In this document: in pieces, positions 1 to 64,000 of the stretch | How positions within the stretch are numbered: the first letter of the stretch is position 1 | How the letters are laid out: every line of letters starts with the position of its first letter | DNA from: Cordylochernes scorpioides | Lineage: Eukaryota; Arthropoda; Arachnida; Pseudoscorpiones; Chernetidae | Length of the DNA stretch: 64,000 nucleotides | Assembly: GCA_030710605.1 (NCBI GenBank) | Contig: CP092877.1 | Span: forward strand, 72,687,006-72,751,005 | Direction of reading: 5' to 3' | Position numbers and translations under genes: made by a program | The notes under the pieces: generated by a model | The model's input: the letters and a program-made list of their open reading frames with translations, nothing else | Told to the model about the DNA's origin: nothing | Database searches by the model: none

Positions 1-66
1 CATTTTCACATTCATTAATGCAATCTCAAGCTTTCGAGTATGCTCTTCTACATGAGTACAAATCTC

Positions 67-573
67 TATACACCAATCCTCCGATTTACACGGTAGATAC
101 GTTCCTGAGAAAAAACGTGTAAATCGGGGGATAGGTGTACACAGAAATAAAAATAAAATGCATTGACAGGTTAAAATATGTAGTCAGCACATAAGTTCGG
201 GGTTCCTCGTGAGATGTGTACACAGCGCATGTGTTCAATCACAGTAGCATTTAGTATAGTGCGATAAAAATAAATAAAAATAAAAACTTATTTGGAAAAC
301 CGTGTAAAAGCGAAAACGTGTAAAACAAGTACCGTGTAAATCGGGGGATAGGTGTACACAGAAATAAAAATAAAATGCATTGACAAGTTAAAATATGTAG
401 TCAGCACATAAGCTCGGGAGATTCCTCGTGAGATGTGTACACAGCGCATGTGTTCAATCACAGTAGCATTTAGTATAGTGCGATAAAACAAACAAAAAAA
501 ACTTATTTGGAAAACCGTGTAAAAGCGAAAACGTGTAAAACAAGTACCGTGTAAATCGGGGGATAGGTGTATA
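67..573. mobile_element. Non-autonomous TIR element with internal duplication
   Basis: The ends (67-95 and 545-573) are inverted repeats of 29 bp matching at 27 positions, each carrying a GTGTAAATCGG-type core. Inside, a unit of about 216 bp is repeated in direct orientation: the same core recurs at 116, 333 and 548. No transposase frame is present, so this is a MITE-like element. The superfamily is not identified. Confidence 0.65.
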
Positions 574-647
574 AAATCATTAGCCTTCTCTTGTGTTACA
601 TAGTTATCTGTAAAAAGAATGATCAATTCCTACAAACCTTTTAGTAA

Positions 648-710
648 AGATGTAAAAAGGGATGATTCATCAGTGACGAACCCTTCCAGTGGTTTCGCCA
701 GTTTAATCGA
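648..710. mobile_element. MITE family A fragment
   Basis: A short piece matches the core of MITE family A (the CATCAGTG...CCCTTCCAG...GGTTTCGCCAG block seen complete at 1513-1717). Neither terminus is visible. From 711 to 1006 I see only AT-rich sequence and no gene. Confidence 0.5.
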
Positions 711-1006
711 TCTATGTGCAACTATTGTTTTGCTTTTTTTCTTCTGCTTCCATTGTCTATATTGAAGAAGGAATAAAAGTTTACAGCGAAGCGTTTCTTT
801 TATTTATGTTGTATAATCGGCAAGCTTTCGGACTGTGACCTCCTTCAACAGGTAACTATCCAAGAAACTAGAAGATAATATGTATATACGTAGATATTTA
901 CATAATTATAAATTTTTTAATGAAATGAATGATTATTATACAAAAATATTTTTCTTTTTATCTATATAAACGAATTAGTTTTGAAATTCGAAACTATTTT
1001 AAAGGC

Positions 1007-1436
1007 TATATAAAAGGGCGTACCTGGATCTGTAAAGAAAAAAAAAATTTTTTTTCTTAAAATATTTCGAGAGATTGCTCCCTCTTTATCAATTTTTTGC
1101 ACAGTGAATTTAATTTACAAATTATTGTAGATCATATGAAAACAAATTTGTCATTGGTCAAAAATAATTATTGATAATGATACATAAAAAAAAAAATTAA
1201 TAATAATAATAATATAATAAAATATTTTGAAAAATAAAGGCTTTTCAGTAAAGCAGTATTTTATGATGTTTTTGAAACAAAATTTAAGGAAATAAAAATA
1301 AGAAACAAATGAAGTTGACTGCGATTATTAGAAAAAAAAATTAAGTTAAAAGAGACAAATAAGAAATCCCCGAACCTTATTTGTCTCTTATAACTTTTTT
1401 TTTTCTTTACAGATCCAGGTACGCCCTTTTATATAA
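1007..1436. mobile_element. TIR element, about 430 bp
   Basis: The segment starting TATAAAAGGGCGTACCTGG at about 1007 is repeated in inverse orientation at about 1395-1434, giving terminal inverted repeats of about 40 bp that run into A/T tracts. A second hairpin lies inside near the right end (AGAGACAAATAAG and its complement, 1350-1390). No coding capacity. Family unknown. Confidence 0.6.
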
Positions 1437-1512
1437 TCTTAATTAATGGATCGCCTTTTGACTCAAACTACATATTTTAAAGGCGTAAGATTCTTTTTGA
1501 AATTAAAACAAT

Positions 1513-1717
1513 ATATACTGTCCTTACTGCAATGGAAAAATTAAAGGGAGGACCTGGCTCATCAATGGTGAACCCTCCCAGCGGTTTCGCCAGTTTAATC
1601 TACCATACCGCTGTTATATTGTATTTTTGGAACTTCCTTTTATAGTGATACTGTTGCTAGACTCTTGGAATGGGTATTTTAGATGAACTATGGACATAAG
1701 CTTTGAGGACAGTAGAA
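1513..1717 (+). mobile_element. MITE family A, full copy
   Basis: About 205 bp bounded by short inverted ends: TACTGTCCTTACTG on the left and GAGGACAGTAGAA on the right. The core includes GAACCCTCCCAGCGG and GTTTCGCCAGTTTAATC. The same layout recurs at 19068-19274, 42550-42775, 44184-44415 and 63515-63745. There is no open frame, so it is a non-autonomous DNA transposon. Confidence 0.7.
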
Positions 1718-1828
1718 TTACATACAATTATAAATATATAATATGCTTCGAGCATTCGCTCTTCCGCAAATATCAAATTGGGTCTTTTATTAAATGGCGC
1801 GCTAGTGCATCATATTATGAATTAGTTT

Positions 1829-2140
1829 GGGAGGGTCGGTGGAAGGATGGTCTAAACCGTTGGTTTTCAACCGCTACGACTCGGGTTCGATTCCCGCATT
1901 GGGCACTTTTTTTATGTTTAAAAAAAATGCTCCAATGGCCCCCGATTCTTGCAAAAGTCCAACCCCACCAGCGAGTGCAAGTAACCAAACGGGGCTTTGG
2001 CACATTTGTAAGTGCAAAGTCGAACTGCTTTTCACATGTATAGACATGTGGTGCACTTACAGTAAAAGCAGTTGCCTAACTTCTACCCACCATGATTATC
2101 ATGGCCTGTACCCCCGTAGGGATAAGCAAAAAAAAAAAAA
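1829..2140 (+). mobile_element. tRNA-derived SINE (family SINE-A), full copy
   Basis: About 310 bp. The head is tRNA-like: a box-A-like GGTCGGTGGAAGGATGG near the start and a perfect box B GGTTCGATTCC at about 1887. A unique body follows, containing GTAAGTGCAAAGTCGAACTG and CACCATGATTATCATGG, and the element ends in an A-rich tail after GGGATAAGC. At least nine relatives occur in the window. Such elements are transcribed by RNA polymerase III and moved by LINE enzymes; the partner LINE is not identified. Confidence 0.85.
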
Positions 2141-2558
2141 TTATAATAAATTAGTTTTGAGAAAAGAATGACTGTCATAAAATGAAGGGAAAGACAAAAA
2201 ACCATCTGAAACCTCTCAGAAAATAACAAAATATAGACATTGTCTTGTCTTGTTATTTATTCAGAGACACTAAAAAGATATGTAATTGCTGAAATTAGCC
2301 TTTATTTTTGTATCTAAATGGCTAGACTGACTATCTCCATGATAAAATATCACTGGTATTATTAGAAAATCAAAAAAAATATATATATACAATAATTAGG
2401 TAACGGTCTGTTAGATTCAACTTGCGAAATCTCAGTTTGTAACTTTCCATTGAGATTTAAAAATATTTTATGGACCTCATACACAAGTCAATGGTATTAT
2501 TATATAATAAATACAAAAAGAGGTATAAAATAAAAGAGTAAAATATATACAGTTATGT

Positions 2559-2872
2559 TTTTTTTTTTTGCTTATCCCTAGTACACGTGGTACAGGCCAT
2601 GATAATCATGGTGGGTAGAAGTTGGCGACTGCTTTTTACTGTAAGCGCACCACATGTCTACACATGTGAAAGCAGTTCGACTTTGCACTTACAAATGTGC
2701 CAGAGCCCCGTTTGGTTACTTGCACTCGCTGGTGGGGTTGGACTTTTGCAAGAATCGGGGGGCCATTAGAGCTTTTTTTTTTTAACAGAAAAAAAGTGTC
2801 CAATGCGGGGATCGAACCCGGGTCGTAGTGGTCGTAAACCAAACGGTTTAACCAGCCTTCCACCGACCCCCC
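2559..2872 (-). mobile_element. SINE-A, full copy, reverse
   Basis: Complete SINE-A on the minus strand. The tail poly-A appears as a T run at 2560, and the tRNA-like head with box B complement lies near 2811-2871. It matches the copy at 1829-2140 across its length with scattered substitutions. Confidence 0.85.
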
Positions 2873-3114
2873 ATACAGTTATGTACAGTCCAGGAGATTC
2901 CCCCAACGACAGAGAGTCCTCCTCCAGACAGTAAGTCACGTTCTCCCCTCATCTCAAGGCTCAGAAAGAACCTGTGTATGGATGACTTGGCAGACGCGAG
3001 GATGGCGAGGGCGTTGTAACTTTCCATTGAAAAAGAGACTTTATACGAAAGCTCTCCCAATAAAATAATTTTGGATGAAAACAATTTTGCCGGTAGGATA
3101 TTCATCTATAAAGA

Positions 3115-3330
3115 TAAAGGTTAACTTCTCCTGTCAAAATAGATGGTGTCTAGTTTTGATGTCTATTTTGACGGGAAAGGCAACCTTTAACTTTATAAAA
3201 TAATTTTGCTTGGCTCATCAGTGTGGAACCCTTATATTAGAGATCTATAAAGCGGTCTGGTGAAGTAAACTGGTGAAACAGCTGAGAGGGTTCTTCTCCT
3301 GATGAGCCAGGACCTTCCATTATATTTCCA
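3115..3330. mobile_element. MITE fragment with inverted GATGAGCC ends
   Basis: A segment bounded by GGCTCATCAG at about 3211 and CTGATGAGCC at about 3298 resembles the inner part of MITE family A (contains GCGGTCTGGTG). Just upstream, 3118-3182 is a hairpin-like block around TCTATTTTGACGGG that recurs near 13500-13560. Boundaries are uncertain. Confidence 0.45.
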
Positions 3331-3389
3331 TCACAATAAGGATAGTTGAAATTTTCTTTTTTTATTTGAGAAAGATAAAATTTATAGAA

Positions 3390-3650
3390 CGAAATTTGAC
3401 GAAATTATACCGCAAATGTTTCTTTTGAACGAAAAATAGAAATTTATTTTAAGGAGAAATAATGATTATTTCTAACCTTAGGGATGAAGTATGATAGAAT
3501 GAATTGTGAAGAGTAATGATAAATGGAAAAATAAAAGTGTCCAGGGATAGGAATTCCTCCTTAAAATAAATTTCTATTTTTCGTTCAAAAGAAACATTCG
3601 CGGTAAAATTGTCAAATGTCGTTCTACAATCATAAGCCACATTATATTGT
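3390..3650. mobile_element. Foldback MITE family B
   Basis: Left arm (about 3406-3465) and right arm (about 3550-3640) are inverted copies around CGTTCAAAAGAAACATT and AAATAAATTTCTA. The centre carries GAGTAATGATAAATGG and AAAAGTGTCCAGGG. Relatives lie at 13670-13890, 24110-24300, 30336-30608, 32556-32850 and 36600-36790. Non-coding. Confidence 0.65.
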
Positions 3651-3795
3651 ATTATAGAAAAATTTATGCTTGAAAGTTTGAATTCTTGTATATAGATGGT
3701 AAGCATAAATATTGTATCAAGTAGCTTCATTTGGTTTCGGTTTCTTGGACAGTAAGGGGACACGATGTTCAAGATCGATTTTTAACTCAAATCAT

Positions 3796-4112
3796 TTTTT
3801 TATTATCCCTAGTACACGTAGTACACAGGTCATAATAATCATGGTGGGTAGAAGTTGGCGACTGCTTTTACTGTAAGTGCACCACATGTCTACATATGTA
3901 AAAAACAGTTCGACTTTGCACTTACAAATGTACCAAAGCCTTGTTTGGTTACTTACATTCGCTGGTGGGATTGGATTTTTGCAAGAATCGGGGGCCATTG
4001 GAGCATTTTTTTTTTTTTTTTTTTAATTAGAAAAAAGTGCCCAATGCGGGAATCGAACCCGGGTCGTAGCAGTCGAAAATCAAAGGTTTAGACCATCCTT
4101 CCACCGACCCCC
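3796..4112 (-). mobile_element. SINE-A, reverse copy
   Basis: Full-length SINE-A on the minus strand. The T-run tail remnant is near 3796, an internal poly-T of about 18 nt lies near 4005-4023, and the tRNA-like head with box B complement is at 4050-4060. It abuts a second reverse copy. Confidence 0.85.
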
Positions 4113-4383
4113 TTATAATCATGGTGGGTAGAAGTAGGCGACTGCTTTTACTTTAAGTGTACCACATGTTTACACATGTAAAAGCAGATCGACTTTGCAC
4201 TTACAAATGTACCAAAGCCCTGTTTGGTTACTTACATTCGCTGGTGGGGTTGGATTTTTGTAAGAATCGGGGGCCATTGGAGCATTTTTTTTTTTAATTA
4301 GAAAAAAGTGCCAAATGCAGGAAACGAACCCGGGTCGTTGCAGTCGAAAACCAAAGGTTTAGACCATCCTTTAACCGAATCTC
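4113..4383 (-). mobile_element. SINE-A, second reverse copy in tandem
   Basis: This copy begins at TATAATCATGGTGGG and therefore lacks the 3' tail. It runs through the body to a decayed tRNA-like head at 4310-4383, whose box B complement is mutated. The head-to-tail position beside the 3796-4112 copy suggests unequal recombination between related SINEs. Confidence 0.75.
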
Positions 4384-4471
4384 TAAAAAGCGTTATTGGA
4401 CTCCCGGTCTAAAGACCTGTATAGTTTGACTCTGGAAGGACTTGTAACATCACTCGGGGATGTCCTATTCT

Positions 4472-4843
4472 CCTCGGTATATATATAAAAATGAATGTTT
4501 GTATGCTTGTTTGTTTGTATGTCCGGTATACAAATTCGCAGTAGTTCACTAATTCAAACCAAAATTTCCATACATAGGTTAAAAAAAATACGGGGAAGAC
4601 GATAGGCTATTTTAAAAAATATATAAATCAATTATTAAAACTATATATTCAAATTATTCTACTTAGCTCACGAACAGCGCCCTCTATCAAAGATTAGATT
4701 AAATTATGCTGATGCAAACAAATAGATAATGCTAATAACAAACAATTATAAAAAAGAATCTTATCTAAATATATATCACTCGGGTAGATATGCACACGGG
4801 TCAATCCCGGGGCGAAGCCCGGGTCACCCGTCTAGTCGGATAT
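4472..4843 (+). mobile_element. Non-autonomous Helitron-like element, copy 1
   Basis: About 370 bp starting in a TATATATAAAAATGAATG motif and ending in a GC-rich palindrome (CCCGGGGCGAAGCCCGGG) followed by a CTAG-type end. A nearly identical reverse copy is at 24431-24793. The 3' hairpin near the end and the absence of long TIRs suggest a Helitron/Helentron-type element. That class call is an inference from memory of similar arthropod repeats. Confidence 0.5.
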
Positions 4844-4899
4844 AAAACAGAATCGTATAAAAACTATCAAATACGAATTTTTCCATCTTAAACAAAACA

Positions 4900-5025
4900 A
4901 ACTTCTACTGTCCTTACTGAGATGATTAAAATATTGGGAAATCCTTCCATTAGAACTCTATAAAACGGCATGGTGATTAAATTGGCGAAATTACTGGGAG
5001 GGTTCATCACTAATTCCTAATTATA
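4900..5025 (+). mobile_element. MITE family A, truncated
   Basis: Starts with TTCTACTGTCCTTACTG, the family A terminus, then shows GGCATGGTG...ATTGGCGAAA...GGGAGGGTTCATCAC. The right terminus is missing. Confidence 0.55.
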
Positions 5026-5048
5026 TCAAACCTAACTTCTATAATGTG

Positions 5049-5445
5049 CAATTCTTCACTGGACATGGCGACTTCAACTCATACCTGTTTAAAATTGGCA
5101 AAGCTGAATCACCTGGATGCTCGTGTGGAGGCGAAGAACAGAACCCCAGACACTTATTAACTGACTACTGCCCGCTGACCTTAGAGAACTAACTTCCCAT
5201 TACAAATATGCAACATGTGGTCTACACTAAGGACATACACCAAAGATTCAACAAATTCTGCAGAATGTACTTAACTAAATAAGTGACTACTAATGTAATC
5301 AATTTGCATACTGATATGTAAATATGTATACCCTCTTTAAACTACTTTTTCTTTTTTTTTTTTTCATTCAAATGTATATATTTCACACGCAAATATCCGA
5401 TTTGTGGATATAGCGTGTATTCTGCAATTGTTAAATAAATAAAAC
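5049..5445 (+). pseudogene. Non-LTR retrotransposon 3' end (Jockey/I-type tail)
   Basis: The frame 5049-5192 encodes a short C-terminal stretch containing TGHGDFNSYL and CSCGGEEQNPRHLL followed by CP. This is the conserved tail found after the reverse transcriptase and RNase H regions of many non-LTR elements (a C-x-C...H...C knuckle). The frame stops at 5190 but continues in phase to about 5282. The 3' UTR runs to about 5445 and contains AAATATCCG...GGATATAGCG, a hairpin also seen in the LINE end at 32113-32515. The element is 5' truncated and dead. Confidence 0.75.
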
Positions 5446-5446
5446 T

Positions 5447-6060
5447 GATAAGCCAAGACCTTCCAATATATTTCCATTGCAGTAAGGACAGTAGAATCTT
5501 TCTTTTACTTAAAGAAATAAACATTCGTGTTTGATAGCTTTATTTATTATTTATAAATGACCCGTTTTTGCTTTATATACAATTATATAGTATTACTTGT
5601 GTTAAAGAGTTTCAGTTTGTCAGTTTATTGGATGGTAAGGGAATGATGTACAAGACAATCATCTAGTGGCGAAACCGCTGAAAGGGTTCATCACTGATGA
5701 GCCAAGACCTTCCAATATATTTTCATAAGGACAGTAGAATTTTTCTTTTATTGTAAAATGTAATGCCTTGATAAAGGTTTGGCGTTCAGCCAACCGAAAT
5801 ATTGGCAAAATAAATATTTTATTAAATCCAATATATGTATTTTTATTATCTAATGAATTAAATATGGATTGCTCTATTTTCAAAGTATTACTTATGTTAA
5901 GGAATTTCAGTTTGTCAGTTTATTGGATGGTAAGGGAATGATGTACAAGACAATCATCTAGTGGCGAAACCGCTTGGAGGGTTTACCACTGATGAGCCAA
6001 GCCTTCTCTTTCTCTCCCAATATATATTACATCGTAGTAAAGACAGTAGAAATTTGTTTT
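5447..6060 (-). mobile_element. MITE family A fragments with a direct duplication
   Basis: Three partial reverse copies end in AAGGACAGTAGAA-like termini near 5485, 5732 and 6045. A block beginning TTTCAGTTTGTCAGTTTATTGG (first 20 nt conserved) occurs at about 5608 and 5904, so about 296 bp has been duplicated in tandem with its MITE. Confidence 0.55.
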
Positions 6061-6214
6061 ATGTATAAAAAACATTTGTGTTTTAATTATTTAATTTCCT
6101 ATACTCTCTGAAATACCACACGTTGAAGTAGTGCAGAATTTGTGATGTTTATGGGGCTTTAATAACCACATTTTGAGACAATATGTCCAATATTGCAAGA
6201 TGACAAAATTCGGG

Positions 6215-6692
6215 CGTACATACACACTCAAAGAACAAAACTTAGGCAAGTTTCATATTTTGATGTCGCCTGTCGTCTGTTTTTTTTTTTTTTTTTTTTT
6301 TGGAGACAGAAGCAATTTTGTTCATACTTTGGTTATCTCGTAATCTTCAATAAAGGTCACTGTAATATCTTTCAGAGTTATTGTCATAATCCCGATATAC
6401 ATGCTGAAAGGTACAACTTTCTTAAGTTTTGTCCATGAGTGTATATACACCTGGTTATCTCGTGTGTCTTCAATAAAGGTCACTGTAATATCGTTCAGAG
6501 TTATTGTCTGAATCCCGATATACATGTTGAAATGTACCACTTCCTTAAGTTTTTGTCCATGAGTGTATATACACCTGGTTATCCCGTGTGTCTTCAATAA
6601 AGGTCACTGTAATATCTTTCAGAGTTATTGTCTGAATCCCGATATACATGGTAAAAGGTACAAATTCCTTAAGTTTTGTACATGAGTGTATA
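6215..6692 (-). mobile_element. Tc1-like MITE (family C), tandemly expanded
   Basis: The family C termini are inverted copies of CACTCATGGACAAAACTTAAG flanked by TA, typical of Tc1/mariner-type elements. Here the left half (6215-6300, with a long T tract) is followed by three consecutive copies of the right part, with GGTTATCTCG recurring at 6331, 6453 and 6577 (period about 123 bp). Non-coding. The region from 6693 to 7560 is AT-rich with no recognisable gene. Confidence 0.7.
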
Positions 6693-7287
6693 CCATTTAT
6701 TTTATAAAGTTTTATTTATGGATTGTTCTATTTTCAAAACATTCGATTAGGTATATAAAATAGGCTTATCAGTATTCATCACTGTTTAATTTATTATTTT
6801 TTAGATTTTATATTAACTATATTATATATAGTTTTAACACAATTACTTATAAAATTTAAAATATATCATTTCCAGCTATATTTTTTCTCATAAAATTATT
6901 TTTCTTCAAGTTATACCTTTTTCATGATGTTTGCTTGGGGGAAGTATCTCGGTCAAATATTTTTAAAAGATCACAGAACAATTTTATACGCAACCTCACA
7001 AAAAAAAAGAATATGACAATAGATCTTTCAAACACTATTGCCAACATAGTGAAAAAAAAAATGTAAAATTAAAGAGATAAAAATATTGATTTCACATTAT
7101 ACAAAAGGGACATTTTTATCGTTAAGAAGCTTTCGTTTTTTATATATCGATCAAGAATTTGAGTCAGAACATCACCATTGTTAAACTAGCAGCAGATAAA
7201 AGCGAATATATAAAAATATGACAGAAGATAAAGTAAGAAAATGTTAAAAGAACAGTTTGATGATCACACTATTGTATCTTCAATGGA

Positions 7288-7550
7288 TTGTCCCAGCTGG
7301 GAGTGTTGCTTCTCTCTAATCCTTGGTTAGAAGGATGGCAGAAGGGTTCAAAAGAAGAGAATTATGTTCAAAGGAAGAAAGCTCTTCGATTCAAAGAGAT
7401 GGAAGTATTGTGGACCATGAGGCCTCTAGGTTTTGTGACCGGACAAAGGCTAGCAGGAACTTTCAAAGGCCTCTTCCCAACTGGAGCCCCTTACTTCCAA
7501 CCTAGAATTAATTTACCTTTTGGAAAATGCAGTCGTGCGTTTTCTTGAAT
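7288..7550 (+). other. Unrecognised GC-richer segment with short open frames
   Basis: Two overlapping frames of about 60-86 codons are open here, and base composition is closer to coding DNA than its surroundings. I recognise no domain. The LINE-type tail at 7740-7827 downstream suggests it may be a decayed retroelement segment. Confidence 0.2.
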
Positions 7551-7739
7551 ACGACTATTGAAAGAATTTTGATTTTTTTTTTTTTTTTTTGCTGGTAAGT
7601 TGATGAATCTTGTTCATCAGGTCACATTTCTCTTATTTCGTATCATTTATCTTTGACTTCCTGTCTTTTATAGATATGATTCAAACTTGAAATCAAGAGT
7701 TTTTGCTGAAGTTAATATCATTCATATATGTAAGATGAA

Positions 7740-7830
7740 GCTATGTTTCCTATATGTACCCTACATTTATGCTTGAAGCATCTGTATAAGACTAAAAGGT
7801 CTTAATAAATTTGTTGTTGTTGTTGTTATA
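7740..7830 (+). mobile_element. LINE 3' tail with (GTT)n
   Basis: Contains CTAAAAGGTCTTAATAAA followed by four to five GTT units. The same tail occurs in reverse at 27632-27700, where it is joined to a LINE C-terminal frame. Confidence 0.6.
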
Positions 7831-8167
7831 TAGCTTTTAAAAAGACGTTTCCGAAAAGTAATTTTATGAATTCAGTCTGCCAAACATCTTCATGGTCGTG
7901 AAATGATTAATATTTTAAAATTTTCACTTTTTGGGCAGAACTTTTACACGTTCTGTTCCAATTTTGAGAAAGTGTAATCTCAAATATTAGAGCATGCTGC
8001 TCTGTCTGTTCACTTATACTAATTGTAAAGATTAGTTTTCCTTCAAATGTAGAACGTTCTGTTTCCAAGAATGTTTGAATGCTCATAAAGGTATTGTGAA
8101 GTTATTGTGTTTAAAATATTTGCTAGGTTATTATGAAGTTCTCAGATTGAATTTGAAAAAGTTGAAT

Positions 8168-8980
8168 GGGGACAGGGGAGTTAGGAATGGATTTGAAACA
8201 GTTAATTGTTGATGACAGGGATGTTCAGAATGGATTTGAAACAGTTCACTGTTGGAAGTGAAGTTTAGAATGGATTGTAAACAGTTCACTGTTGGAAGTG
8301 AAGTTCAGAATTGATTTGAAACAGTTCACTGTTGGAAGTGAAGTTCAGAATGGATTGTAAACAGTTCACTGTTAGAAGTAAAGTTCAGAATGGATTGTAA
8401 ACAGTTCACTGTTGGAAGTGAAGTTCAGAATGGAATTGAAACAGTTCACTGTTGGAAGTTAAGTTCAGAATGGAATTGAAACAGTTCACTGTTAGAAGTA
8501 AAGTTCAGAATGGATTGTAAACAGTTCACTGTTGGAAGTAAAGTTCAGAATGAATTGTAAACAGTTCACTGTTGGAAGTGAAGTTCAGAATGGATTTGAA
8601 ACAGTTTACTGTTGGAAGTGAATTCAAAGAATGGATTGTAAACAGTTCACTGTTGGAAGTGAAGTTCAGAATGGATTTGAAACAGTTTACTGTTGGAAGT
8701 GAATTCAAAGAATGGATTGTAAACAGTTCACTGTTGGAAGTGAAGTTCAGAATGGATTTGAAACAGTTCATTGTTGGAAGTAAAGTTCAGAATGGAATTG
8801 AAACAGTTCACTGTTGGAAGTGAATTCAAAGAATGGATTTGAAACAGTTCACTGTTGGAAGTGAAGTTCAGAATGGATTTGAAACAGTTCACTGTTTAAA
8901 GTGAAGTTCAGAATGGATTTGAAACAGTTCATTGTTGGAAGTGAATTCAGAGAATGAATTTGTAACAGTTCACTGTTGTG
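8168..8980. repeat. 40-bp minisatellite, about 20 copies
   Basis: The unit is GTTCAGAATGGATTTGAAAC plus AGTTCACTGTTGGAAGTGAA. Some units carry an extra base (ATTCAAAGAATGG variant). Open frames on both strands here are repeat artefacts. Confidence 0.9.
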
Positions 8981-9127
8981 CAATGATTCACATTTGTAAG
9001 TGCAAAGTCGAACTTCTTTTCACATATGTAGACATGTGATGCACCTACAGTAAAAGCAGTCGCCTTCTTCTACCCACCATGATTATCATGGCCTGTACCA
9101 CGTGTTTTAGGGATTAGCAAAAAAAGT
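8981..9127 (+). mobile_element. SINE-A 3' half
   Basis: Begins at CACATTTGTAAGTGCAAAG and ends GGGATTAGCAAAAAA, so it is the body and tail without the tRNA head. It interrupts or terminates the 40-bp minisatellite. Confidence 0.75.
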
Positions 9128-9565
9128 GTTATGTAAATAAAGTTCAGAACGGATATGAAATCCTTCAGAATGCATTTTAAAATTTCACCGTTGACAGAAT
9201 GAAGTTATATAATGGAATTGAAAGTGTTGACAGTAGCGTAAATTGTCCTCAAAGATTCCTGGCAATCCGACCAACGACCAAAACCCTTCTTGGTTTCTAT
9301 TTATAGATACAGTTCCATCTTGGCGCCGTACCAACATTCTCCACCAATCAGATGTCAGATAAATTCATTACCCTATCAGATCGCTGCTAACGATTCATTT
9401 AGATGACCAATTAAATTTAAATGTTTCACGTTATATCTCCAATGCAGTCACTGATTGGATAGTTTCACCTTTTAACAGCTTAATCTAAGATGTTATCTTT
9501 AGATAATTACTCGATAAAATTGTCAACATCAATGACCTTTTATTTATGACTAGATTCTTTGTTTA

Positions 9566-9932
9566 AAATTTGACACAAATAAATTTACTGGAAATGCGTT
9601 TCTTTTAAACATCATCAAATGTTATCCCCACAGTTAGTGATTCACACCTACCCAAATATTCTCATGCCCAGCAATGGCCGCAGCCTTGCAGAAAATTGAC
9701 GTAGACCCAGAGCAGCAGCTTTACACACCCAAGATAGTAGATATTGCTGCTGCTGTGATAGAGATGTATGGAGACATCTGAGACTCTTCTTTGGACACGA
9801 CAACAACAGCAACAGACCTTACTGCAATGATATGAGTTTTATCATTGCAGTAAGGTCTGTAGAGATAATATTTGATGATATTTAAAAGAAACTCATTACC
9901 AGTAAATTTATTTGTGTAAAATTTTAACGATA
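9566..9932 (+). mobile_element. Inverted-repeat element enclosing a LINE tail
   Basis: AAATTTGACACAAATAAATT at 9567 is matched by its inverse near 9910-9930. Between them, 9645-9812 encodes the LINE tail frame (FSCPAMAAALQKI then DPEQQLYTPKI) and ends in a CAACAACAGCAACA run. A perfect 19-bp hairpin follows at 9814-9858 (loop 9833-9839). The stretch 9128-9565 has no gene that I can recognise. Confidence 0.6.
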
Positions 9933-10084
9933 GATGGCAATTAAATTTATAAATTCTTTGTTTAGTTGTTACAAAATTGAATACAAATTTTATTTTCGAT
10001 TTTGTCGTGTAAAACAAAACCAGTCGTACAGGAATACGTAATATCAGATTGTATATATCAGTCATATTTTGGATTTAAGAAAAA

Positions 10085-10395
10085 ATGCTGTGTGAGCAGA
10101 AGAGCTTAAATTGACTTGTTCCATTATATGTATGTTCCATATGTAAATACCTGTTTTCTTTCCTCTTTTCGTTCTCCACTTCTTCCATCCATATTTCCAA
10201 ATCCATATTCTTATTTTCCATAGGATCATTCAAATAATAATCTGTATATATTTATCATGTGTATATAATCTTTCTCCATTTTTACCCCTTTGTATATTTC
10301 CCACTTTCTCCGTCTTGTAACCCCAAGGAGAATCCTCTGTAAGACCTGTGTGTCTTAATAAAGGTTTTTGTTTGTGTGTTTGTGTGTGATTTAAA
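10085..10395 (+). mobile_element. (TG)-tailed short retroelement, 5'-shortened
   Basis: Matches the family described at 29633-30000 but begins at CTGTGTGAGCAGAAG. The 3' end is GTCTTAATAAAGGTTTTTG followed by a GT-rich simple repeat. The region 10396-10720 is unassigned. Confidence 0.75.
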
Positions 10396-10727
10396 AAAAA
10401 ATGGACTTTTTTTTCATCAGATGAGTCTATTTTTACCCTAGAAATTCTCAGTCCAAAGAGTTCATGTTGTGATTCGGCTTCTCCATTGGCGGTTGTCCTA
10501 CAACCAACTTGTCCCAACTGGCGACAAACTTGACGCAACAAGCTGGCAGGTGACAGACGAAAGGACCCTGCGGTCATAGGGGCGGAAGAAAGGGGCATTC
10601 ATTTCCGCTGTCTTGATGAATACCCAATCATTCTAATTCCAGACCTTTTTTGATTAAAATGATCAGCATTCATTGATTCTTTTTTATTATTATCTCTGAA
10701 GATAGAGGTTGCCTGGCCGGCATTCAT

Positions 10728-10888
10728 ATTTCTGTGAAAAATAGATACTTCGGCCAGTTAGAGTTTTTTATTTTCTCAACATTTCAACAAAAATATTTCT
10801 CCTGACGAAGACAAAATATTTTTGTTGAAACGTTGAGAAAAAAAAAAAACTCTAACTGGCTGAAGTTTCTATTTTTCACAGAAATATT
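10728..10888. repeat. Near-perfect inverted repeat (foldback)
   Basis: Arms of about 73 bp (10728-10801 and 10814-10888) surround a loop of about 12 nt. Both contain AACTCTAACTGGC or its complement and the sequence around ATTTTTGTTGAAA. Probably a foldback MITE. Confidence 0.75.
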
Positions 10889-11178
10889 ATTATCCCTAGT
10901 ACACATGGTACAGGCCATGATAATCATTGTGGGTAGAAAGCGACTGCTTTTACTGTAAGTGTACCACATATCTACACATGTGAAAAGCAGTTCAACTTAT
11001 GTGTTCAACTCTGTACCAGAGCTCCATTTGATGTCTTGAACTCACTGTTAGGGTTGGATTTTTGAAAGAATCGGGGATCATTGGAGCATTTTTTTTTTAA
11101 TCAGAAAAAAAGTGCCCAATGCGAGATTCGATTCCGGGTTGTAGTAATCGAAAACCAACGGTTTAGATTACTTGATAG
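10889..11178 (-). mobile_element. SINE-A, reverse, diverged head
   Basis: Tail side at TTATCCCTAGTACAC (10890), body to 11090, and tRNA-like head at 11120-11178. The box B complement is still close to consensus but the first bases of the head are lost. Confidence 0.75.
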
Positions 11179-11340
11179 ATTCTAGAATAAATAAAAAAAA
11201 CGACTTCAGAAGTTTCTTGTTTTATTTTATATTTTATTCTCAAGTTTTCGGGTTTTTACAAACCCTTCTATAGCCCTTTTATAGTCACTCAATTTGTCAC
11301 ATCACACGGAAAATTCCAGAAATACTTGCATCCCTTACTA

Positions 11341-11735
11341 ATACACACACACACAAAAACCTTTATTAAGACATACAGGTCTTACAGAGGATTCTCCTTT
11401 GGGTTACAAGACGGAGAAACCTATGAAAGTGGGAAATATACAAAGGGGTAAAAATGGAGAAAGATTATATACACATGATAAATATTTACAGATTATTATT
11501 TGAATTATCCTATGGAAAATAAGAATTTTTTTTTTTTTTGAAATATGAATGGGAGAAGTGGAGAGCGAAAAGAGGAAAGAAAACAGGTATTTACATATGG
11601 AACATACATATAATGGAACAAGTCAATTTAAGCCCTTCTGCTCACACAGCACAGGTGGACCATGGCTTTTTTCAAAAAATCTTTAAGAGATTTTCCAGGA
11701 AAATCCGAGTGTTCAGAGTTGTAAGGTAAACACTG
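11341..11735 (-). mobile_element. (TG)-tailed short retroelement, full length
   Basis: The minus-strand 3' tail is the (CACA) run at 11342-11356 and the 5' boundary is TAAACACTGT near 11735, the same boundary as at 30000 and 50998. An A/T insertion near 11527 enlarges the middle. Confidence 0.75.
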
Positions 11736-12446
11736 TTTTATCGGTGTGGGGGGTTAGCTTATCGTACCTGCCCAAACAAATAATAGGATATTGGCTCTGT
11801 CCTCCTCATCAAACAGAAATTTTTGGTATGTCTCATTCCTTACTAATACTTAAACTGGGGTAAATCTAGAATGGCCATCACTCCACAAACTGGGACGTCC
11901 ATACAGGCCGTATGGTCGGTAACTCTAGATTCCTAAATTGAAGAGAATCAAGAGTTTGCGCGAAGTCATCGCGAGGGCCCACTGAGCCATCTGGAGTCTC
12001 GTCAAATAAATGATCCCCTGTGAGGGGGAGGGACCCTTGAAACAAGATCCGCCCGCATCTGCCAGGGGCCTCTCCCCTTTAATTAAAGCCGACCTCCTGG
12101 CGTACTCTATCAGAACCTATGCAAATCTAATGGATATATATGTAAATATGTGAACGGAGTTTGACTGAGATTCTGGATTAGAGAGCTGGTGAAGAGAATT
12201 GGCACCCATTCACATATATTTAAATAGGTTTGTCTCTAGGACGACCAAAAAATAAGTCCAATGCATTGGCTCTGTACAAGTTTTACAGGGCTGCGCAAGA
12301 GAAGAAACATTGAGAAGAAAGAGCTGTGGGTAAATGGATACGTAAATGAACGATGTATGTAAATAACTCATATTTTCTAAACAATTATACACCTGGGAGA
12401 ATCCTGTGTAGGGTATATAGGTCCCCAAATAGTTTGTTGTTGTTAT
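11736..12446 (+). mobile_element. Probable decayed LINE 3' region
   Basis: The end (12390-12446) has the GGAGAATCCTGTGTAGGG and GTTGTTGTT tail typical of several LINE families here. The upstream sequence is GC-richer than the background (11880-12120) but has no long intact frame or motif that I can name. Confidence 0.35.
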
Positions 12447-12515
12447 ATTTCAATAGGTAAACGCAAGAACATCGATGGAATCGGACTGAGATGCTGGATT
12501 GGAGTGCGTTTGAAG

Positions 12516-13232
12516 AAAATACACTCAAAGACAAAACTTAAGGAAGTTGTACCTTCTAACATGTATATCGGGATTCAGACAATAACTCTGAAAGATATTA
12601 CAGTGACCTTTATTGAAGACAAACAAGATAACAAGGGTGAACAAAATACTCATAGACAAAACTTAAGGAAGATGTACCTTTTAGCATGTTTATCGGGATT
12701 GAGACAATAACTCTGAAAGATATTACAGTAACCTTTATTGAAGACACACAAGATAACAAGGGTGAACAAAATACTCATAGACAAAACTTAAGGAAGTTGT
12801 ACCTTTTAGCGTGTATATCGGGATTCAGACAATAACTCTGAAAGATATTACAGTAACCTTTATTGAAGACACACGAGATAACAAGGGTGAACAAAATACT
12901 CATAGACAAAACTTAAGGAAGTTGTACCTTTTAGCGTGTATATCGGGATTCAGACAATAACTCTGAAAGATATTACAGTAACCTTTATTGAAGACACACA
13001 AGATAACAAGGGTGAACAAAATACTCATAGACAAAACTTAAGGAAGTTGTACCTTTTAGCGTGTATATCGGGATTCAGACAATAACTCTGAAAGATATTA
13101 CAGTAACCTTTATTGAAGACACACGAGATAACCATGTGTGAACAAAATTGCCTCTGTCTCCCTAAAAAAAAAAAATAGACGACCGTATTAAAGACTTTTC
13201 ACTTCCTTAGGTTTTGTCCATGAGTGTATTTA
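12516..13232 (+). mobile_element. Tc1-like MITE family C, five-fold tandem array
   Basis: Begins TACACTCAAAGACAAAACTT and ends GTTTTGTCCATGAGTGTA, so the outer TIRs are kept. The inner unit is repeated: the TCGGGAT motif recurs near 12568, 12692, 12818, 12942 and 13068 (period 124-126 bp). Confidence 0.8.
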
Positions 13233-13669
13233 CAGAAAAAAAACTTGGGTATAAACATGTTCTCTTCTAGGAACTTGGTAAAAGTTCACTATAAGACTGA
13301 TATCGCTATATACGGGAAATCATATGTGTAGGAGGAGAGGATTATCGTAATAAGCGGGATAACCTTATAGCATTCTTTAAAGAATTTTTACTATAGTCGG
13401 TGTTACACTTTGTTATTTTCATTCGGGAGTAGTTTTTTCTGTTGGATTTTCTCTCTCTCTTAAAATATAGAGGTCCGATAGTTTGTGGCGACGGTCAATA
13501 GATGGCTTCTGGCTTTGACGTCAATTTTGACGGGAAAGGTGACATTTATAGATCAATATTCTCCCGTAAAAATTTCCATCTATACCTTATTTAGGTTTAT
13601 AAAATCTACAAATCTCCATTAAATGTTTATTCTTCCATTATTATGTATATTACTTCTACAATAATATCA

Positions 13670-13895
13670 TATATAGAACGACGTTTACAATTTCACCGCA
13701 AATGTTTCTTTTGAACGAAAAATCGCAATTTATCTTAAGGAGAAATAACGATTATTTCTAACCTTAGGGATGAAGTATGAAAGGATGAAGAGTAATGATG
13801 AACGGAAAAATAAAAGTGTCCAGTGATGGGGATTCCCATTCCTGCGGTGAAATTGTCAAACGTCGTTTTACAATATCATAAGCCGCATTATATTG
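13670..13895. mobile_element. Foldback MITE family B, partial
   Basis: Left arm from about 13678 (ACGACGTTTACAATTTCACC) through GAGTAATGATGAACGG to a shortened right end at about 13890. The right arm is incomplete compared with 32556-32850. Confidence 0.6.
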
Positions 13896-13903
13896 TATTA
13901 TAA

Positions 13904-14125
13904 ATGTCATATAGGTTGAAATATCTTGACCATATAAGTACTGTGTTGTACCATACGTTGACTGGTCTCAACTTGGCCATGACTTGTCAGGATGTGAGGG
14001 CATTGAAGCAAAGGTTTCAATGCCTATTGCCATGTAGCCAAAACTATTCTGGGAAAGGAATGTCAAATCACGGTATTTGGAAGGGAACAGAAAGGTCGTT
14101 AAAGAATATTTCGAGATGTTGCTGA
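13904..14125 (+). other. Short unidentified open frame
   Basis: 73 codons, beginning near a MITE boundary. No recognised domain, and the following 14126-14280 region has no gene signal. Likely non-coding, listed only because the segment is not an obvious repeat. Confidence 0.12.
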
Positions 14126-14284
14126 GGTGTGTGGCCAAGGTCATGGATGTTCTTTAACTCTGACGTTCTATTTCGGTCGGTGCGGACCACCGGCAACCAC
14201 ATGTGATGGCAGTATTTTTACCCCGGGGAGACGCTGAACCCTACCACACCACAGCCGTCTATATATATATAGCTCGCCGTGTGT

Positions 14285-14755
14285 TCTCGAACATTGGTTA
14301 TGCAACTTTAATTTGGTGTTGTAGCGTTGACTATGCAACTTGAAATTTGGTTAAAAGTTGGGTATGCAACTATAAATTTGCTTAAAAGTTGGGTATGCAA
14401 CTATACATTTGCTTAAAAGTTGGGTATACAACTATACATTTGCTTAAAAGTTGGGTATACAACTATAAATTTGCTTAAAAGTTGGCTATGCAACTATAAA
14501 TTTGCTTAAAAGTTGGCTATGCAACTATAAATTTGCTTAAAAGTTGGGTATACAACTATAAATTTGCTTAAAAGTTGGGTATGCAACTATAAATTTACTT
14601 AAAAGTTGGCTATGCAACTATAAATTTGCTTAAAAGTTGGCTATGCAACTATAAATTTGCTTAAAAGTTGGGTATACAACTATAAATTTGCTTAAAAGTT
14701 GGGTATGCAACTATAAATTTACTTAAAAGTTGGCTATGCAACTCGTTTTCGGTTC
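14285..14755. repeat. 31-bp minisatellite
   Basis: The unit is AGTTGGGTATGCAACTATAA plus ATTTGCTTAAA, with GGGT/GGCT variants, about 15 copies. A degenerate extension with GTATAACGTTGGGTATG-like units continues to about 15600. Confidence 0.9.
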
Positions 14756-15600
14756 TTAAAGTTGAGGGTGTAAATCATATTCGGTGTATAAAGTTGGGTA
14801 TGCAAATAGATTGAGTGTATAACGTTGGATATGCAAATAATATTTGGTGTATTATGCCAGGCATACAAACCAGATTTGATGGTATAACGTTGGGAATGTA
14901 AACCATAGATTTGGTGGCATAACGTTGGGTATATAATCACACACAAAAACCTTTATTAAGACACACAGGTCTTACAGAAGATTCTCCTTGGGGTTACAAG
15001 ACGGAGAAACCTATGAAAGTGGGAAATATACAAAGGGGTAAAAGTGGAGAAAGATTATATACACATGATAAATATATACAGATTATTATTCGAATGATCC
15101 TATGGAAAATAATAATATGAATTTGGAAGAAAAAAAAATTGGAAATATGGATGGAAGAAGTGGAGAGCGAAAAGAGGAAAAAACAGGTATTTACATATGG
15201 AACATACATGTAATGGAACAAGTCAATTTAAGCTCTTCTGCTCACACATCACAGGTGGACCATGGCTTTTTTCAAAAAATCTTTAAGAGATTTTCCAGGA
15301 AAATCTGAGTGTTCAGAATTGTAAGGTGTTGGGTATATAAACCAGTTATAACGTTGAATATGTAAACAACATATAACGCTGGGCAAACCGCAGATTTGGT
15401 GTATAATGTTGGATATGTAAAGAAGATTTAGAGATATAACGTTGAGTATGTAAACCACAGATTTGTTGTATAACTTTAGGTATGAAAACGAGATTTAGTG
15501 TATTATGTTGGATGTCTAAACCACAGATATGTTGAGTATACAAACCAGATTTGGTGTATAACGTTAGGTATGGAAATCAGATATAGCCCAAGATATGGAA
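14756..15600. repeat. Degenerate extension of the 31-bp array, interrupted by a retroelement
   Basis: Diverged units (AACGTTGGGTATGTAAACC type) flank an inserted (TG)-tailed retroelement at 14938-15327. The array therefore predates that insertion. From 15601 to 16040 there is no recognisable gene. Confidence 0.65.
14938..15327 (-). mobile_element. (TG)-tailed short retroelement inside minisatellite
   Basis: The reverse copy starts with the CACACA tail and runs to GTTCAGAATTGTAAGG. It inserts into the degenerate 31-bp array. The minus-strand frame at its 5' end still reads EHSDFPGKSLKDFLKKAMVH. Confidence 0.75.
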
Positions 15601-16024
15601 ATTATTTGATGCATAAAGTGAAGTACACAAATCCTATTTGATGTAACCACTCAGGTTCTGATAACTGTGTTGACATGCCAATCCTGTTGATATCTATTTC
15701 ACACGTTTCATGTTCACATTTCTGGAAAACAAAATATTAGATCACTGATGCCCAAACCTAAATCAGAGAGATTATCCATTTCATAGATCGGCCATTTTAC
15801 CATTAGGAAATGTTCAAAAGCTTCACTGGGACTATGTTAGTCCAGCTCCTGATGGAGACTTCTGGATCGAGGACCTGCAGTCTTGATAGAACACCCCAGC
15901 CTGGAGCTTGCTGCTAGAGGAGAGGCTGATACTCTGGGCATTGGGTTAGATCCTCTTGGCAGGTCTTCTACTGGCCATGATGATAGAGGATGTGGTGTAT
16001 TGTGATTGTTTGGAACTCTGATCT

Positions 16025-16600
16025 GTTCTTGTTCCCATTCTATCTCTTTTACAATTGTAACTTCACTTCTTCACTACTCCGTGTATACGGTTGTTCGGCG
16101 GTACATATACTAAAATTGGAAGGATACAGAGAAGATTAGTATGGCTCCTGCGCAAGGATGACAGGCAAAATCGTGAAGCGTTCCAGTTGTAACTTCGATC
16201 TTTTCTTGTTGTCTCTTTCTATCGTTGTTCCAATTGTGACTTTGATCTGTTTTTGTTTCCCCAATATACATCGCATTCTCTGTATAGCTGTTCTAATTGT
16301 AACTATTACCTGTTCTTGTTCCCATTCTATCGTTGTACTAATTGTAACTCTAATATGTTCGTGTTCCCATTCAATCGCTGTTCTAATTGTAACTTCGATC
16401 TGTTCTTGTTACCCCATTCTATCGCTGTTCCAATTGTAACTCTTATCTGTTATTATTCCCATTCTATCGCTGTTCAAATTGTGTGTAACTTCAATCTGTT
16501 CTTGTTATTCCATTCTATCGCTGTTCCAAATGTAACTCTTATCTGTTATTATTCCCATTCTATCGCTGTTCTAATTGTAACTACAATCTCGTTCCCATTC
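16025..16600. repeat. 45-bp minisatellite with a U6 copy inserted
   Basis: The unit is approximately ATCGCTGTTCCAATTGTAAC, then TTCGATCTGTTCTTGTTCCC, then ATTCT. TTGTAAC recurs at about 45-bp spacing (16185 to 16575). A U6-like sequence splits the left part. Confidence 0.8.
16086..16184 (+). ncRNA. U6 snRNA retrocopy (pseudogene), near full length
   Basis: The sequence follows U6 snRNA: the 5' hairpin remnant TTGTTCGGCGGTAC, then CATATACTAAAATTGG, the spliceosomal ACAGAGA box in GATACAGAGAAGATTAG, the GCGCAAGGATGAC stem region and GTGAAGCGTTC. It differs from the conserved U6 at several sites (GGAAGG for GGAACG, TATGGCTCC for CATGGCCCC, ACAGGC for ACACGC). There is no terminal T run for Pol III and no evident snRNA promoter, so it is very likely a dead retrocopy. 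Its 3' GCGTTCCA merges into the minisatellite unit (GCTGTTCCA), suggesting microhomology at the junction. Confidence 0.85.
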
Positions 16601-16894
16601 TACCTTCCCTGTCCTAGCCAGAACTTGATCCATCTGTTCTATAACGTACAGAAAGAGAATTCCGTGGATCCGTTAATAAAAGAAAACGTGAGACCTCACA
16701 GCTACTGGTTTACCAATCGAATCCAAGAATTCAAATTACACAAACAGGTCAGCGCCATCTGTTAACGTGGAAAGAAAACATTCTAGGGAAATCTCTGGAG
16801 CAGGCAACAACTTCCCCAACTTGATCCCACAAACACCGCGGTACAATGGCGGTGGCAGGTGCTGCTGGGACAATACCTCGGGGGCCTCACGGGC

Positions 16895-17530
16895 CGACTG
16901 GAGGTACACCTAGTGGGTCTACTACACCCTAGTGGGTCTACACCTAGTGGCTCTACACCTAGCGGGTCTACACCTAGTGGTTCTACACCTAGTGGGTCTA
17001 CTACACCCTAGTGGGTCTACACCTAGCGGGTCTACACCTAGCGGGTCTACACCTAGTGGCAACAACACTAGGGTCTACACCAGGGGTCTATATCTAGCAT
17101 ATACAGTAAAAATATGCTACAAATCCTTTAACATCAGGAGTCTAGATCTAGAGTCGTCTACACCAGGGTCTGCGCTTTGAGTCTAACCCAGGAATTTACA
17201 CCAAATGTAAATACCAGAATCCTACACTTGAGTTTATACCAGGGTCTATACCTAGTGTCTACGCCTTGAGTCTACACCAAGGTCTCGAGTCTACACCTAG
17301 AATCTATACCAACAGTTTTCTAGTAGTTACACCAGGGGGCCACAGAAAATATATCTACCAAAGAACTACACCTTGAGTCCACACCAGGGTCTCTATCCTT
17401 GGAATCTGTTTTTAATAAGTGAAGGTAGTAGTGTCTATATTAACGTGCCTGGCTACACAGCATTTATACTCCCGGTGTCTACACCAACATTATATACAAG
17501 CAGGTAGACCTAGCGTCTACACGTAGTCTA
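16895..17530. repeat. 15-bp minisatellite
   Basis: GGGTCTACACCTAGT repeated about 11 times to 17075, then diverged units (CTACACCAGGGTCTA type) to about 17530. Confidence 0.85.
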
Positions 17531-17559
17531 CCACGCCGGGCCAAAGTGGCCTCTGCGGT

Positions 17560-18137
17560 ATTCAAACTTAAGGAAGTGGAAAGTCTTTGATATCGCCGGT
17601 CATCTATTTTTTTTTTTTTTAAGGAGACAGAGGCAATTTTGTTCACACCTGGTTATCTCGTGTGTCTTCAATAAAGGTCACTATAATATCTTTCAGAGTT
17701 ATTGTCTGAATCCCGATATATACATGCTAAAAGGTATAACTTCCTTAAGTTTTGTCCATGAGTGAATACACCTTGGTTATCTCGTGTGTCTTCAATAAAG
17801 GTCACTGTAATATATTTCAGAGTTATTGTCTAAATCCCGATATACATGCTGAAAGGTACAACTTCCTTAAGTTTTGTCCATGAGTGTATATACACCTGGT
17901 TATCTCGTGTGTCTTCAATAAAGGTCACTGTAATATCTTTCAGAGTTATTATCTGAATCCCGATATACATGCTGAAAGGTACAACTTCCTTAAGTTTTGT
18001 CCATGAGTGTATATATACTTGGTTATCTCGTGTGTCTTCAATAAAGATCACTGTAATATCTTTCAGAGTTATTGTCTGAATCCCGATATACATACTGAAA
18101 GGTATAACTTCCTTAAGTTTTGTCCATAAGTGTAATT
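17560..18137 (-). mobile_element. Tc1-like MITE family C, four-fold tandem array
   Basis: Left end AAACTTAAGGAAGTGG, T tract, then four right units with GGTTATCTCG at 17651, 17775, 17898 and 18021 (period about 123 bp), ending at GTTTTGTCCATAAGTGTA. Confidence 0.8.
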
Positions 18138-18220
18138 CATTAGCGCACATCTTTCAAACTTATTTGAGAATACATTTCTCTACCTAGAACAATCAAATAT
18201 TAACACGTAAAAAGAAACTA

Positions 18221-18475
18221 ATGAAAGAGATTCCAAATAGATTATGCAGAATTCTACGAGACATGGCTGAAATGTCAGCGGAGAAATATTCCAGGATAAA
18301 CATACAAAGCAGGAAGGAAGTTCCATTGATTAAAGCAATGAAAGACTTGGCATTATGTACCAAACTTCCAGTACCTGTTTACATCCCTACTGTAAGACGA
18401 TATGTAAATATGACCCAAATTACATGTTGTAATACTTTCTCTGATTGCACATCAATTTCCTACTGGACCTGAAAT
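18221..18475 (+). other. Unidentified open frame, 83 codons
   Basis: Open frame with no domain that I recognise. It lies immediately before a LINE C-terminal frame, so it may be an upstream decayed piece of that element in another phase. Confidence 0.2.
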
Positions 18476-18499
18476 CTAATTTTATTTCCTCACAGAAAT

Positions 18500-18868
18500 A
18501 TGGTTTACCTTTCGATATTTAAAACAGACGGATGGACATGCGAGATTTGCGGGACAAGAATGGAGCCGGGGCTACATCACCATATACTCTCATGTATGGG
18601 GCTGAAAGACGAACGAGAAGTGCTCCTCAGGGAAATAGGCCTTGAGGGACTCTCTTTGGAGCTCCTGTTGAAGGAGGTGGTGAGAAACAGAACTGGAGCG
18701 TTTGCGTTGTTCAAATTTTGGAAGACGGCTGAAGAGAAGGGAAAGCTATATACATAATCTAATTGATGTAAATAATTATATGTAAATAATCTTTGTCAGG
18801 ATTAGAATGACGAATCCTGTATGGGACTTTGATTCCAGTAAAAGGCTTGTTGCTGCTGTTGTATATAG
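18500..18868 (+). pseudogene. LINE C-terminal frame and (GTT/GCT)n tail
   Basis: The frame 18500-18757 contains TCEICGTRMEPGLHHHILSC, a C-x2-C...H...C knuckle as found at the C-terminus of non-LTR retrotransposon polyproteins, and then a charged tail ending KGKLYT. The 3' UTR has AATCCTGTATGGGAC and ends AAAAGGCTTGTTGCTGCTGTTG near 18865. It is a 5' truncated remnant. Confidence 0.7.
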
Positions 18869-18869
18869 T

Positions 18870-19015
18870 CACAGTGTAGAAAATACTATACTATACCTAC
18901 TACATATAAATTTCTCTCTGTATTCTTAGTTCTCTTCTCTTACTCTGTAAACTGGCGAATCCTTATAGGACGAGAGGTCCTCAATAAAGGCTTTTGTTGT
19001 TGTTGTTTTACCTTT
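18870..19015 (+). mobile_element. Second LINE 3' tail with (GTT)n
   Basis: GGCGAATCCTTATAGGACGA, then CCTCAATAAAGGCTTTTGTT and more GTT units. A different family from the tail just upstream. Confidence 0.6.
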
Positions 19016-19067
19016 CAAAACTATTATAGACGCGTATGATTCTTTTTTTGAAAAATAAACAATTTCT

Positions 19068-19274
19068 ACTGTCCTAACTGCAATGGAAAAATTAATGGTA
19101 GAGCCTTGCTCATCAGTGATGAACCCTCCCAGCGGTTTCGCCAGTTTAATCTACCATACCGCTGTTATATTTCATTTTTGGAACTTCCTTTTATAGTGAT
19201 ACTGATGCTATACTCTTTGAATGGGTATTTTAGATGAACTATGGACATAAACTTTGAGGACAGCAGAATTACAA
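19068..19274 (+). mobile_element. MITE family A, full copy
   Basis: From TTTCTACTGTCCTAACTG to GAGGACAGCAGAATT. Highly similar to the copy at 1513-1717, including the TTTTTGGAACTTCCTTTTAT segment. Confidence 0.7.
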
Positions 19275-19339
19275 ACATTTATGAATAAACGCTAATGCAT
19301 CATGATATTTTACCTTTCTTAGGTAGAGAGAAGGTTGGA

Positions 19340-19435
19340 ATATTCTCTGCGTGTGTGATTTTTGTGTGCGTGTGTTTGTGTGCGTGTGCATGTGTGCGAT
19401 ATATGTGTGTGCATGTATGTAGTGTGTGTGAAAAT
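19340..19435. repeat. GT-rich microsatellite
   Basis: An imperfect (TG)n tract with GTGTGCGTGTG variants. The flanks to 19800 carry no recognised gene. Confidence 0.8.
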
Positions 19436-19820
19436 ACTAGATAATTCTAACCTTTTGTGTGAATTTTTTTCTAAAAATAGATACTAGAACTAAGTGTCAT
19501 CTATTAACCCTCTCCATAGCTAACGGACTCGGGTCGGTTACAAAGCCACAAGAGACCAGTTTTGGCAACCGTCTGGAAACCATGGTTTTGTGCTAAATGG
19601 CATTTGTCAGTCTACGGCAGACTTTGATATCATGAGATCCACAAGGAATCCAATGAAATCCTTGGTATTTGTCAAAGATATGTTTAACTTGTAGAGTAGA
19701 AAGGCCAAATCTATGGCTAAAATATAGATGCAAATTTTGCCGGGAGGATATTGATCTATAAAAATGAAAAGGTCACCTTTTCCGTTAAAAGAGACTGAAA
19801 CTAACCCTAATCTATAATGC

Positions 19821-21277
19821 TCAAATAGGAAGGATACAGGGAAGATTAGAAAGGCACCTGTGATACCAGTTCGGCGGTACAACTACTACAATAGGAACGA
19901 TACAGGGAAGATTAGAAAGGCACCTGTGATACCAGTTCGGCGGTACAACTACTACAATAGGAACGATACAGGGAAGATTAGAAAGGCACCTGTGATACCA
20001 GTTCGGCGGTACAACTACTACAACAACAACAACAACAAAAAAGCCTTTATTTAGGGTCACTGACCCTATCGGTACAACTACTACAATAGGAAGGATACAG
20101 AGAATTTTAGAATGGCACTTGTGATACCAGTTCGGCGGTACAACTACTACAATAGGAAGGATACAGAGAAGATTAGCATGGCACTTGTGATACCAGTTCG
20201 TCGGTACAACTACTACAATAGGAAGGATACAGAGAAGATTAGAATGGCACTTGTGATACCAGTTCGGTGGTACAACTACTACAATAGGAAGGATACAGAG
20301 AAGATTAGAATGGCACTTGTGATACCAGTTCGGTGGTACAACTACTACAATAGGAAGGATACAGAGAAGATTAGAATGGCACTTGTGATACCAGTTCGGT
20401 GGTACAACTACTACAATAGGAAGGATACAGAGAAGATTAGAAAGGCACCTGTAATACCAGTTCGGCGGTACAACTACTACAATAGTAAGGATACAGAGAA
20501 GATTAGCATGGCCCCTGTGATACCAGTTCGGCGGTACAATTACTACAATAGGAAGGATACAGAGATGATTAGAAAGGCCCCTGTGATACCAGTTCGGCGG
20601 TACAACTACTACAATAGGAAAGATACAGAGAAGATTAGCATGGTCCCTGTGATACCAGTTCGGCGGTACAACTACTACAATAGTAAGGATACAGAGAAGA
20701 TTAGAAAGGCCCCTGTGATACCAGTTCGGCGGTGCAACTACTACAATAGGAAGGACACAGAGAAGATTAGAAAAGCACCTGTGATACCAGTTCGGCGGTA
20801 CAACTACTACAATAGAAAGGATACAGAGAAGATTAGCATGGCCCCTGTAATACCAGTTCGGCGGTACAACTACTACAATAGGAAGGATACAGAGATGATT
20901 AGAAAGGCCCCTGTGATACCAGTTCGGCGGTACAACTACTACAATAGGAAAGATACAGAGAAGATTAGCATGGTCCCTGTGATACCAGTTCGGCGGTACA
21001 ACTACTACAATAGTAAGGATACAGAGAAGATTAGAAAGGCACCTGTAATACCAGTTCGGCGGTACAACTACTACAATAGGAAGGATACAGAGAAGATTAG
21101 CATGGCCCCTGTGATACCAGTTCGGCGGTACAACTACTACAATAGGAAGGATACAGAGAAGATTAGCATGGCCCCTGTAATACCAGTTCGGCGGTACAAC
21201 TACTACAATAGGAAGGATACAGAGAAGATTAGCATGGTCCCTACGCAAGGATGAGACGCAAAATGTTGAAGCGTTCT
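19821..21277 (+). repeat. U6 snRNA-derived satellite, 66-bp unit, about 21 copies
   Basis: Each unit consists of a U6 5' portion: GTTCGGCGGTAC, a diverged A-rich part (AACTACTACAATAGGAAGG replacing ATATACTAAAATTGGAACG), the ACAGAGA-box part GATACAGAGAAGATTAGCAT and GGCCCCTG, then an 8-nt linker TGATACCA. The last unit alone continues into the U6 3' region (ACGCAAGGATGAGACGC...GAAGCGTTC, 21244-21276), so the array grew from a U6 copy by repetition of its first two-thirds. A higher-order repeat of five units (330 bp) is visible: the diagnostic GAGATGATTAG unit recurs 330 bp apart (about 20565 and 20895). Because 66 is a multiple of three and units lack stops, long frames appear on both strands; I regard them as non-coding. 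Confidence 0.9.
20024..20069 (-). mobile_element. 46-bp LINE 3' tail inserted in U6 satellite, with 17-bp TSD
   Basis: The insert is a (CAA)n run followed by AAGCCTTTATTTAGGG and TCACTGACCCTAT, the reverse of the tail at 26888-26948. It is flanked by CGGTACAACTACTACAA at 20007-20023 and 20070-20086, a perfect 17-bp duplication. This is an extremely 5' truncated LINE insertion into an existing satellite unit. Confidence 0.9.
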
Positions 21278-21724
21278 ATAAAAATAAATAAATTAGGCTC
21301 GATTTAGCATCTATTTGGACGAGAGAGGTGACCATTATTTTTATTGTGTGTTTCCATATACTGTAGATATGCTCTTAAGTAGAAAGAATCGGTTAGGGAT
21401 ATCGGAATGAAAAGTTGCATAACTGGACGTCCAAAATTTTTCAGGCGGCCAGCCCCCGAGTGATTCACCACAATGGCAGCTGGTTCCGGGTCTGAATCAA
21501 CTAGGAACTATCCCCTCCCTCCCAACATGTCTTCCAGGGAAGAAGGTGAAAAAACGGGAATTGAAGAAAAAAATGTCAAACAAGACTCTGACAGTGATGG
21601 ACTTTATCTGAACGACCGATTTTAATTGAATTGTCCCAACTAATTCGTCATCCTATGTGGGACATTCACCTCAAATTTCTGGGCTTCCGGGAAGATTCCA
21701 GAAGTCCTGAAGAATTCTATATGT

Positions 21725-22242
21725 ACTTACACTCATGGACACAACTTAAAGGAGCGTAAAGTCTTTGTTTTCGCCAGTCATATATTTTTACAAAGGAGAC
21801 AGAGACAATTTTGTTAATACTTGGTTATCTCATGTCTTTCAATAAAGATCACTGTAATATCTTTCAGAGTTATTGTCTGAATCCCGATATACATGCTTAA
21901 AGGTACAACTTCCTTAAGTTTTGTCTATGAGTGTATCTTTCAGAGTTATTGTCTGAATCCCGATATACATGCTTAAAGGTACAACTTCCTTATGTTTTGT
22001 TCAAGAGTGTATCTTTCAGAGTTATTGCCTGAATCCCGATATACATGCTTAAAGGTACAACTTCCTTAAGTTTTGTCTATGAGTGTATCTTTCAGAGTTA
22101 TTGTCTGAATCCCGATAAACATGCTTAAAGGTAAAACTTCCTCAAGTTTTGTCCATGAGTGTATCTTTCAGAGTTATTGTCTGAATGCCGATATACATGC
22201 TTAAAGGTACAACTCCCTTAAGTTTTGTCCATGAGTGTAAGT
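21725..22242 (-). mobile_element. Tc1-like MITE family C with 76-bp tandem array
   Basis: The left TIR (TTACACTCATGGACACAAC) is at 21727 and the right TIR (GTTTTGTCCATGAGTGTA) at 22238. The terminal 76 bp is repeated about five times (TATCTTTCAGAG at about 21858, 21934, 22010, 22086 and 22162). The period differs from the 123-bp arrays of the same family. Confidence 0.8.
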
Positions 22243-22446
22243 TGGAGCAAGAGTCTTTGTCTTGAGACATCGGCCGATTTGCCGAATTGCCATTTGTCCG
22301 AAAGCTTTCTTTATTCAAGTAAATAAAGAGAAGTGCAGTGTCTAATGATTTTTTTTGTAATTTGTCACAATCTCTGAAATCCTGTAATAATGGTGACTTA
22401 TACTTGTAGTAATAATTACAATGTGATGATAAAATACAGAGCCGCA

Positions 22447-22530
22447 CTACCTTGAATTTACAAGGTACCAGAAATTCATTTGGCTACTTGCACTCAGTGA
22501 TTGTGTTGGACTTTACAAACATGGAGTTCA
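22447..22530 (-). mobile_element. Degenerate SINE-A body fragment
   Basis: TACAAGGTACCAGA...TGGCTACTTGCACTC...GTTGGACTTT follows the SINE-A body with many changes. Weak but recognisable. Confidence 0.4.
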
Positions 22531-22624
22531 TTGTGGCAATATGTATTGTTATTTTTAATGCTTCAATGCTGTTTCAATTCCAAGTCAAGGCTACCTTCTT
22601 TTTACCACTAGGCTACTCCTAGAG

Positions 22625-23470
22625 ATGTGGACGTAGGATGGTACGGTAGAGTTCAAGGACTGTAGGATGGTACGGTAGGGTCTGTGGACTGTAGGATGGT
22701 ACGGTAGAGTCTGTGGACTGTAGGATGGTACGGTAGGATTCAAGGACTGTAGGATGGTACGGTAGAGTCTGTGGACTGTAGGATTGTACGGTAGGGTTCA
22801 AGGACTGTAGGATGGTACGGTAGAGTCTGTGGACTGTAGGATGGTACGGTAGGGTTCAAGGACTGTAGGATGGTACGGTAGAGTCTGTGGACTGTAGGAT
22901 GGTACGGTAGGGTTCAAGGACTGTAGGATGGTACGGTAGAGTTCAAGGACTTTAGGATGGTACGGTAGAGTTTGTGGACTGTAGGATGGTAGGGTAGAGT
23001 CTGTGGACTGTAGGATGGTACGGTAGGGTTCAAGGACTGTAGGATGGTACGGTAGAGTTTGTGGACTGTAGGATGGTACGGTAGAGTCTGTGGACTGTAG
23101 GATGGTACGGTAGAGTCTGTGGACTGTAGGATGGCACGGTAGAGTCTGTGGACTGTAGGATGGCACGGTAGAGTCTGTGGACTGTAGGATGATACAGTAG
23201 AGTCTGTGGACTGTAGGATGGTACGGTAGAGTCTGTGGACTGTAGGATGGTACGGTAGACTCTGTGGACTGTAGGATGGTACGGTAGAGTCTGTGGACTG
23301 TAGGATGATACAGTAGAGTCTGTGGACTGTAGGATGGTACGGTAGAATCTGTGGACTGTAGGATAGGGTACGGTAGAGTCTGTGGACTGTAGGATGATAC
23401 AGTAGAGTCTGTGGACTGTAGGATGATACAGTAGAGTCTGTGGACTGTAGGATATGGTACAGTAGATGCG
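22625..23470. repeat. 29-bp minisatellite, about 29 copies
   Basis: The unit is GTCTGTGGACTGTAGGATGG plus TACGGTAGA, with GTTCAAGGACT alternates in the left half. Stop-free in several minus-strand frames because of its composition; not coding. Confidence 0.9.
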
Positions 23471-24110
23471 GAAGCCTGTAGAAGGTAGGGCGTGACACAA
23501 CGTAGTATCTACCTGAGTGACACGTGGGATGTCACCGTCCTTGGACTCTCCGTCCGTGTTTATCAGACGGACGTAGCTCAAACAACCTGTTTTGATGGCA
23601 AAATATATTTTTGTCAACTACACTCGGATGACAAAACACTGTACTCTTGTTACGTCGCCAATTATGTGACATTTATTGCAGTTTCCCAACACCGTGGAAA
23701 TGCCTAACGATATATATATATAGAGAGAGAGAAATTGATTTGTGTTGTGTAATATTGACATGCAAAAAAAAGAACACCTATTCCTCAACCAAAAAAAAAA
23801 TTGAAATTTATTTGATACTTTTTTTTAACCAGATTTTTGATTGATCTTATTACCATCTTCTGAAGGACGTTATGACATTTGCTTTGTACTGATGAAGGCC
23901 ATAGCTCCGAAATCATTGTAAAAGTATAAACTTATTGGTTTTGGTTTGCATTGAAACGACAAAAGTTAGAATCTCGGCTTATTGACTCTTCTGATTTTTC
24001 TTTCTCATGTAACTCTATCCTATTTTTTCTGTATATTTAAGACGTATAGATCCCTTGAAAATAAATCGATTGTATCCACTGAAAAAGTTTCTTCAATAAT
24101 ATATTCAGTT
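23471..24110. other. Unassigned region
   Basis: Contains short frames at 23492-23707 and 23982-24209 without recognisable domains, and a (TA)/(GA) microsatellite at 23711-23730. I see no gene structure. Confidence 0.3.
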
Positions 24111-24300
24111 TTTATAATACCATATAATGCGGCTATTCCTCCCATTCCTGGACACTTTTTCCGTTCATCATTACTCTTTACAATTCATCCTTTCATACTT
24201 CATCCCTAAGGATAGGAATAGTCATTATTTCTCCTTAAAATAATTAAAATTACCATTTTTCGTTCTGTAAAAAGAAACATTTGCGATAAAACTTGTTAAA
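24110..24300. mobile_element. Foldback MITE family B, partial
   Basis: Contains CCATATAATGCGGC, CCGTTCATCATTACTCTTTA and CATTATTTCTCCTTAAAATA. One arm only. Confidence 0.55.
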
Positions 24301-24430
24301 AAGGTAGAACTATTATAAATGAATATCATTCTAAGAGCGGTTCATATTGATCCTGTCCTTGTGTGAAGGAGAACTCTCTCAAGATGGAGTAGCCTTCCTT
24401 CCTGAGAACAGTTTTTTTTTTTATATTTAA

Positions 24431-24793
24431 CTAGACGGGTGACCCGGGCTTCGCCCCGGGATTGACCCGTGTGCATATCTACCCGAGTGATATATATTTA
24501 GATAAGATTTTTTTTATAATTGTTTGTTATTAGCATTATCTATTTGTTTGCATCAGCATAATTTAATTTAATCTTTGATAGAGGGCGCTGTTCGTGAGCT
24601 AAGTAGAATAATTTGAATATATAGTTTTAATAATTGATTTATATATTTTTTTAAAATAGCCTATCGTCTTCCCCGTATTTTTTTACCTATGTATGGAAAT
24701 TTTGGTTTGAATTAGTGAACTACTGCGAATTTGTATACCGGACATACAAACACACAAACAAACATACCAACATTCATTTATATATATATAGAT
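24431..24793 (-). mobile_element. Non-autonomous Helitron-like element, copy 2
   Basis: Reverse copy of 4472-4843 over its entire length, with the GC palindrome CCCGGGCTTCGCCCCGGG at 24447 and the TATATATATA end near 24790. The two copies look about 95% identical by eye, implying recent spread or conversion. Confidence 0.55.
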
Positions 24794-25129
24794 TAATAAA
24801 TTGTAAATTCTTGTTAATTTTTTTGTATTAATTGACTAAGAATGTCAATGAATTATTTTTGAATTGTCTTGATTAGTTGGATATCAAAATTTGAGAGAAG
24901 AGGTCTGGATTGAGGAAGTAAAAGCAGTAACTGCTCACAAAAGTGTATTGGCAATGGGTAAACTACGGAATTGTGTAGTAACTCATTCTTTTATCACCAT
25001 TTAGTAAAGTATTATACTAGCGTGCTAAACATCGCTTTGATACATGATTAAAGGGAGAGGTACTCTTCTAGGTACATTTAATTAAGTATTAACGGAAACG
25101 CCTGTTAAAAAGTATTTGAAAGCGCTCTT

Positions 25130-25650
25130 GCAGACACTAAATAGATTATAGACTTCACTTCTATTAATAATTGACAATATGACCCAGAATAAGTATATTG
25201 CTACGGCGTTTTATGGTTTCCACAAGTCCATATCTCAGAAGAAGGCCAAGTGACACTCACTCCTCACTTTCTTACTGCTACTCTTTTTGTGTTGTTTTTC
25301 TTGCTTCCCTCTTTCTCTTTCTTATTTTTTTCTTTTTTGACGTGACAACGTCTTAAATTAGGTTGCGGCTGGGAGTCACTTATGAAAAAGTGTAACGCCC
25401 GGTAACGTTACGATGAGTCACCGAACGAGAGTGCTGCGCGCGCAGCGCTAGAGAATTAGGCGCATTGAATCGGCGCATGCTTGTCTCTGTCTTTGTCTTT
25501 CTCGAACGTTCTTGGCGTTGGAAAAACAAGAAAGCGTCATAATACAAGTTCACACGTGTGGTTAAAGTATCGTCAGCTGTGTCTGTAGTGAAAATGTGGA
25601 GTGCTTAGATTCGTCATTTACAACAACTACAACAATAAAGGTAAATAATT
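25130..25650 (+). mobile_element. Possible 5' region of a large mobile element
   Basis: 25152-25300 is repeated almost exactly at 63857-64000. It is followed by a GC-richer block (25350-25560) with palindromes GTAACGTTAC and CTGCGCGCGCAG. The block precedes an endonuclease-domain fragment at 26094. Together they could be parts of one broken Helentron-like or other large transposon, but the link is inferred from position only. Confidence 0.35.
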
Positions 25651-25844
25651 GTACACTGATATTTCATTATCGTAAACTATGATTGATTGATTAATTGTTA
25701 GATTGACACAAAAGTTGAGAAACTGAGTTTATAGGTTATGTCATACTATTGATAAATGTTGATAGTGTTAAGTAAATTATTAGTTTAAAATTAATTAATT
25801 AATTAATTATTATTTTACAAATTTTAAATAGTTTCAAATTTATT

Positions 25845-26100
25845 TAGCAAAAATTTGAACCTTCGATCTGAATAAATGTTTTGATTTTCGAATTGATTCT
25901 TTAAAATTACAAATATTAAGAAAAAGTGGCAGATATAAGAAAACTTTATTTAAACTGTGTTGAGCAAGAATTTTAACATCTAATTTAAGTAAATGTTTTA
26001 ATTTTCAACTTCATCATTTACAATTACAAATTTTATTTAATTTCAAATTTATTTAGCAAAAATTTGAACCTTCGATCTGAATAAGTGTTTTGATTTTCAA
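25845..26100. repeat. Local duplication
   Basis: The stretch TTTATTTAGCAAAAATTTGA with its following CCTTCGATCTGAATAA occurs at about 25839 and 26048, about 208 bp apart. Confidence 0.6.
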
Positions 26101-26642
26101 ATAACAACGCGGCTGGTGGAGTGGCGATCTATCGTAAATTATCATCGACATCTACGGCGGAAGTGTTCCAAGTTGCGATTACAGACGTAACTCGTGTCAT
26201 TAAAACCAAGGGTGACATGTGCATGACTGAAGTTACTTGCTTCGCCGCTAATACTAGCTTCAAGTTTATACTCGGTGCTGTATATATTCATCCAGGAGCT
26301 AGTATGCAGGATATTGGAATGTTACTATGGCAAGGACTCGGTCCGTACATTCACAACAGCCAGTACGTGCCACCGTTCGTGCAAGTTGATTCTAGTATAC
26401 CGATTCTTCTGTGTGGTGATTTTAACAAAAACGTAAAGCCTGACAACTCGTTTCTTAAATTCATGAAAAATACGTATAATCTTGATTGCGTATCAAACGT
26501 TTCTAAGTCAACTACGTTAAAAGGAACAACTATCGACTTGACTTTCGCAAGACACATTACAGCAGAAACACTTCCTTTCATTTCATATTTCTCCTATCAT
26601 CGTCCTATCCTCAACAAAATCACTCAAATAGGAATTAGTTAA
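26094..26642 (+). pseudogene. Endonuclease/exonuclease/phosphatase (EEP) domain fragment
   Basis: About 180 codons open to a TAA at 26640, preceded by an in-frame stop at 26091. It starts NNAAGGVAIYR, which is the mid-N-terminal part of an EEP (APE-like) nuclease, and contains LLCGDFN (26406-26426) with the catalytic Asp/Asn, then TTIDLTF (from 26526) and SYHRPI (near 26595) where the catalytic His is expected. The N-terminal part with the metal-binding Glu is missing. EEP domains occur in non-LTR retrotransposons and at the C-terminal end of Helentron proteins. The SYHRPIL ending reminds me of the latter, but that assignment is from memory. No GT/AG exon boundary is obvious, so it is probably a truncated relic. 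Confidence 0.6.
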
Positions 26643-26819
26643 GTTTACCTGTACAATGTTTTAGTAAACAAAATATATTTCTATAGTTAAAATTTGTGCA
26701 ATTCTTATTTTCATTCAATTCCTTGTTCCTATTGTGCAATTTAATTATATTCATATCAATAAATATTCTACCGTTGTCACGTAAAATCTTCGCCCGTAAA
26801 ACCGACTTTACAGGCAACC

Positions 26820-26948
26820 ATTGTTTTTTTTTTCTTTTTCTTCTGTCTATATCGTTGTTTCCTTTGTCTCACTGCTTTGTTCTTATGCATACCTCTGGTG
26901 AATCCTGTATAGGGTCAGTGACCCTAAATAAAGGCTTTTTGTTGTTGT
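26820..26948 (+). mobile_element. LINE 3' tail with (GTT)n
   Basis: GAATCCTGTATAGGGTCAGT then GACCCTAAATAAAGGC and GTTGTTG. This is the family whose tail is also inserted in the U6 satellite at 20024-20069. Confidence 0.65.
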
Positions 26949-27346
26949 AAATAGATTATAGAACGACGTTTAAAAGATAATCATATAGCATGATCTCTTT
27001 GGTATCTCAAAACACATTGGCCATGACCTTTCCGGCAGGAACTACTCTAGCGAACAAGTTGAAACTTGTCCTACGAAATAATGAGATGCGCGCGTAGGGA
27101 GGAAACGTAGTCTTTTGCCGATTGGAAAGGCATCTCTGGGTCAGGCTGAGAAAGTTTCACATTACTCTTTGTGTGTTTATTTTCTTATTCTTTTCTGTAT
27201 CTTTCCAATTATATAAGTAGCACTGTGTCTTGTAATACTGTATAGCCTTAGAACAGGGGTCGGCAAAGTCGCGAGCCACATGTGGTTCTTTGAATATGAA
27301 GCTGCTGCTCTTTATAAAGTTCCATACGTAAATATTATTTATGCGA

Positions 27347-27475
27347 ATACTACAACAACAACAACAAAAGCCTTTATTTAGGGCATTCCGCCCCATATAG
27401 GATTCGCCGTATTTACACATCAACAAGAGGAGAGGGAAGAGGAAACATTTACAACAAAATAAAATTTGTCTCACA
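27347..27475 (-). mobile_element. LINE 3' tail, reverse
   Basis: (CAA)n at 27352-27366, then AAAGCCTTTATTTAGGGC and CCCATATAGGATTCGCCG. 5' truncated. Confidence 0.6.
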
Positions 27476-27631
27476 TTCAGTTACCTATTTACAGATAGGT
27501 CATCCTCCAGTATCCTTTGCCCTGCATTCTTTCTCATACGTCCAGCTTCTGTGCAGAACTTAAAGTATCTAACAATCAGTAATTCATCATCCAGAGCTGA
27601 AGAGAGAAGTTGACATATGCGATGGTATCAA

Positions 27632-28012
27632 CAACAACAACAAAAAAAAACTTTATTAAGACCTTTTAGTCTCATACAGATTCTCCAAGCAGAAATGTAG
27701 GATACATGCAGGAAAAAAGTACCTTAATGGTAATATGATATTTATATACAGGAAAAATTATATAAAGACAATCAAGCTAATAGATTAGTCTGAGTAAATT
27801 GGAGGAAAAGAAATTTATTATACATGGATTTACCACGGATTCACCGCAAATGAAGATAAAAAAGATGCGATGGTATCTAAATTGACCAAAGTTAGGGCTT
27901 GGGAAAATTTCAGTACGTTTTTCTGTTAAGAGAGGGCATTGGAAGAAATAGTGAACCAAATTATCATCCATGAGATCCTTACAAAGTAAACAGTTCCGGC
28001 CATTTTATTTTT
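27632..28012 (-). pseudogene. LINE C-terminal frame and 3' UTR, reverse
   Basis: The minus-strand frame (27777 to about 28005) reads NCLLCKDLMDDNLVHYFFQC, a C-x2-C...H...C terminal knuckle of a non-LTR polyprotein, followed by a short C-terminus. The 3' UTR ends with GTCTTAATAAAG and GTT repeats (27632-27650 as CAA). Same tail family as 7740-7830. Confidence 0.7.
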
Positions 28013-28184
28013 TTCTAGAAGTATTTTCTTTCTTCCCTGAAAAAATGCCATAAAATTTATGCGAGTACTATTTATTTTTGGTAAGAAAAAAAAAAGTGTC
28101 GCTCTTTAAAAATTTTAAATTTTGTTAATTTCAATTTTTTTTTTTTTTACTCTTCCGACTCAAAGTTTGCCGACCCCCTGCCTA

Positions 28185-28600
28185 GAAAACAAACGGTATG
28201 CTAAAAAACTTTGAGTTGCACGATAAGGAGATGCCTTTTTCATAATTTATGAACCTTATCCCAGAACAATATCACATTTGTATTATTTTTTCACATTGTG
28301 TCGCGGTCTCACGCAATTCTGGCCTTAACTACCCGTTTCATGATTTTTCAAGATGCCTGAAGGACCAGTTTTTTTGGTCGTTGAGGTACAGCTTGCACCA
28401 CGCTGATGAGGGCCAACAGCCCGAAACGCGTACGTGGTTAGCTTTTTTTTTTTATTAATCAAGAATGGGTATTTGACCAATTCTGGAATAATTCAGAAAT
28501 CAACGAGAATAGTTGATATTTATTCCGATAAATGGCGTAAGCCATCAGCAACTTTTAGTTGCACGATAAGGAGATGCCTTTTTCATAAGGTATGCTAAAA
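28185..28600. mobile_element. Dispersed element family D
   Basis: The block AGTTGCACGATAAGGAGATG occurs at 28214 and 28557, and the core GGCGTAAGCCATCAGCAAC near 28533 recurs at 30265 (inverse), 42350, 43920 and 62665. GCCAACAGCCCGAAACGCG (28411) recurs in inverse at 30930. A transposon family whose ends I cannot fix. Confidence 0.45.
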
Positions 28601-28747
28601 GTCATCTAAAAGTTAATGCGGAGATACAACTCCACGAATTGACCAAAGCAAAAGGTTTGAAGAATTTTCTAAATTGTTCACAAACTGTGCACCTCAAGTT
28701 CTGTAGAGTTGTTTGACAAATTCAATTAACTGTAAACATCTTTGAAT

Positions 28748-29245
28748 CATGGAGGATCGGCGTGGATGAATGGTTGGTCTAAACTGTTGGTTTTCGACCG
28801 CTACGACCTGGTATCGAATCCCACATGGGGCACTTTTTTCTAATAAAAAAAAAGTGATCCAATGGCCCCCGATTCTTTCAAAAGTCTAACCATAGCAGCG
28901 AGTGCTAGTAATCAAACGGGGCTCTGGTATACTTGTAAGTGCAAAATTCTAACTGCTCTTCACGTTTAGACACGCGCGCACACACAAAACTTTATTAAGA
29001 CCATCGTTCTTATACAGATTTACCACAGAAAGGAAGCATAGATAGAGCTCCTATACTCCAGGCAGCACCCAACAACAGCTTCCAGATCCGACGTATGTCC
29101 AATGGCCACACGTTCCTTCGTGCATACGTCAAGGTTAGCGTATCACTTTTCACATGTAGACATGTAGTGTACTTACAGTAAAAGCAATTGCTATCTACTA
29201 CCAACCATGATTATCATGGTTTGTACCACGTGTACTAGGGATAAT
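28748..29245 (+). mobile_element. SINE-A split by a LINE-tail insertion
   Basis: The tRNA-like head at 28755-28835 and body to about 28975 are followed by an unrelated insertion (28976-29141), after which the body resumes (ACTTTTCACATGTAGACATG) to GGGATAA at 29243. The insertion carries CACACACAAAACTTTATTAA, the reverse of a LINE-type 3' tail. Nested order: SINE first, LINE tail later. Confidence 0.75.
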
Positions 29246-29632
29246 TTTTTAAATAATCATTGAATCAGGAATGCCATAAGTGTTTCCAATCTCTATTTGT
29301 ATAGTAAGTGGATAAATATGGCGGTGTGAAGTTATGTAAAATGGGCGAGGTATTGGTGTAATTGGGAAGAAGAAGAAGAGAAGCTGTGGGTGTGTGTTAG
29401 GTGGCAGATGTTGGGCGCGTGACAGATGTAAGGGGGGGGGGGAGGTATCCCAGCTGTCCATATCACCTGCTGGACCATACCGCACGTGGCTTCCATCAGT
29501 ATAGCTAGTTCTGGTCATCTTGAACTCTGCCCAGCATTCTTGGGTGGTATAGCGAAGAAACACAAGTAGGAGAGAAAAGCTTCTTTTATAAAAGAACTTG
29601 TCCTTGCTTCTTCTATATTCTGTTCCAAAATA

Positions 29633-30000
29633 CACACACACACAAAAACCTTTATTAAGACACACAGGTCTTACAGAGGATTCTCCTTGGGGTTACAAGA
29701 CGGAGAAACCTATGAAAGTGGGAAATATACAATGGGGTAAAAATAGAGAAAGATTATATACACATGGTAAATATATACAGGGGAAAATAAGAATATGGAT
29801 TTGGAAATATGGGTGGGAGAAGTGGAGAGCGAAAAGAGGAAAGAAAACAGGTATTTACATATGGAACATACATATAATTGAACAAGTCAATTTAAGCTCT
29901 TCTGCTCACACAGCACAGGTGGACCATGGCTTTTTTCAAGAAATCTTTAAGAGATTTTTCAGGAAAATCCGAGTGTTCAGAGTTGTAAGGTAAACACCGT
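29633..30000 (-). mobile_element. (TG)-tailed short retroelement, full length, 15-bp TSD
   Basis: 368 bp between perfect copies of TTCTGTTCCAAAATA (29618-29632 and 30001-30015). On the minus strand it starts ACGGTGTTTACC, contains a short frame ending in VHLCCVSRRA, and ends with GTCTTAATAAAGGTTTTTGT and (GT)n. The 5' boundary agrees with the copies at 11735 and 50998, so this is a defined unit of about 365 bp rather than random LINE truncation. It has no visible Pol III boxes. Confidence 0.85.
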
Positions 30001-30182
30001 TTCTGTTCCAAAATAACTTTATTAGGTACCGCTCAAAAAGGACAACCTAGTTTATGATAATTACAACAGTGAATAATATGTGAAGGTTATTCACATATTA
30101 AACAAAATGTAAACGCGAGATACAATACCGGTTCATGACTGTCGGGAATCGAGGGTGTTACCCACTCGTCCACCGACTTCTT
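30001..30182 (-). mobile_element. tRNA-derived SINE (family SINE-B)
   Basis: On the minus strand the head is AGTCGGTGGACGAGTGGG with a degenerate box B near 30137, then a body containing GTGAATAACCTTCACATATT, and an end near TGAGCGGTACCTAATAAAG. Relatives are at 40917-41527 and 53085-53240. Confidence 0.7.
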
Positions 30183-30335
30183 TTTGGTTCTGCTCTAGCA
30201 AATAGTGAGATACCATTGTCTTAATTCAGAAAGAGAAAAAGGACATTTTCTTATCGTTCAACTGAAAGTTGTTGATGGCTTACGCCATCTATCGGAATAA
30301 ATATAAACTATAATACAATATAATATAATGCGGCT

Positions 30336-30608
30336 TGTGATTGTAAAACGACATTTGAAAATTATCCCGCATGTTTTTCTTTCCAACGAAAAATCAAAAT
30401 TTATTTCAAGGAGAAATAACGATTATTTCCAACCTTTGGGATGAGGTATGAAAAGGTGAATTGTGAAGATTAATGATAAACGGAAAAATAACCTTTTCAT
30501 ACCTTATCCTAAAGGTTATAAATAATCGTTATTTCTCCTTAAAATAAATTTTGATTTTTCGTTGAAAAGAAACACATGCGGGGTAGTTTTCAAATGTCGT
30601 TTTACAAA
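30336..30608. mobile_element. Foldback MITE family B, complete
   Basis: About 135-bp arms, from TTGTGATTGTAAAACGACAT to ATGTCGTTTTACAA, are near-perfect inverted copies meeting around 30485-30490. Nearly the whole element is a palindrome. Confidence 0.8.
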
Positions 30609-30656
30609 TATAAACTATTTATTGATTTTTTTATTATTATAGAATTAGCCAAATAC

Positions 30657-30880
30657 ACACACAAAAGCCTTTATTAAGACACACAGGTCTTACAGAAGAT
30701 TCTCCTTGGGGTTACAGGACGGAAAAACCTATGAAAGTGGGAAATAAAAAATGGAGAAAGATTATATACATATGGTAAATATATACAGATTATAAGAAAG
30801 AATAAAAAAATAAGAAAGAAAAAAAAAATTTGGAAATATGGATGGGAGAAGTGAGAGCGAAAAGAGGAAAGAAAACAGGT
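30657..30880 (-). mobile_element. (TG)-tailed retroelement, 5' truncated, 14-bp TSD
   Basis: Flanked by perfect AATTAGCCAAATAC copies (30643-30656 and 30881-30894). The insert ends at GAAAACAGGT and so is 5' truncated relative to the 368-bp copy. It splits a family D element. Confidence 0.85.
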
Positions 30881-31302
30881 AATTAGCCAAATACCCATTC
30901 TTGATTAATCAAGAAAAGCTAACCACGGACGCGTTTCGGGCTGTTGGCCCTTTCCATTATCATTGTCTTAATTCTTGTTTGGTATAGAAGAAAACACACA
31001 AGTATGGGAGAAGAGCTTCTTTTATAAGAGGACTTGTGTTTCTTCTTTAGTGAATAGGGGATTAGGGCTGTCTTAATTCTTGTTTGATATTTGAAGACAC
31101 TTCAATGGTAAAGAGAGAAATTGATTATGAAACTGTAGAAGGAGGTCTAGCCCGAAAGCTTTTAAGATTATTCTCTTACATATAAAGCTTTACTCTCTCA
31201 GACTTGTTTTTCTTCTTTTATAGTACCTAGGGAGATTATGGTTGCCTTGATTCTTGTTTGATCTTTGAAGACACTTCAATGGTAAAGAAAGAAATATGAT
31301 AT

Positions 31303-31983
31303 TGCCACGTGGAAAATTAGGGAAGACCAACTTCGGGATGATACAACAATTTCAGGCAAGAACAAACTATGAATGATAAACAAAAGATAAGCAAAATAGG
31401 GAAGTTTACAGAGTATAGCAAAATATAAACAAAAAAATAATACTCTGCTAATAAAATAATAAATAATTTGTTAAATAGCTCCTTCCCTATGGAACTGTGA
31501 CCCACAGCTAGCAATTATTGTAGGTACTGACATGGATCTGACGTGCTTCTGCCAAGGATTCCATCGGAGTGTTGGAACTTTGTCTTTAGTACCATTGCGT
31601 CTTTTTTCTTGCGGCGTGAAGAGCGGCTTTGTCGTCGTATCGTCTATAGGGATATCGTCATCTTGGAGGGAAGTCTTGGCTTTGACACGTCGGTGGAATC
31701 CTGGAGCGAGTCTCCGAAAATATAGATCACAGCACCCATGACATCTAGATCTTTTCGGCGATCTTCAGTTTGTCTTCCCTAATTTACCCAGCATCTCCAC
31801 CAAAATGCCACGTGGAAAATTAGGGAAGACCAACTTCGGGATGATACAACAATTTATTTCAGGCAAGAACAAACTATGAATGATAAACAAAAGATAAGCA
31901 AAAGAGGGAAGAAGTGTACAGAGTATAGCAAAATATAAACATAAAAATAATCCTCTGCTAATAAAATAATAAATACTTTGTTA
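31303..31983. mobile_element. Possible TRIM-like element with direct repeats
   Basis: About 175-bp direct repeats (31303-31473 and 31806-31983), both starting TGCCACGTGGAAAATTAGGG, enclose about 330 bp without a long frame. This suggests a terminal-repeat retrotransposon in miniature, but I could not see a matching target-site duplication, a primer-binding site or a CA end. A tandem duplication is the alternative. Confidence 0.4.
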
Positions 31984-32112
31984 GAATATCATTTTACCAG
32001 CATGTATCATCCACCACGCACGTATAATTTCAAAATTTTGTTTTTCAAACAGAAATAATGTAGTATATTTTTCTCTTAATATATAATAAGTATTTAAAAT
32101 ATTTATATAATA

Positions 32113-32515
32113 ATGTATATAGACGCGAGACATCTACTTCTGGAGTGCCCAATTTTCCGGGATTTTAGGGAAAATAGATTTGGTCGTATTGGACAGCTTG
32201 ATGAATTTGTAGACAAAAAAGAAAAGTATAAAAATTTTGATCAATTTTGTAAATACATATACAACTTTCTCTTGAATTGGAAAAAAGAGAAGGAATCTTA
32301 GAAAAAAAAAGAACTGCGATGCTTGCTCTGTGTGTTTTGTTTTGTTGTTTGCTTTTCTCTTTGGACAATTTTCTTTAGTTAATTTATGTAAAATAATGAA
32401 TTGAACAGGATTGTATATAGCCGAATTGCTGTAATGCAGTGAAAGGTATTGACGCAAATATCCCAGAGTTTGGGATATCGCGTTTCATGATGTTAATAAA
32501 GTTACTATAATGTAT
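32113..32515 (+). pseudogene. LINE C-terminal frame and 3' UTR
   Basis: The frame 32113-32301 includes DARHLLLECPIFRDF, the H...C part of the terminal knuckle of non-LTR elements, then a lysine-rich end. The 3' UTR holds a hairpin AAATATCCC...GGGATATCGCG and ends AATAAAGTTACTA. Same family hairpin as 5390-5440. Confidence 0.65.
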
Positions 32516-32555
32516 GTAAAAATTGTATTTATTATTAATTTAATATAATATAATG

Positions 32556-32850
32556 CGGCCTATGATTATAAAACGACATTTGAAATACTATACCGCATGT
32601 GTTTCTTTTCAGCGAAAATTCAAAATTTATTTCAAGGAGAAATAACGATTATTTCTAACCTTTTGGATGAGGTATGTAAGGGTGAATTGTGAAGAGGATT
32701 ATTTTTCCGTTTATCATTACTCTTCACAATTCACCCTTTCATACCTCATCCGAAGGTTAGAAATAATCGTTATTTCTCCTTGAAATAAATTTTGAATTTT
32801 CGCTGAAAAGAAACACATGCGGGATAGTATTTCAAATGTCGTTTTATTAT
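32556..32850. mobile_element. Foldback MITE family B, complete
   Basis: Arms from ATAAAACGACATTTGAAATA to TATTTCAAATGTCGTTTTAT, about 140 bp each, with a short asymmetric centre near 32700. The best preserved copy in the window. Confidence 0.8.
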
Positions 32851-33447
32851 TAATTTGTTAACGTGATAATCCTGTTAAAGGACTGACAAGTCCAAAAGCT
32901 TGAAAATAAAAAGTTGTACAATAAACTTAACCCTGGAAACTCTATTTATTTTATAAAAAGAGAAATAAATGTATAGGTGAAATTATAATCAGAATGAATT
33001 CTGAAAATGTAACACACACAGAGAGAGAAATCGGTAGAGAAATGCATCAAAGAAAATCCAGGAAGCAAGAGAACACAAAGCGTTCCATTCTTAAAAACCA
33101 TTCCAATTAAGGAACATTCCAAAAACACTCCCCCCCTCCCCCCAAAAGATTTTTAAAAAATCAATATTCCAAATTAGCTCTATCCACATTCCTGATAACG
33201 CCGCCATCTTGGTGATCAACCGCTGCAGACGATCGTCTTTCTTGCGGCAGACGAAAAAGTTCTTCCCCACGGTCGGCTGTAGATTCTTGGAATGTTGAGG
33301 GATCTATTTATAGGATGGATGCGACTGGAACGACTTGTTCTTTGGATGGAATGGATAGCTTCCTTGGTGGTCGGGAAATCTAATTCTGCATTTTTTTGTT
33401 ATTGTCATCCCACATGGTGAGTGGATAGTGGCTTGAAATTGCATATA

Positions 33448-33681
33448 CAGTAGAACCTCCATGAGAAGACACCCGCGCTAGACGACACCTCTCTATAAAG
33501 GACAGAATGCGCAAGGATGACACGCAAAATCGTGAAGCGTTCTATAAAGGACAGTTTTCATTTGCAAAATTACCATTTTTACTATTTAGTAACTCTCCGG
33601 TAAGAGGACATCTCTCCCTAAAGGACATTTTGGCTCTGAAATTAAGTGTTATCCTTTATAGGGAGGTTCTATTGTACTGTA
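33448..33681 (+). mobile_element. pogo-like MITE carrying a U6 insertion
   Basis: Starts TACAGTAGAACCTCC and ends with the inverse GGAGGTTCTATTGTACTGTA, a terminal pattern typical of pogo/Tc1-mariner MITEs with TA target sites. The interior (CCTCTCTATAAAGGACAG, TTACCATTTTTACTATTTAG) matches the uninterrupted relatives at 54692-54870 and 50282-50430 in inverse orientation, except for a 49-bp addition at 33506-33554. Confidence 0.75.
33506..33554 (+). ncRNA. 5'-truncated U6 snRNA retrocopy with 14-bp TSD
   Basis: After AA, bases 33508-33541 equal the U6 3' part from TGCGCAAGG through GATGACACGC to GTGAAGCGTT. It is bounded by perfect TCTATAAAGGACAG copies at 33492-33505 and 33541-33554. Two related MITEs here show the empty site (inverse at about 54808-54835 and 50370-50392). 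This is strong evidence for target-primed reverse transcription of U6 RNA without poly-A. Confidence 0.92.
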
Positions 33682-33712
33682 AATGCAATACATGTTTATA
33701 TGAAACATACGT

Positions 33713-33985
33713 TTGCACTTAAAAAAGGTGAATAATCAGAATTTTTATATCTATACTTACTTGCAGTTTAAATGCGTTGAATTCAGGCTTCGTATGCAGA
33801 CTCTAGCAGCCTCAAAACGATACTGCCTCCAGAAGGAAAAGAATATGAAACTAAATGAACTTAGTATATTGGATTTTATTGGATGTTTGGTTTTCTTGCA
33901 AGGGCTGTTTACTGGTATCCATCAAGTCTTTAAAGGTTTTCTCAGGGAGGTCCTCAAGGAGAAGAAGCTTGTGGTGGGGTGAAGC
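33713..33985 (+). other. Unidentified open frame, 89 codons
   Basis: A frame with a hydrophobic stretch (ILDFIGCLVFLQGLF) followed by basic residues. No family recognised and no upstream context. Possibly random. Confidence 0.2.
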
Positions 33986-34199
33986 CACTGTACTCCTGCC
34001 ATAAAATTCAATATTTTAATTCTTCTAAATTTGCATAGAGAAGAACCCCTGATAAAAAATATTTGTAAAACCTTTTTAAATGTTTTCTATTTGATTCAAT
34101 GGTCTATTTTTGGTTTAGTGATTTGGGGAAGACCTCGATTTTGGTTTATTCTTTATTTTAGGATATATTTCTTCTGTGTATTCTTCTCTTAGGTAAGTA

Positions 34200-34500
34200 G
34201 CATGCGTTCTTTGGGTCTTCTGGAAGCTATCTCAGGGAACATGTCGCGCAGCGGAACAAGGGCGTTGTGCCAGGCTGGAAATAGCACGGGATGGTCAGCA
34301 CGTGAACCCGCTGTTTACGTCCGCGGCGTAAACACGCCAACTCCAAATGGAGAAATCCGTCGCACGCTTGCTTACGTTGCTAGCAACGTCCTCAGTCGAC
34401 ATTGCCGACATCACATACTGGTGACATCTAGACTTGGGAAGTCATTTGACACTCTGAGACAATGTGCATGTGCAGAATCTTATGTCAAGACCTTGTAATA
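34200..34500 (+). promoter_or_regulatory. CpG-rich single-copy-looking segment with two palindromes
   Basis: GC content is clearly above the flanks and no dispersed family matches within the window. It contains TGTTTACG-(7)-CGTAAACA (34312-34334), two inverted forkhead-like TGTTTAC motifs, and the perfect palindrome ACGTTGCTAGCAACGT (34374-34389), which resembles an RFX X-box half-site pair. A frame of 98 codons (34202-34498) spans it without a known domain. It could be a host regulatory element or exon; the function is inferred from motifs alone. Confidence 0.3.
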
Positions 34501-34504
34501 GAGT

Positions 34505-35110
34505 AAAGGATGAGCTGAAGTTAGGCCGAAGGGTATGCTGGAGTTGGTTTGAAGGGTATATTGGACTGAAGGATGGGCTGTAGCAGGATTAAGAATAGAT
34601 TAAAGTTTGATTAATAATTGGCTCAAGTTGGTCTGATAGATAGAATGGCGTTAAACAGGCTGAAGTCGGCTAAAGGATAGTCTGAAGTTTAAGTTAGGTT
34701 GGAGTTGACTGGAGTTGAATTATGAATAGGTTGAAATTGGACTGAAGGATAGACTGGGGTTGAATTAAGGATAGACTGAGGTTGGATTAAGGATAGACTG
34801 AAGTTGGGCTGAGGGATAGACTGGAGTTAAGCTGAAGGATAGACTGAGGTTGGATTAAGGATAGACTGAAATTGGGCTGAGGGATAGACTGGAGTTAAGC
34901 TGAAGGATAGACTGAAGTTGGGCTGAGGGATAGACTGGAGTTAAGCTGAAGGATAGACTGGAGTTGGGCTGAGAGATAGACTGGAGTTAAGCTGAAGGAT
35001 AGACTGGAGTTGGGTTGAGGGATAGACTGGCGTTAAGCTGAAGGATAGACTGAAGTTGGGCTGAGGATAGACTGAAGTTGGGCTATAGTTGTGTTGAATT
35101 AAGGATAGGC
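34505..35110. repeat. 23/46-bp degenerate minisatellite
   Basis: Alternating half-units GAAGGATAGACTGGAGTTGG and GAGGGATAGACTGGAGTTAA. Most regular from 34800 to 35070, decaying to the left. The region from 35111 to 35500 has no recognised gene. Confidence 0.8.
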
Positions 35111-35519
35111 TGATTAAGACTTCATCAAATCTCAATCTGACAGAACATGTGTCCATCAGCGATGGAAGTCAAATTTTTATAGATCATATTGTGCAGAGTT
35201 GATTAAATGTCCTTGAATATTGTCATATTTATTGAATTTCTTTCTCTAAAATTATTTTAACATCTCTCTATTGTCCTTTTTTATATTTCTGATAGTTCAC
35301 AGAAAGGGTGCTTTGGTCACAAATTGCTTTTACCACAAATAGTTTCCCAGACTCCAGGTCTGGAGTTCCTGGTGGAAATGAGATGGTAATTCAGAGCGGC
35401 GACATTTCCCCAATTTCCTCAGGAAACACCGAACTCACTAACTCAATATTGTTTCGGGGAACTTCTACACATAGCCTAAACCTATGTTCTATATAAAATC
35501 TAATTTCGCTGTGGTCCGC

Positions 35520-36020
35520 TTGTAAATGTTGTTGTTGTCTTGTCCAATGAAGAGCCTCAGATGTCTCCATACATCTCTATCACAGCAGTCGTTCTCTTTC
35601 TTGGGTGTGTAAAGCTGCTTCTCTGGGTCCATGTCAATTTTATGTTGTTGTTGTCGTGTCCAATGAAGAACCTCAGATGTTTCCATACATCTCTATCATA
35701 GCAGTCGCAATGTTTACTATCTTGGGCGTGTAAAGCTGCTGCTCTGGGTTCATGTCAATTTTTGTTGTTTTCGTGTCCAATGAAGAGCCTCAGATGTTCC
35801 CATGCATCTCTATCACAGCAGTCGCAATGTTCTCTATCTTGGGTGTGTAAAGCTGCTGCTCTGGGTCTATGTCAATTTTCTGCAAGGCTGCGGCCATTGC
35901 TGGGCATGAGAATATATGGGTAGGTGTTAGTTCCACGCCAGGACAGTTGTTGCATGTTCTATAGGTTCTTGTGCCATCTGGATGTATTGTCATTCCTTTA
36001 TGGTGTTTCGTTCTGAGTCT
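35520..36020 (-). pseudogene. LINE C-terminus with its 3' end repeated three times
   Basis: On the minus strand 36000-35790 encodes MTIHPDGTRTYRTCNNCPGV followed by ELTPTHIFSCPAM, a C-x2-C...H...C knuckle, then AAALQKIDIDPEQQLYTPKI. The last part of this unit (from KIDMDPEQQLYTPK to the (CAA)n tail) is then repeated in tandem at about 35690-35785, 35575-35650 and 35520-35570. Similar sets lie at 49430-49690, 58680-59290 and 62130-62600. Confidence 0.75.
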
Positions 36021-36599
36021 TGTTATAGTTCTTTAAATTCTTCTCTCAGAGTTTATTTCAAATATTTGATCTTTTCTTATTTTTGTTGAATTATCTTGTA
36101 TTTGGTAAATATAATAATTAAAAAAATTGAAGTGTATGGGAAGGTTCACCAAAGAATGCAACTTTTTTTTTATTACTCCATATAAATTCTTATTGATTAT
36201 ACCTTCCCATATTTTACATAGAATATTCTGCATTTTTACAGCAGCTTTCCTATATAGAAAGATTCTGTCCTAAATCTGTACAAAAAATATCTTGGATTCC
36301 TTCTGAAACGTATAAACTGACATAAATATATAATAATAATCAAAACCATAGAGTTGGTCAATGGTCAAAAGTAATTATTTTCTTTATTTTTTTCACTCAA
36401 TATACGAAATTTCATAAGTAGAGGACTGTTCTGTAAAATGAAGTATGGTTGGGACTTTGTGAGCCTCTGGCTGCTATGGTAGCCTTGAGGATCTGCAGGG
36501 AAATGTGGCTGACTGACATGGCAATGACACTTCTTCATTCCATGGAGCAGCACAAACTTTAGGACAAGATACCACCCTCACTTTACTATCTACATATAC

Positions 36600-36790
36600 T
36601 GCATATTCATCTCCCTGGACACTTTTATTTTTCCGTTCATCATTACTCTTCATAATTCACCCTTTCATACCTCATCCAAAAAGGTTAGAAATAGTCAATA
36701 TTTCACCTTGAAATAAAATTTTGATTTTTCGTTAAAAAGAAACTCATGCGGTGTAACTTCAAGTGTCGTTTTGCAATCACAGGCCGCAGT
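36600..36790. mobile_element. Foldback MITE family B, single arm
   Basis: CACTTTTATTTTTCCGTTCA, then TCACCTTGAAATAAAATTTT and the arm end GTCGTTTTGCAATCACAGGC. The left arm is absent. The stretch 36800-37140 holds a short repeat around TTTCGGGCCAAATGCCC but no gene. Confidence 0.6.
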
Positions 36791-37167
36791 GTATTATATT
36801 ATATTATATTCATCTCCCTTGCCTTTACAATTCAACAAAACCAATAAACAATCCAGGGCCAGGTTTCTTTTAACTATTTTTTATTTCTCAAGTTTTCGGG
36901 CCAAATGCCCTTCAACAGGAAATCTAAAAGTAATGGACCCACTTTTCATTGGCAGTTACAATTCGATGCAAAAAACTCTTTCTTTTTTTTTACTTTGGAG
37001 AAGTTGTTCACACGTGAAAAAACGGCGTTCGGCGAACTTGGCTTCAGTTCATACGGTACTCAATATCCTACCTTTCGGATCATTCCCATTTCTTTTAAGC
37101 GATTAAAAATGGCTGGTCTCCTATTGAAGGGCATTTTGACACGAAAGCATGAGAAATGGTGGTGGTG

Positions 37168-37540
37168 TCTTGTCCATGGAGCAGATCAGATCGGTCCGTG
37201 TACCCTGATCACAATACCGGCTAACTGAGGTGGTGGTGGTGTCTTGTCCATGGAGCAGATCAGATCGGTCCGTGTACCCTGATCACAATACCGGCTAACT
37301 GAGGTGGTGGTGGTGTCTTGTCCATGGAGCAGATCAGATCGGTCCGTGTACCCTGATCACAATACCGGCCAACTGAGGTGTCTTGTCGTATGGATGTCCT
37401 CTTCTGGATTGATGTCTGCCATATAAAGAGCTGCAAGGATGGCCGGGTAACTGTATGTGGTCTGGAGTGAGTTGGGTGTTGTGACAGTTATTGCAATTTC
37501 TGGTGGATCTAGTCATGTCTGGTTTTATCGTCATTCCTTT
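37168..37540 (-). pseudogene. LINE C-terminus with a 74-bp tail repeat
   Basis: The minus-strand frame (37534-37334) contains RNCNNCHNTQLTPDHIQLPG and IRVHGPI, a second, diverged LINE C-terminal family. Its end, including a (GGT/ACC)n tract, is iterated three times with a 74-bp step (TCTTGTCCATGG at 37168, 37242 and 37316). Confidence 0.65.
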
Positions 37541-37689
37541 AAAATGTCCTTTTCTGATTTTTCGAAATCGTTGTTGTTAATTATCTTTTAATGTTGAGGT
37601 TGCATATGGGCTGGGGTATTTTGGTTTTTGTGATGAGTTTTGCTCTTGTTATTGTATTTGTCTATAAAATATCATTGGATTGCTTATTA

Positions 37690-37965
37690 ATTTTGTTAAA
37701 CTATGTAAATAGAGCTATGGATATATGAAAATAATGCCTGAAGTTTTGACCAGTAGGCCAACACCAGAGAGACTACAGGGATGTCGTCAGAGCTCAAAAC
37801 CCTGACCTCTGTACTGGCGACCCTCCCACCTTTGAACCAGGGAGGTAAGGAGGAAGAATCCGTGGGTAGGGCAGTGTTGGAGGGCAGGTCGACCTTCCAT
37901 TGTTCTCCTCCAACACTGGACTGATTGTTCCATCTGATGTAGTGCCCATTGTTGGCCATTATTGT
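37690..37965 (-). other. Unidentified frame
   Basis: 87 codons, GC-richer than its surroundings, no recognised motif. From 37966 to 39500 the sequence is AT-rich. I see a repeat around GCTTTCGGGCTCATACGCCC at 39130 related to 36890 and 60820, and no gene. Confidence 0.2.
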
Positions 37966-39639
37966 TTTTACTAGTTCTCGGCTGAAAAATGATCGTCCAT
38001 AAACTTTTATAGCTCTAATCGCCGTGTATCAGCGCTCATTCGTCTTGCCGCACCAGATCCTTCCAGATTTTCTTACAAACCACTTTAACCTTTAACCCCT
38101 CACTTCCTTGAACTTCAATTCTTTTCTATTTGTTCCCCCGGGTTTTAAAGCTTAGGCTTGAAGAATGAATAGATTTTAATTTGCATATTCTTCTTTAGTT
38201 AGTTATTGTTATGGAGTTATTAACCTTTTGTGTTGTGTGTGTTTTTATAAGCTTTGAGGAAGAGAATGATTTCGTGAGCTTTAATTTTGGGCTCTAATTT
38301 AGACCAATTAGAATTTTAGCCACGTCTACTGATTATTATCAACGCATTTTCTATAGGTAGTAAATGCAAATATAAGACGACGTGCAAATGGTGATTTTAT
38401 GCAAATTAAAATGCAACACATAAGTGTTTGGAAAATTTGATATTATGCATATATATTCATTATAAACGAAATTTTTAGAAAAACGGATAAAATAAGATAA
38501 AAACAGAACATTTGTATATATAGAAGATGCACACTAATAAAGATTGAATATTTCACTAAAAGTGAAAAGATTTTGATCGAATCAAAAGCAGTCTAGATAT
38601 GAAATTTACACCTTTTAGTATTTGGTTGAAGCTGTACAGTTTTTGCGTGAAACTTAACTCAAGTTTTATGCAAAAATATCCTGATTATCCTGTTTGTACA
38701 AGTTGATTTTCATTTATGTGTGCTTTTTTTTATGGTTTTTATGTGAAGAGTATTGAAAACATTCGTAATTTTTTTTGGTAAATCTGTTTAAGAGATTCCT
38801 TGGCTCTCTGCAATCAAATGATAATCCGTTGTGTGTGTTTATTTAATCCACACAATACTTCGCTTGTTAACAACATGTTGTAACTTATAAATACAAACAT
38901 TATAAGTTGTCAAATAATCTTCAATATGTTTCTTTATATGAATCGTAAGGCTATGCAAAATACGTGAGTGAATATTATAAGTTTGTCCCAAAAGTTCATA
39001 AACATATTATGATTTATATTTTGCAAGTGTTTACGAATTTTTGGGACTACCTTGTTAATATTCATAAATAAGTTAAAACAAAGCATCTAGGGCTGCGTAT
39101 CTTTTATTTCACAATTATAACACAAGCTTTCGGGCTCATACGCCCTTCTACGGGAGTTAATAACCGACTAACCATCTAATCTGAGATTACATTTTATATA
39201 TGTAGCTATTATTTTGCATATTGGCCTGATTGAATAATTAACATATTTAGATTTACATATAGGTTGCATAATTTTGGAAATATTAATTCTAATTGATATG
39301 CGGTTATATGAATTATTTTTATATGAATATTATGTTGCATGTTTTCATTTTCGTTAATATTGTTAACCTTGGTATAATTATAACAGAATTGAAGAATGAT
39401 TTAATCTCTGATGTTCTATATCAAGGGTGGCCAATCAACAGGTGGGCCAAGTTTCAGAATTACGAGGTAATACTAAAAGTTCGTAAACACTTACAAAATA
39501 TAAATCATAATATGTTTATGAACTTTTGGGACAACCTTGTAAAACACTCGCATATACATACCCAAACAGGTATATATAGGCACACACACTCGTACATATG
39601 CACACACATATTGCTACATATACACGCACATACATAACA

Positions 39640-40550
39640 CCCGCACCCACACTTGTACATATGCAGGCCCATGTATAGCACACGCACATCCTCCTACATT
39701 TTTACGCACATATATAACACCCGCACCCACACTTGTACATATGCAGGCCCATGTATAGCACACGCACATCCTCCTACATTTTTACGCACCTATATAACAC
39801 CCGCACCCACACTTGTACATATGCAGGCCCATGTATAGCACACGCACATCCTCCTACATTTTTACGCACTTATATAACACCCGCACCCACACTTGTACAT
39901 ATGCAGGCCCATGTATAGCACACGCACATCTTCCTACATTTTTACGCACTTATATAACACCCGCACCCACACTTGTACATATGCAGGCCCATGTATAGCA
40001 CACGCACATCCTCCTACATTTTTACGCACTTATATAACACCCGCACCCACACTTGTACATATGCAGGCCCATGTATAGCACACGCACATCCTCCTACATT
40101 TTTACGCACTTATATAACACCCGCACCCACACTTGTACATATGCAGGCCCATGTATAGCACACGCACATCCTCCTGCATTTTTACGCACTTATATAACAC
40201 CCGCACCCACACTTGTACATATGCAGGCCCATGTATAGCACACGCACATCCTCCTACATTTTTACGCACTTATATAACACCCGCACCCACACTTGTACAT
40301 ATGCAGGCCCATGTATAGCACACGCACATCCTCCTACATTTTTACGCACTTATATAACACCCGCACCCTCATTTGTACATATGCAGGCCCATGTATAGCA
40401 CACGCACATCCTCCTACATTCTTACGCACATATATAACACACGCACCCACACTTGTACATATGCAGGCCCATGTATAGCGCACGCACATCCTCCTACATT
40501 TTTACGCACTTATATAACACACGCACACCCTAGTAAATTTCACGCACATA
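39640..40550. repeat. 80-bp satellite, about 11 copies
   Basis: The unit includes CATATGCAGGCCCATGTATA, GCACACGCACATCCTCCTAC and ATTTTTACGCACTTATATAA. The period is exactly 80 bp with almost no variation in the central copies. The flanks are looser CACA-rich sequence from 39545. Confidence 0.95.
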
Positions 40551-40916
40551 TATAACACCCATACTTGGACATTTGCATGTACCTAGAGACACAATTACAT
40601 ATCACATCCCTATTTTCTCCTATCTTATATGTTATTTAGTTTGTCATTATTGTCGACACACAGCCCCACTTGACAAGGATTGGGTTGTATCCCATTGCTG
40701 GACCACGTGTTGTTACGTCGAGTGGTGTCCTGGAGATAAGCCGACGTTATATAACACGGAAGCACCACGTGATCACGGAAATATTCTTGCACGACGGCGG
40801 GCTTGGTAGCGGACAGATTACAAGTGCCCCAAATACCTAGTGATAAAATGGTACAAATCTATATACATGTATTAACTTGAATCATGTCGAAAATAACCTA
40901 TACCCTGAGTCTTCCT

Positions 40917-41527
40917 TGTTCCAAAATCACTTTATTAGGTACCGCTCAACATGAACAACCTAATTTATGATATTTACAACAATGAATAATATATGTGAAA
41001 GTTTTTTTTTTCTGGTGATAAATTGTTTATTAACAATTGATCAAATACGTTGTAACAATCACAAAGATTGGTTTTCGCAACAGCACTAATATTAGAATAG
41101 CAAGATTGAAAAATAATCTTTTATCCAAGTCAGTTCACCTATTCATTGGGGCCAATATTTTAGGATCGAAATCGCGACCAAATATTGTTAACAAATAGCT
41201 TAATCTCTGTTGATATTGCTTGGTCTTAAATGGAATATCTTGCAAAATTTATTCCGAAGAAAATTCATCAAATTGAGCCACTGCGATGTTGTTATATCAA
41301 AAAAGTAATTAGATAATGAGCAGATTGTTTTAATTCAATCAGGGGGGGGGCTCATCATTTGGCAAAACAGCTCCAAATTGAATCGAATACACGAATTTTT
41401 TCTTCTTTTCAAAAGCTTTTAATACGTGAAGGTTATTTACATATTAAAACAAAGTGTCCAATGCGGGATTCAATCCTGGTTCATGGCTGTCGGGAATCGA
41501 GGGTTTTAACCAATCATCCACTGACTC
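40917..41527 (-). mobile_element. SINE-B split by a 410-bp insertion
   Basis: 40917-41010 is the 3' side (TTTATTAGGTACCGCTCAAC...GTGAAAG) and 41424-41527 the tRNA-like head side (GAAGGTTATTTACATATTAA...CCACTGACTC). The intervening insert (41011-41423) begins with a T tract and has no frame that I recognise. Confidence 0.65.
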
Positions 41528-41551
41528 TTGTAGCCTGAGTATATATATATA

Positions 41552-43235
41552 CTAGCCGAATGACCCGGGCAACGCCCGTGTTTTACCCGATTGAATGTTT
41601 TGATTCAAATACTATTTGTTACAATTATAAATTGGCGCCTTAAATAAATGCATATATTAGTTAATAACTATAGCCTATGTGCTTTATCTGTCTATGTACT
41701 GTTGGCTTCCGTAGGCGTCTCTTACTGGGAAAAAGAAATAGATGATTCCATTTAGTTATTAACTAATATATGCATTTATTTAAGGAGCGACCCGCTCCAA
41801 CACAATAGTTACAAAAACCAAAAAGCGAGTGGGGGGGGGGGGGCAAAGTCAAAAACAAAGTGTCTCGCGTAGTGGCGGCGCCATCGTAGCCACGTGATCG
41901 TAGCCAACCAATAAGAGAGCGCCATTCCAAAAAAAAAAAAGCAAACGGTGACAGAGATTACGCATGACGCTCGTAACTGTATATAGAATATTTCACGTGC
42001 CTTATTTGCATAAATAGAAACTGCTTTTAAAGGAAAAGCATCTCACGCGTCAAAAATGAAAGTAAAAAAAAATCCGGCATCTTTTGGACGTCTCTCAAAG
42101 CATAATGGTTAATTGAAACTGGTTCATTCCCTTTTTTTTTTTTTTTTTTGTAAATTCGGAAAGCCCATACTGGAAAACCTAAGGTTTTTGTGTTTACTTT
42201 AATGGAGGAGGTGTTTGTTTTTCTTTTTTAAAAAATTGATTTCTTCTCCCTGAAAAATGTGCATAATCATAAATTTTATAGTTTCAAAGGTATTTGGTCG
42301 AAATTCTATAATTAAAAACCAACGATTAATTTATATTTTTTTCCGACAATTGGCGCAAGCCATCAGCAACTTTTAATTGCACAATCAGAAAAAAAAATCT
42401 TAATATATCCAACCGCGAATCCCAGTACAAATTCATTTTCGAATTTATTCAAATAACAATAAATCTGGTATTAATACAAAACAATAACGCACCATCTACA
42501 TAGAGCAAATGAAAACATTAAGATGCTAATGTTTATTTCATACATTAATCAAACTTCTACTGTCCTTACTGTGATGAAAAAATATTGGGAGGGCTTGGCT
42601 TATCAGTGGTGAACCCTCCCAGCAGTTTCGCTAATTTAATCCACCAGACCGCTTCTTTAGAGCTCTAATACTGTATTGGATTATTCTGCTTATATACGCA
42701 GCACTGAAAGGTAGAATCTCAGAAATGTTATTCAAGAAAACTATGGATATAAGCTTTTAAGACAGTAGAATTCTATATAAACATTTTAATTCAAAGCAAT
42801 AACAAGCCATTCTATATACAGTTACGAGCGTCATTCTTCATCAGTCATCTCTGTCACCGTTTGCTTTTTTTTTTTTTTTGGAACGGCGCCCTCCTATTGG
42901 TCGGCTACGATCACGCCACCTTTGCCCCCCCCCCCCCCCCCCCCCACTCGCTTTTTCGTTTTTGTAACCATTGTGTTGGAGCGGGTCGCTCCTTAAATAA
43001 ATGCATATATTAGTTAATAACCAAATGGAATCCTCTCTTTCTTTTTCCCAGTAAGAGACGCCTACGGAAGCCAACAGTACATAGACAGATAAAGCACATA
43101 GGCTATAGTTATTAACTAACATATGCATTTATATAAGGCGCCAATTTATAATTGTAACAAATAGTATTTGAATCAAAACATTCAATCGGGTAAAACACGG
43201 GCATTGCCCGGGTCATTCGGCTAGTATATATATAT
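41552..43235. mobile_element. Large foldback element with about 430-bp arms
   Basis: The left arm (41552-41996) and right arm (about 42815-43235) are inverted copies from ACTAGCCGAATGACCCGGGC through ATAAATGCATATATTAGTTA, a G/C homopolymer, and a GAGCGTCAT end. The GC palindrome CCCGGGCAACGCCCG near each tip resembles the Helitron-like element at 4472, so each arm may be one copy arranged head to head. The interior of about 820 bp contains a MITE family A copy. Confidence 0.7.
42550..42775 (+). mobile_element. MITE family A, full copy
   Basis: From AAACTTCTACTGTCCTTACT to AAGACAGTAGAATT. It lies between the arms of the foldback element. Confidence 0.7.
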
Positions 43236-43242
43236 ATATATA

Positions 43243-43405
43243 TAACAAATGAAAACATTAAGACGCGAATGTTTCTTTTCACAAATAAATCAAACCAAAA
43301 GCATTCCTAATATTTTTTCATCGCAGTAAGGACAGTAATAGTTTGATTTATTTGTGAAAAAAAACATTCTCGTCTTAATGTTTTTATTTGTTATATAAAT
43401 ATTTG
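43243..43405. mobile_element. MITE family A, palindromic ends only
   Basis: ATAACAAATGAAAACATTAA then GAATGTTTCTTTTCACAAAT on the left is mirrored on the right by CATTCTCGTCTTAATG, with only a short family A right end between. An internally deleted copy showing that the family's outer flank is itself an inverted repeat. Confidence 0.6.
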
Positions 43406-43759
43406 CATCTAGAAATCTGTTATTATTCCAAATGTAAATGGATATAATACATATTTTATTTATGGAAAAAAGAGCAGTACAACACAAAGTTACATGTGAG
43501 GTCAGGAAATGACTGCATAACCAGGCAAACTTGTGAGAGGTGGAGCAAGTTGTAGTTAGAGTTCAGAGACTGACGTAAAGTGACTTCATATCAGAGGTTG
43601 AATTGATAAGGTCAACTTACCGTCCGTTAATGAAATACCGGATAAGATTGGATAAACCTTGACCTTACAGTACGTAGCTGCCAGTATTATAATTCCTCTC
43701 TAGTTAACAACGATCATTAAACATATTTAACCTTCAATACCCAATATTTGTATATAACT

Positions 43760-43855
43760 ACGATGCTGATTTGTTATTTGTTTATTTTGTTCTACAGGGA
43801 GAATCCTGTATGGCACGTGTGCCCAATAAAGGCTATTGTTGTTGTTATTGTTAAA
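43760..43855 (+). mobile_element. LINE 3' tail with (GTT)n
   Basis: GGAGAATCCTGTATGGCACG then CCCAATAAAGGCTATTG and GTT repeats. A family D core follows at 43905-43985. Confidence 0.6.
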
Positions 43856-44183
43856 CATATTTAACCAATTCTGTAATAATTAAAAATCAAACGATTAGTT
43901 GATATTTATTCCGATAGATGGCGCAAGCTATCAGCAACTTTTATTTGCATAATCAGGAAATGCCCTTTTTCTTAATTTATCTACCTGATACCAGTACAAT
44001 TTCACATTTATACTATTATTTTCACTTAGTTAATAGTTAGAAAAGGTACGAAATATACTACGCCTTTTTTATAATAATCTATAGGGTGGTATAAATGTGA
44101 TGAGTTATTATTTGAACTAAAGTAATAAATGTATAATGATTATAATAGAAGTATAAAATGAAAGGATTTAAAAGCATGAATGT

Positions 44184-44415
44184 TTCTACTGACCTATAAG
44201 CTTATGTCCATAGTTATCTTGAAAACCATTTCTGAGATTCCACCCTTCAGTGCTGCGTATATAAGCAGAATCGTCCAATACAGTATTAGAGCTCTGAGAA
44301 GCGGTCTGGTGGATTAAATTGGCGAAACCGCTGGGAGGGTTCACCACTGATGAGCCAAGCCCTCTCGCATTATATTATATTTTTCATCACAGTAAGGGTA
44401 GTAGAAGTTTGTATT
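44184..44415 (-). mobile_element. MITE family A, full reverse copy
   Basis: TTTCTACTGACCTATAAGCT at the left and AGGGTAGTAGAAG at the right, with GCGAAACCGCTGGGAGGG in the middle. Confidence 0.7.
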
Positions 44416-44488
44416 ATGTATAAAAGAAACATTCGTGCTTTTAAATCCTTTCATTTTATATGTATAGATGGCGCGTTATTGCTTTGTG

Positions 44489-44560
44489 ATAATAGAAGTA
44501 TAATGGTTAGCATAGCTGTCTTCCAAGCAATTGACCCGGGTTCGATTCCCGGCCGTCGCA
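44489..44560 (+). tRNA. tRNA-Gly(TCC) pseudogene, 5' acceptor strand lost
   Basis: From GTATAATGG (D-arm, 44498) the sequence follows tRNA-Gly(TCC): anticodon loop with TTCCAA at 44520, T-arm CCGGGTTCGATTCCCGG, and a normal 3' acceptor strand CCGTCGC plus A. The expected 5' acceptor strand is replaced by ATAATAG, which cannot pair with CCGTCGC. Boxes A and B are otherwise good, so it may still bind TFIIIC, but it cannot make a normal tRNA. It may instead be the head of a young SINE. Confidence 0.75.
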
Positions 44561-45059
44561 TGTTTTTGAGGCTCAAAAATCATCCATTCTGGTTAGCATC
44601 CCCATAAATAAAGATATTTCCTGAACTGAAGGATTTGTGTATGTTTGTTTGATGAGTGTTGGCAGCAAAAAGAAGGCATTAGGAAAATGTGTAAGTGTAG
44701 GAAGATAAAGCTATGCATAAAAGACCCAAAAAAGAATAATAAAATAGAAGGAAGAGATTTTTAATGCATAATTATTGTTAACATATGTAAATAAGAATAA
44801 AAAGAGAAGAGGAGGAAAGAAGAGCGAAAACTAGGAAGAGTTGTTTAGGAATATTACCAAAAAAGGAAAGTGTTTAGGAAAGGTTTCTCGTAAAAGATGA
44901 ACCCAGGAAGAAGTGAAATGTTGTATAAAATGAAGGATTGGAGGAAAAAGAGTTTATAAGCTAGAGGAAACCGGGAAGAGAGAGATTACATAAAACACGG
45001 TGTTGACAAACAGATAACCGCCCCGTGCAGCGACAAGTCCAAGGACGACAGTCGCCACC

Positions 45060-48000
45060 ACGTGGGGACAACAGGGATGTGTGGGGACAAAGTTGGGATA
45101 ACAGGGGTGTGTGGGTACAACAGGGATGTGTGGGGACAAAGTTGGGATAACAGGGGTGTGTGGGGATAAAGTTGGGACAACAGGGGTGTGTGGGTACAAC
45201 AGGGATGTGTGGGGACAAAGTTGGGATAACAGGGATGTGTGGGGACAAAGTTGGGATAACAGGGATGTGTGGGGACAACAGGGATGTGTGGAGACAAAGT
45301 TGGGATAACAGGGGTGTGTGGGGACAACAGCGATGTGTGGGGACAAAGTTGGGATAACAGGGGTGTGTGGGGACAACAGGGATGTGTGGGGACAAAGTTG
45401 GGATAACAGGGATGTGTGGGGACAAAGTTGGGATAACAGGGATGTGTGGGGACAACAGGGATGTGTGGAGACAAAGTTGGGATAACAGGGGTGTGTGGGG
45501 ACAACAGCGATGTGTGGGGACAAAGTTGGGATAACAGGGGTGTGTGGGGACAACAGCGATGTGTGGAGACAAAGTTGGGATAACAGGGATGTGTGGGGAC
45601 AACAGCGATGTGTGGAGACAACAGCGATGTGTGGAGACAAAGTTGGGATAACAGGGGTGTGTGGGGACAACAGCGATGTGTGGGGACAAAGTTGGGATAA
45701 CAGGGGTGTGTGGGGACAACAGCGATGTGTGGAGACAAAGTTGGGATAACAGGGATGTGTGGGGACAACAGCGATGTGTGGAGACAACAGCGATGTGTGG
45801 AGACAAAGTTGGGATAACAGGGGTGTGTGGGGACAACAGCGATGTGTGGGGACAAAGTTGGGATAACAGGGGTGTGTGGGGACAACAGCGATGTGTGGAG
45901 ACAAAGTTGGGATAACAGGGATGTGTGGGGACAACAGCGATGTGTGGGGACAAAGTTGGGATAACAGGGGTGTGTGGGGACAACAGCGATGTGTGGAGAC
46001 AAAGTTGGGATAACAGGGATGTGTGGGGACAACAGCGATGTGTGGAGACAACAGCGATGTGTGGAGACAAAGTTGGGATAACAGGGGTGTGTGGGGACAA
46101 CAGCGATGTGTGGGGACAAAGTTGGGTGGGGACAACAGCGATGTGTGGAGACAAAGTTGGGATAACAGGGATGTGTGGGGACAACAGCGATGTGTGGAGA
46201 CAAAGTTGGGATAACAGGGGTGTGTGGGGACAACAGCGATGTGTGGAAACAAAGTTGGGATAACAGGGGTGTGTGGGGACAACAGGGATGTGTGGGGACA
46301 ACAGGGATGTGTGGGGACAACAGGGATGTGTGGGGAAAACAGCGATGTGTGGGGACAAAGTTGGGATAACAGGGGTGTGTGGGGACAACAGCGATGTGTG
46401 GGGACAAAGTTGGGATAACAGGGATGTGTGGGGATAACAGGGGTGTGTGGGGACAACAGGGATGTGTGGGGACAAAGTTGGGATAACAGGGATGTGTGGG
46501 GACAAAGTTGGGATAACAGGGGTGTGTGGGTACAACAGGGATGTGTGGGGACAAAGTTGGGATAACAGGGGTGTGTGGGGATAAAGTTGGGACAACAGGG
46601 ATGTGTGGGGACAACAGGGATGTGTGGGGACAAAGTTGGGATAACAGGGGTGTGTGGGGACAACAGCGATGTGTGGAGACAAAGTTGTGATAACAGGGGT
46701 GTGTGGGGACAACAGCGATGTGTGAAGACAAAGTTGGAATAACAGGGGTGTGTGGGGACAACAGCGATGTGTGAAGACAAAGTTGGGATAACAGGGGTGT
46801 GTGGGGACAACAGCGATGTGTGAGGACAAAGTTGGGATAACAGGGGTGTGTGGGGACAACAGCGATGTGTGGGGACAAAGTTGGGATAACAGGGGTGTGT
46901 GGGGACAACAGCGATGTGTGAAGACAAAGTTGGGATAACAGGGGTGTGTGGGGACAACAGCGATGTGTGAAGACAAAGTTGGGATAACAGGGGTGTGTGG
47001 GGACAACAGCGATGTGTGGGGACAAAGTTGGGATAACAGGGGTGTGTGGGAACAACAGCGATGTGTGAAGACAAAGTTGGGATAACAGGGGTGTGTGGGG
47101 ACAACAGCGATGTGTGGGGACAAAGTTGGGATAACAGGGGCGTGTGGGGACAACAGGATGTGTGGGGACAACAGCGATGTGTGGGGACAACAGGGATGTG
47201 TGGGGACAAAGTTGGGATAACAGGGGCGTGTGGGGACAACAGGGATGTGTGGGGACAACAGCGATGTGTGGAGACAAAGTTGGGATAACAGGGGTGTGTG
47301 GGGACAACAGGGATGTGTGGGGACAAAGTTGGGATAACAGGGGTGTGTGGGGACAACAGGGATGTGTGGGGACAAAGTTGGGATAACAGGGATGTGTGGG
47401 GACAACAGGGATGTGTGGGGACAAAGTTGGGATAACAGGGGCGTGTGGGGACAACAGGGGTGTGTGGGGACAAAGTTGGGATAACAGGGGTGTGTGGGGA
47501 CAACAGGGATGTGTGGGGACAAAGTTGGGATAACAGGGGTGTGTGGGGACAACAGGGATGTGTGGGGACAAAGTTGGGATAACAGGGGCGTGTGGGGACA
47601 ACAGGGGTGTGTGGGGACAACAGGGGTGTGTGGGGACAAAGTTGGGATAACAGGGGCGTGTGGGGACAAGAGGGGTGTGTGGGGACAACAGCGATGTGTG
47701 GGGACAAAGTTGGGATAACAGGGGTGTGTGGGGACAACAGGGATGTGTGGGGACAAAGTTGGGATAACAGGGGTGTGTGGGGACAACAGGGATGTGTGGG
47801 GACAACGTTGGGATAACAGGGGCGTGTGGGGACAACAGGGGTGTGTGGGGACAAAGTTGGGATAACAGGGGTGTGTGGGGACAACAGGGATGTGTGGGGA
47901 CAAAGTTGGGATAACAGGGGTGTGTGGGGACAACAGGGATGTGTGGGGACAAAGTTGGGATAACAGGGGCGTGTGGGGACAACAGGGGTGTGTGGGGACA

Positions 48001-48375
48001 AAGTTGGGATAACAGGGGTGTGTGGGGACAACAGGGATGTGTGGGGACAGCAGCGATGTGTGGGGACAAAGTTGGGATAACAGAGGTGTGTGAGGACAAC
48101 AGGGATGTGTGGGAACAACAGGGATGTGTGGGGACAAAGTTGGGACAACAGGGATGTGTGGGGACAACAGGGATGTGTGGGGACAACAGGGATGTGTGGG
48201 GACAACAGGGATGTGTGGGGACAACAGGGATGTGTGGGGACAACAGCGATGTGTGGGGACAGCAGCGATGTTTGAGGACAACAGGGATGTATGGGGACAA
48301 AGTTGGGATAACAGAGGTGTATGGGGACAACAGCGATGTGTGAGGACAAAGTTGGGACAACAGCGATGTGTGGAG
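45060..48375. repeat. 3.3-kb G-rich satellite: 49-bp unit of 19+19+11
   Basis: Building blocks on the plus strand are GGGACAACAGNGATGTGTG (19), GGGATAACAGGGGTGTGTG (19) and GGGACAAAGTT (11). The common unit is 49 bp, with higher-order repeats of 98 and 166 bp (three 49-mers plus one 19-mer; identical blocks start at 45495 and 45661). GGG/GGGG runs in almost every block give G-quadruplex potential. All three minus-strand frames are open for about 3.4 kb because the units contain no minus-strand stop and 49 is not a multiple of three. I treat these frames as artefacts: there is no domain and all frames give the same peptide cycle. Confidence 0.95.
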
Positions 48376-48473
48376 ACATCGAATTAAGAGATACGCATTT
48401 ACAAGTACTTCCTCAGCATGAAACTGAGGGGGGTTCAATAAGACCCCTTCCCTCTCTGAAGGGGGAAGTATTT

Positions 48474-48634
48474 ACCGGTCTTTTTTTTTTTTTTTAAGGA
48501 GAAAGGAAATTTTGTTCACACTTGGTTATCTCGTGTGTCTTCAATAAAGGTCACTGTAATATCTTTCAGAGTTATTGTCTGAATCCCGATATAGATGCTG
48601 AAGGTACAACTTCCTTTCGTTTTGTCTATGTCTC
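48474..48634 (-). mobile_element. Tc1-like MITE family C, partial
   Basis: T tract, then CACTTGGTTATCTCGTGTG and CAACTTCCTTTCGTTTTGTC. The right TIR is diverged and the left TIR is lost. Confidence 0.65.
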
Positions 48635-48763
48635 CATAAACTAGCAAGTCAGCCATCTTGAAAGTCTCCTTTGAGTTTCTAACCTCGGAAGTACTCAAAC
48701 ACTCCACATTCCTCCTGTATAGAAAATAACAACAAAATCTACCCCACTTGTCCATAATGTAGC

Positions 48764-48955
48764 TTGGCACCTGCAGCTCCAGAACATATTCTGGCTTGCA
48801 TTAGATGTACTAAACGGGACCTTTGGGAGAGGCCGCTACTTATCACCAAACAGCTTGAGAAGCATGGACTCAAGGAATTCGTGCAATCTTTACACAAGGG
48901 GATAAGAAGCAACAACATTCCTCTTGTAGACATTAAGAAACAAGTCTTCTAAACT
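48764..48955 (+). pseudogene. LINE C-terminal frame
   Basis: The frame reads APAAPEHILACIRCTKRDLW, then a helix-like end to KKQVF. The PEHIL-x-C block is the distal half of the terminal knuckle typical of many retroelement ORFs I recall from spider genomes. It is 5' truncated, with no clear tail; 48956-49240 is unassigned. Confidence 0.55.
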
Positions 48956-49246
48956 TCTCCAATCTTCAAGACAAGGAAGGTGACTTGAAGGGCAAACCTA
49001 TACCATAGCAGGATATATGGCAAACTACCAGGTACTTGATTAAATGGATAACAAATTTGCATAACGTCCCTTCCAATAAATAACTCGGTGGCGACGTAGA
49101 TTGCCGCCACAGCTGCACGAGCAGACGATCCAAGGTAGCGTAAATATCAACACGATAGCATCCTTTTTTTGGCAGCAGATAGTTGAGCGCTATCACTTCC
49201 TACTCACACAGCGGGTTGCGACATCAGCTTCTGGGCGAAGTTCAAT

Positions 49247-49690
49247 CTATGCAACTTCGTAGAGCTTCAACACCTGTGTAAAATGCCATTGCTTATACAG
49301 GAACATCCGTGTAAAATGGCCGAACTTATATATAAACATACGTATAAAACGGTATGCCTTCAACACGACATCAATGTAAAATAAACATATTACATTTATT
49401 TTTTTCACTTCTATCCGTGTAAAATGGTTGTTGTTGTTATCGTGTCCAATGAAGAACCTCAGATGTCTCCGTGCATCTCTATCACAGCAGTCGTTCTCTA
49501 TCTTGGGTGTATAAAGCTGCTGCTCTGGGTCCATGTCAATTTTCTGCAAGGCTACGGCCATTGCTGGACATGAGAATATGTAGGTAGGTGTTAGTTCCAC
49601 ACCAGGACAATTGTTAAATGTCCTATAGGTTCTTGTGCCATCTGGATGTATTGTCATTCCTTTATAGCGTTTCTTTCTGAGTCTTGTTAT
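49247..49690 (-). pseudogene. LINE C-terminus and (CAA)n tail
   Basis: On the minus strand, MTIHPDGTRTYRTFNNCPGV then ELTPTYIFSCPAMAVALQKI and DPEQQLYTPKIEN, ending at the ACAACAACAACC tail near 49428. One knuckle Cys has changed (CNNC to FNNC), consistent with decay. Same family as 35520-36020. Sequence beyond the tail (49247-49427) is a separate short CGTGTAAAA-rich repeat. Confidence 0.7.
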
Positions 49691-50281
49691 AGTTTTTGTA
49701 ATTCTTCTCTCAGAGTTTATTTCGCATATTTGATCTTTCCTTATATATTTTTTGAATTATCTTGTATTTTGTCAAAGCATCAAATACTGAAATTTGTTCT
49801 TTCCTTTGGCTCAACTTTCTGGCTTCCTTTGCTAATTCATCTGCCATCTCATTACCCCCGATCCCAACATGGGCAGGAATTCATTATAGAATGCAGTTCT
49901 TCTCCAATGGTTCCAGTTAGGTTAGTAAACGAGGTGTCAAATAAAGTAAAGCACGAAGGAAGATGAGTTTCTTTTCTTTAAAAAAAAAACACATCTTCCT
50001 TCGTGCTTTACTTTATTTGATTACCTAAATAGGAAGAGTTCTATCGCTTAAACGAAGTGTATAGCATTTATATGATCGTAGGAAATGACGATCGGTCAAA
50101 TTGTATCATCCCCCTCCCGAACAACTTCAATCCTAATAGAAAACATAAATGACAACACGATGTTCTGGCCCCTTGCAAAATCAATCACCATATTGTTACA
50201 TTAAATGCACCTATTTTATTATTAATTTCTAATATTATTTTCATATATAGTATAAAACCACCATGAAAAGGACAACATCTA

Positions 50282-50430
50282 ATTGCAGAGCCAAAGTGTC
50301 TTTTAGGGAAAGGTGTCATCTTACCGGAGAGTTGCTAAATTGTAAAAATGGTAATTTTGTAAATGAAAACTGTACTTTGTAGAGAGGTGTCCTCTAGCGG
50401 GGTGTCTGCTAAAGGAAGGTTCTACTGTAT
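50282..50430 (-). mobile_element. pogo-like MITE, without U6
   Basis: Reverse orientation relative to 33448-33681. Contains CTTACCGGAGAGTTGC, AAAATGGTAATTTTGTAAAT and ends GGTTCTACTGTA. It gives an uninterrupted version of the U6 insertion site. The region 49700-50280 shows no gene. Confidence 0.7.
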
Positions 50431-50616
50431 TTTAAATTCAAATTGAAAATGTATATTTATTTTTATAAATATATGTATTATAAACAGAATATGTGTACTA
50501 TAAAACATCATTTGTATATTGTTGCTCTGTAACTATACAACTCTTTAAACATTTTGACATGAGAAATACAGGAGCCTTGGTTACCTTTATGTTACTACTA
50601 TGATTTTTTTTTTCAC

Positions 50617-50998
50617 ACACACAAAAACCTTTATTAAGACACACAGGTCTTACAGAGGATTCTCCTTGGGGTTACAAGACGGAGAAACCTATGAAAGTGG
50701 GAAATATACAAAGGGGTAAAAATGGAGAAAGATTATATACACATGATAAATATATACAGATTATTATTTGAATGATCCTATGGAAAATAAGAATATGGAT
50801 TTGGAAATATGGATGGAAGAAGTGGAGAGCGAAAAGAGGAAAAAAACAGGTATTTACATATGGAATATACATATAATGGAACAGTCAATTTAAGCTCTTC
50901 TGCTCACATAGCACAGGTAGACCATGGCTTTTTTCAAAAAATCTTTAAGAGATTTTCCAGGAAAATCCGAGTGTTCAGAGTTGTGAGGTAAACACCGC
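50617..50998 (-). mobile_element. (TG)-tailed short retroelement, full length
   Basis: CACACACACAAAAACC tail at 50617 and 5' boundary TAAACACCG at 50998. A possible 9-bp duplication CTACTATGA lies at 50596-50604 and right after 50997, though a T run separates it on the left. Confidence 0.8.
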
Positions 50999-50999
50999 T

Positions 51000-51677
51000 A
51001 CTATGAAATATTTGAAAAGGAAAAATATAAAATTCATGTAGAATGTTTATTTTAATTTAGGTTTTACAAACTTTCGAGCAAATTTTCTACTCTTCAACGG
51101 GCAAATATTTCTATGTACAATATCAAAATAATATTTTTAAAAAAATAATTGAAAAAATGTGCTATTGGCTTGAAATATAAATAATTTTTGGTGGGTACTT
51201 TAAAATAGAGTTATCTCATTATTTACTTATCTAATCTTGTAAGATGGTTTAAACACGTTCTGTAAAGATACAAAACATGTATGAGGAGAGAATCAAGGCT
51301 GAAGAGACTGCCAAACCGCAACTTGGTGCAACAATTTGACGGTGTATTTACAGTATTGGTCATTGCACCTCTTAACTGATCTGTATTGGTGTTGTTTTTG
51401 CAACCATGGTAATCATTGCCATGTGTACTTGGGATAAAGGAGGGGCAGTACATTGTGAAATGAGCGGATTGTCCCCTACGATGTTAACAAGGAGATAAGA
51501 GACAATGGGTCGCGTTCGCTTCGTTAGTTCTGATGGGCCAAACATTGCTGAAACTGAGAGTGGCCTTACTGGATAACTGTACTTTAATGGCAACTGCTAT
51601 GTAAGTTAGAGTACAAGGTAATGGTGAAATTGAGCTGTGTTCTGGCTAGTTAATAATTTTCTCATTAAATAGTCTTT
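51000..51677. other. Unassigned region
   Basis: 51050-51110 contains the AACTTTCGAGC...CTCTTCAACGGGC block related to other GCTTTCGGGC repeats. Two short minus-strand frames at 51223-51593 show no known domain. A SINE-A tail fragment (CATGGTAATCATTGCCATG) lies near 51403. Confidence 0.3.
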
Positions 51678-51995
51678 TTTGCTTATCCCTAGTACACGTG
51701 GTACAGGCCATTATAATCATGGTGAGTAGAAGTAGGCAACTCCTTTTACTGTAAGTGCACCACATGTCTACACATTTGAAAAACAGCTCGACTTTGCACT
51801 TACAAATGTGCCAGAGCCCTGTTTAGTTACTTGAACTCGCTGATGGGGTTGGACTTTTGGAAGAATCGGGGGACATTGGAGAATTTTTTTTTTTTTTTAA
51901 TAGGAAAAAAAAAGTGCCCAATGCGGGTATCGAACCCGGGTCGTAGCGATCGAAAAATCAACGGTTTAGACCATTCTTCCACCGATTACCCGGAA
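51678..51995 (-). mobile_element. SINE-A, reverse, full copy
   Basis: TTGCTTATCCCTAGTACACG at the tail side, box B complement GGTATCGAACCCGGGTC near 51925 and head to 51992. Confidence 0.85.
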
Positions 51996-51999
51996 TATT

Positions 52000-52590
52000 C
52001 ATTATTAGACGAGTATATAAATACATACTGGGATTGATCTGTTTATTTACATATACATCATATACATATACAATCTCTACCTTTGCCGGTCCCAAGCCCG
52101 GATGAAAAAGGAGGAGGGGGAGCAGTGACAAGCTCGCTAAAATACCTGGGCTCAGCTGGCCCGGCTGATAGTACCCTGTAAGGACTCCTAATCCAGGAAT
52201 ACAGAATGAACAGCGTTTGTACTCCATGTTAGGAGCGGCTGCACATGGCGTCTGTTCCTCATGTCAGAGGCGGCCATTTCTTTTGGAGCTAAGTCGGCCT
52301 GCCACTGAGTAGTGCTCCCAATCTTAATGACAAAGGCAGACACATTCTACTTCACCCAGTCATGATGATTGTCAAACAGACACCATCATGGGTCACAACT
52401 TGATATCCTAATATGATTGAGTGGAGATAAGAAAGAAGAAGACATATACATCTCAACTGTTTTAGAGTTATTTATTTCCTTAAGTTTCGGTCATTCCTTG
52501 TTCCCTTCCTCAGGGGCGAATGAGTTCTGGAATTCTAGCTTCTGTTTACATATAGACAATTTTTTTCTCAAATACATACAAATCCTCAAA
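52000..52590. other. Unassigned GC-richer region
   Basis: 52080-52330 is less AT-rich and includes GCTGGCCCGGCTGATAGTACC. Short frames on both strands carry no domain I know. Confidence 0.25.
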
Positions 52591-53079
52591 TACACTCATA
52601 GACAAAACTTAAGGAAGTTGTACCTTTAAGCATATATATCGTAGGGATTCAGATAATAACTCTGAAAGATATTACAGTGACCTTTATTAAAGATACACGA
52701 GATAACTAAGTGTGAACAACATTGCCTGTGTCTCCTTCAAAAAAAAAAAATAAATAATTAAAGCAGACAACCGGCGATAACAAAGAATTTCCACATTTTA
52801 AAGTTTTGTCCATGAGTGTATGTGTAAAAGGATTTAAAATACATAAAATATCAAAATTATTTCACTAAAATCTTCCATGAGTGAATCATCTTATGACCGA
52901 CCCTCTCAATGAGTGACCACTTCTATAAAATCAATAATAAATTGATCCAATATCAAACGAGAGGCCACTTCCATGGAGAGAAACCAATTTCCTAGATTAT
53001 CTTTCATGAAAGATGTTGTTATATAATTCTGTGGAGAGATATCTTTACCAAAATGTAAAATCTGGTTAAAATTCACATA

Positions 53080-53300
53080 AATAGGTACCGCTTAGCAAGA
53101 GCAACCTAGTTCATGATAATTGAACAATGAATAATATGTGAAGGTTATTCACATATTAAACAAAATTTCTAACGCGTGATTCAATCCCGGTTCATGACTG
53201 TCGGGAATCGAGGGTGTTACCCACTCGTCCACCGACTTTTTTTATAAAAAATTACCATGTCGGGGTTCGAACCTGTGACCATCAGCGTCGTTAGTGCATA
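53080..53300 (-). mobile_element. SINE-B copy plus tRNA-like fragment
   Basis: 53085-53240 is SINE-B in reverse (CCACTCGTCCACCGACT at the head). 53262-53300 includes GGGGTTCGAACCTGTG, an additional box-B-like T-arm from another tRNA-derived sequence. Confidence 0.6.
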
Positions 53301-53429
53301 CAAAAATTATGAAATGTTCTTTTATAACAGAAATTCTTTAAAATGTAAAAATCTTTAAAAACCTATCGGTTTAAAAAAAAAACAGAAAAATTGTATTTAA
53401 GAAAAAAAAAAAGGTTTCAATTTAGAGTG

Positions 53430-53665
53430 CTAATGTCTACGCATATTTACGGCAATTGTTTGAATGTTCCATTCCTCGCTTGTGATTGGTTGCCACCGAT
53501 ATCAGCTTGTGACGTCACACGCCAGCTGCTCCCGTGGTGTTTACAAACAGTCCTTCGCGCATGCGTAATGGATAGTTGCGCTGTGTTTTCTCTCTATTAT
53601 AACGTCTCTGTAGAGGGAAAAATGTCAACAAGAAAAACGTTCAATTTTAGAGAATTTATTTAATG
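53430..53665 (+). promoter_or_regulatory. Promoter-like segment with CRE and NRF-1-like motifs
   Basis: A palindromic CRE, TGTGACGTCACA (53509-53520), and CGCGCATGCGTAATGG (53557), close to the NRF-1 consensus, lie 45 bp apart in a locally GC-richer stretch, with TGATTGGTTG (inverted CCAAT) at 53482. Downstream, MSTRKTFNFREFI is a short open start at 53622-53663. This could be the promoter and first exon of a transposase or host gene caught between inverted repeats. Inference from motifs. Confidence 0.35.
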
Positions 53666-54117
53666 AAAGTAATCTATCTTAAACGAGTGTTCGCTTAACG
53701 ACTGCTTAACGACTGATGAAACTGTAAAACCGGAAGCTATTGGTGCACCTGCGACCTTGGTACAAGTAGGACATGGTTACATTGGACAAGTCAATAGACA
53801 AGGAGATATTCTCTTTTTTATAATTATATAATAAAATCCCTCATGAAAGATGGTCTCTAAAAAATTGGTCTCTCGTTTGATATTGGGTCAATTTATTATT
53901 GATTTTATAGAAGTGGACATTCAATGAGAGGGTCGGTCACAAGATGGTTTACTTATGGAAGATTTTAGTGAAATAATTTTGATATTTTATGTATTTTAAA
54001 TCATTTTACACATACACTCATGGACAAAACTTAAGGATATGGAAAGTCTTTGATATCGCCGGTTGTCTGCTTTTTTTTTTTTTTTTTGAAGGAGACAGAG
54101 GCAATTTTATGAAATGT

Positions 54118-54421
54118 TATAAACACACAAGTGCAACAAGTGAATTCGGTAAAAATCTAGAAATGGAAAAATGAATACATGCTCAACTCACTCTTTTACT
54201 TGACTAATTGGCCATTATAGAATGGTTGTCTAGTCCTATCAACGGATTGTACCAAGCTGAACGATCAGTGTTAGAAACACACAAGTGTAACAAGTGAATT
54301 CGGTAAAAATTCAGAAATGGAAAAATGAACACATTCTCAACTCACTCTTTTACTCGAGTAATTGGCCATTATAGAATGGTTGTCTAGTTCTACCAACGGG
54401 CTATACCAAGCTGAACGATCA
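54118..54421. repeat. Tandem duplication, unit about 157 bp
   Basis: AAACACACAAGTGCAACAAG to CAAGCTGAACGATCA (54120-54268) is repeated as 54275-54421 with about ten substitutions. Confidence 0.8.
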
Positions 54422-54691
54422 AAATGCACTGTGGCAATGAACCAAGCAAGCAGTAAGCCAACAGAGCTGTAATACAAGTAAGTATCCCCGGGTCAGGGAT
54501 GGAGAGAAAGAAAGGAAGTGTTACTGTAAAAAAAAAAAAATTGCCAGAAGAAAGATATAAACACATGCTCAAACTGTACCTAATTTATTTGATACTAACT
54601 AAATGACCCTGCTTCGTCTAAATTGTGTCATAATGAATGTTTGACCAATTAATATTGTGTTTATTTATGTTAATTATTATTATTGCATATT

Positions 54692-54870
54692 ACAGTGCTA
54701 CCTTTCTGTAAAGGACACCTAAAAACAGAGAAAAAGTGTCCTCTAGGGAGAGGTGTTCTCTTACCGGAGAGTTACTAAATAGTAAAAATGGTAATTTTGA
54801 AAATGAAAACTGTCCTTTATAGAGAGGTGTCCTCTAGCGCGAGTGTCCTCTTATGGATGTTCTACTGTAG
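54692..54870 (-). mobile_element. pogo-like MITE, uninterrupted
   Basis: Begins TACAGTGCTACCTTTCTG, ends GGATGTTCTACTGTA, and contains ACTGTCCTTTATAGAGAGG, the intact form of the U6 insertion site in 33448-33681. Confidence 0.75.
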
Positions 54871-54992
54871 TAATAACGATGACAGAAATTCACTAATATG
54901 TTTTATCATCATCATTTCAACACCAAAAGATGCTATTTTACACTCGTAGACAAAACTTAAAGGAAGTGGAAAGTCTGTTTTTTTCTCTCTCT

Positions 54993-57239
54993 CGAGCAGA
55001 TATCTCCTTGAATGAGGTGGAAGTTGCCATCAGCCGTCTGCCTCAAGGGAAAGCGGCTGGTTGGGATGGCATACCCTGCGAGCTTGTCAAGGGCTTCGAG
55101 GACTTCTTCGGTGGAGTCATACATCAAGTCCTCGCCGAATCCAAGCTTCGCGGGACTCTTCCAGAATCATCGAGGAGGAATATCATCTGCCTCGTCCCCA
55201 AAGCGCACGGTGGTCCGGGCCTAAGCGGTTACCGGCCCATATCACTTCCGACGGCGGACTACAGAATCGTCAGCGGCGTTCTTCTGGGTCGTCTACGTCG
55301 CCACCTTCCAGCTATCGTGCCGGATTGCCAGACATACGCCGTTCCGGGAAGATGTCCCTCCTGGAACATCGCGTGCGTGTCTGACGAGGTGGCCCAGGCC
55401 TTCAAGAACAAGACACCGCTAGCAGTCATCTCCACCGACCTGCAGTCCGCCTTTGACAACGTGGACCGAGAGTTCCTGGCCTCCCAGCTACGCATCATCG
55501 GCCTACCTCCGCCCTTCATGGAATGGCTCCACCTGCTCTACGCGGAGGCCGACGCTACCATCAAGGTGGATGGAAACTTCACCCGCCCATTCAAAATGCG
55601 CAGAGGGCTTCGGCAGGGTTGTGCCTGCAGTGCAGCCCTTTTCTCCATCTTTACGGGTCCCCTCCTGCGCCACTTGGAGAGAATCCTCGGAAGAGGGAAC
55701 GTCCTGGCGTACGCCGATGACATTCTCCTGCTGATCCGCGAGGATTGGCAGTTTGAGAGAGTCAAGACCATCTTTGACGAATTCCGGCGTGCGTCGGGAG
55801 TCAGCGTCAACTTCCCGAAAAGTAAAGGACTGTGGTGCGGCGCCTGGAGGGACCGTGCCGACTCTCCGCTGGGCATCTCGTGGTCCGCATCCTCCATCAC
55901 GGTACTGGGCTGCGAAATAACATCAGGCCATGGAACCTCGGTCCAGGAAAATCACCTGCTGGGCATCTTGGAGAGGTCGATCTCCAGATGGTCCCCATTT
56001 GTCCGCGGCTTCTCCCTGGTGGGGCGGGCGAGAGCGGCCAACTCGCTAGTACTGGCGGCGGTGCTCCACCATCTGCACGGCTACTTGCCCGGTGATGCCA
56101 CTATCGCCAAACTGCAGGCCAGGCTGACGCGGTTCGTCTGGGGATCCTGCCATCGCGCCGCCTGGCTCCCGGGAGGTCTACTGGCACGTCCTGTGTCCGT
56201 CGGTGGCGTAGGACTGCTCGACATCAGGACCCAACTCCAGCTCGCCTGCTTCAAGGGGGTCCAGGCTGCATCCAGAAATGGAGGCAAGAACGCCTACTCC
56301 TGGCTGGTGGAGTCTGGAGCCTGGATGACCCCCTTGTCCTCGGGTTCCTGGTTGCTGCCTCGCCGCCGCCGGCTGCTGGATCTATGGGGGCAGGCCTCCT
56401 CCATCCTGGGCCTGAACCATCGGGTGTTGCCTGCTCCCACTCTACTGAACCTGCCTCTCGTCGGTGCCTGCAGGTTCCTGGCGACGCCATCGCTTCGGGC
56501 TCCCTCTAGATGGAGAGGAGTTCGCGTCCGCGACCTGGCAGGCCCTGCTCCGCCGCCCATCGCCAGGCTTACAAGAAGCGCCTGCGAAGATGCAGCTGCT
56601 CTTGGGGCATTTTGCCAACGCCTGGTGGCGGACAACGCGACGAGCGTCTACAGGGAGCGGACCTTGGAGGAAGCCGTGGTGCTGCGCGGGACGGCCACGC
56701 CCTTCTTGCGCATCAGCACACGCACTGCGCGTCGCATGTTGGAGCGTCCCCGCCTGGCCGCCGTTCCCATCTCGCGGTATCCCCGGCGCTGGGCGCCTGT
56801 CGTCGACGTGCCCTCCACCAGCCTGGCGTTCTCATCTCTCCGTCGCTGCTCCTTCGGGGGCCATGCAGCGGACATCGCTCTGCGGCTGGCCCTGCACGCC
56901 CTGCCTCATCCGGGGCACCCGGCGTCGAGCCAGCCCGTCTGCATCGCCTGCGGCTCCAGCGACCTGTCGCTGGCTCATCGCTACTGGTCCTGCAGCGCCG
57001 TCCGCCCTCTCATCCGAGAGGTGTTCTCCATCATCGGGCGGCCGCCGGACCTGCAATCCTGGATCTTCGCGGTGAACCTCGAGAACCACGCCATCACCAT
57101 CTCCTCAGCGGCAAAGCATGCCATCTACGTCTTCTTCGTAGATCGCGAGATGCGTGGTATCTCTGGGGACCCATTGGCGATCTTCCATCAAACTCTGCAG
57201 CGGTGGCAGAGGCGCCATGTACATAGTTGTATTTTTTAA
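54993..57239 (+). CDS. Non-LTR retrotransposon reverse transcriptase (Tx1/L1-like), 5' truncated
   Basis: 748 codons without a stop. The enzyme would copy element RNA into DNA at a nicked target. Residue 1 is the first codon after the (TC) tract. Reverse transcriptase blocks in order: GKAAGWDGIPCE near 20-31, PISLPTADYRIV, TYAVPGRCPSWN, STDLQSAFDNVD with catalytic Asp about 149, RRGLRQGCACSAALFSIF, and YADD at 240-243 (plus strand 55710). A thumb-like region and long C-terminal domain follow, with a CIACGSSDLSLAHRYWSC knuckle (Cys 650 and 653, His 662, Cys 667). Endonuclease and ORF1 are absent, so it is truncated compared with a roughly 1,200-residue ORF2. The VPGR and RQGC context suits the Tx1/L1 group. 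GC content is far higher than the surrounding DNA and no frame damage is seen, so the insertion may be young. The upstream frame into the MITE is accidental. Confidence 0.9.
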   Translation, partial: RADISLNEVEVAISRLPQGKAAGWDGIPCELVKGFEDFFGGVIHQVLAESKLRGTLPESSRRNIICLVPKAHGGPGLSGYRPISLPTADYRIVSGVLLGRLRRHLPAIVPDCQTYAVPGRCPSWNIACVSDEVAQAFKNKTPLAVISTDLQSAFDNVDREFLASQLRIIGLPPPFMEWLHLLYAEADATIKVDGNFTRPFKMRRGLRQGCACSAALFSIFTGPLLRHLERILGRGNVLAYADDILLLIREDWQFERVKTIFDEFRRASGVSVNFPKSKGLWCGAWRDRADSPLGISWSASSITVLGCEITSGHGTSVQENHLLGILERSISRWSPFVRGFSLVGRARAANSLVLAAVLHHLHGYLPGDATIAKLQARLTRFVWGSCHRAAWLPGGLLARPVSVGGVGLLDIRTQLQLACFKGVQAASRNGGKNAYSWLVESGAWMTPLSSGSWLLPRRRRLLDLWGQASSILGLNHRVLPAPTLLNLPLVGACRFLATPSLRAPSRWRGVRVRDLAGPAPPPIARLTRSACEDAAALGAFCQRLVADNATSVYRERTLEEAVVLRGTATPFLRISTRTARRMLERPRLAAVPISRYPRRWAPVVDVPSTSLAFSSLRRCSFGGHAADIALRLALHALPHPGHPASSQPVCIACGSSDLSLAHRYWSCSAVRPLIREVFSIIGRPPDLQSWIFAVNLENHAITISSAAKHAIYVFFVDREMRGISGDPLAIFHQTLQRWQRRHVHSCIF

Positions 57240-57365
57240 TCATTTTTAAAATAATTTTTTATTATAACCATCATCCTCATTATAAATTTCTCATTTCCTT
57301 ATAATTAGTGCGGACTGTGCACTTTACATGTATTGACATGATGTCAATAAAAATATGTCAATTGT
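57240..57365 (+). mobile_element. 3' UTR of the Tx1-like element
   Basis: AT-rich, about 125 bp, ending AATAAAAATATGTCAATTG directly before (TC)n. No poly-A tail is present; the element ends on the microsatellite. Confidence 0.7.
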
Positions 57366-57384
57366 CTCTCTCTCTCTCTCTCTC
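57364..57384 (+). repeat. (TC)n tract between LINE and U6
   Basis: About 20 nt of pure TC. A shorter CTCTCTCTC lies just 5' of the LINE (54985-54993) and a longer one after U6 (57480-57504). Confidence 0.9.
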
Positions 57385-57398
57385 GCTTGTTCGGCGGT

Positions 57399-57438
<40 letters not shown>

Positions 57439-57479
57439 GGCCCCTGCGCAAGGATGACACGCAAAATCGTGAAGCGTTC
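57385..57479 (+). ncRNA. U6 snRNA retrocopy embedded in (TC)n
   Basis: 95 nt that follow conserved U6 almost perfectly: GCTTGTTCGGCGGTACATAT, ACTAAAATTGGAACG, the ACAGAGA box, CATGGCCCCTGCGCAAGG, ATGACACGCAAAATCG and TGAAGCGTTC. It lacks the first few 5' nucleotides and the 3' U-rich end, running straight into (TC)n with TTC microhomology. No upstream snRNA promoter is possible in a TC tract, so it is a retrocopy. It is the cleanest U6 sequence in the window and therefore probably the youngest. Confidence 0.9.
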
Positions 57480-57504
57480 TCTCTCTCTCTCTCTCTCTCT
57501 CTAA
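57480..57504. repeat. (CT)n tract after U6
   Basis: About 25 nt pure CT. It joins the resumed MITE sequence at AAAGAGACAGAGG. Confidence 0.9.
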
Positions 57505-58203
57505 AGAGACAGAGGCAATTTTGTTCATACTTGGTTATCTCGTGTATCTTCAATAAAGGTCACCGTAATATTGTTGTGTTTTAACTTTAAAAGCACACAA
57601 AAATATAATAAACTTGAATTTGTTTATTCAAGTCTCAAAAAAACAAAGCTTTGCATATAGAACAAATAATAATGAAGAAGAAGAAAATATTTTAGGAAAA
57701 GCAAAAACAAAAGTACTGGTCAAAAAGAAACATTTAAAATCGCAGATTAATATCTTCAACAAATATCTTTCAGTTATTGTCTGAATCCCGATATACATGT
57801 TAAAAGGTACAACTTCCTTAAATTTTGTTCATGATTGTATATTCCTCAATAATTTTTATATTTACATATGTTTATTATTATTTTGCGACGTTTTTACATA
57901 CACATATTACGTTCATATTGTATAAACATTATTTTTAAGAGTTTATTATTTTTAAAGTTTAAAATGTAAAATATTTGTTAAACAAAATAAACATCTTTGC
58001 TTGTAATCTGGTTTATTGCTATTTTCTCCAACCCCGTCAGTGAGTGAAAATAAACAAAATGAAACTTCAGTAAACTTGTAAGTACAAAATTCAAACGGTT
58101 TCCTACATGTATTGACTTGTGATATCCATTAGCCTTAAGTTCTTTTTTCTTATTAATCAACAATCGACGCTCTTCTCTTACTTTTAATCCTTATTTATGT
58201 TGT

Positions 58204-58510
58204 TTTGCTTATCCCTAGTACACGTGGTACGGGCCAGATAATCATGGTGAGTAGAAGAAGGCGACTGCTTTTACTGTAAGTACACTACATGTCTAAACAT
58301 GTGAAAAGCAGTTCGACTTTGCACTTACAAATGTGCCAGAGCCCCGTTTGATTATTTGAACTCACTGGTGGGGTTGAACATTTGCAAGAATCGGGGCCCA
58401 TTGGAGCTTTTTTTTTTTATATAATAAAAAAGTGCCCAATGCGGGAATCGAACCCGGGTCGTAGCGGTCGAAAACCAATGGTTTAGACAATTCCTTCCAC
58501 CGACCCCCCT
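58204..58510 (-). mobile_element. SINE-A, reverse, full copy
   Basis: TTTGCTTATCCCTAGTACAC to the head end CCACCGACCCCCCTTCC, with box B complement GGAATCGAACCCGGGTC at 58444. A degenerate SINE-A body fragment precedes it near 58075-58130. Confidence 0.85.
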
Positions 58511-58679
58511 TCCTTATTTATGTAAATTCTTGATTCATCTTAAGCATAAATGCATTCCTAAATAATTTTATTCTGTCTTCATATTTGTGTATTTCAACCA
58601 GTAAAGGGGTATGCTTGGCCTTTTAGACAATCGATGACATTTAAGGATGTCAATATTTCGGAGATTTATGTAGACATGT

Positions 58680-59292
58680 TGTTGTCGTGTCCAATGAAGA
58701 GCCTCAGATGTCTCCATGCATCTCTATCACAGCAGTCGTTCTCTATCTTGGGTGTGTAAAGTTACTGTTCTGGGTCCATGTCAATTTTCTGTTGTTGTTG
58801 TTGTGTCCAATGAAGAGCCTCAGATGTCCCCATGTATCTCTATCACAGCAGTCGTAATGTCCTCTATCTTGGTTGTGTAAAACTGCTGTTCTGGGTCCAT
58901 GTCAATTTTCTGTTGTTGCTTTTGTGTCCAATGAAGAGCCTCAGATGGCTCATGTATCTCTATCACAGCAGTCGTAATGTCCTCTATCTTGGTTGTGTAA
59001 AGCTGCTGCTCTGGGTCCATGTTAATTTTCTGTTGTTGACGTGTCCAATGAAGAGCCTCTGATGTCCCCATGTATCTCTATCACAGCAGTCGCAATGTTC
59101 TCTATCTTGGGTGTGTAAAGCTACTGTTCTGGGTCCATGTCAATTTTCTGTTGTTGTCGTGTCCAATGAAGAGCCTCAGATGTTTCCATGCATCTCTATC
59201 ACAGCAGTCGCAATGTCCTCTATCTTGGGTGTGTAAAGCTGTTGTTCTGGGTCCATGTCAATTTTCTGTTGTTGTTGTCGTGTCTATCTTGG
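58680..59292 (-). repeat. LINE 3'-end tandem array, about five copies
   Basis: Units of about 115 bp, each containing GTGTCCAATGAAGAGCCTCA, CATCTCTATCACAGCAGTCG and TTGGGTGTGTAAAGC, separated by GTTGTTG. On the minus strand each encodes KIDMDPEQQLYTPKIE-like residues, i.e. the last codons of the 35520-36020 LINE plus its (CAA)n tail. Confidence 0.85.
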
Positions 59293-60765
59293 GATGTAGA
59301 CATGTGATATACATATAGTAAAACGCAATCGCTAACTTACCACCATGATTTTCATTACCTGTACCATATATACTTGAAATAAGTACAAAAAGAAGTTGTC
59401 AATAAATTATATAAAACGTTTGAATAATTTTCCAACTGGGTTCTAAGTAATGGAGACGACAGATGGTGACAATGTCTGATGTCCTTGATACCAAAACGTC
59501 ATGCATATTTTATTCACTTTTTTATATCCTCTCTTTGGATATTATTTGTTGTTTCAATATATCCAATCATGTTACATAGGAGAAAGTCACCTCTCTGTGT
59601 TGTTGCAAAACTTAAACAAATGTTGAAATTTTAATTAACTAGGCTAGGTGTCTGCAAACTTTTGTGTCGGGAGATGATGGTATTTTAAATATTTATCTAG
59701 CATCAAAATAATCTTCTGTAGATCGATGTTAGGGTATATTTTTACTTGACTACGTTTAAAATCAAGACATCATTTTGATTAACATATTTATTTCATAACA
59801 GAATGGAATTTTTTTTACATATTAAGCTATTTTACATTGATAGAAATTAAAAACAACAATTTAACATACTAATAGCAGCAAATTCTAAAAACTACTTAAA
59901 CAAAAACAAACGAGAGTTCTAAAAAAGCAATTACAATGTTGCCGAATATATTTAAACATAAAAACTATTCATAGAAATATATATCCAAATATATTTTGAC
60001 AATATGTACAGAAGCCGTTGGCCGGATCCCAACAGAAGAGTCAAAAATTGTAATTTAATTTTAATTTTATTTCAATTTAAAGCGTTATGTCCCCCTAGGG
60101 ACACTTACGCTGTCATACATGTATGCCTTTACATTTGTCTATACATATATTGTTGGCGCGCTGTTGGAGCCTTTAATTTACATGTTCCATTTTAACTTGC
60201 TTGTTTTGTCTACATCTTTTCTTATGGATTCAATTGTAACTTTTAACATCTTATTTATTTTTAATAACTTTCATGTATAATTATTTTTACATAATTTTGT
60301 ATCGTCAAATTTGCATACTTTTGTTTTTAGATTATTTAAGACAATAATCTTTAGTTAGAAAGTGCTTTGCCTCCAAACTTTTAATTTGTGAATAAACGTT
60401 AAAAAGACTTCTCGGATGTTTCTTCCCAGTACATCAGGTCACCAGCGCAACAATATATACAATAATTTTAGGCCGTGACAAAAATTGTAATTCACAAAAT
60501 TTCAAAGTTTTTAAAGAGCTACAATTTGTTTTCTTTCCAACAATAAATAGTACTTGCATTAATAATATTTATGTATGGAACTATATAAAGAGCCACAGCT
60601 TCACATCCAAAGAGTCGCATGTGACTCCCGAACCGCAGTTTACTGACCTCTGAACTAGGCGCATGTCACACATCATTGGTATAGTAACTATGCAAATTAA
60701 AAAAAAAAAAAAACATACTAAGTAATCTTCAATTAATAGGCTAATCCCTTAATAGAATGTTCAAA
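59293..60765. other. AT-rich region without recognised gene
   Basis: A degenerate SINE-A 3' part lies at 59293-59390 (GTAGACATGTGATATACATA, CACCATGATTTTCATTACC). The rest has only short frames (for example 60004-60195) without motifs. Confidence 0.4.
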
Positions 60766-60767
60766 TC

Positions 60768-61090
60768 TAAAAGCTTGAGGGATGAGTTTCTTTTACAAAT
60801 AAATTTTATTTCGAGCTTTCGGGCAACGCCCTTCTACAGGAAAATTAAAAAATAAAGTAAATTAAATTATATTACATTGAGATTAAGCGATGCAAATGTA
60901 TAATACATGTGTTTGTTTCTGATATTTATTTTCTATAGTTTGTTATACATTTGCCTCGCTTAATCTCAGTGTAATATAATTTAATTTATTTTTAATTTTC
61001 CTGTAGAAGGGCATTGCCCGAGAGAAAGCTCGAAATAAATTTATTTGCAAAAGAAACTCATCCCTCAAGCTTTTTGATTTGAACATACTA
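60768..61090. mobile_element. Foldback element with about 120-bp arms
   Basis: 60770-60900 (AAAAGCTTGAGGGATGAGTT...GATTAAGCGATGCAAATG) is inverted at 60948-61078. ACATACTAAGTAATCT occurs before the left arm (60714) and after the right arm (61084), a 16-17 bp flanking direct repeat. The inner GAGCTTTCGGGCAACGCCC motif recurs near 39130 and 36890. Confidence 0.7.
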
Positions 61091-61229
61091 AGTAATCTGT
61101 TATCACATATCGCAGTTCAGTTATTCCAAACGTATTAACTCATGCCTGATGAAATTGTCTCTGTACACTGCTCCAATACTTTAAAAATATGTAATTATAA
61201 TTGATGAGCCCCAGGCGTTATGCAACTTT

Positions 61230-61710
61230 TCATCTAAATCATCAACTCCAGCACACGACCGTTGTTATAATACAGATCTTCAAACTTATATACGCAGGGT
61301 CATCTTTGTACTGCTACAAAACTTATAAAATATATAATTAACCTCGGGAAATATGCAAATATTCAGTTAGATATGTAGCGGCACTTATTATGACAGATCT
61401 TTCACCATAGCAGGGTAATTTGTACTGTTATAAAACTTATAAAATATGTAATTAATCTAGGGAAATATGCAAATATTTAGCTAGATGTAACGGCACTATT
61501 ACAAAACTTGTTAAATATGTAATTATCCTCGGGAAATATGCAAATATTCAGCTAGATGCAATAGCAGTTGTTATATAATAAAGATCTTAATACAGATCTT
61601 TCACCATAGCAGGATCATCTTTGCACTGCTACAAACCTTATAAAATATGTAATGAAACTTCTTGGGAAATATGCAAATATTAGCTAGATGTGTAGCGGCA
61701 GTTGTTATAT
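61230..61710. repeat. Degenerate tandem repeat, about 110 bp, four to five copies
   Basis: Units contain CGGGAAATATGCAAATATTC, AGCTAGATGTGTAGCGGC and ACAGATCTTTCACCATAGCA. Lengths vary through internal deletion. Confidence 0.75.
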
Positions 61711-61829
61711 AATACACACAGATCTTCCAACTCATGCAGAAGATAAAATCGGCTCAACTGCTGCAACGAACCTGGAAAAAAAAATATATTTCCAAAGTTT
61801 TGGTTTAAAAACAGCACGTAGTTCTCTCA

Positions 61830-62125
61830 TGGTCGGGGGGGGGGGGGGGTGGGGCGATGGATGGAAAAAAAAAGTCTGGGAAGTTTGGGGACCTGGGAGG
61901 GGGGGGGGTATGGAAATCTCCTTCACCTGTTAGCCCACCTGTTCCACCAGTCGGGGGGAATATGGAGCACTCTGATTGGTGTTTGTCCAGCAGATTACCT
62001 TCCAATTAGGTTGTGTTTGACCGGTTACCTCAATCCACCAATGGCTGATGTCATAATCATTTCGTTAGATTCCAATAAATGGAGAGATGTTGGGATTGGA
62101 GAGACAAACACCTTAGTAACAACAT
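61830..62125. other. G-tract and unassigned GC-richer region
   Basis: A run of about 13 G at 61837 and another of 9 at 61900, followed by a segment (61960-62060) with ATTGGTG and CCACCAATGG elements. No gene recognised. Confidence 0.3.
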
Positions 62126-62129
62126 CAAA

Positions 62130-62600
62130 TAATTGTTGTTGTCGTGTCCAATGAAAAGCCTCAGTTGTCTCCATACATTTCTATCACAGCAGTCGTTCTC
62201 TATCTTGGGTGTGTAAAGCTGCTGTTCTAGGTCCATGTCAATTTTCTGTTGTTGTTGTCGTGTCCAATGAAGATCCTCAGATGTCTCCATACATCTCTAA
62301 CACAGCAGTCGTTCTCTATCTTGGGTGTGTAAAGCTGCTGTTCTGGGTCCGTGTCAATTTTCTGTTGTTGTTGTTGTCGTGTCCAAAGAAGAACCTCAGA
62401 TGTCTTCATGCATCTCTATCACAGCAGTCGTTCTCTATCTTGGGTGTGTAAAGCTGCTGTTCTGGGTCCATGTCAATTTTCTGCAAAGCTGCGGCCATTG
62501 CTGGGCATGAGAATATGTGGATAGGTACAAATAATTGTAGACAACATTTTCTATCTTTTTTGTAGATAAAAGGAATGGTAGATCGTGTGTCTAAATTCAC
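62130..62600 (-). repeat. LINE 3'-end tandem array, four copies, plus knuckle remnant
   Basis: Same units as 58680-59292 at about 62140, 62255, 62370 and 62410-62480. The leftmost-in-element copy continues into FSCPAMAAALQKI (62480-62520 on the minus strand) and then unrelated sequence. Confidence 0.8.
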
Positions 62601-62639
62601 TTTAATCTTACCAAAGGACGTTTATTTCTCTCAAGAGAA

Positions 62640-62800
62640 GTGTAACAGATAAACTGAAAGTTACTGATGGCTTGTGCCATCAGTCGGAATAACAATTTAT
62701 TGTTGATTTTTGACCACAGAATTGACCAAAAATATTCTTTCTTAATCAATAATTAAAAGCTAAACACGTATGCATTTCAAGCTATTGGCCTTCATTCGAG
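62640..62800. mobile_element. Family D element fragment
   Basis: ACTGAAAGTTACTGATGGCT and GTGCCATCAGTCGGAATAAC form a small palindrome. Related to 28533, 30265, 42350 and 43920. Confidence 0.45.
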
Positions 62801-63224
62801 AGATAAGAAAATAGAGAATTCTCTATTAACTCCCCAAAAGATTAATATTGTGTGGCAAAGAAATAATTTATTATTTAATTTAATTATTCAATGAAAATAT
62901 TTGGGAACAGATTTGAAATTTTACATTTTCTAAATCATCATTTAGTTGCCTAGCTTGCTTACTCGATATTCTCTAGCTGTAGATAGTTTGGTTGATTTGT
63001 TAATAATTTCGACTGGTCGTGGTGACGTCATCAATAAATACTTTCACATCTTAAGGTATTCCAAGACCTGATTTCTACGCTACAATATTTAATGTAAAGT
63101 AATATTCAACACAATATTTCACTTAGTTTTGTAACAGAAGTGTTATTTTTACCTTGAACTTCACTGACAACAGAACATCCAAACAGGATCTTCTGAACTT
63201 ACAATGCTATGCGTTACCAAATCG

Positions 63225-63335
63225 ACAAGTTGCAAGTGCAAAGTCTTTCTCCATGTGGTAAATTCACAGAACATATTAGTGCAACTCCTTTTTAATCACT
63301 ATGATTATCATGGCCTGTTACTACGTGTGTAGAAG
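63225..63335 (+). mobile_element. Degenerate SINE-A body
   Basis: AGTTGCAAGTGCAAAGTC and ACTATGATTATCATGGCCTG match the SINE-A 3' half with gaps. Confidence 0.5.
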
Positions 63336-63514
63336 TGTGATTCAACTATGGAACAAACTGTCATAATCCTCTTTCTACCATGGTCTTCTTGGCTGAGTTT
63401 CTATATACATTTCTTTATACTGAGGGAAGATTTCTTTTTTTAAAGACAATACAAATTTTCGGGCATAACAGCCTTACGACAGGTATAACTATGATAATAA
63501 AATGTATTTTTCTA

Positions 63515-63748
63515 TGTAATTCTACTGTCCTAAAAGCTTATGTCCATAGTTTGCTTAAATACCATTTCTAAGATTCCACCTTTCAGTGCTGCATATATAA
63601 GCAGAATGCTCCAATACAATATTAGAACTCTAAAGAAGCGGTCTGGTAGATTAAAAAAATTGGTCAAACCGCTAGGAGGGTTCACCACTGATGAGCCAAG
63701 CACTCCCAATATATTTTTTCATCACATTAAGGACAGTAGAAGTTTGAT
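63515..63748 (-). mobile_element. MITE family A, full reverse copy
   Basis: ATTCTACTGTCCTAAAAGCT at the left, AAGGACAGTAGAAGTTTGAT at the right. Confidence 0.75.
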
Positions 63749-63856
63749 TTATTTGTGAAAAGAAACATTCACGTCTTAATGTTTTCATTTGTTAAGTATA
63801 ACTACAATACTAAATTGTAATTCTTATGCTCAAAACTGGGCAACTCTGTGCTTCAC

Positions 63857-64000
63857 TTCCATCAATAATTGACAATATGACCCAGAATAAGTATATTGCT
63901 ACGGCGTTTTATGGATTCCACAAGTCCATATCTCAGAAGAAGGCCAAGTGACACTCACTCCTCACTTTCTCACTGCTACTCTTTTTGTGTTGTTTTTCTT
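63857..64000 (+). mobile_element. Second copy of the 25.15-kb repeat, cut by the window end
   Basis: AATAATTGACAATATGACCC through TCAGAAGAAGGCCAAGTGAC matches 25163-25300 almost base for base and runs off the window. Confidence 0.75.

Follow-up and report, generated by a model that had tools for sequence, protein, structure and literature searches.

A tandem array of U6 snRNA sequence in Cordylochernes scorpioides belongs to a dispersed family of short satellite-like arrays

Introduction

A tandem array made from the 5' part of U6 small nuclear RNA in the pseudoscorpion Cordylochernes scorpioides is a 5'-truncated member of a family dispersed over the genome, and is among the more diverged of its members. 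It lies in a stretch of 64,000 nucleotides of contig CP092877.1 (forward-strand positions 72,687,006 to 72,751,005), hereafter the window, from whose first letter positions are counted unless a contig is named. Arrays of this family are found at many places in unrelated flanks, carry the 5' and 3' termini of U6, are bordered by target-site duplications at part of the loci and are homogenised locally. With a probability of roughly 0.6, the window array represents a U6-derived retroelement-satellite with dispersed copies, in which a short multimer was retroposed, expanded within its insertion and homogenised on the spot. Such a multimer, in the putative form of a U6 5' region, a linker, a further U6 5' region and so on up to a full U6 end, would have arisen once; its RNA, as intermediate, would have been copied by a LINE reverse transcriptase, and the copies inserted at many sites with target-site duplications. 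The internal 66-bp repeat would have expanded at or soon after insertion, to about 2 to 74 units, which would afterwards have mutated independently, with some local duplication.

The beginnings of satellites are an open question, since intermediate stages are seldom preserved. Here, a single genome holds a dimer together with shorter and longer arrays of the same small RNA, their ends still recognisable and the scars of insertion preserved, and the order of duplication, dispersal and expansion is therefore directly testable.

Structure of the window array

TRF detected a single U6-derived array in the window, on the forward strand at 19824-21237, with a period of 66 bp, 21.5 copies and 90% matches, bearing out the about 21 units of 66 bp counted in an earlier sequence-only reading. 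TRF, anchor spacing and the Rfam model RF00026 together define the unit as a 58-nt stretch of the U6 5' region followed by the 8-nt linker which that reading had recognised, TGATACCA, or TAATACCA in some units. Twenty anchors give 19 spacings, 18 of exactly 66 bp and one of 129 bp, the latter because 63 bp were gained within one unit (20024-20086). The gain consists of 46 bp (20024-20069) from a (TTG)n-tailed repeat in reverse orientation, a 27-mer of which is found again at 26909-26935, and of 17 bp (20070-20086) that duplicate the CGGTACAACTACTACAA at 20007-20023. The first unit (19824-19868) is truncated at its 5' end and starts mid-unit (AATAGG...), without the U6 leader. The five-unit higher-order repeat of 330 bp that had been proposed exists, its two copies (20454-20783 and 20784-21113) being 96.7% identical compared with 91-93% self-identity at other lags, but it is a single block that was duplicated. 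With the last and the interrupted units omitted, divergence amounts to 3.2 changes per unit, the third highest among 26 arrays. One weak pair of inverted repeats flanks the array. A possible 7-bp target duplication, TCTATAA, lies at 19811-19817 on the left and at 21275-21281 on the right, where it overlaps the final bases of the U6 homology; it is not significant alone, its score being matched by 12.9% of mispaired flanks.

The U6 identity of the monomers, including the ACAGAGA box, was upheld: six of them passed the gathering score in cmscan, aligned to U6 1-63 or 1-65 with 48.6-50.2 bits (E 1e-9 to 4e-9), and the box occurs 18 times across the array as ACAGAGA and three times as ACAGGGA. At E values up to 1, 17 U6 matches fall inside the array, i.e. 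some units go unlisted. The consensus monomer of the family differs from U6 at five of 58 nt (91% identity). Only the last unit, as had been claimed, reaches the U6 3' end; this terminal unit (21180-21285, forward strand) matches the whole model (RF00026 1-105, 82.3 bits, E 2.1e-19), aligns to the U6 gene sequence at 88% identity over 95 nt, and has U6 homology up to GCGTTC at 21276, or to 21280 by BLAST. Monomers matching U6 no better than random sequence, or an array end failing to align to U6, had been named beforehand as fatal to the idea; neither was found.

Dispersal through the genome

The search of the assembly for the monomer that the sequence-only reading had called for proved productive. 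A 33-letter unit junction, allowing at most one mismatch, has 13,820 matches in the 2.62-Gb genome (24 contigs), against none for the reversed pattern. In 28 tested loci, 624 such matches correspond to 807 units, which suggests a genome total of about 18,000 units or 1.2 Mb, a rough figure, the loci having been picked by match quality or list order. Two DNA searches for array loci, in which the best 40 of 953 and the best 40 of 1,808 first-look candidates were scored, yielded a compilation of at least 76 array loci on 22 of the 24 contigs, both query loci counted.

The array had been thought to have formed from a U6 copy whose first two-thirds was repeated. That the 5' two-thirds of U6 was made tandem stands; that this happened to a U6 copy at the window site does not, because the monomer, the linker and fixed changes are common to 19 independent sites and thousands of units. 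A convergent local birth, in which every array formed on site from a resident U6 copy, would have found abundant raw material, since the genome is rich in U6 retrocopies: the 34 nt that run up to GCGTTC, with at most one mismatch, have 2,492 matches genome-wide (control 0; array ends included). The linker TGATACCA and the five changes from U6 nevertheless recur in the consensus of the 21 compared arrays, which renders convergent birth hardly credible and, in our view, would already refute it. The number of these near-perfect 3' tails is not directly comparable with the 253-2,849 U6-derived sequences described for placental mammals, which were counted by a looser BLAST criterion (PMC4476161). 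Tandem repeats are difficult to assemble, but it is very improbable that the arrays are an artefact of assembly, as flanks, lengths and unit variants differ among the compared loci.

Array loci are crowded, with 24 pairs within 1 Mb among the 76 where 2.2 are expected, and eight pairs against 1.7 after merging of loci within 0.1 Mb; crowding is also seen among 43 plain U6 loci (eight pairs vs 0.7 expected). This crowding suits local DNA duplication too, and counts against the retroposition reading. A preference for chromosome ends special to the arrays was considered and rejected, the outer 20% holding 30 of 49 arrays (expected 19.6) and 18 of 31 plain U6 copies (expected 12.4). Among the first 100 exact matches listed in each case, contig C1 has 14 array clusters and 34 U6 tails at 0-66 Mb, of which none of the clusters and 32 of the tails lie at 7.1-63.5 Mb; no conclusion is drawn from this contrast.

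Insertion sites and target duplications

The flanks of 21 arrays, the window copy and 20 others, were compared in 210 pairs, only two of which share sequence to the array edge; in L031/L032, a third pair, the common sequence is a 192-bp repeat lying 139-162 bp from the edge. The 21 arrays thus occupy 19 independent sites. Two pairs, L029/L035 and L044/L045, are inverted duplicates about 20 kb apart. In the former, the flanks are 92.7-93.7% identical and each locus has about 40 units; in the latter, the flanks are about 94% identical, the units number 42 vs 35, and a canonical first unit is present in L044 only. No clear colinearity of unit order was found in either pair despite the 92-94% identity of their flanks.

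Target duplications were assessed in 24 loci, a set that omits the duplicates L035 and L045 as well as L001, L050 and L052, by the best ungapped match between the two edges of an array, each taken 10-12 bp into the element, with 20,000 permutations. The score averages 7.4 for an array's own flanks vs 5.2 for mispaired ones (p = 5e-5, n = 24). Eight of the 24 loci (L030, L031, L034, L043, L044, L051, L053 and L054) are singly in the top 5% of mispairs, the duplication of L044 sitting inside a TC microsatellite, and 16, including the window copy, have no individually significant duplication. Outside this set, the 4.9-kb array of L052/L057 is surrounded by a 14-bp duplication, CTAG[T/C]TCACAACCA, and bounded by CTAGTTCACAACCA and CTAGCTCACAACCA.

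These data also bear on dispersal at the DNA level, in which arrays would move as circles, be carried by a DNA transposon or spread through segmental duplication and recombination. The inverted duplicate pairs, the regional crowding of arrays and the link between satellites and Helitrons described in oyster (PMC8268682) would lend themselves to such dispersal. We regard it as improbable: the termini of many copies are the ends of U6, duplications of variable length occur at part of the loci, and the 19 independent sites, compared to the array edge, have no common element and no shared transposon termini of the kind that Helitron- or transposon-borne satellites would carry.

Anatomy of the array loci

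Twenty-nine array loci were read, namely the window array, L029-L048, L050-L056 and L001 (L049 overlaps L050, and L057 supplies the 3' end of L052), with about 2 to 74 units per locus. Intact arrays begin with a U6 leader, continue with units joined by the linker and close with the U6 3' tail. The leader is kept in 15 of the 29 and absent in 14; the fullest array leader reads GTAC[A/G]CGCTT, whereas U6 gene copies have GTACTCGCTT. The tail is kept in 21 arrays, in ten of which it stops directly after the GCGTTC position, and is lacking in eight (L033, L037, L039, L040, L046, L047, L048 and L050). These missing leaders and tails, like the 16 loci with no individually significant duplication, weigh against the retroposition reading. 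Besides the window copy, at least ten arrays end in a full-model U6 match (15 loci scanned, among the best 150 of 378 matches).

Array starts fall at many unit phases. The first unit equals canonical U6 at all four diagnostic sites in L031, L041, L044, L054 and L055, and inner units are canonical at three or more of these sites in nine of 756 cases, four of them in L055, where the canonical first unit was multiplied instead (five of six units). In L001, as judged by eye, units 1, 2, 6 and 7 are canonical and units 3-5 are of the array type. The smallest form is L053, with only two units and a TACAACCA duplication; the largest array, L052/L057, has about 74 units over about 4.9 kb, in a sample of loci chosen by match quality and list order. 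At L050 (C1:1002300-1006000), the array abuts an inverted U6 copy in a fold-back arrangement.

Expansion and local homogenisation

The consensus of a locus equals the global consensus in 14 of 21 arrays and differs from it by one base in the other seven. Among 644 units of 66 bp, none of the 160 unit types with three or more changes is common to different loci, while 28 recur within one locus. Variants are shared within a locus at 84%, compared with 63% after units are shuffled among loci (shuffle maximum 66.8%), in a test of 19 loci and 601 units that omits terminal units, units of other lengths than 66 bp, units with more than 12 changes, small loci and two duplicates. From these three results, it follows that the units were near-identical when an array formed and that later changes spread locally. 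Sites 30 and 53 of the unit are mixed in many loci, and some heterogeneity may therefore date from insertion. Expansion from a short form is argued for by the two-unit L053 and by L055, in which the canonical unit was multiplied. Together, the homogeneity of the units and the data from the duplicate pairs fit an expansion at or soon after insertion, but may also suit the copying of whole arrays from a homogeneous source.

Alternatively, whole arrays may have been retroposed, a master locus giving kilobase multimeric transcripts of which the arrays would be near-full or 5'-truncated copies, with no expansion at insertion. Starts at many unit phases resemble 5' truncation, runs of T in the unit consensus do not exceed two, so that Pol III need not stop inside it, L029 and L035, as copies of one locus with about 40 units each, indicate that length was reached early, and site 30 is mixed in many loci. 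We consider this possible yet unlikely, given that arrays of anything from 2 to about 74 units have termini of one kind, that L055 multiplied a different unit, and that no strongly marked unit type is common to different loci. A bolder proposal, which we put forward only as a doubtful speculation, is that multimeric U6 transcripts constitute a living retroelement family, reverse transcription itself multiplying the 66-nt unit so that each insertion would deliver a kilobase array and seed satellite DNA across the chromosomes.

Tests for function

No function of the array is indicated by conservation of the ACAGAGA box or by folding of the unit. Selection on the box was rejected, with 39 change events placing it at rank 15 of 60 seven-base windows, which is nothing special. 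Restoration of the U6 5' stem by the linker was likewise dismissed, as neither the stretch in question (z +0.3) nor the whole array unit (z +2.3) folds better than shuffled sequence, while a U6 gene copy does (z -3.6). Reading frames of 396 aa (forward strand) and 484 aa (reverse strand) exist, staying open because 66 is 3 x 22, and a coding role was discarded.

Other U6 copies and repeats

Among the best candidates, 48 of 49 scored U6 matches reach at least 103 bits. U2, taken as control, has one match at 133.6 bits followed by a fast decay, 31 of the 39 listed exceeding the cut-off; the best 46 (U2) and 48 (U6) candidates were scored for this comparison. Animal U6 genes use an external promoter, in agreement with the TATA-bearing upstream region common to four U6 gene copies on contig C20 (L003-L006). 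No TATA box was seen by eye upstream of L001, the only array inspected, and no source locus with a U6 promoter came to light in this analysis, which counts against the retroposition reading.

There are four U6-derived insertions in the window, the array included. A single copy at 57383-57488, identical to the U6 gene sequence over 98 nt, sits within a (TC)n tract that immediately follows an open LINE frame for reverse transcriptase (54897-57239, PF00078). U6 retrocopies also occur at 16083-16192 and 33508-33546, one adjoining a 45-bp tandem repeat and one being a 3' fragment. TRF further revealed two minisatellite families that recur in the window, one of about 124 bp (6330-6692, 12523-13148, 17645-18134 and 21858-22239, the last called with period 76) and one of about 118 bp (35529-35879, 58677-59275 and 62133-62483), each as separate short arrays, so that dispersal in this form may be a general feature of the genome. 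At 10729-10884, 32649-32768 and 49927-50028, several unrelated microRNA models match without reaching the gathering score, in some cases on both strands; these stretches are perhaps small inverted-repeat elements.

Comparison with known systems

The suspected novelty of the array holds in so far as no U6-derived satellite was found in the open-access literature searched, but the build is that of SINE-derived satellites. Classical heterochromatic satellites are confined to one or a few sites, where their arrays are very long; here the maximum among 29 arrays is about 4.9 kb, at many sites. SINEs with snRNA-derived heads were reportedly described by Kojima in 2015, an snRNA having likewise been turned into a dispersed repeat. 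SVA is a retroelement mobilised in trans, as the U6 arrays would be, and in both the number of internal tandem repeats varies; SVA differs in being a composite Alu/VNTR/SINE-R element with no snRNA. The source of 5S rDNA-derived satellites is a tandem gene cluster and not retrocopies. Such satellites, as described for Hoplias, Physalaemus and Plantago in titles cited by PMC12692304, were likewise born from a small RNA gene, and the SVA elements of apes are named in PMC13174262.

Features of processed U6 pseudogenes are present in the arrays, in the terminal unit (21180-21285) as U6 homology over the full model and at family level as target-site duplications. In some mammals, 3'-truncated U6 retrocopies with target-site duplications are frequent and are proposed to stem from reverse transcription that initiated internally; processed U6 pseudogenes there resemble the arrays in U6 sequence, target-site duplications and loss of the last U6 nucleotides, but are described as single copies, in an article whose main text does not contain the word 'tandem' (PMC4476161). 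Often lying between short duplications, the U6 arrays connect pseudogene formation with the birth of satellite DNA, and would make a spliceosomal snRNA a source of the latter.

The nearest published kind is the SINE-derived satellite (sSat) of squamate reptiles, as described in PMC10702118. The sSat3 of snakes has a 67-nt unit, compared with 66 bp here, and in both systems the unit comes from within a small-RNA element, retroposed in the snakes and probably so here. Like the U6 arrays, sSats have a longer terminal unit reaching the end of the element, are dispersed at up to thousands of loci, a number reached in most snake species, and are homogeneous within and between loci, with alternating variants at some (PMC10702118). 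In contrast, sSats derive from a SINE, and promoter box B belongs to the part that is repeated, whereas the arrays derive from spliceosomal U6 RNA; snake loci run to hundreds of units at the longest (PMC10702118), the U6 arrays read to about 74. An internal unit with a terminal unit reaching the element's end was found in 21 of 29 arrays, but their source is U6 and not a SINE that carries its Pol III promoter internally. By this analogy, the U6 array would work like a SINE-derived satellite, yet is not classed as a member, and would show U6 retrocopies behaving much like a SINE family.
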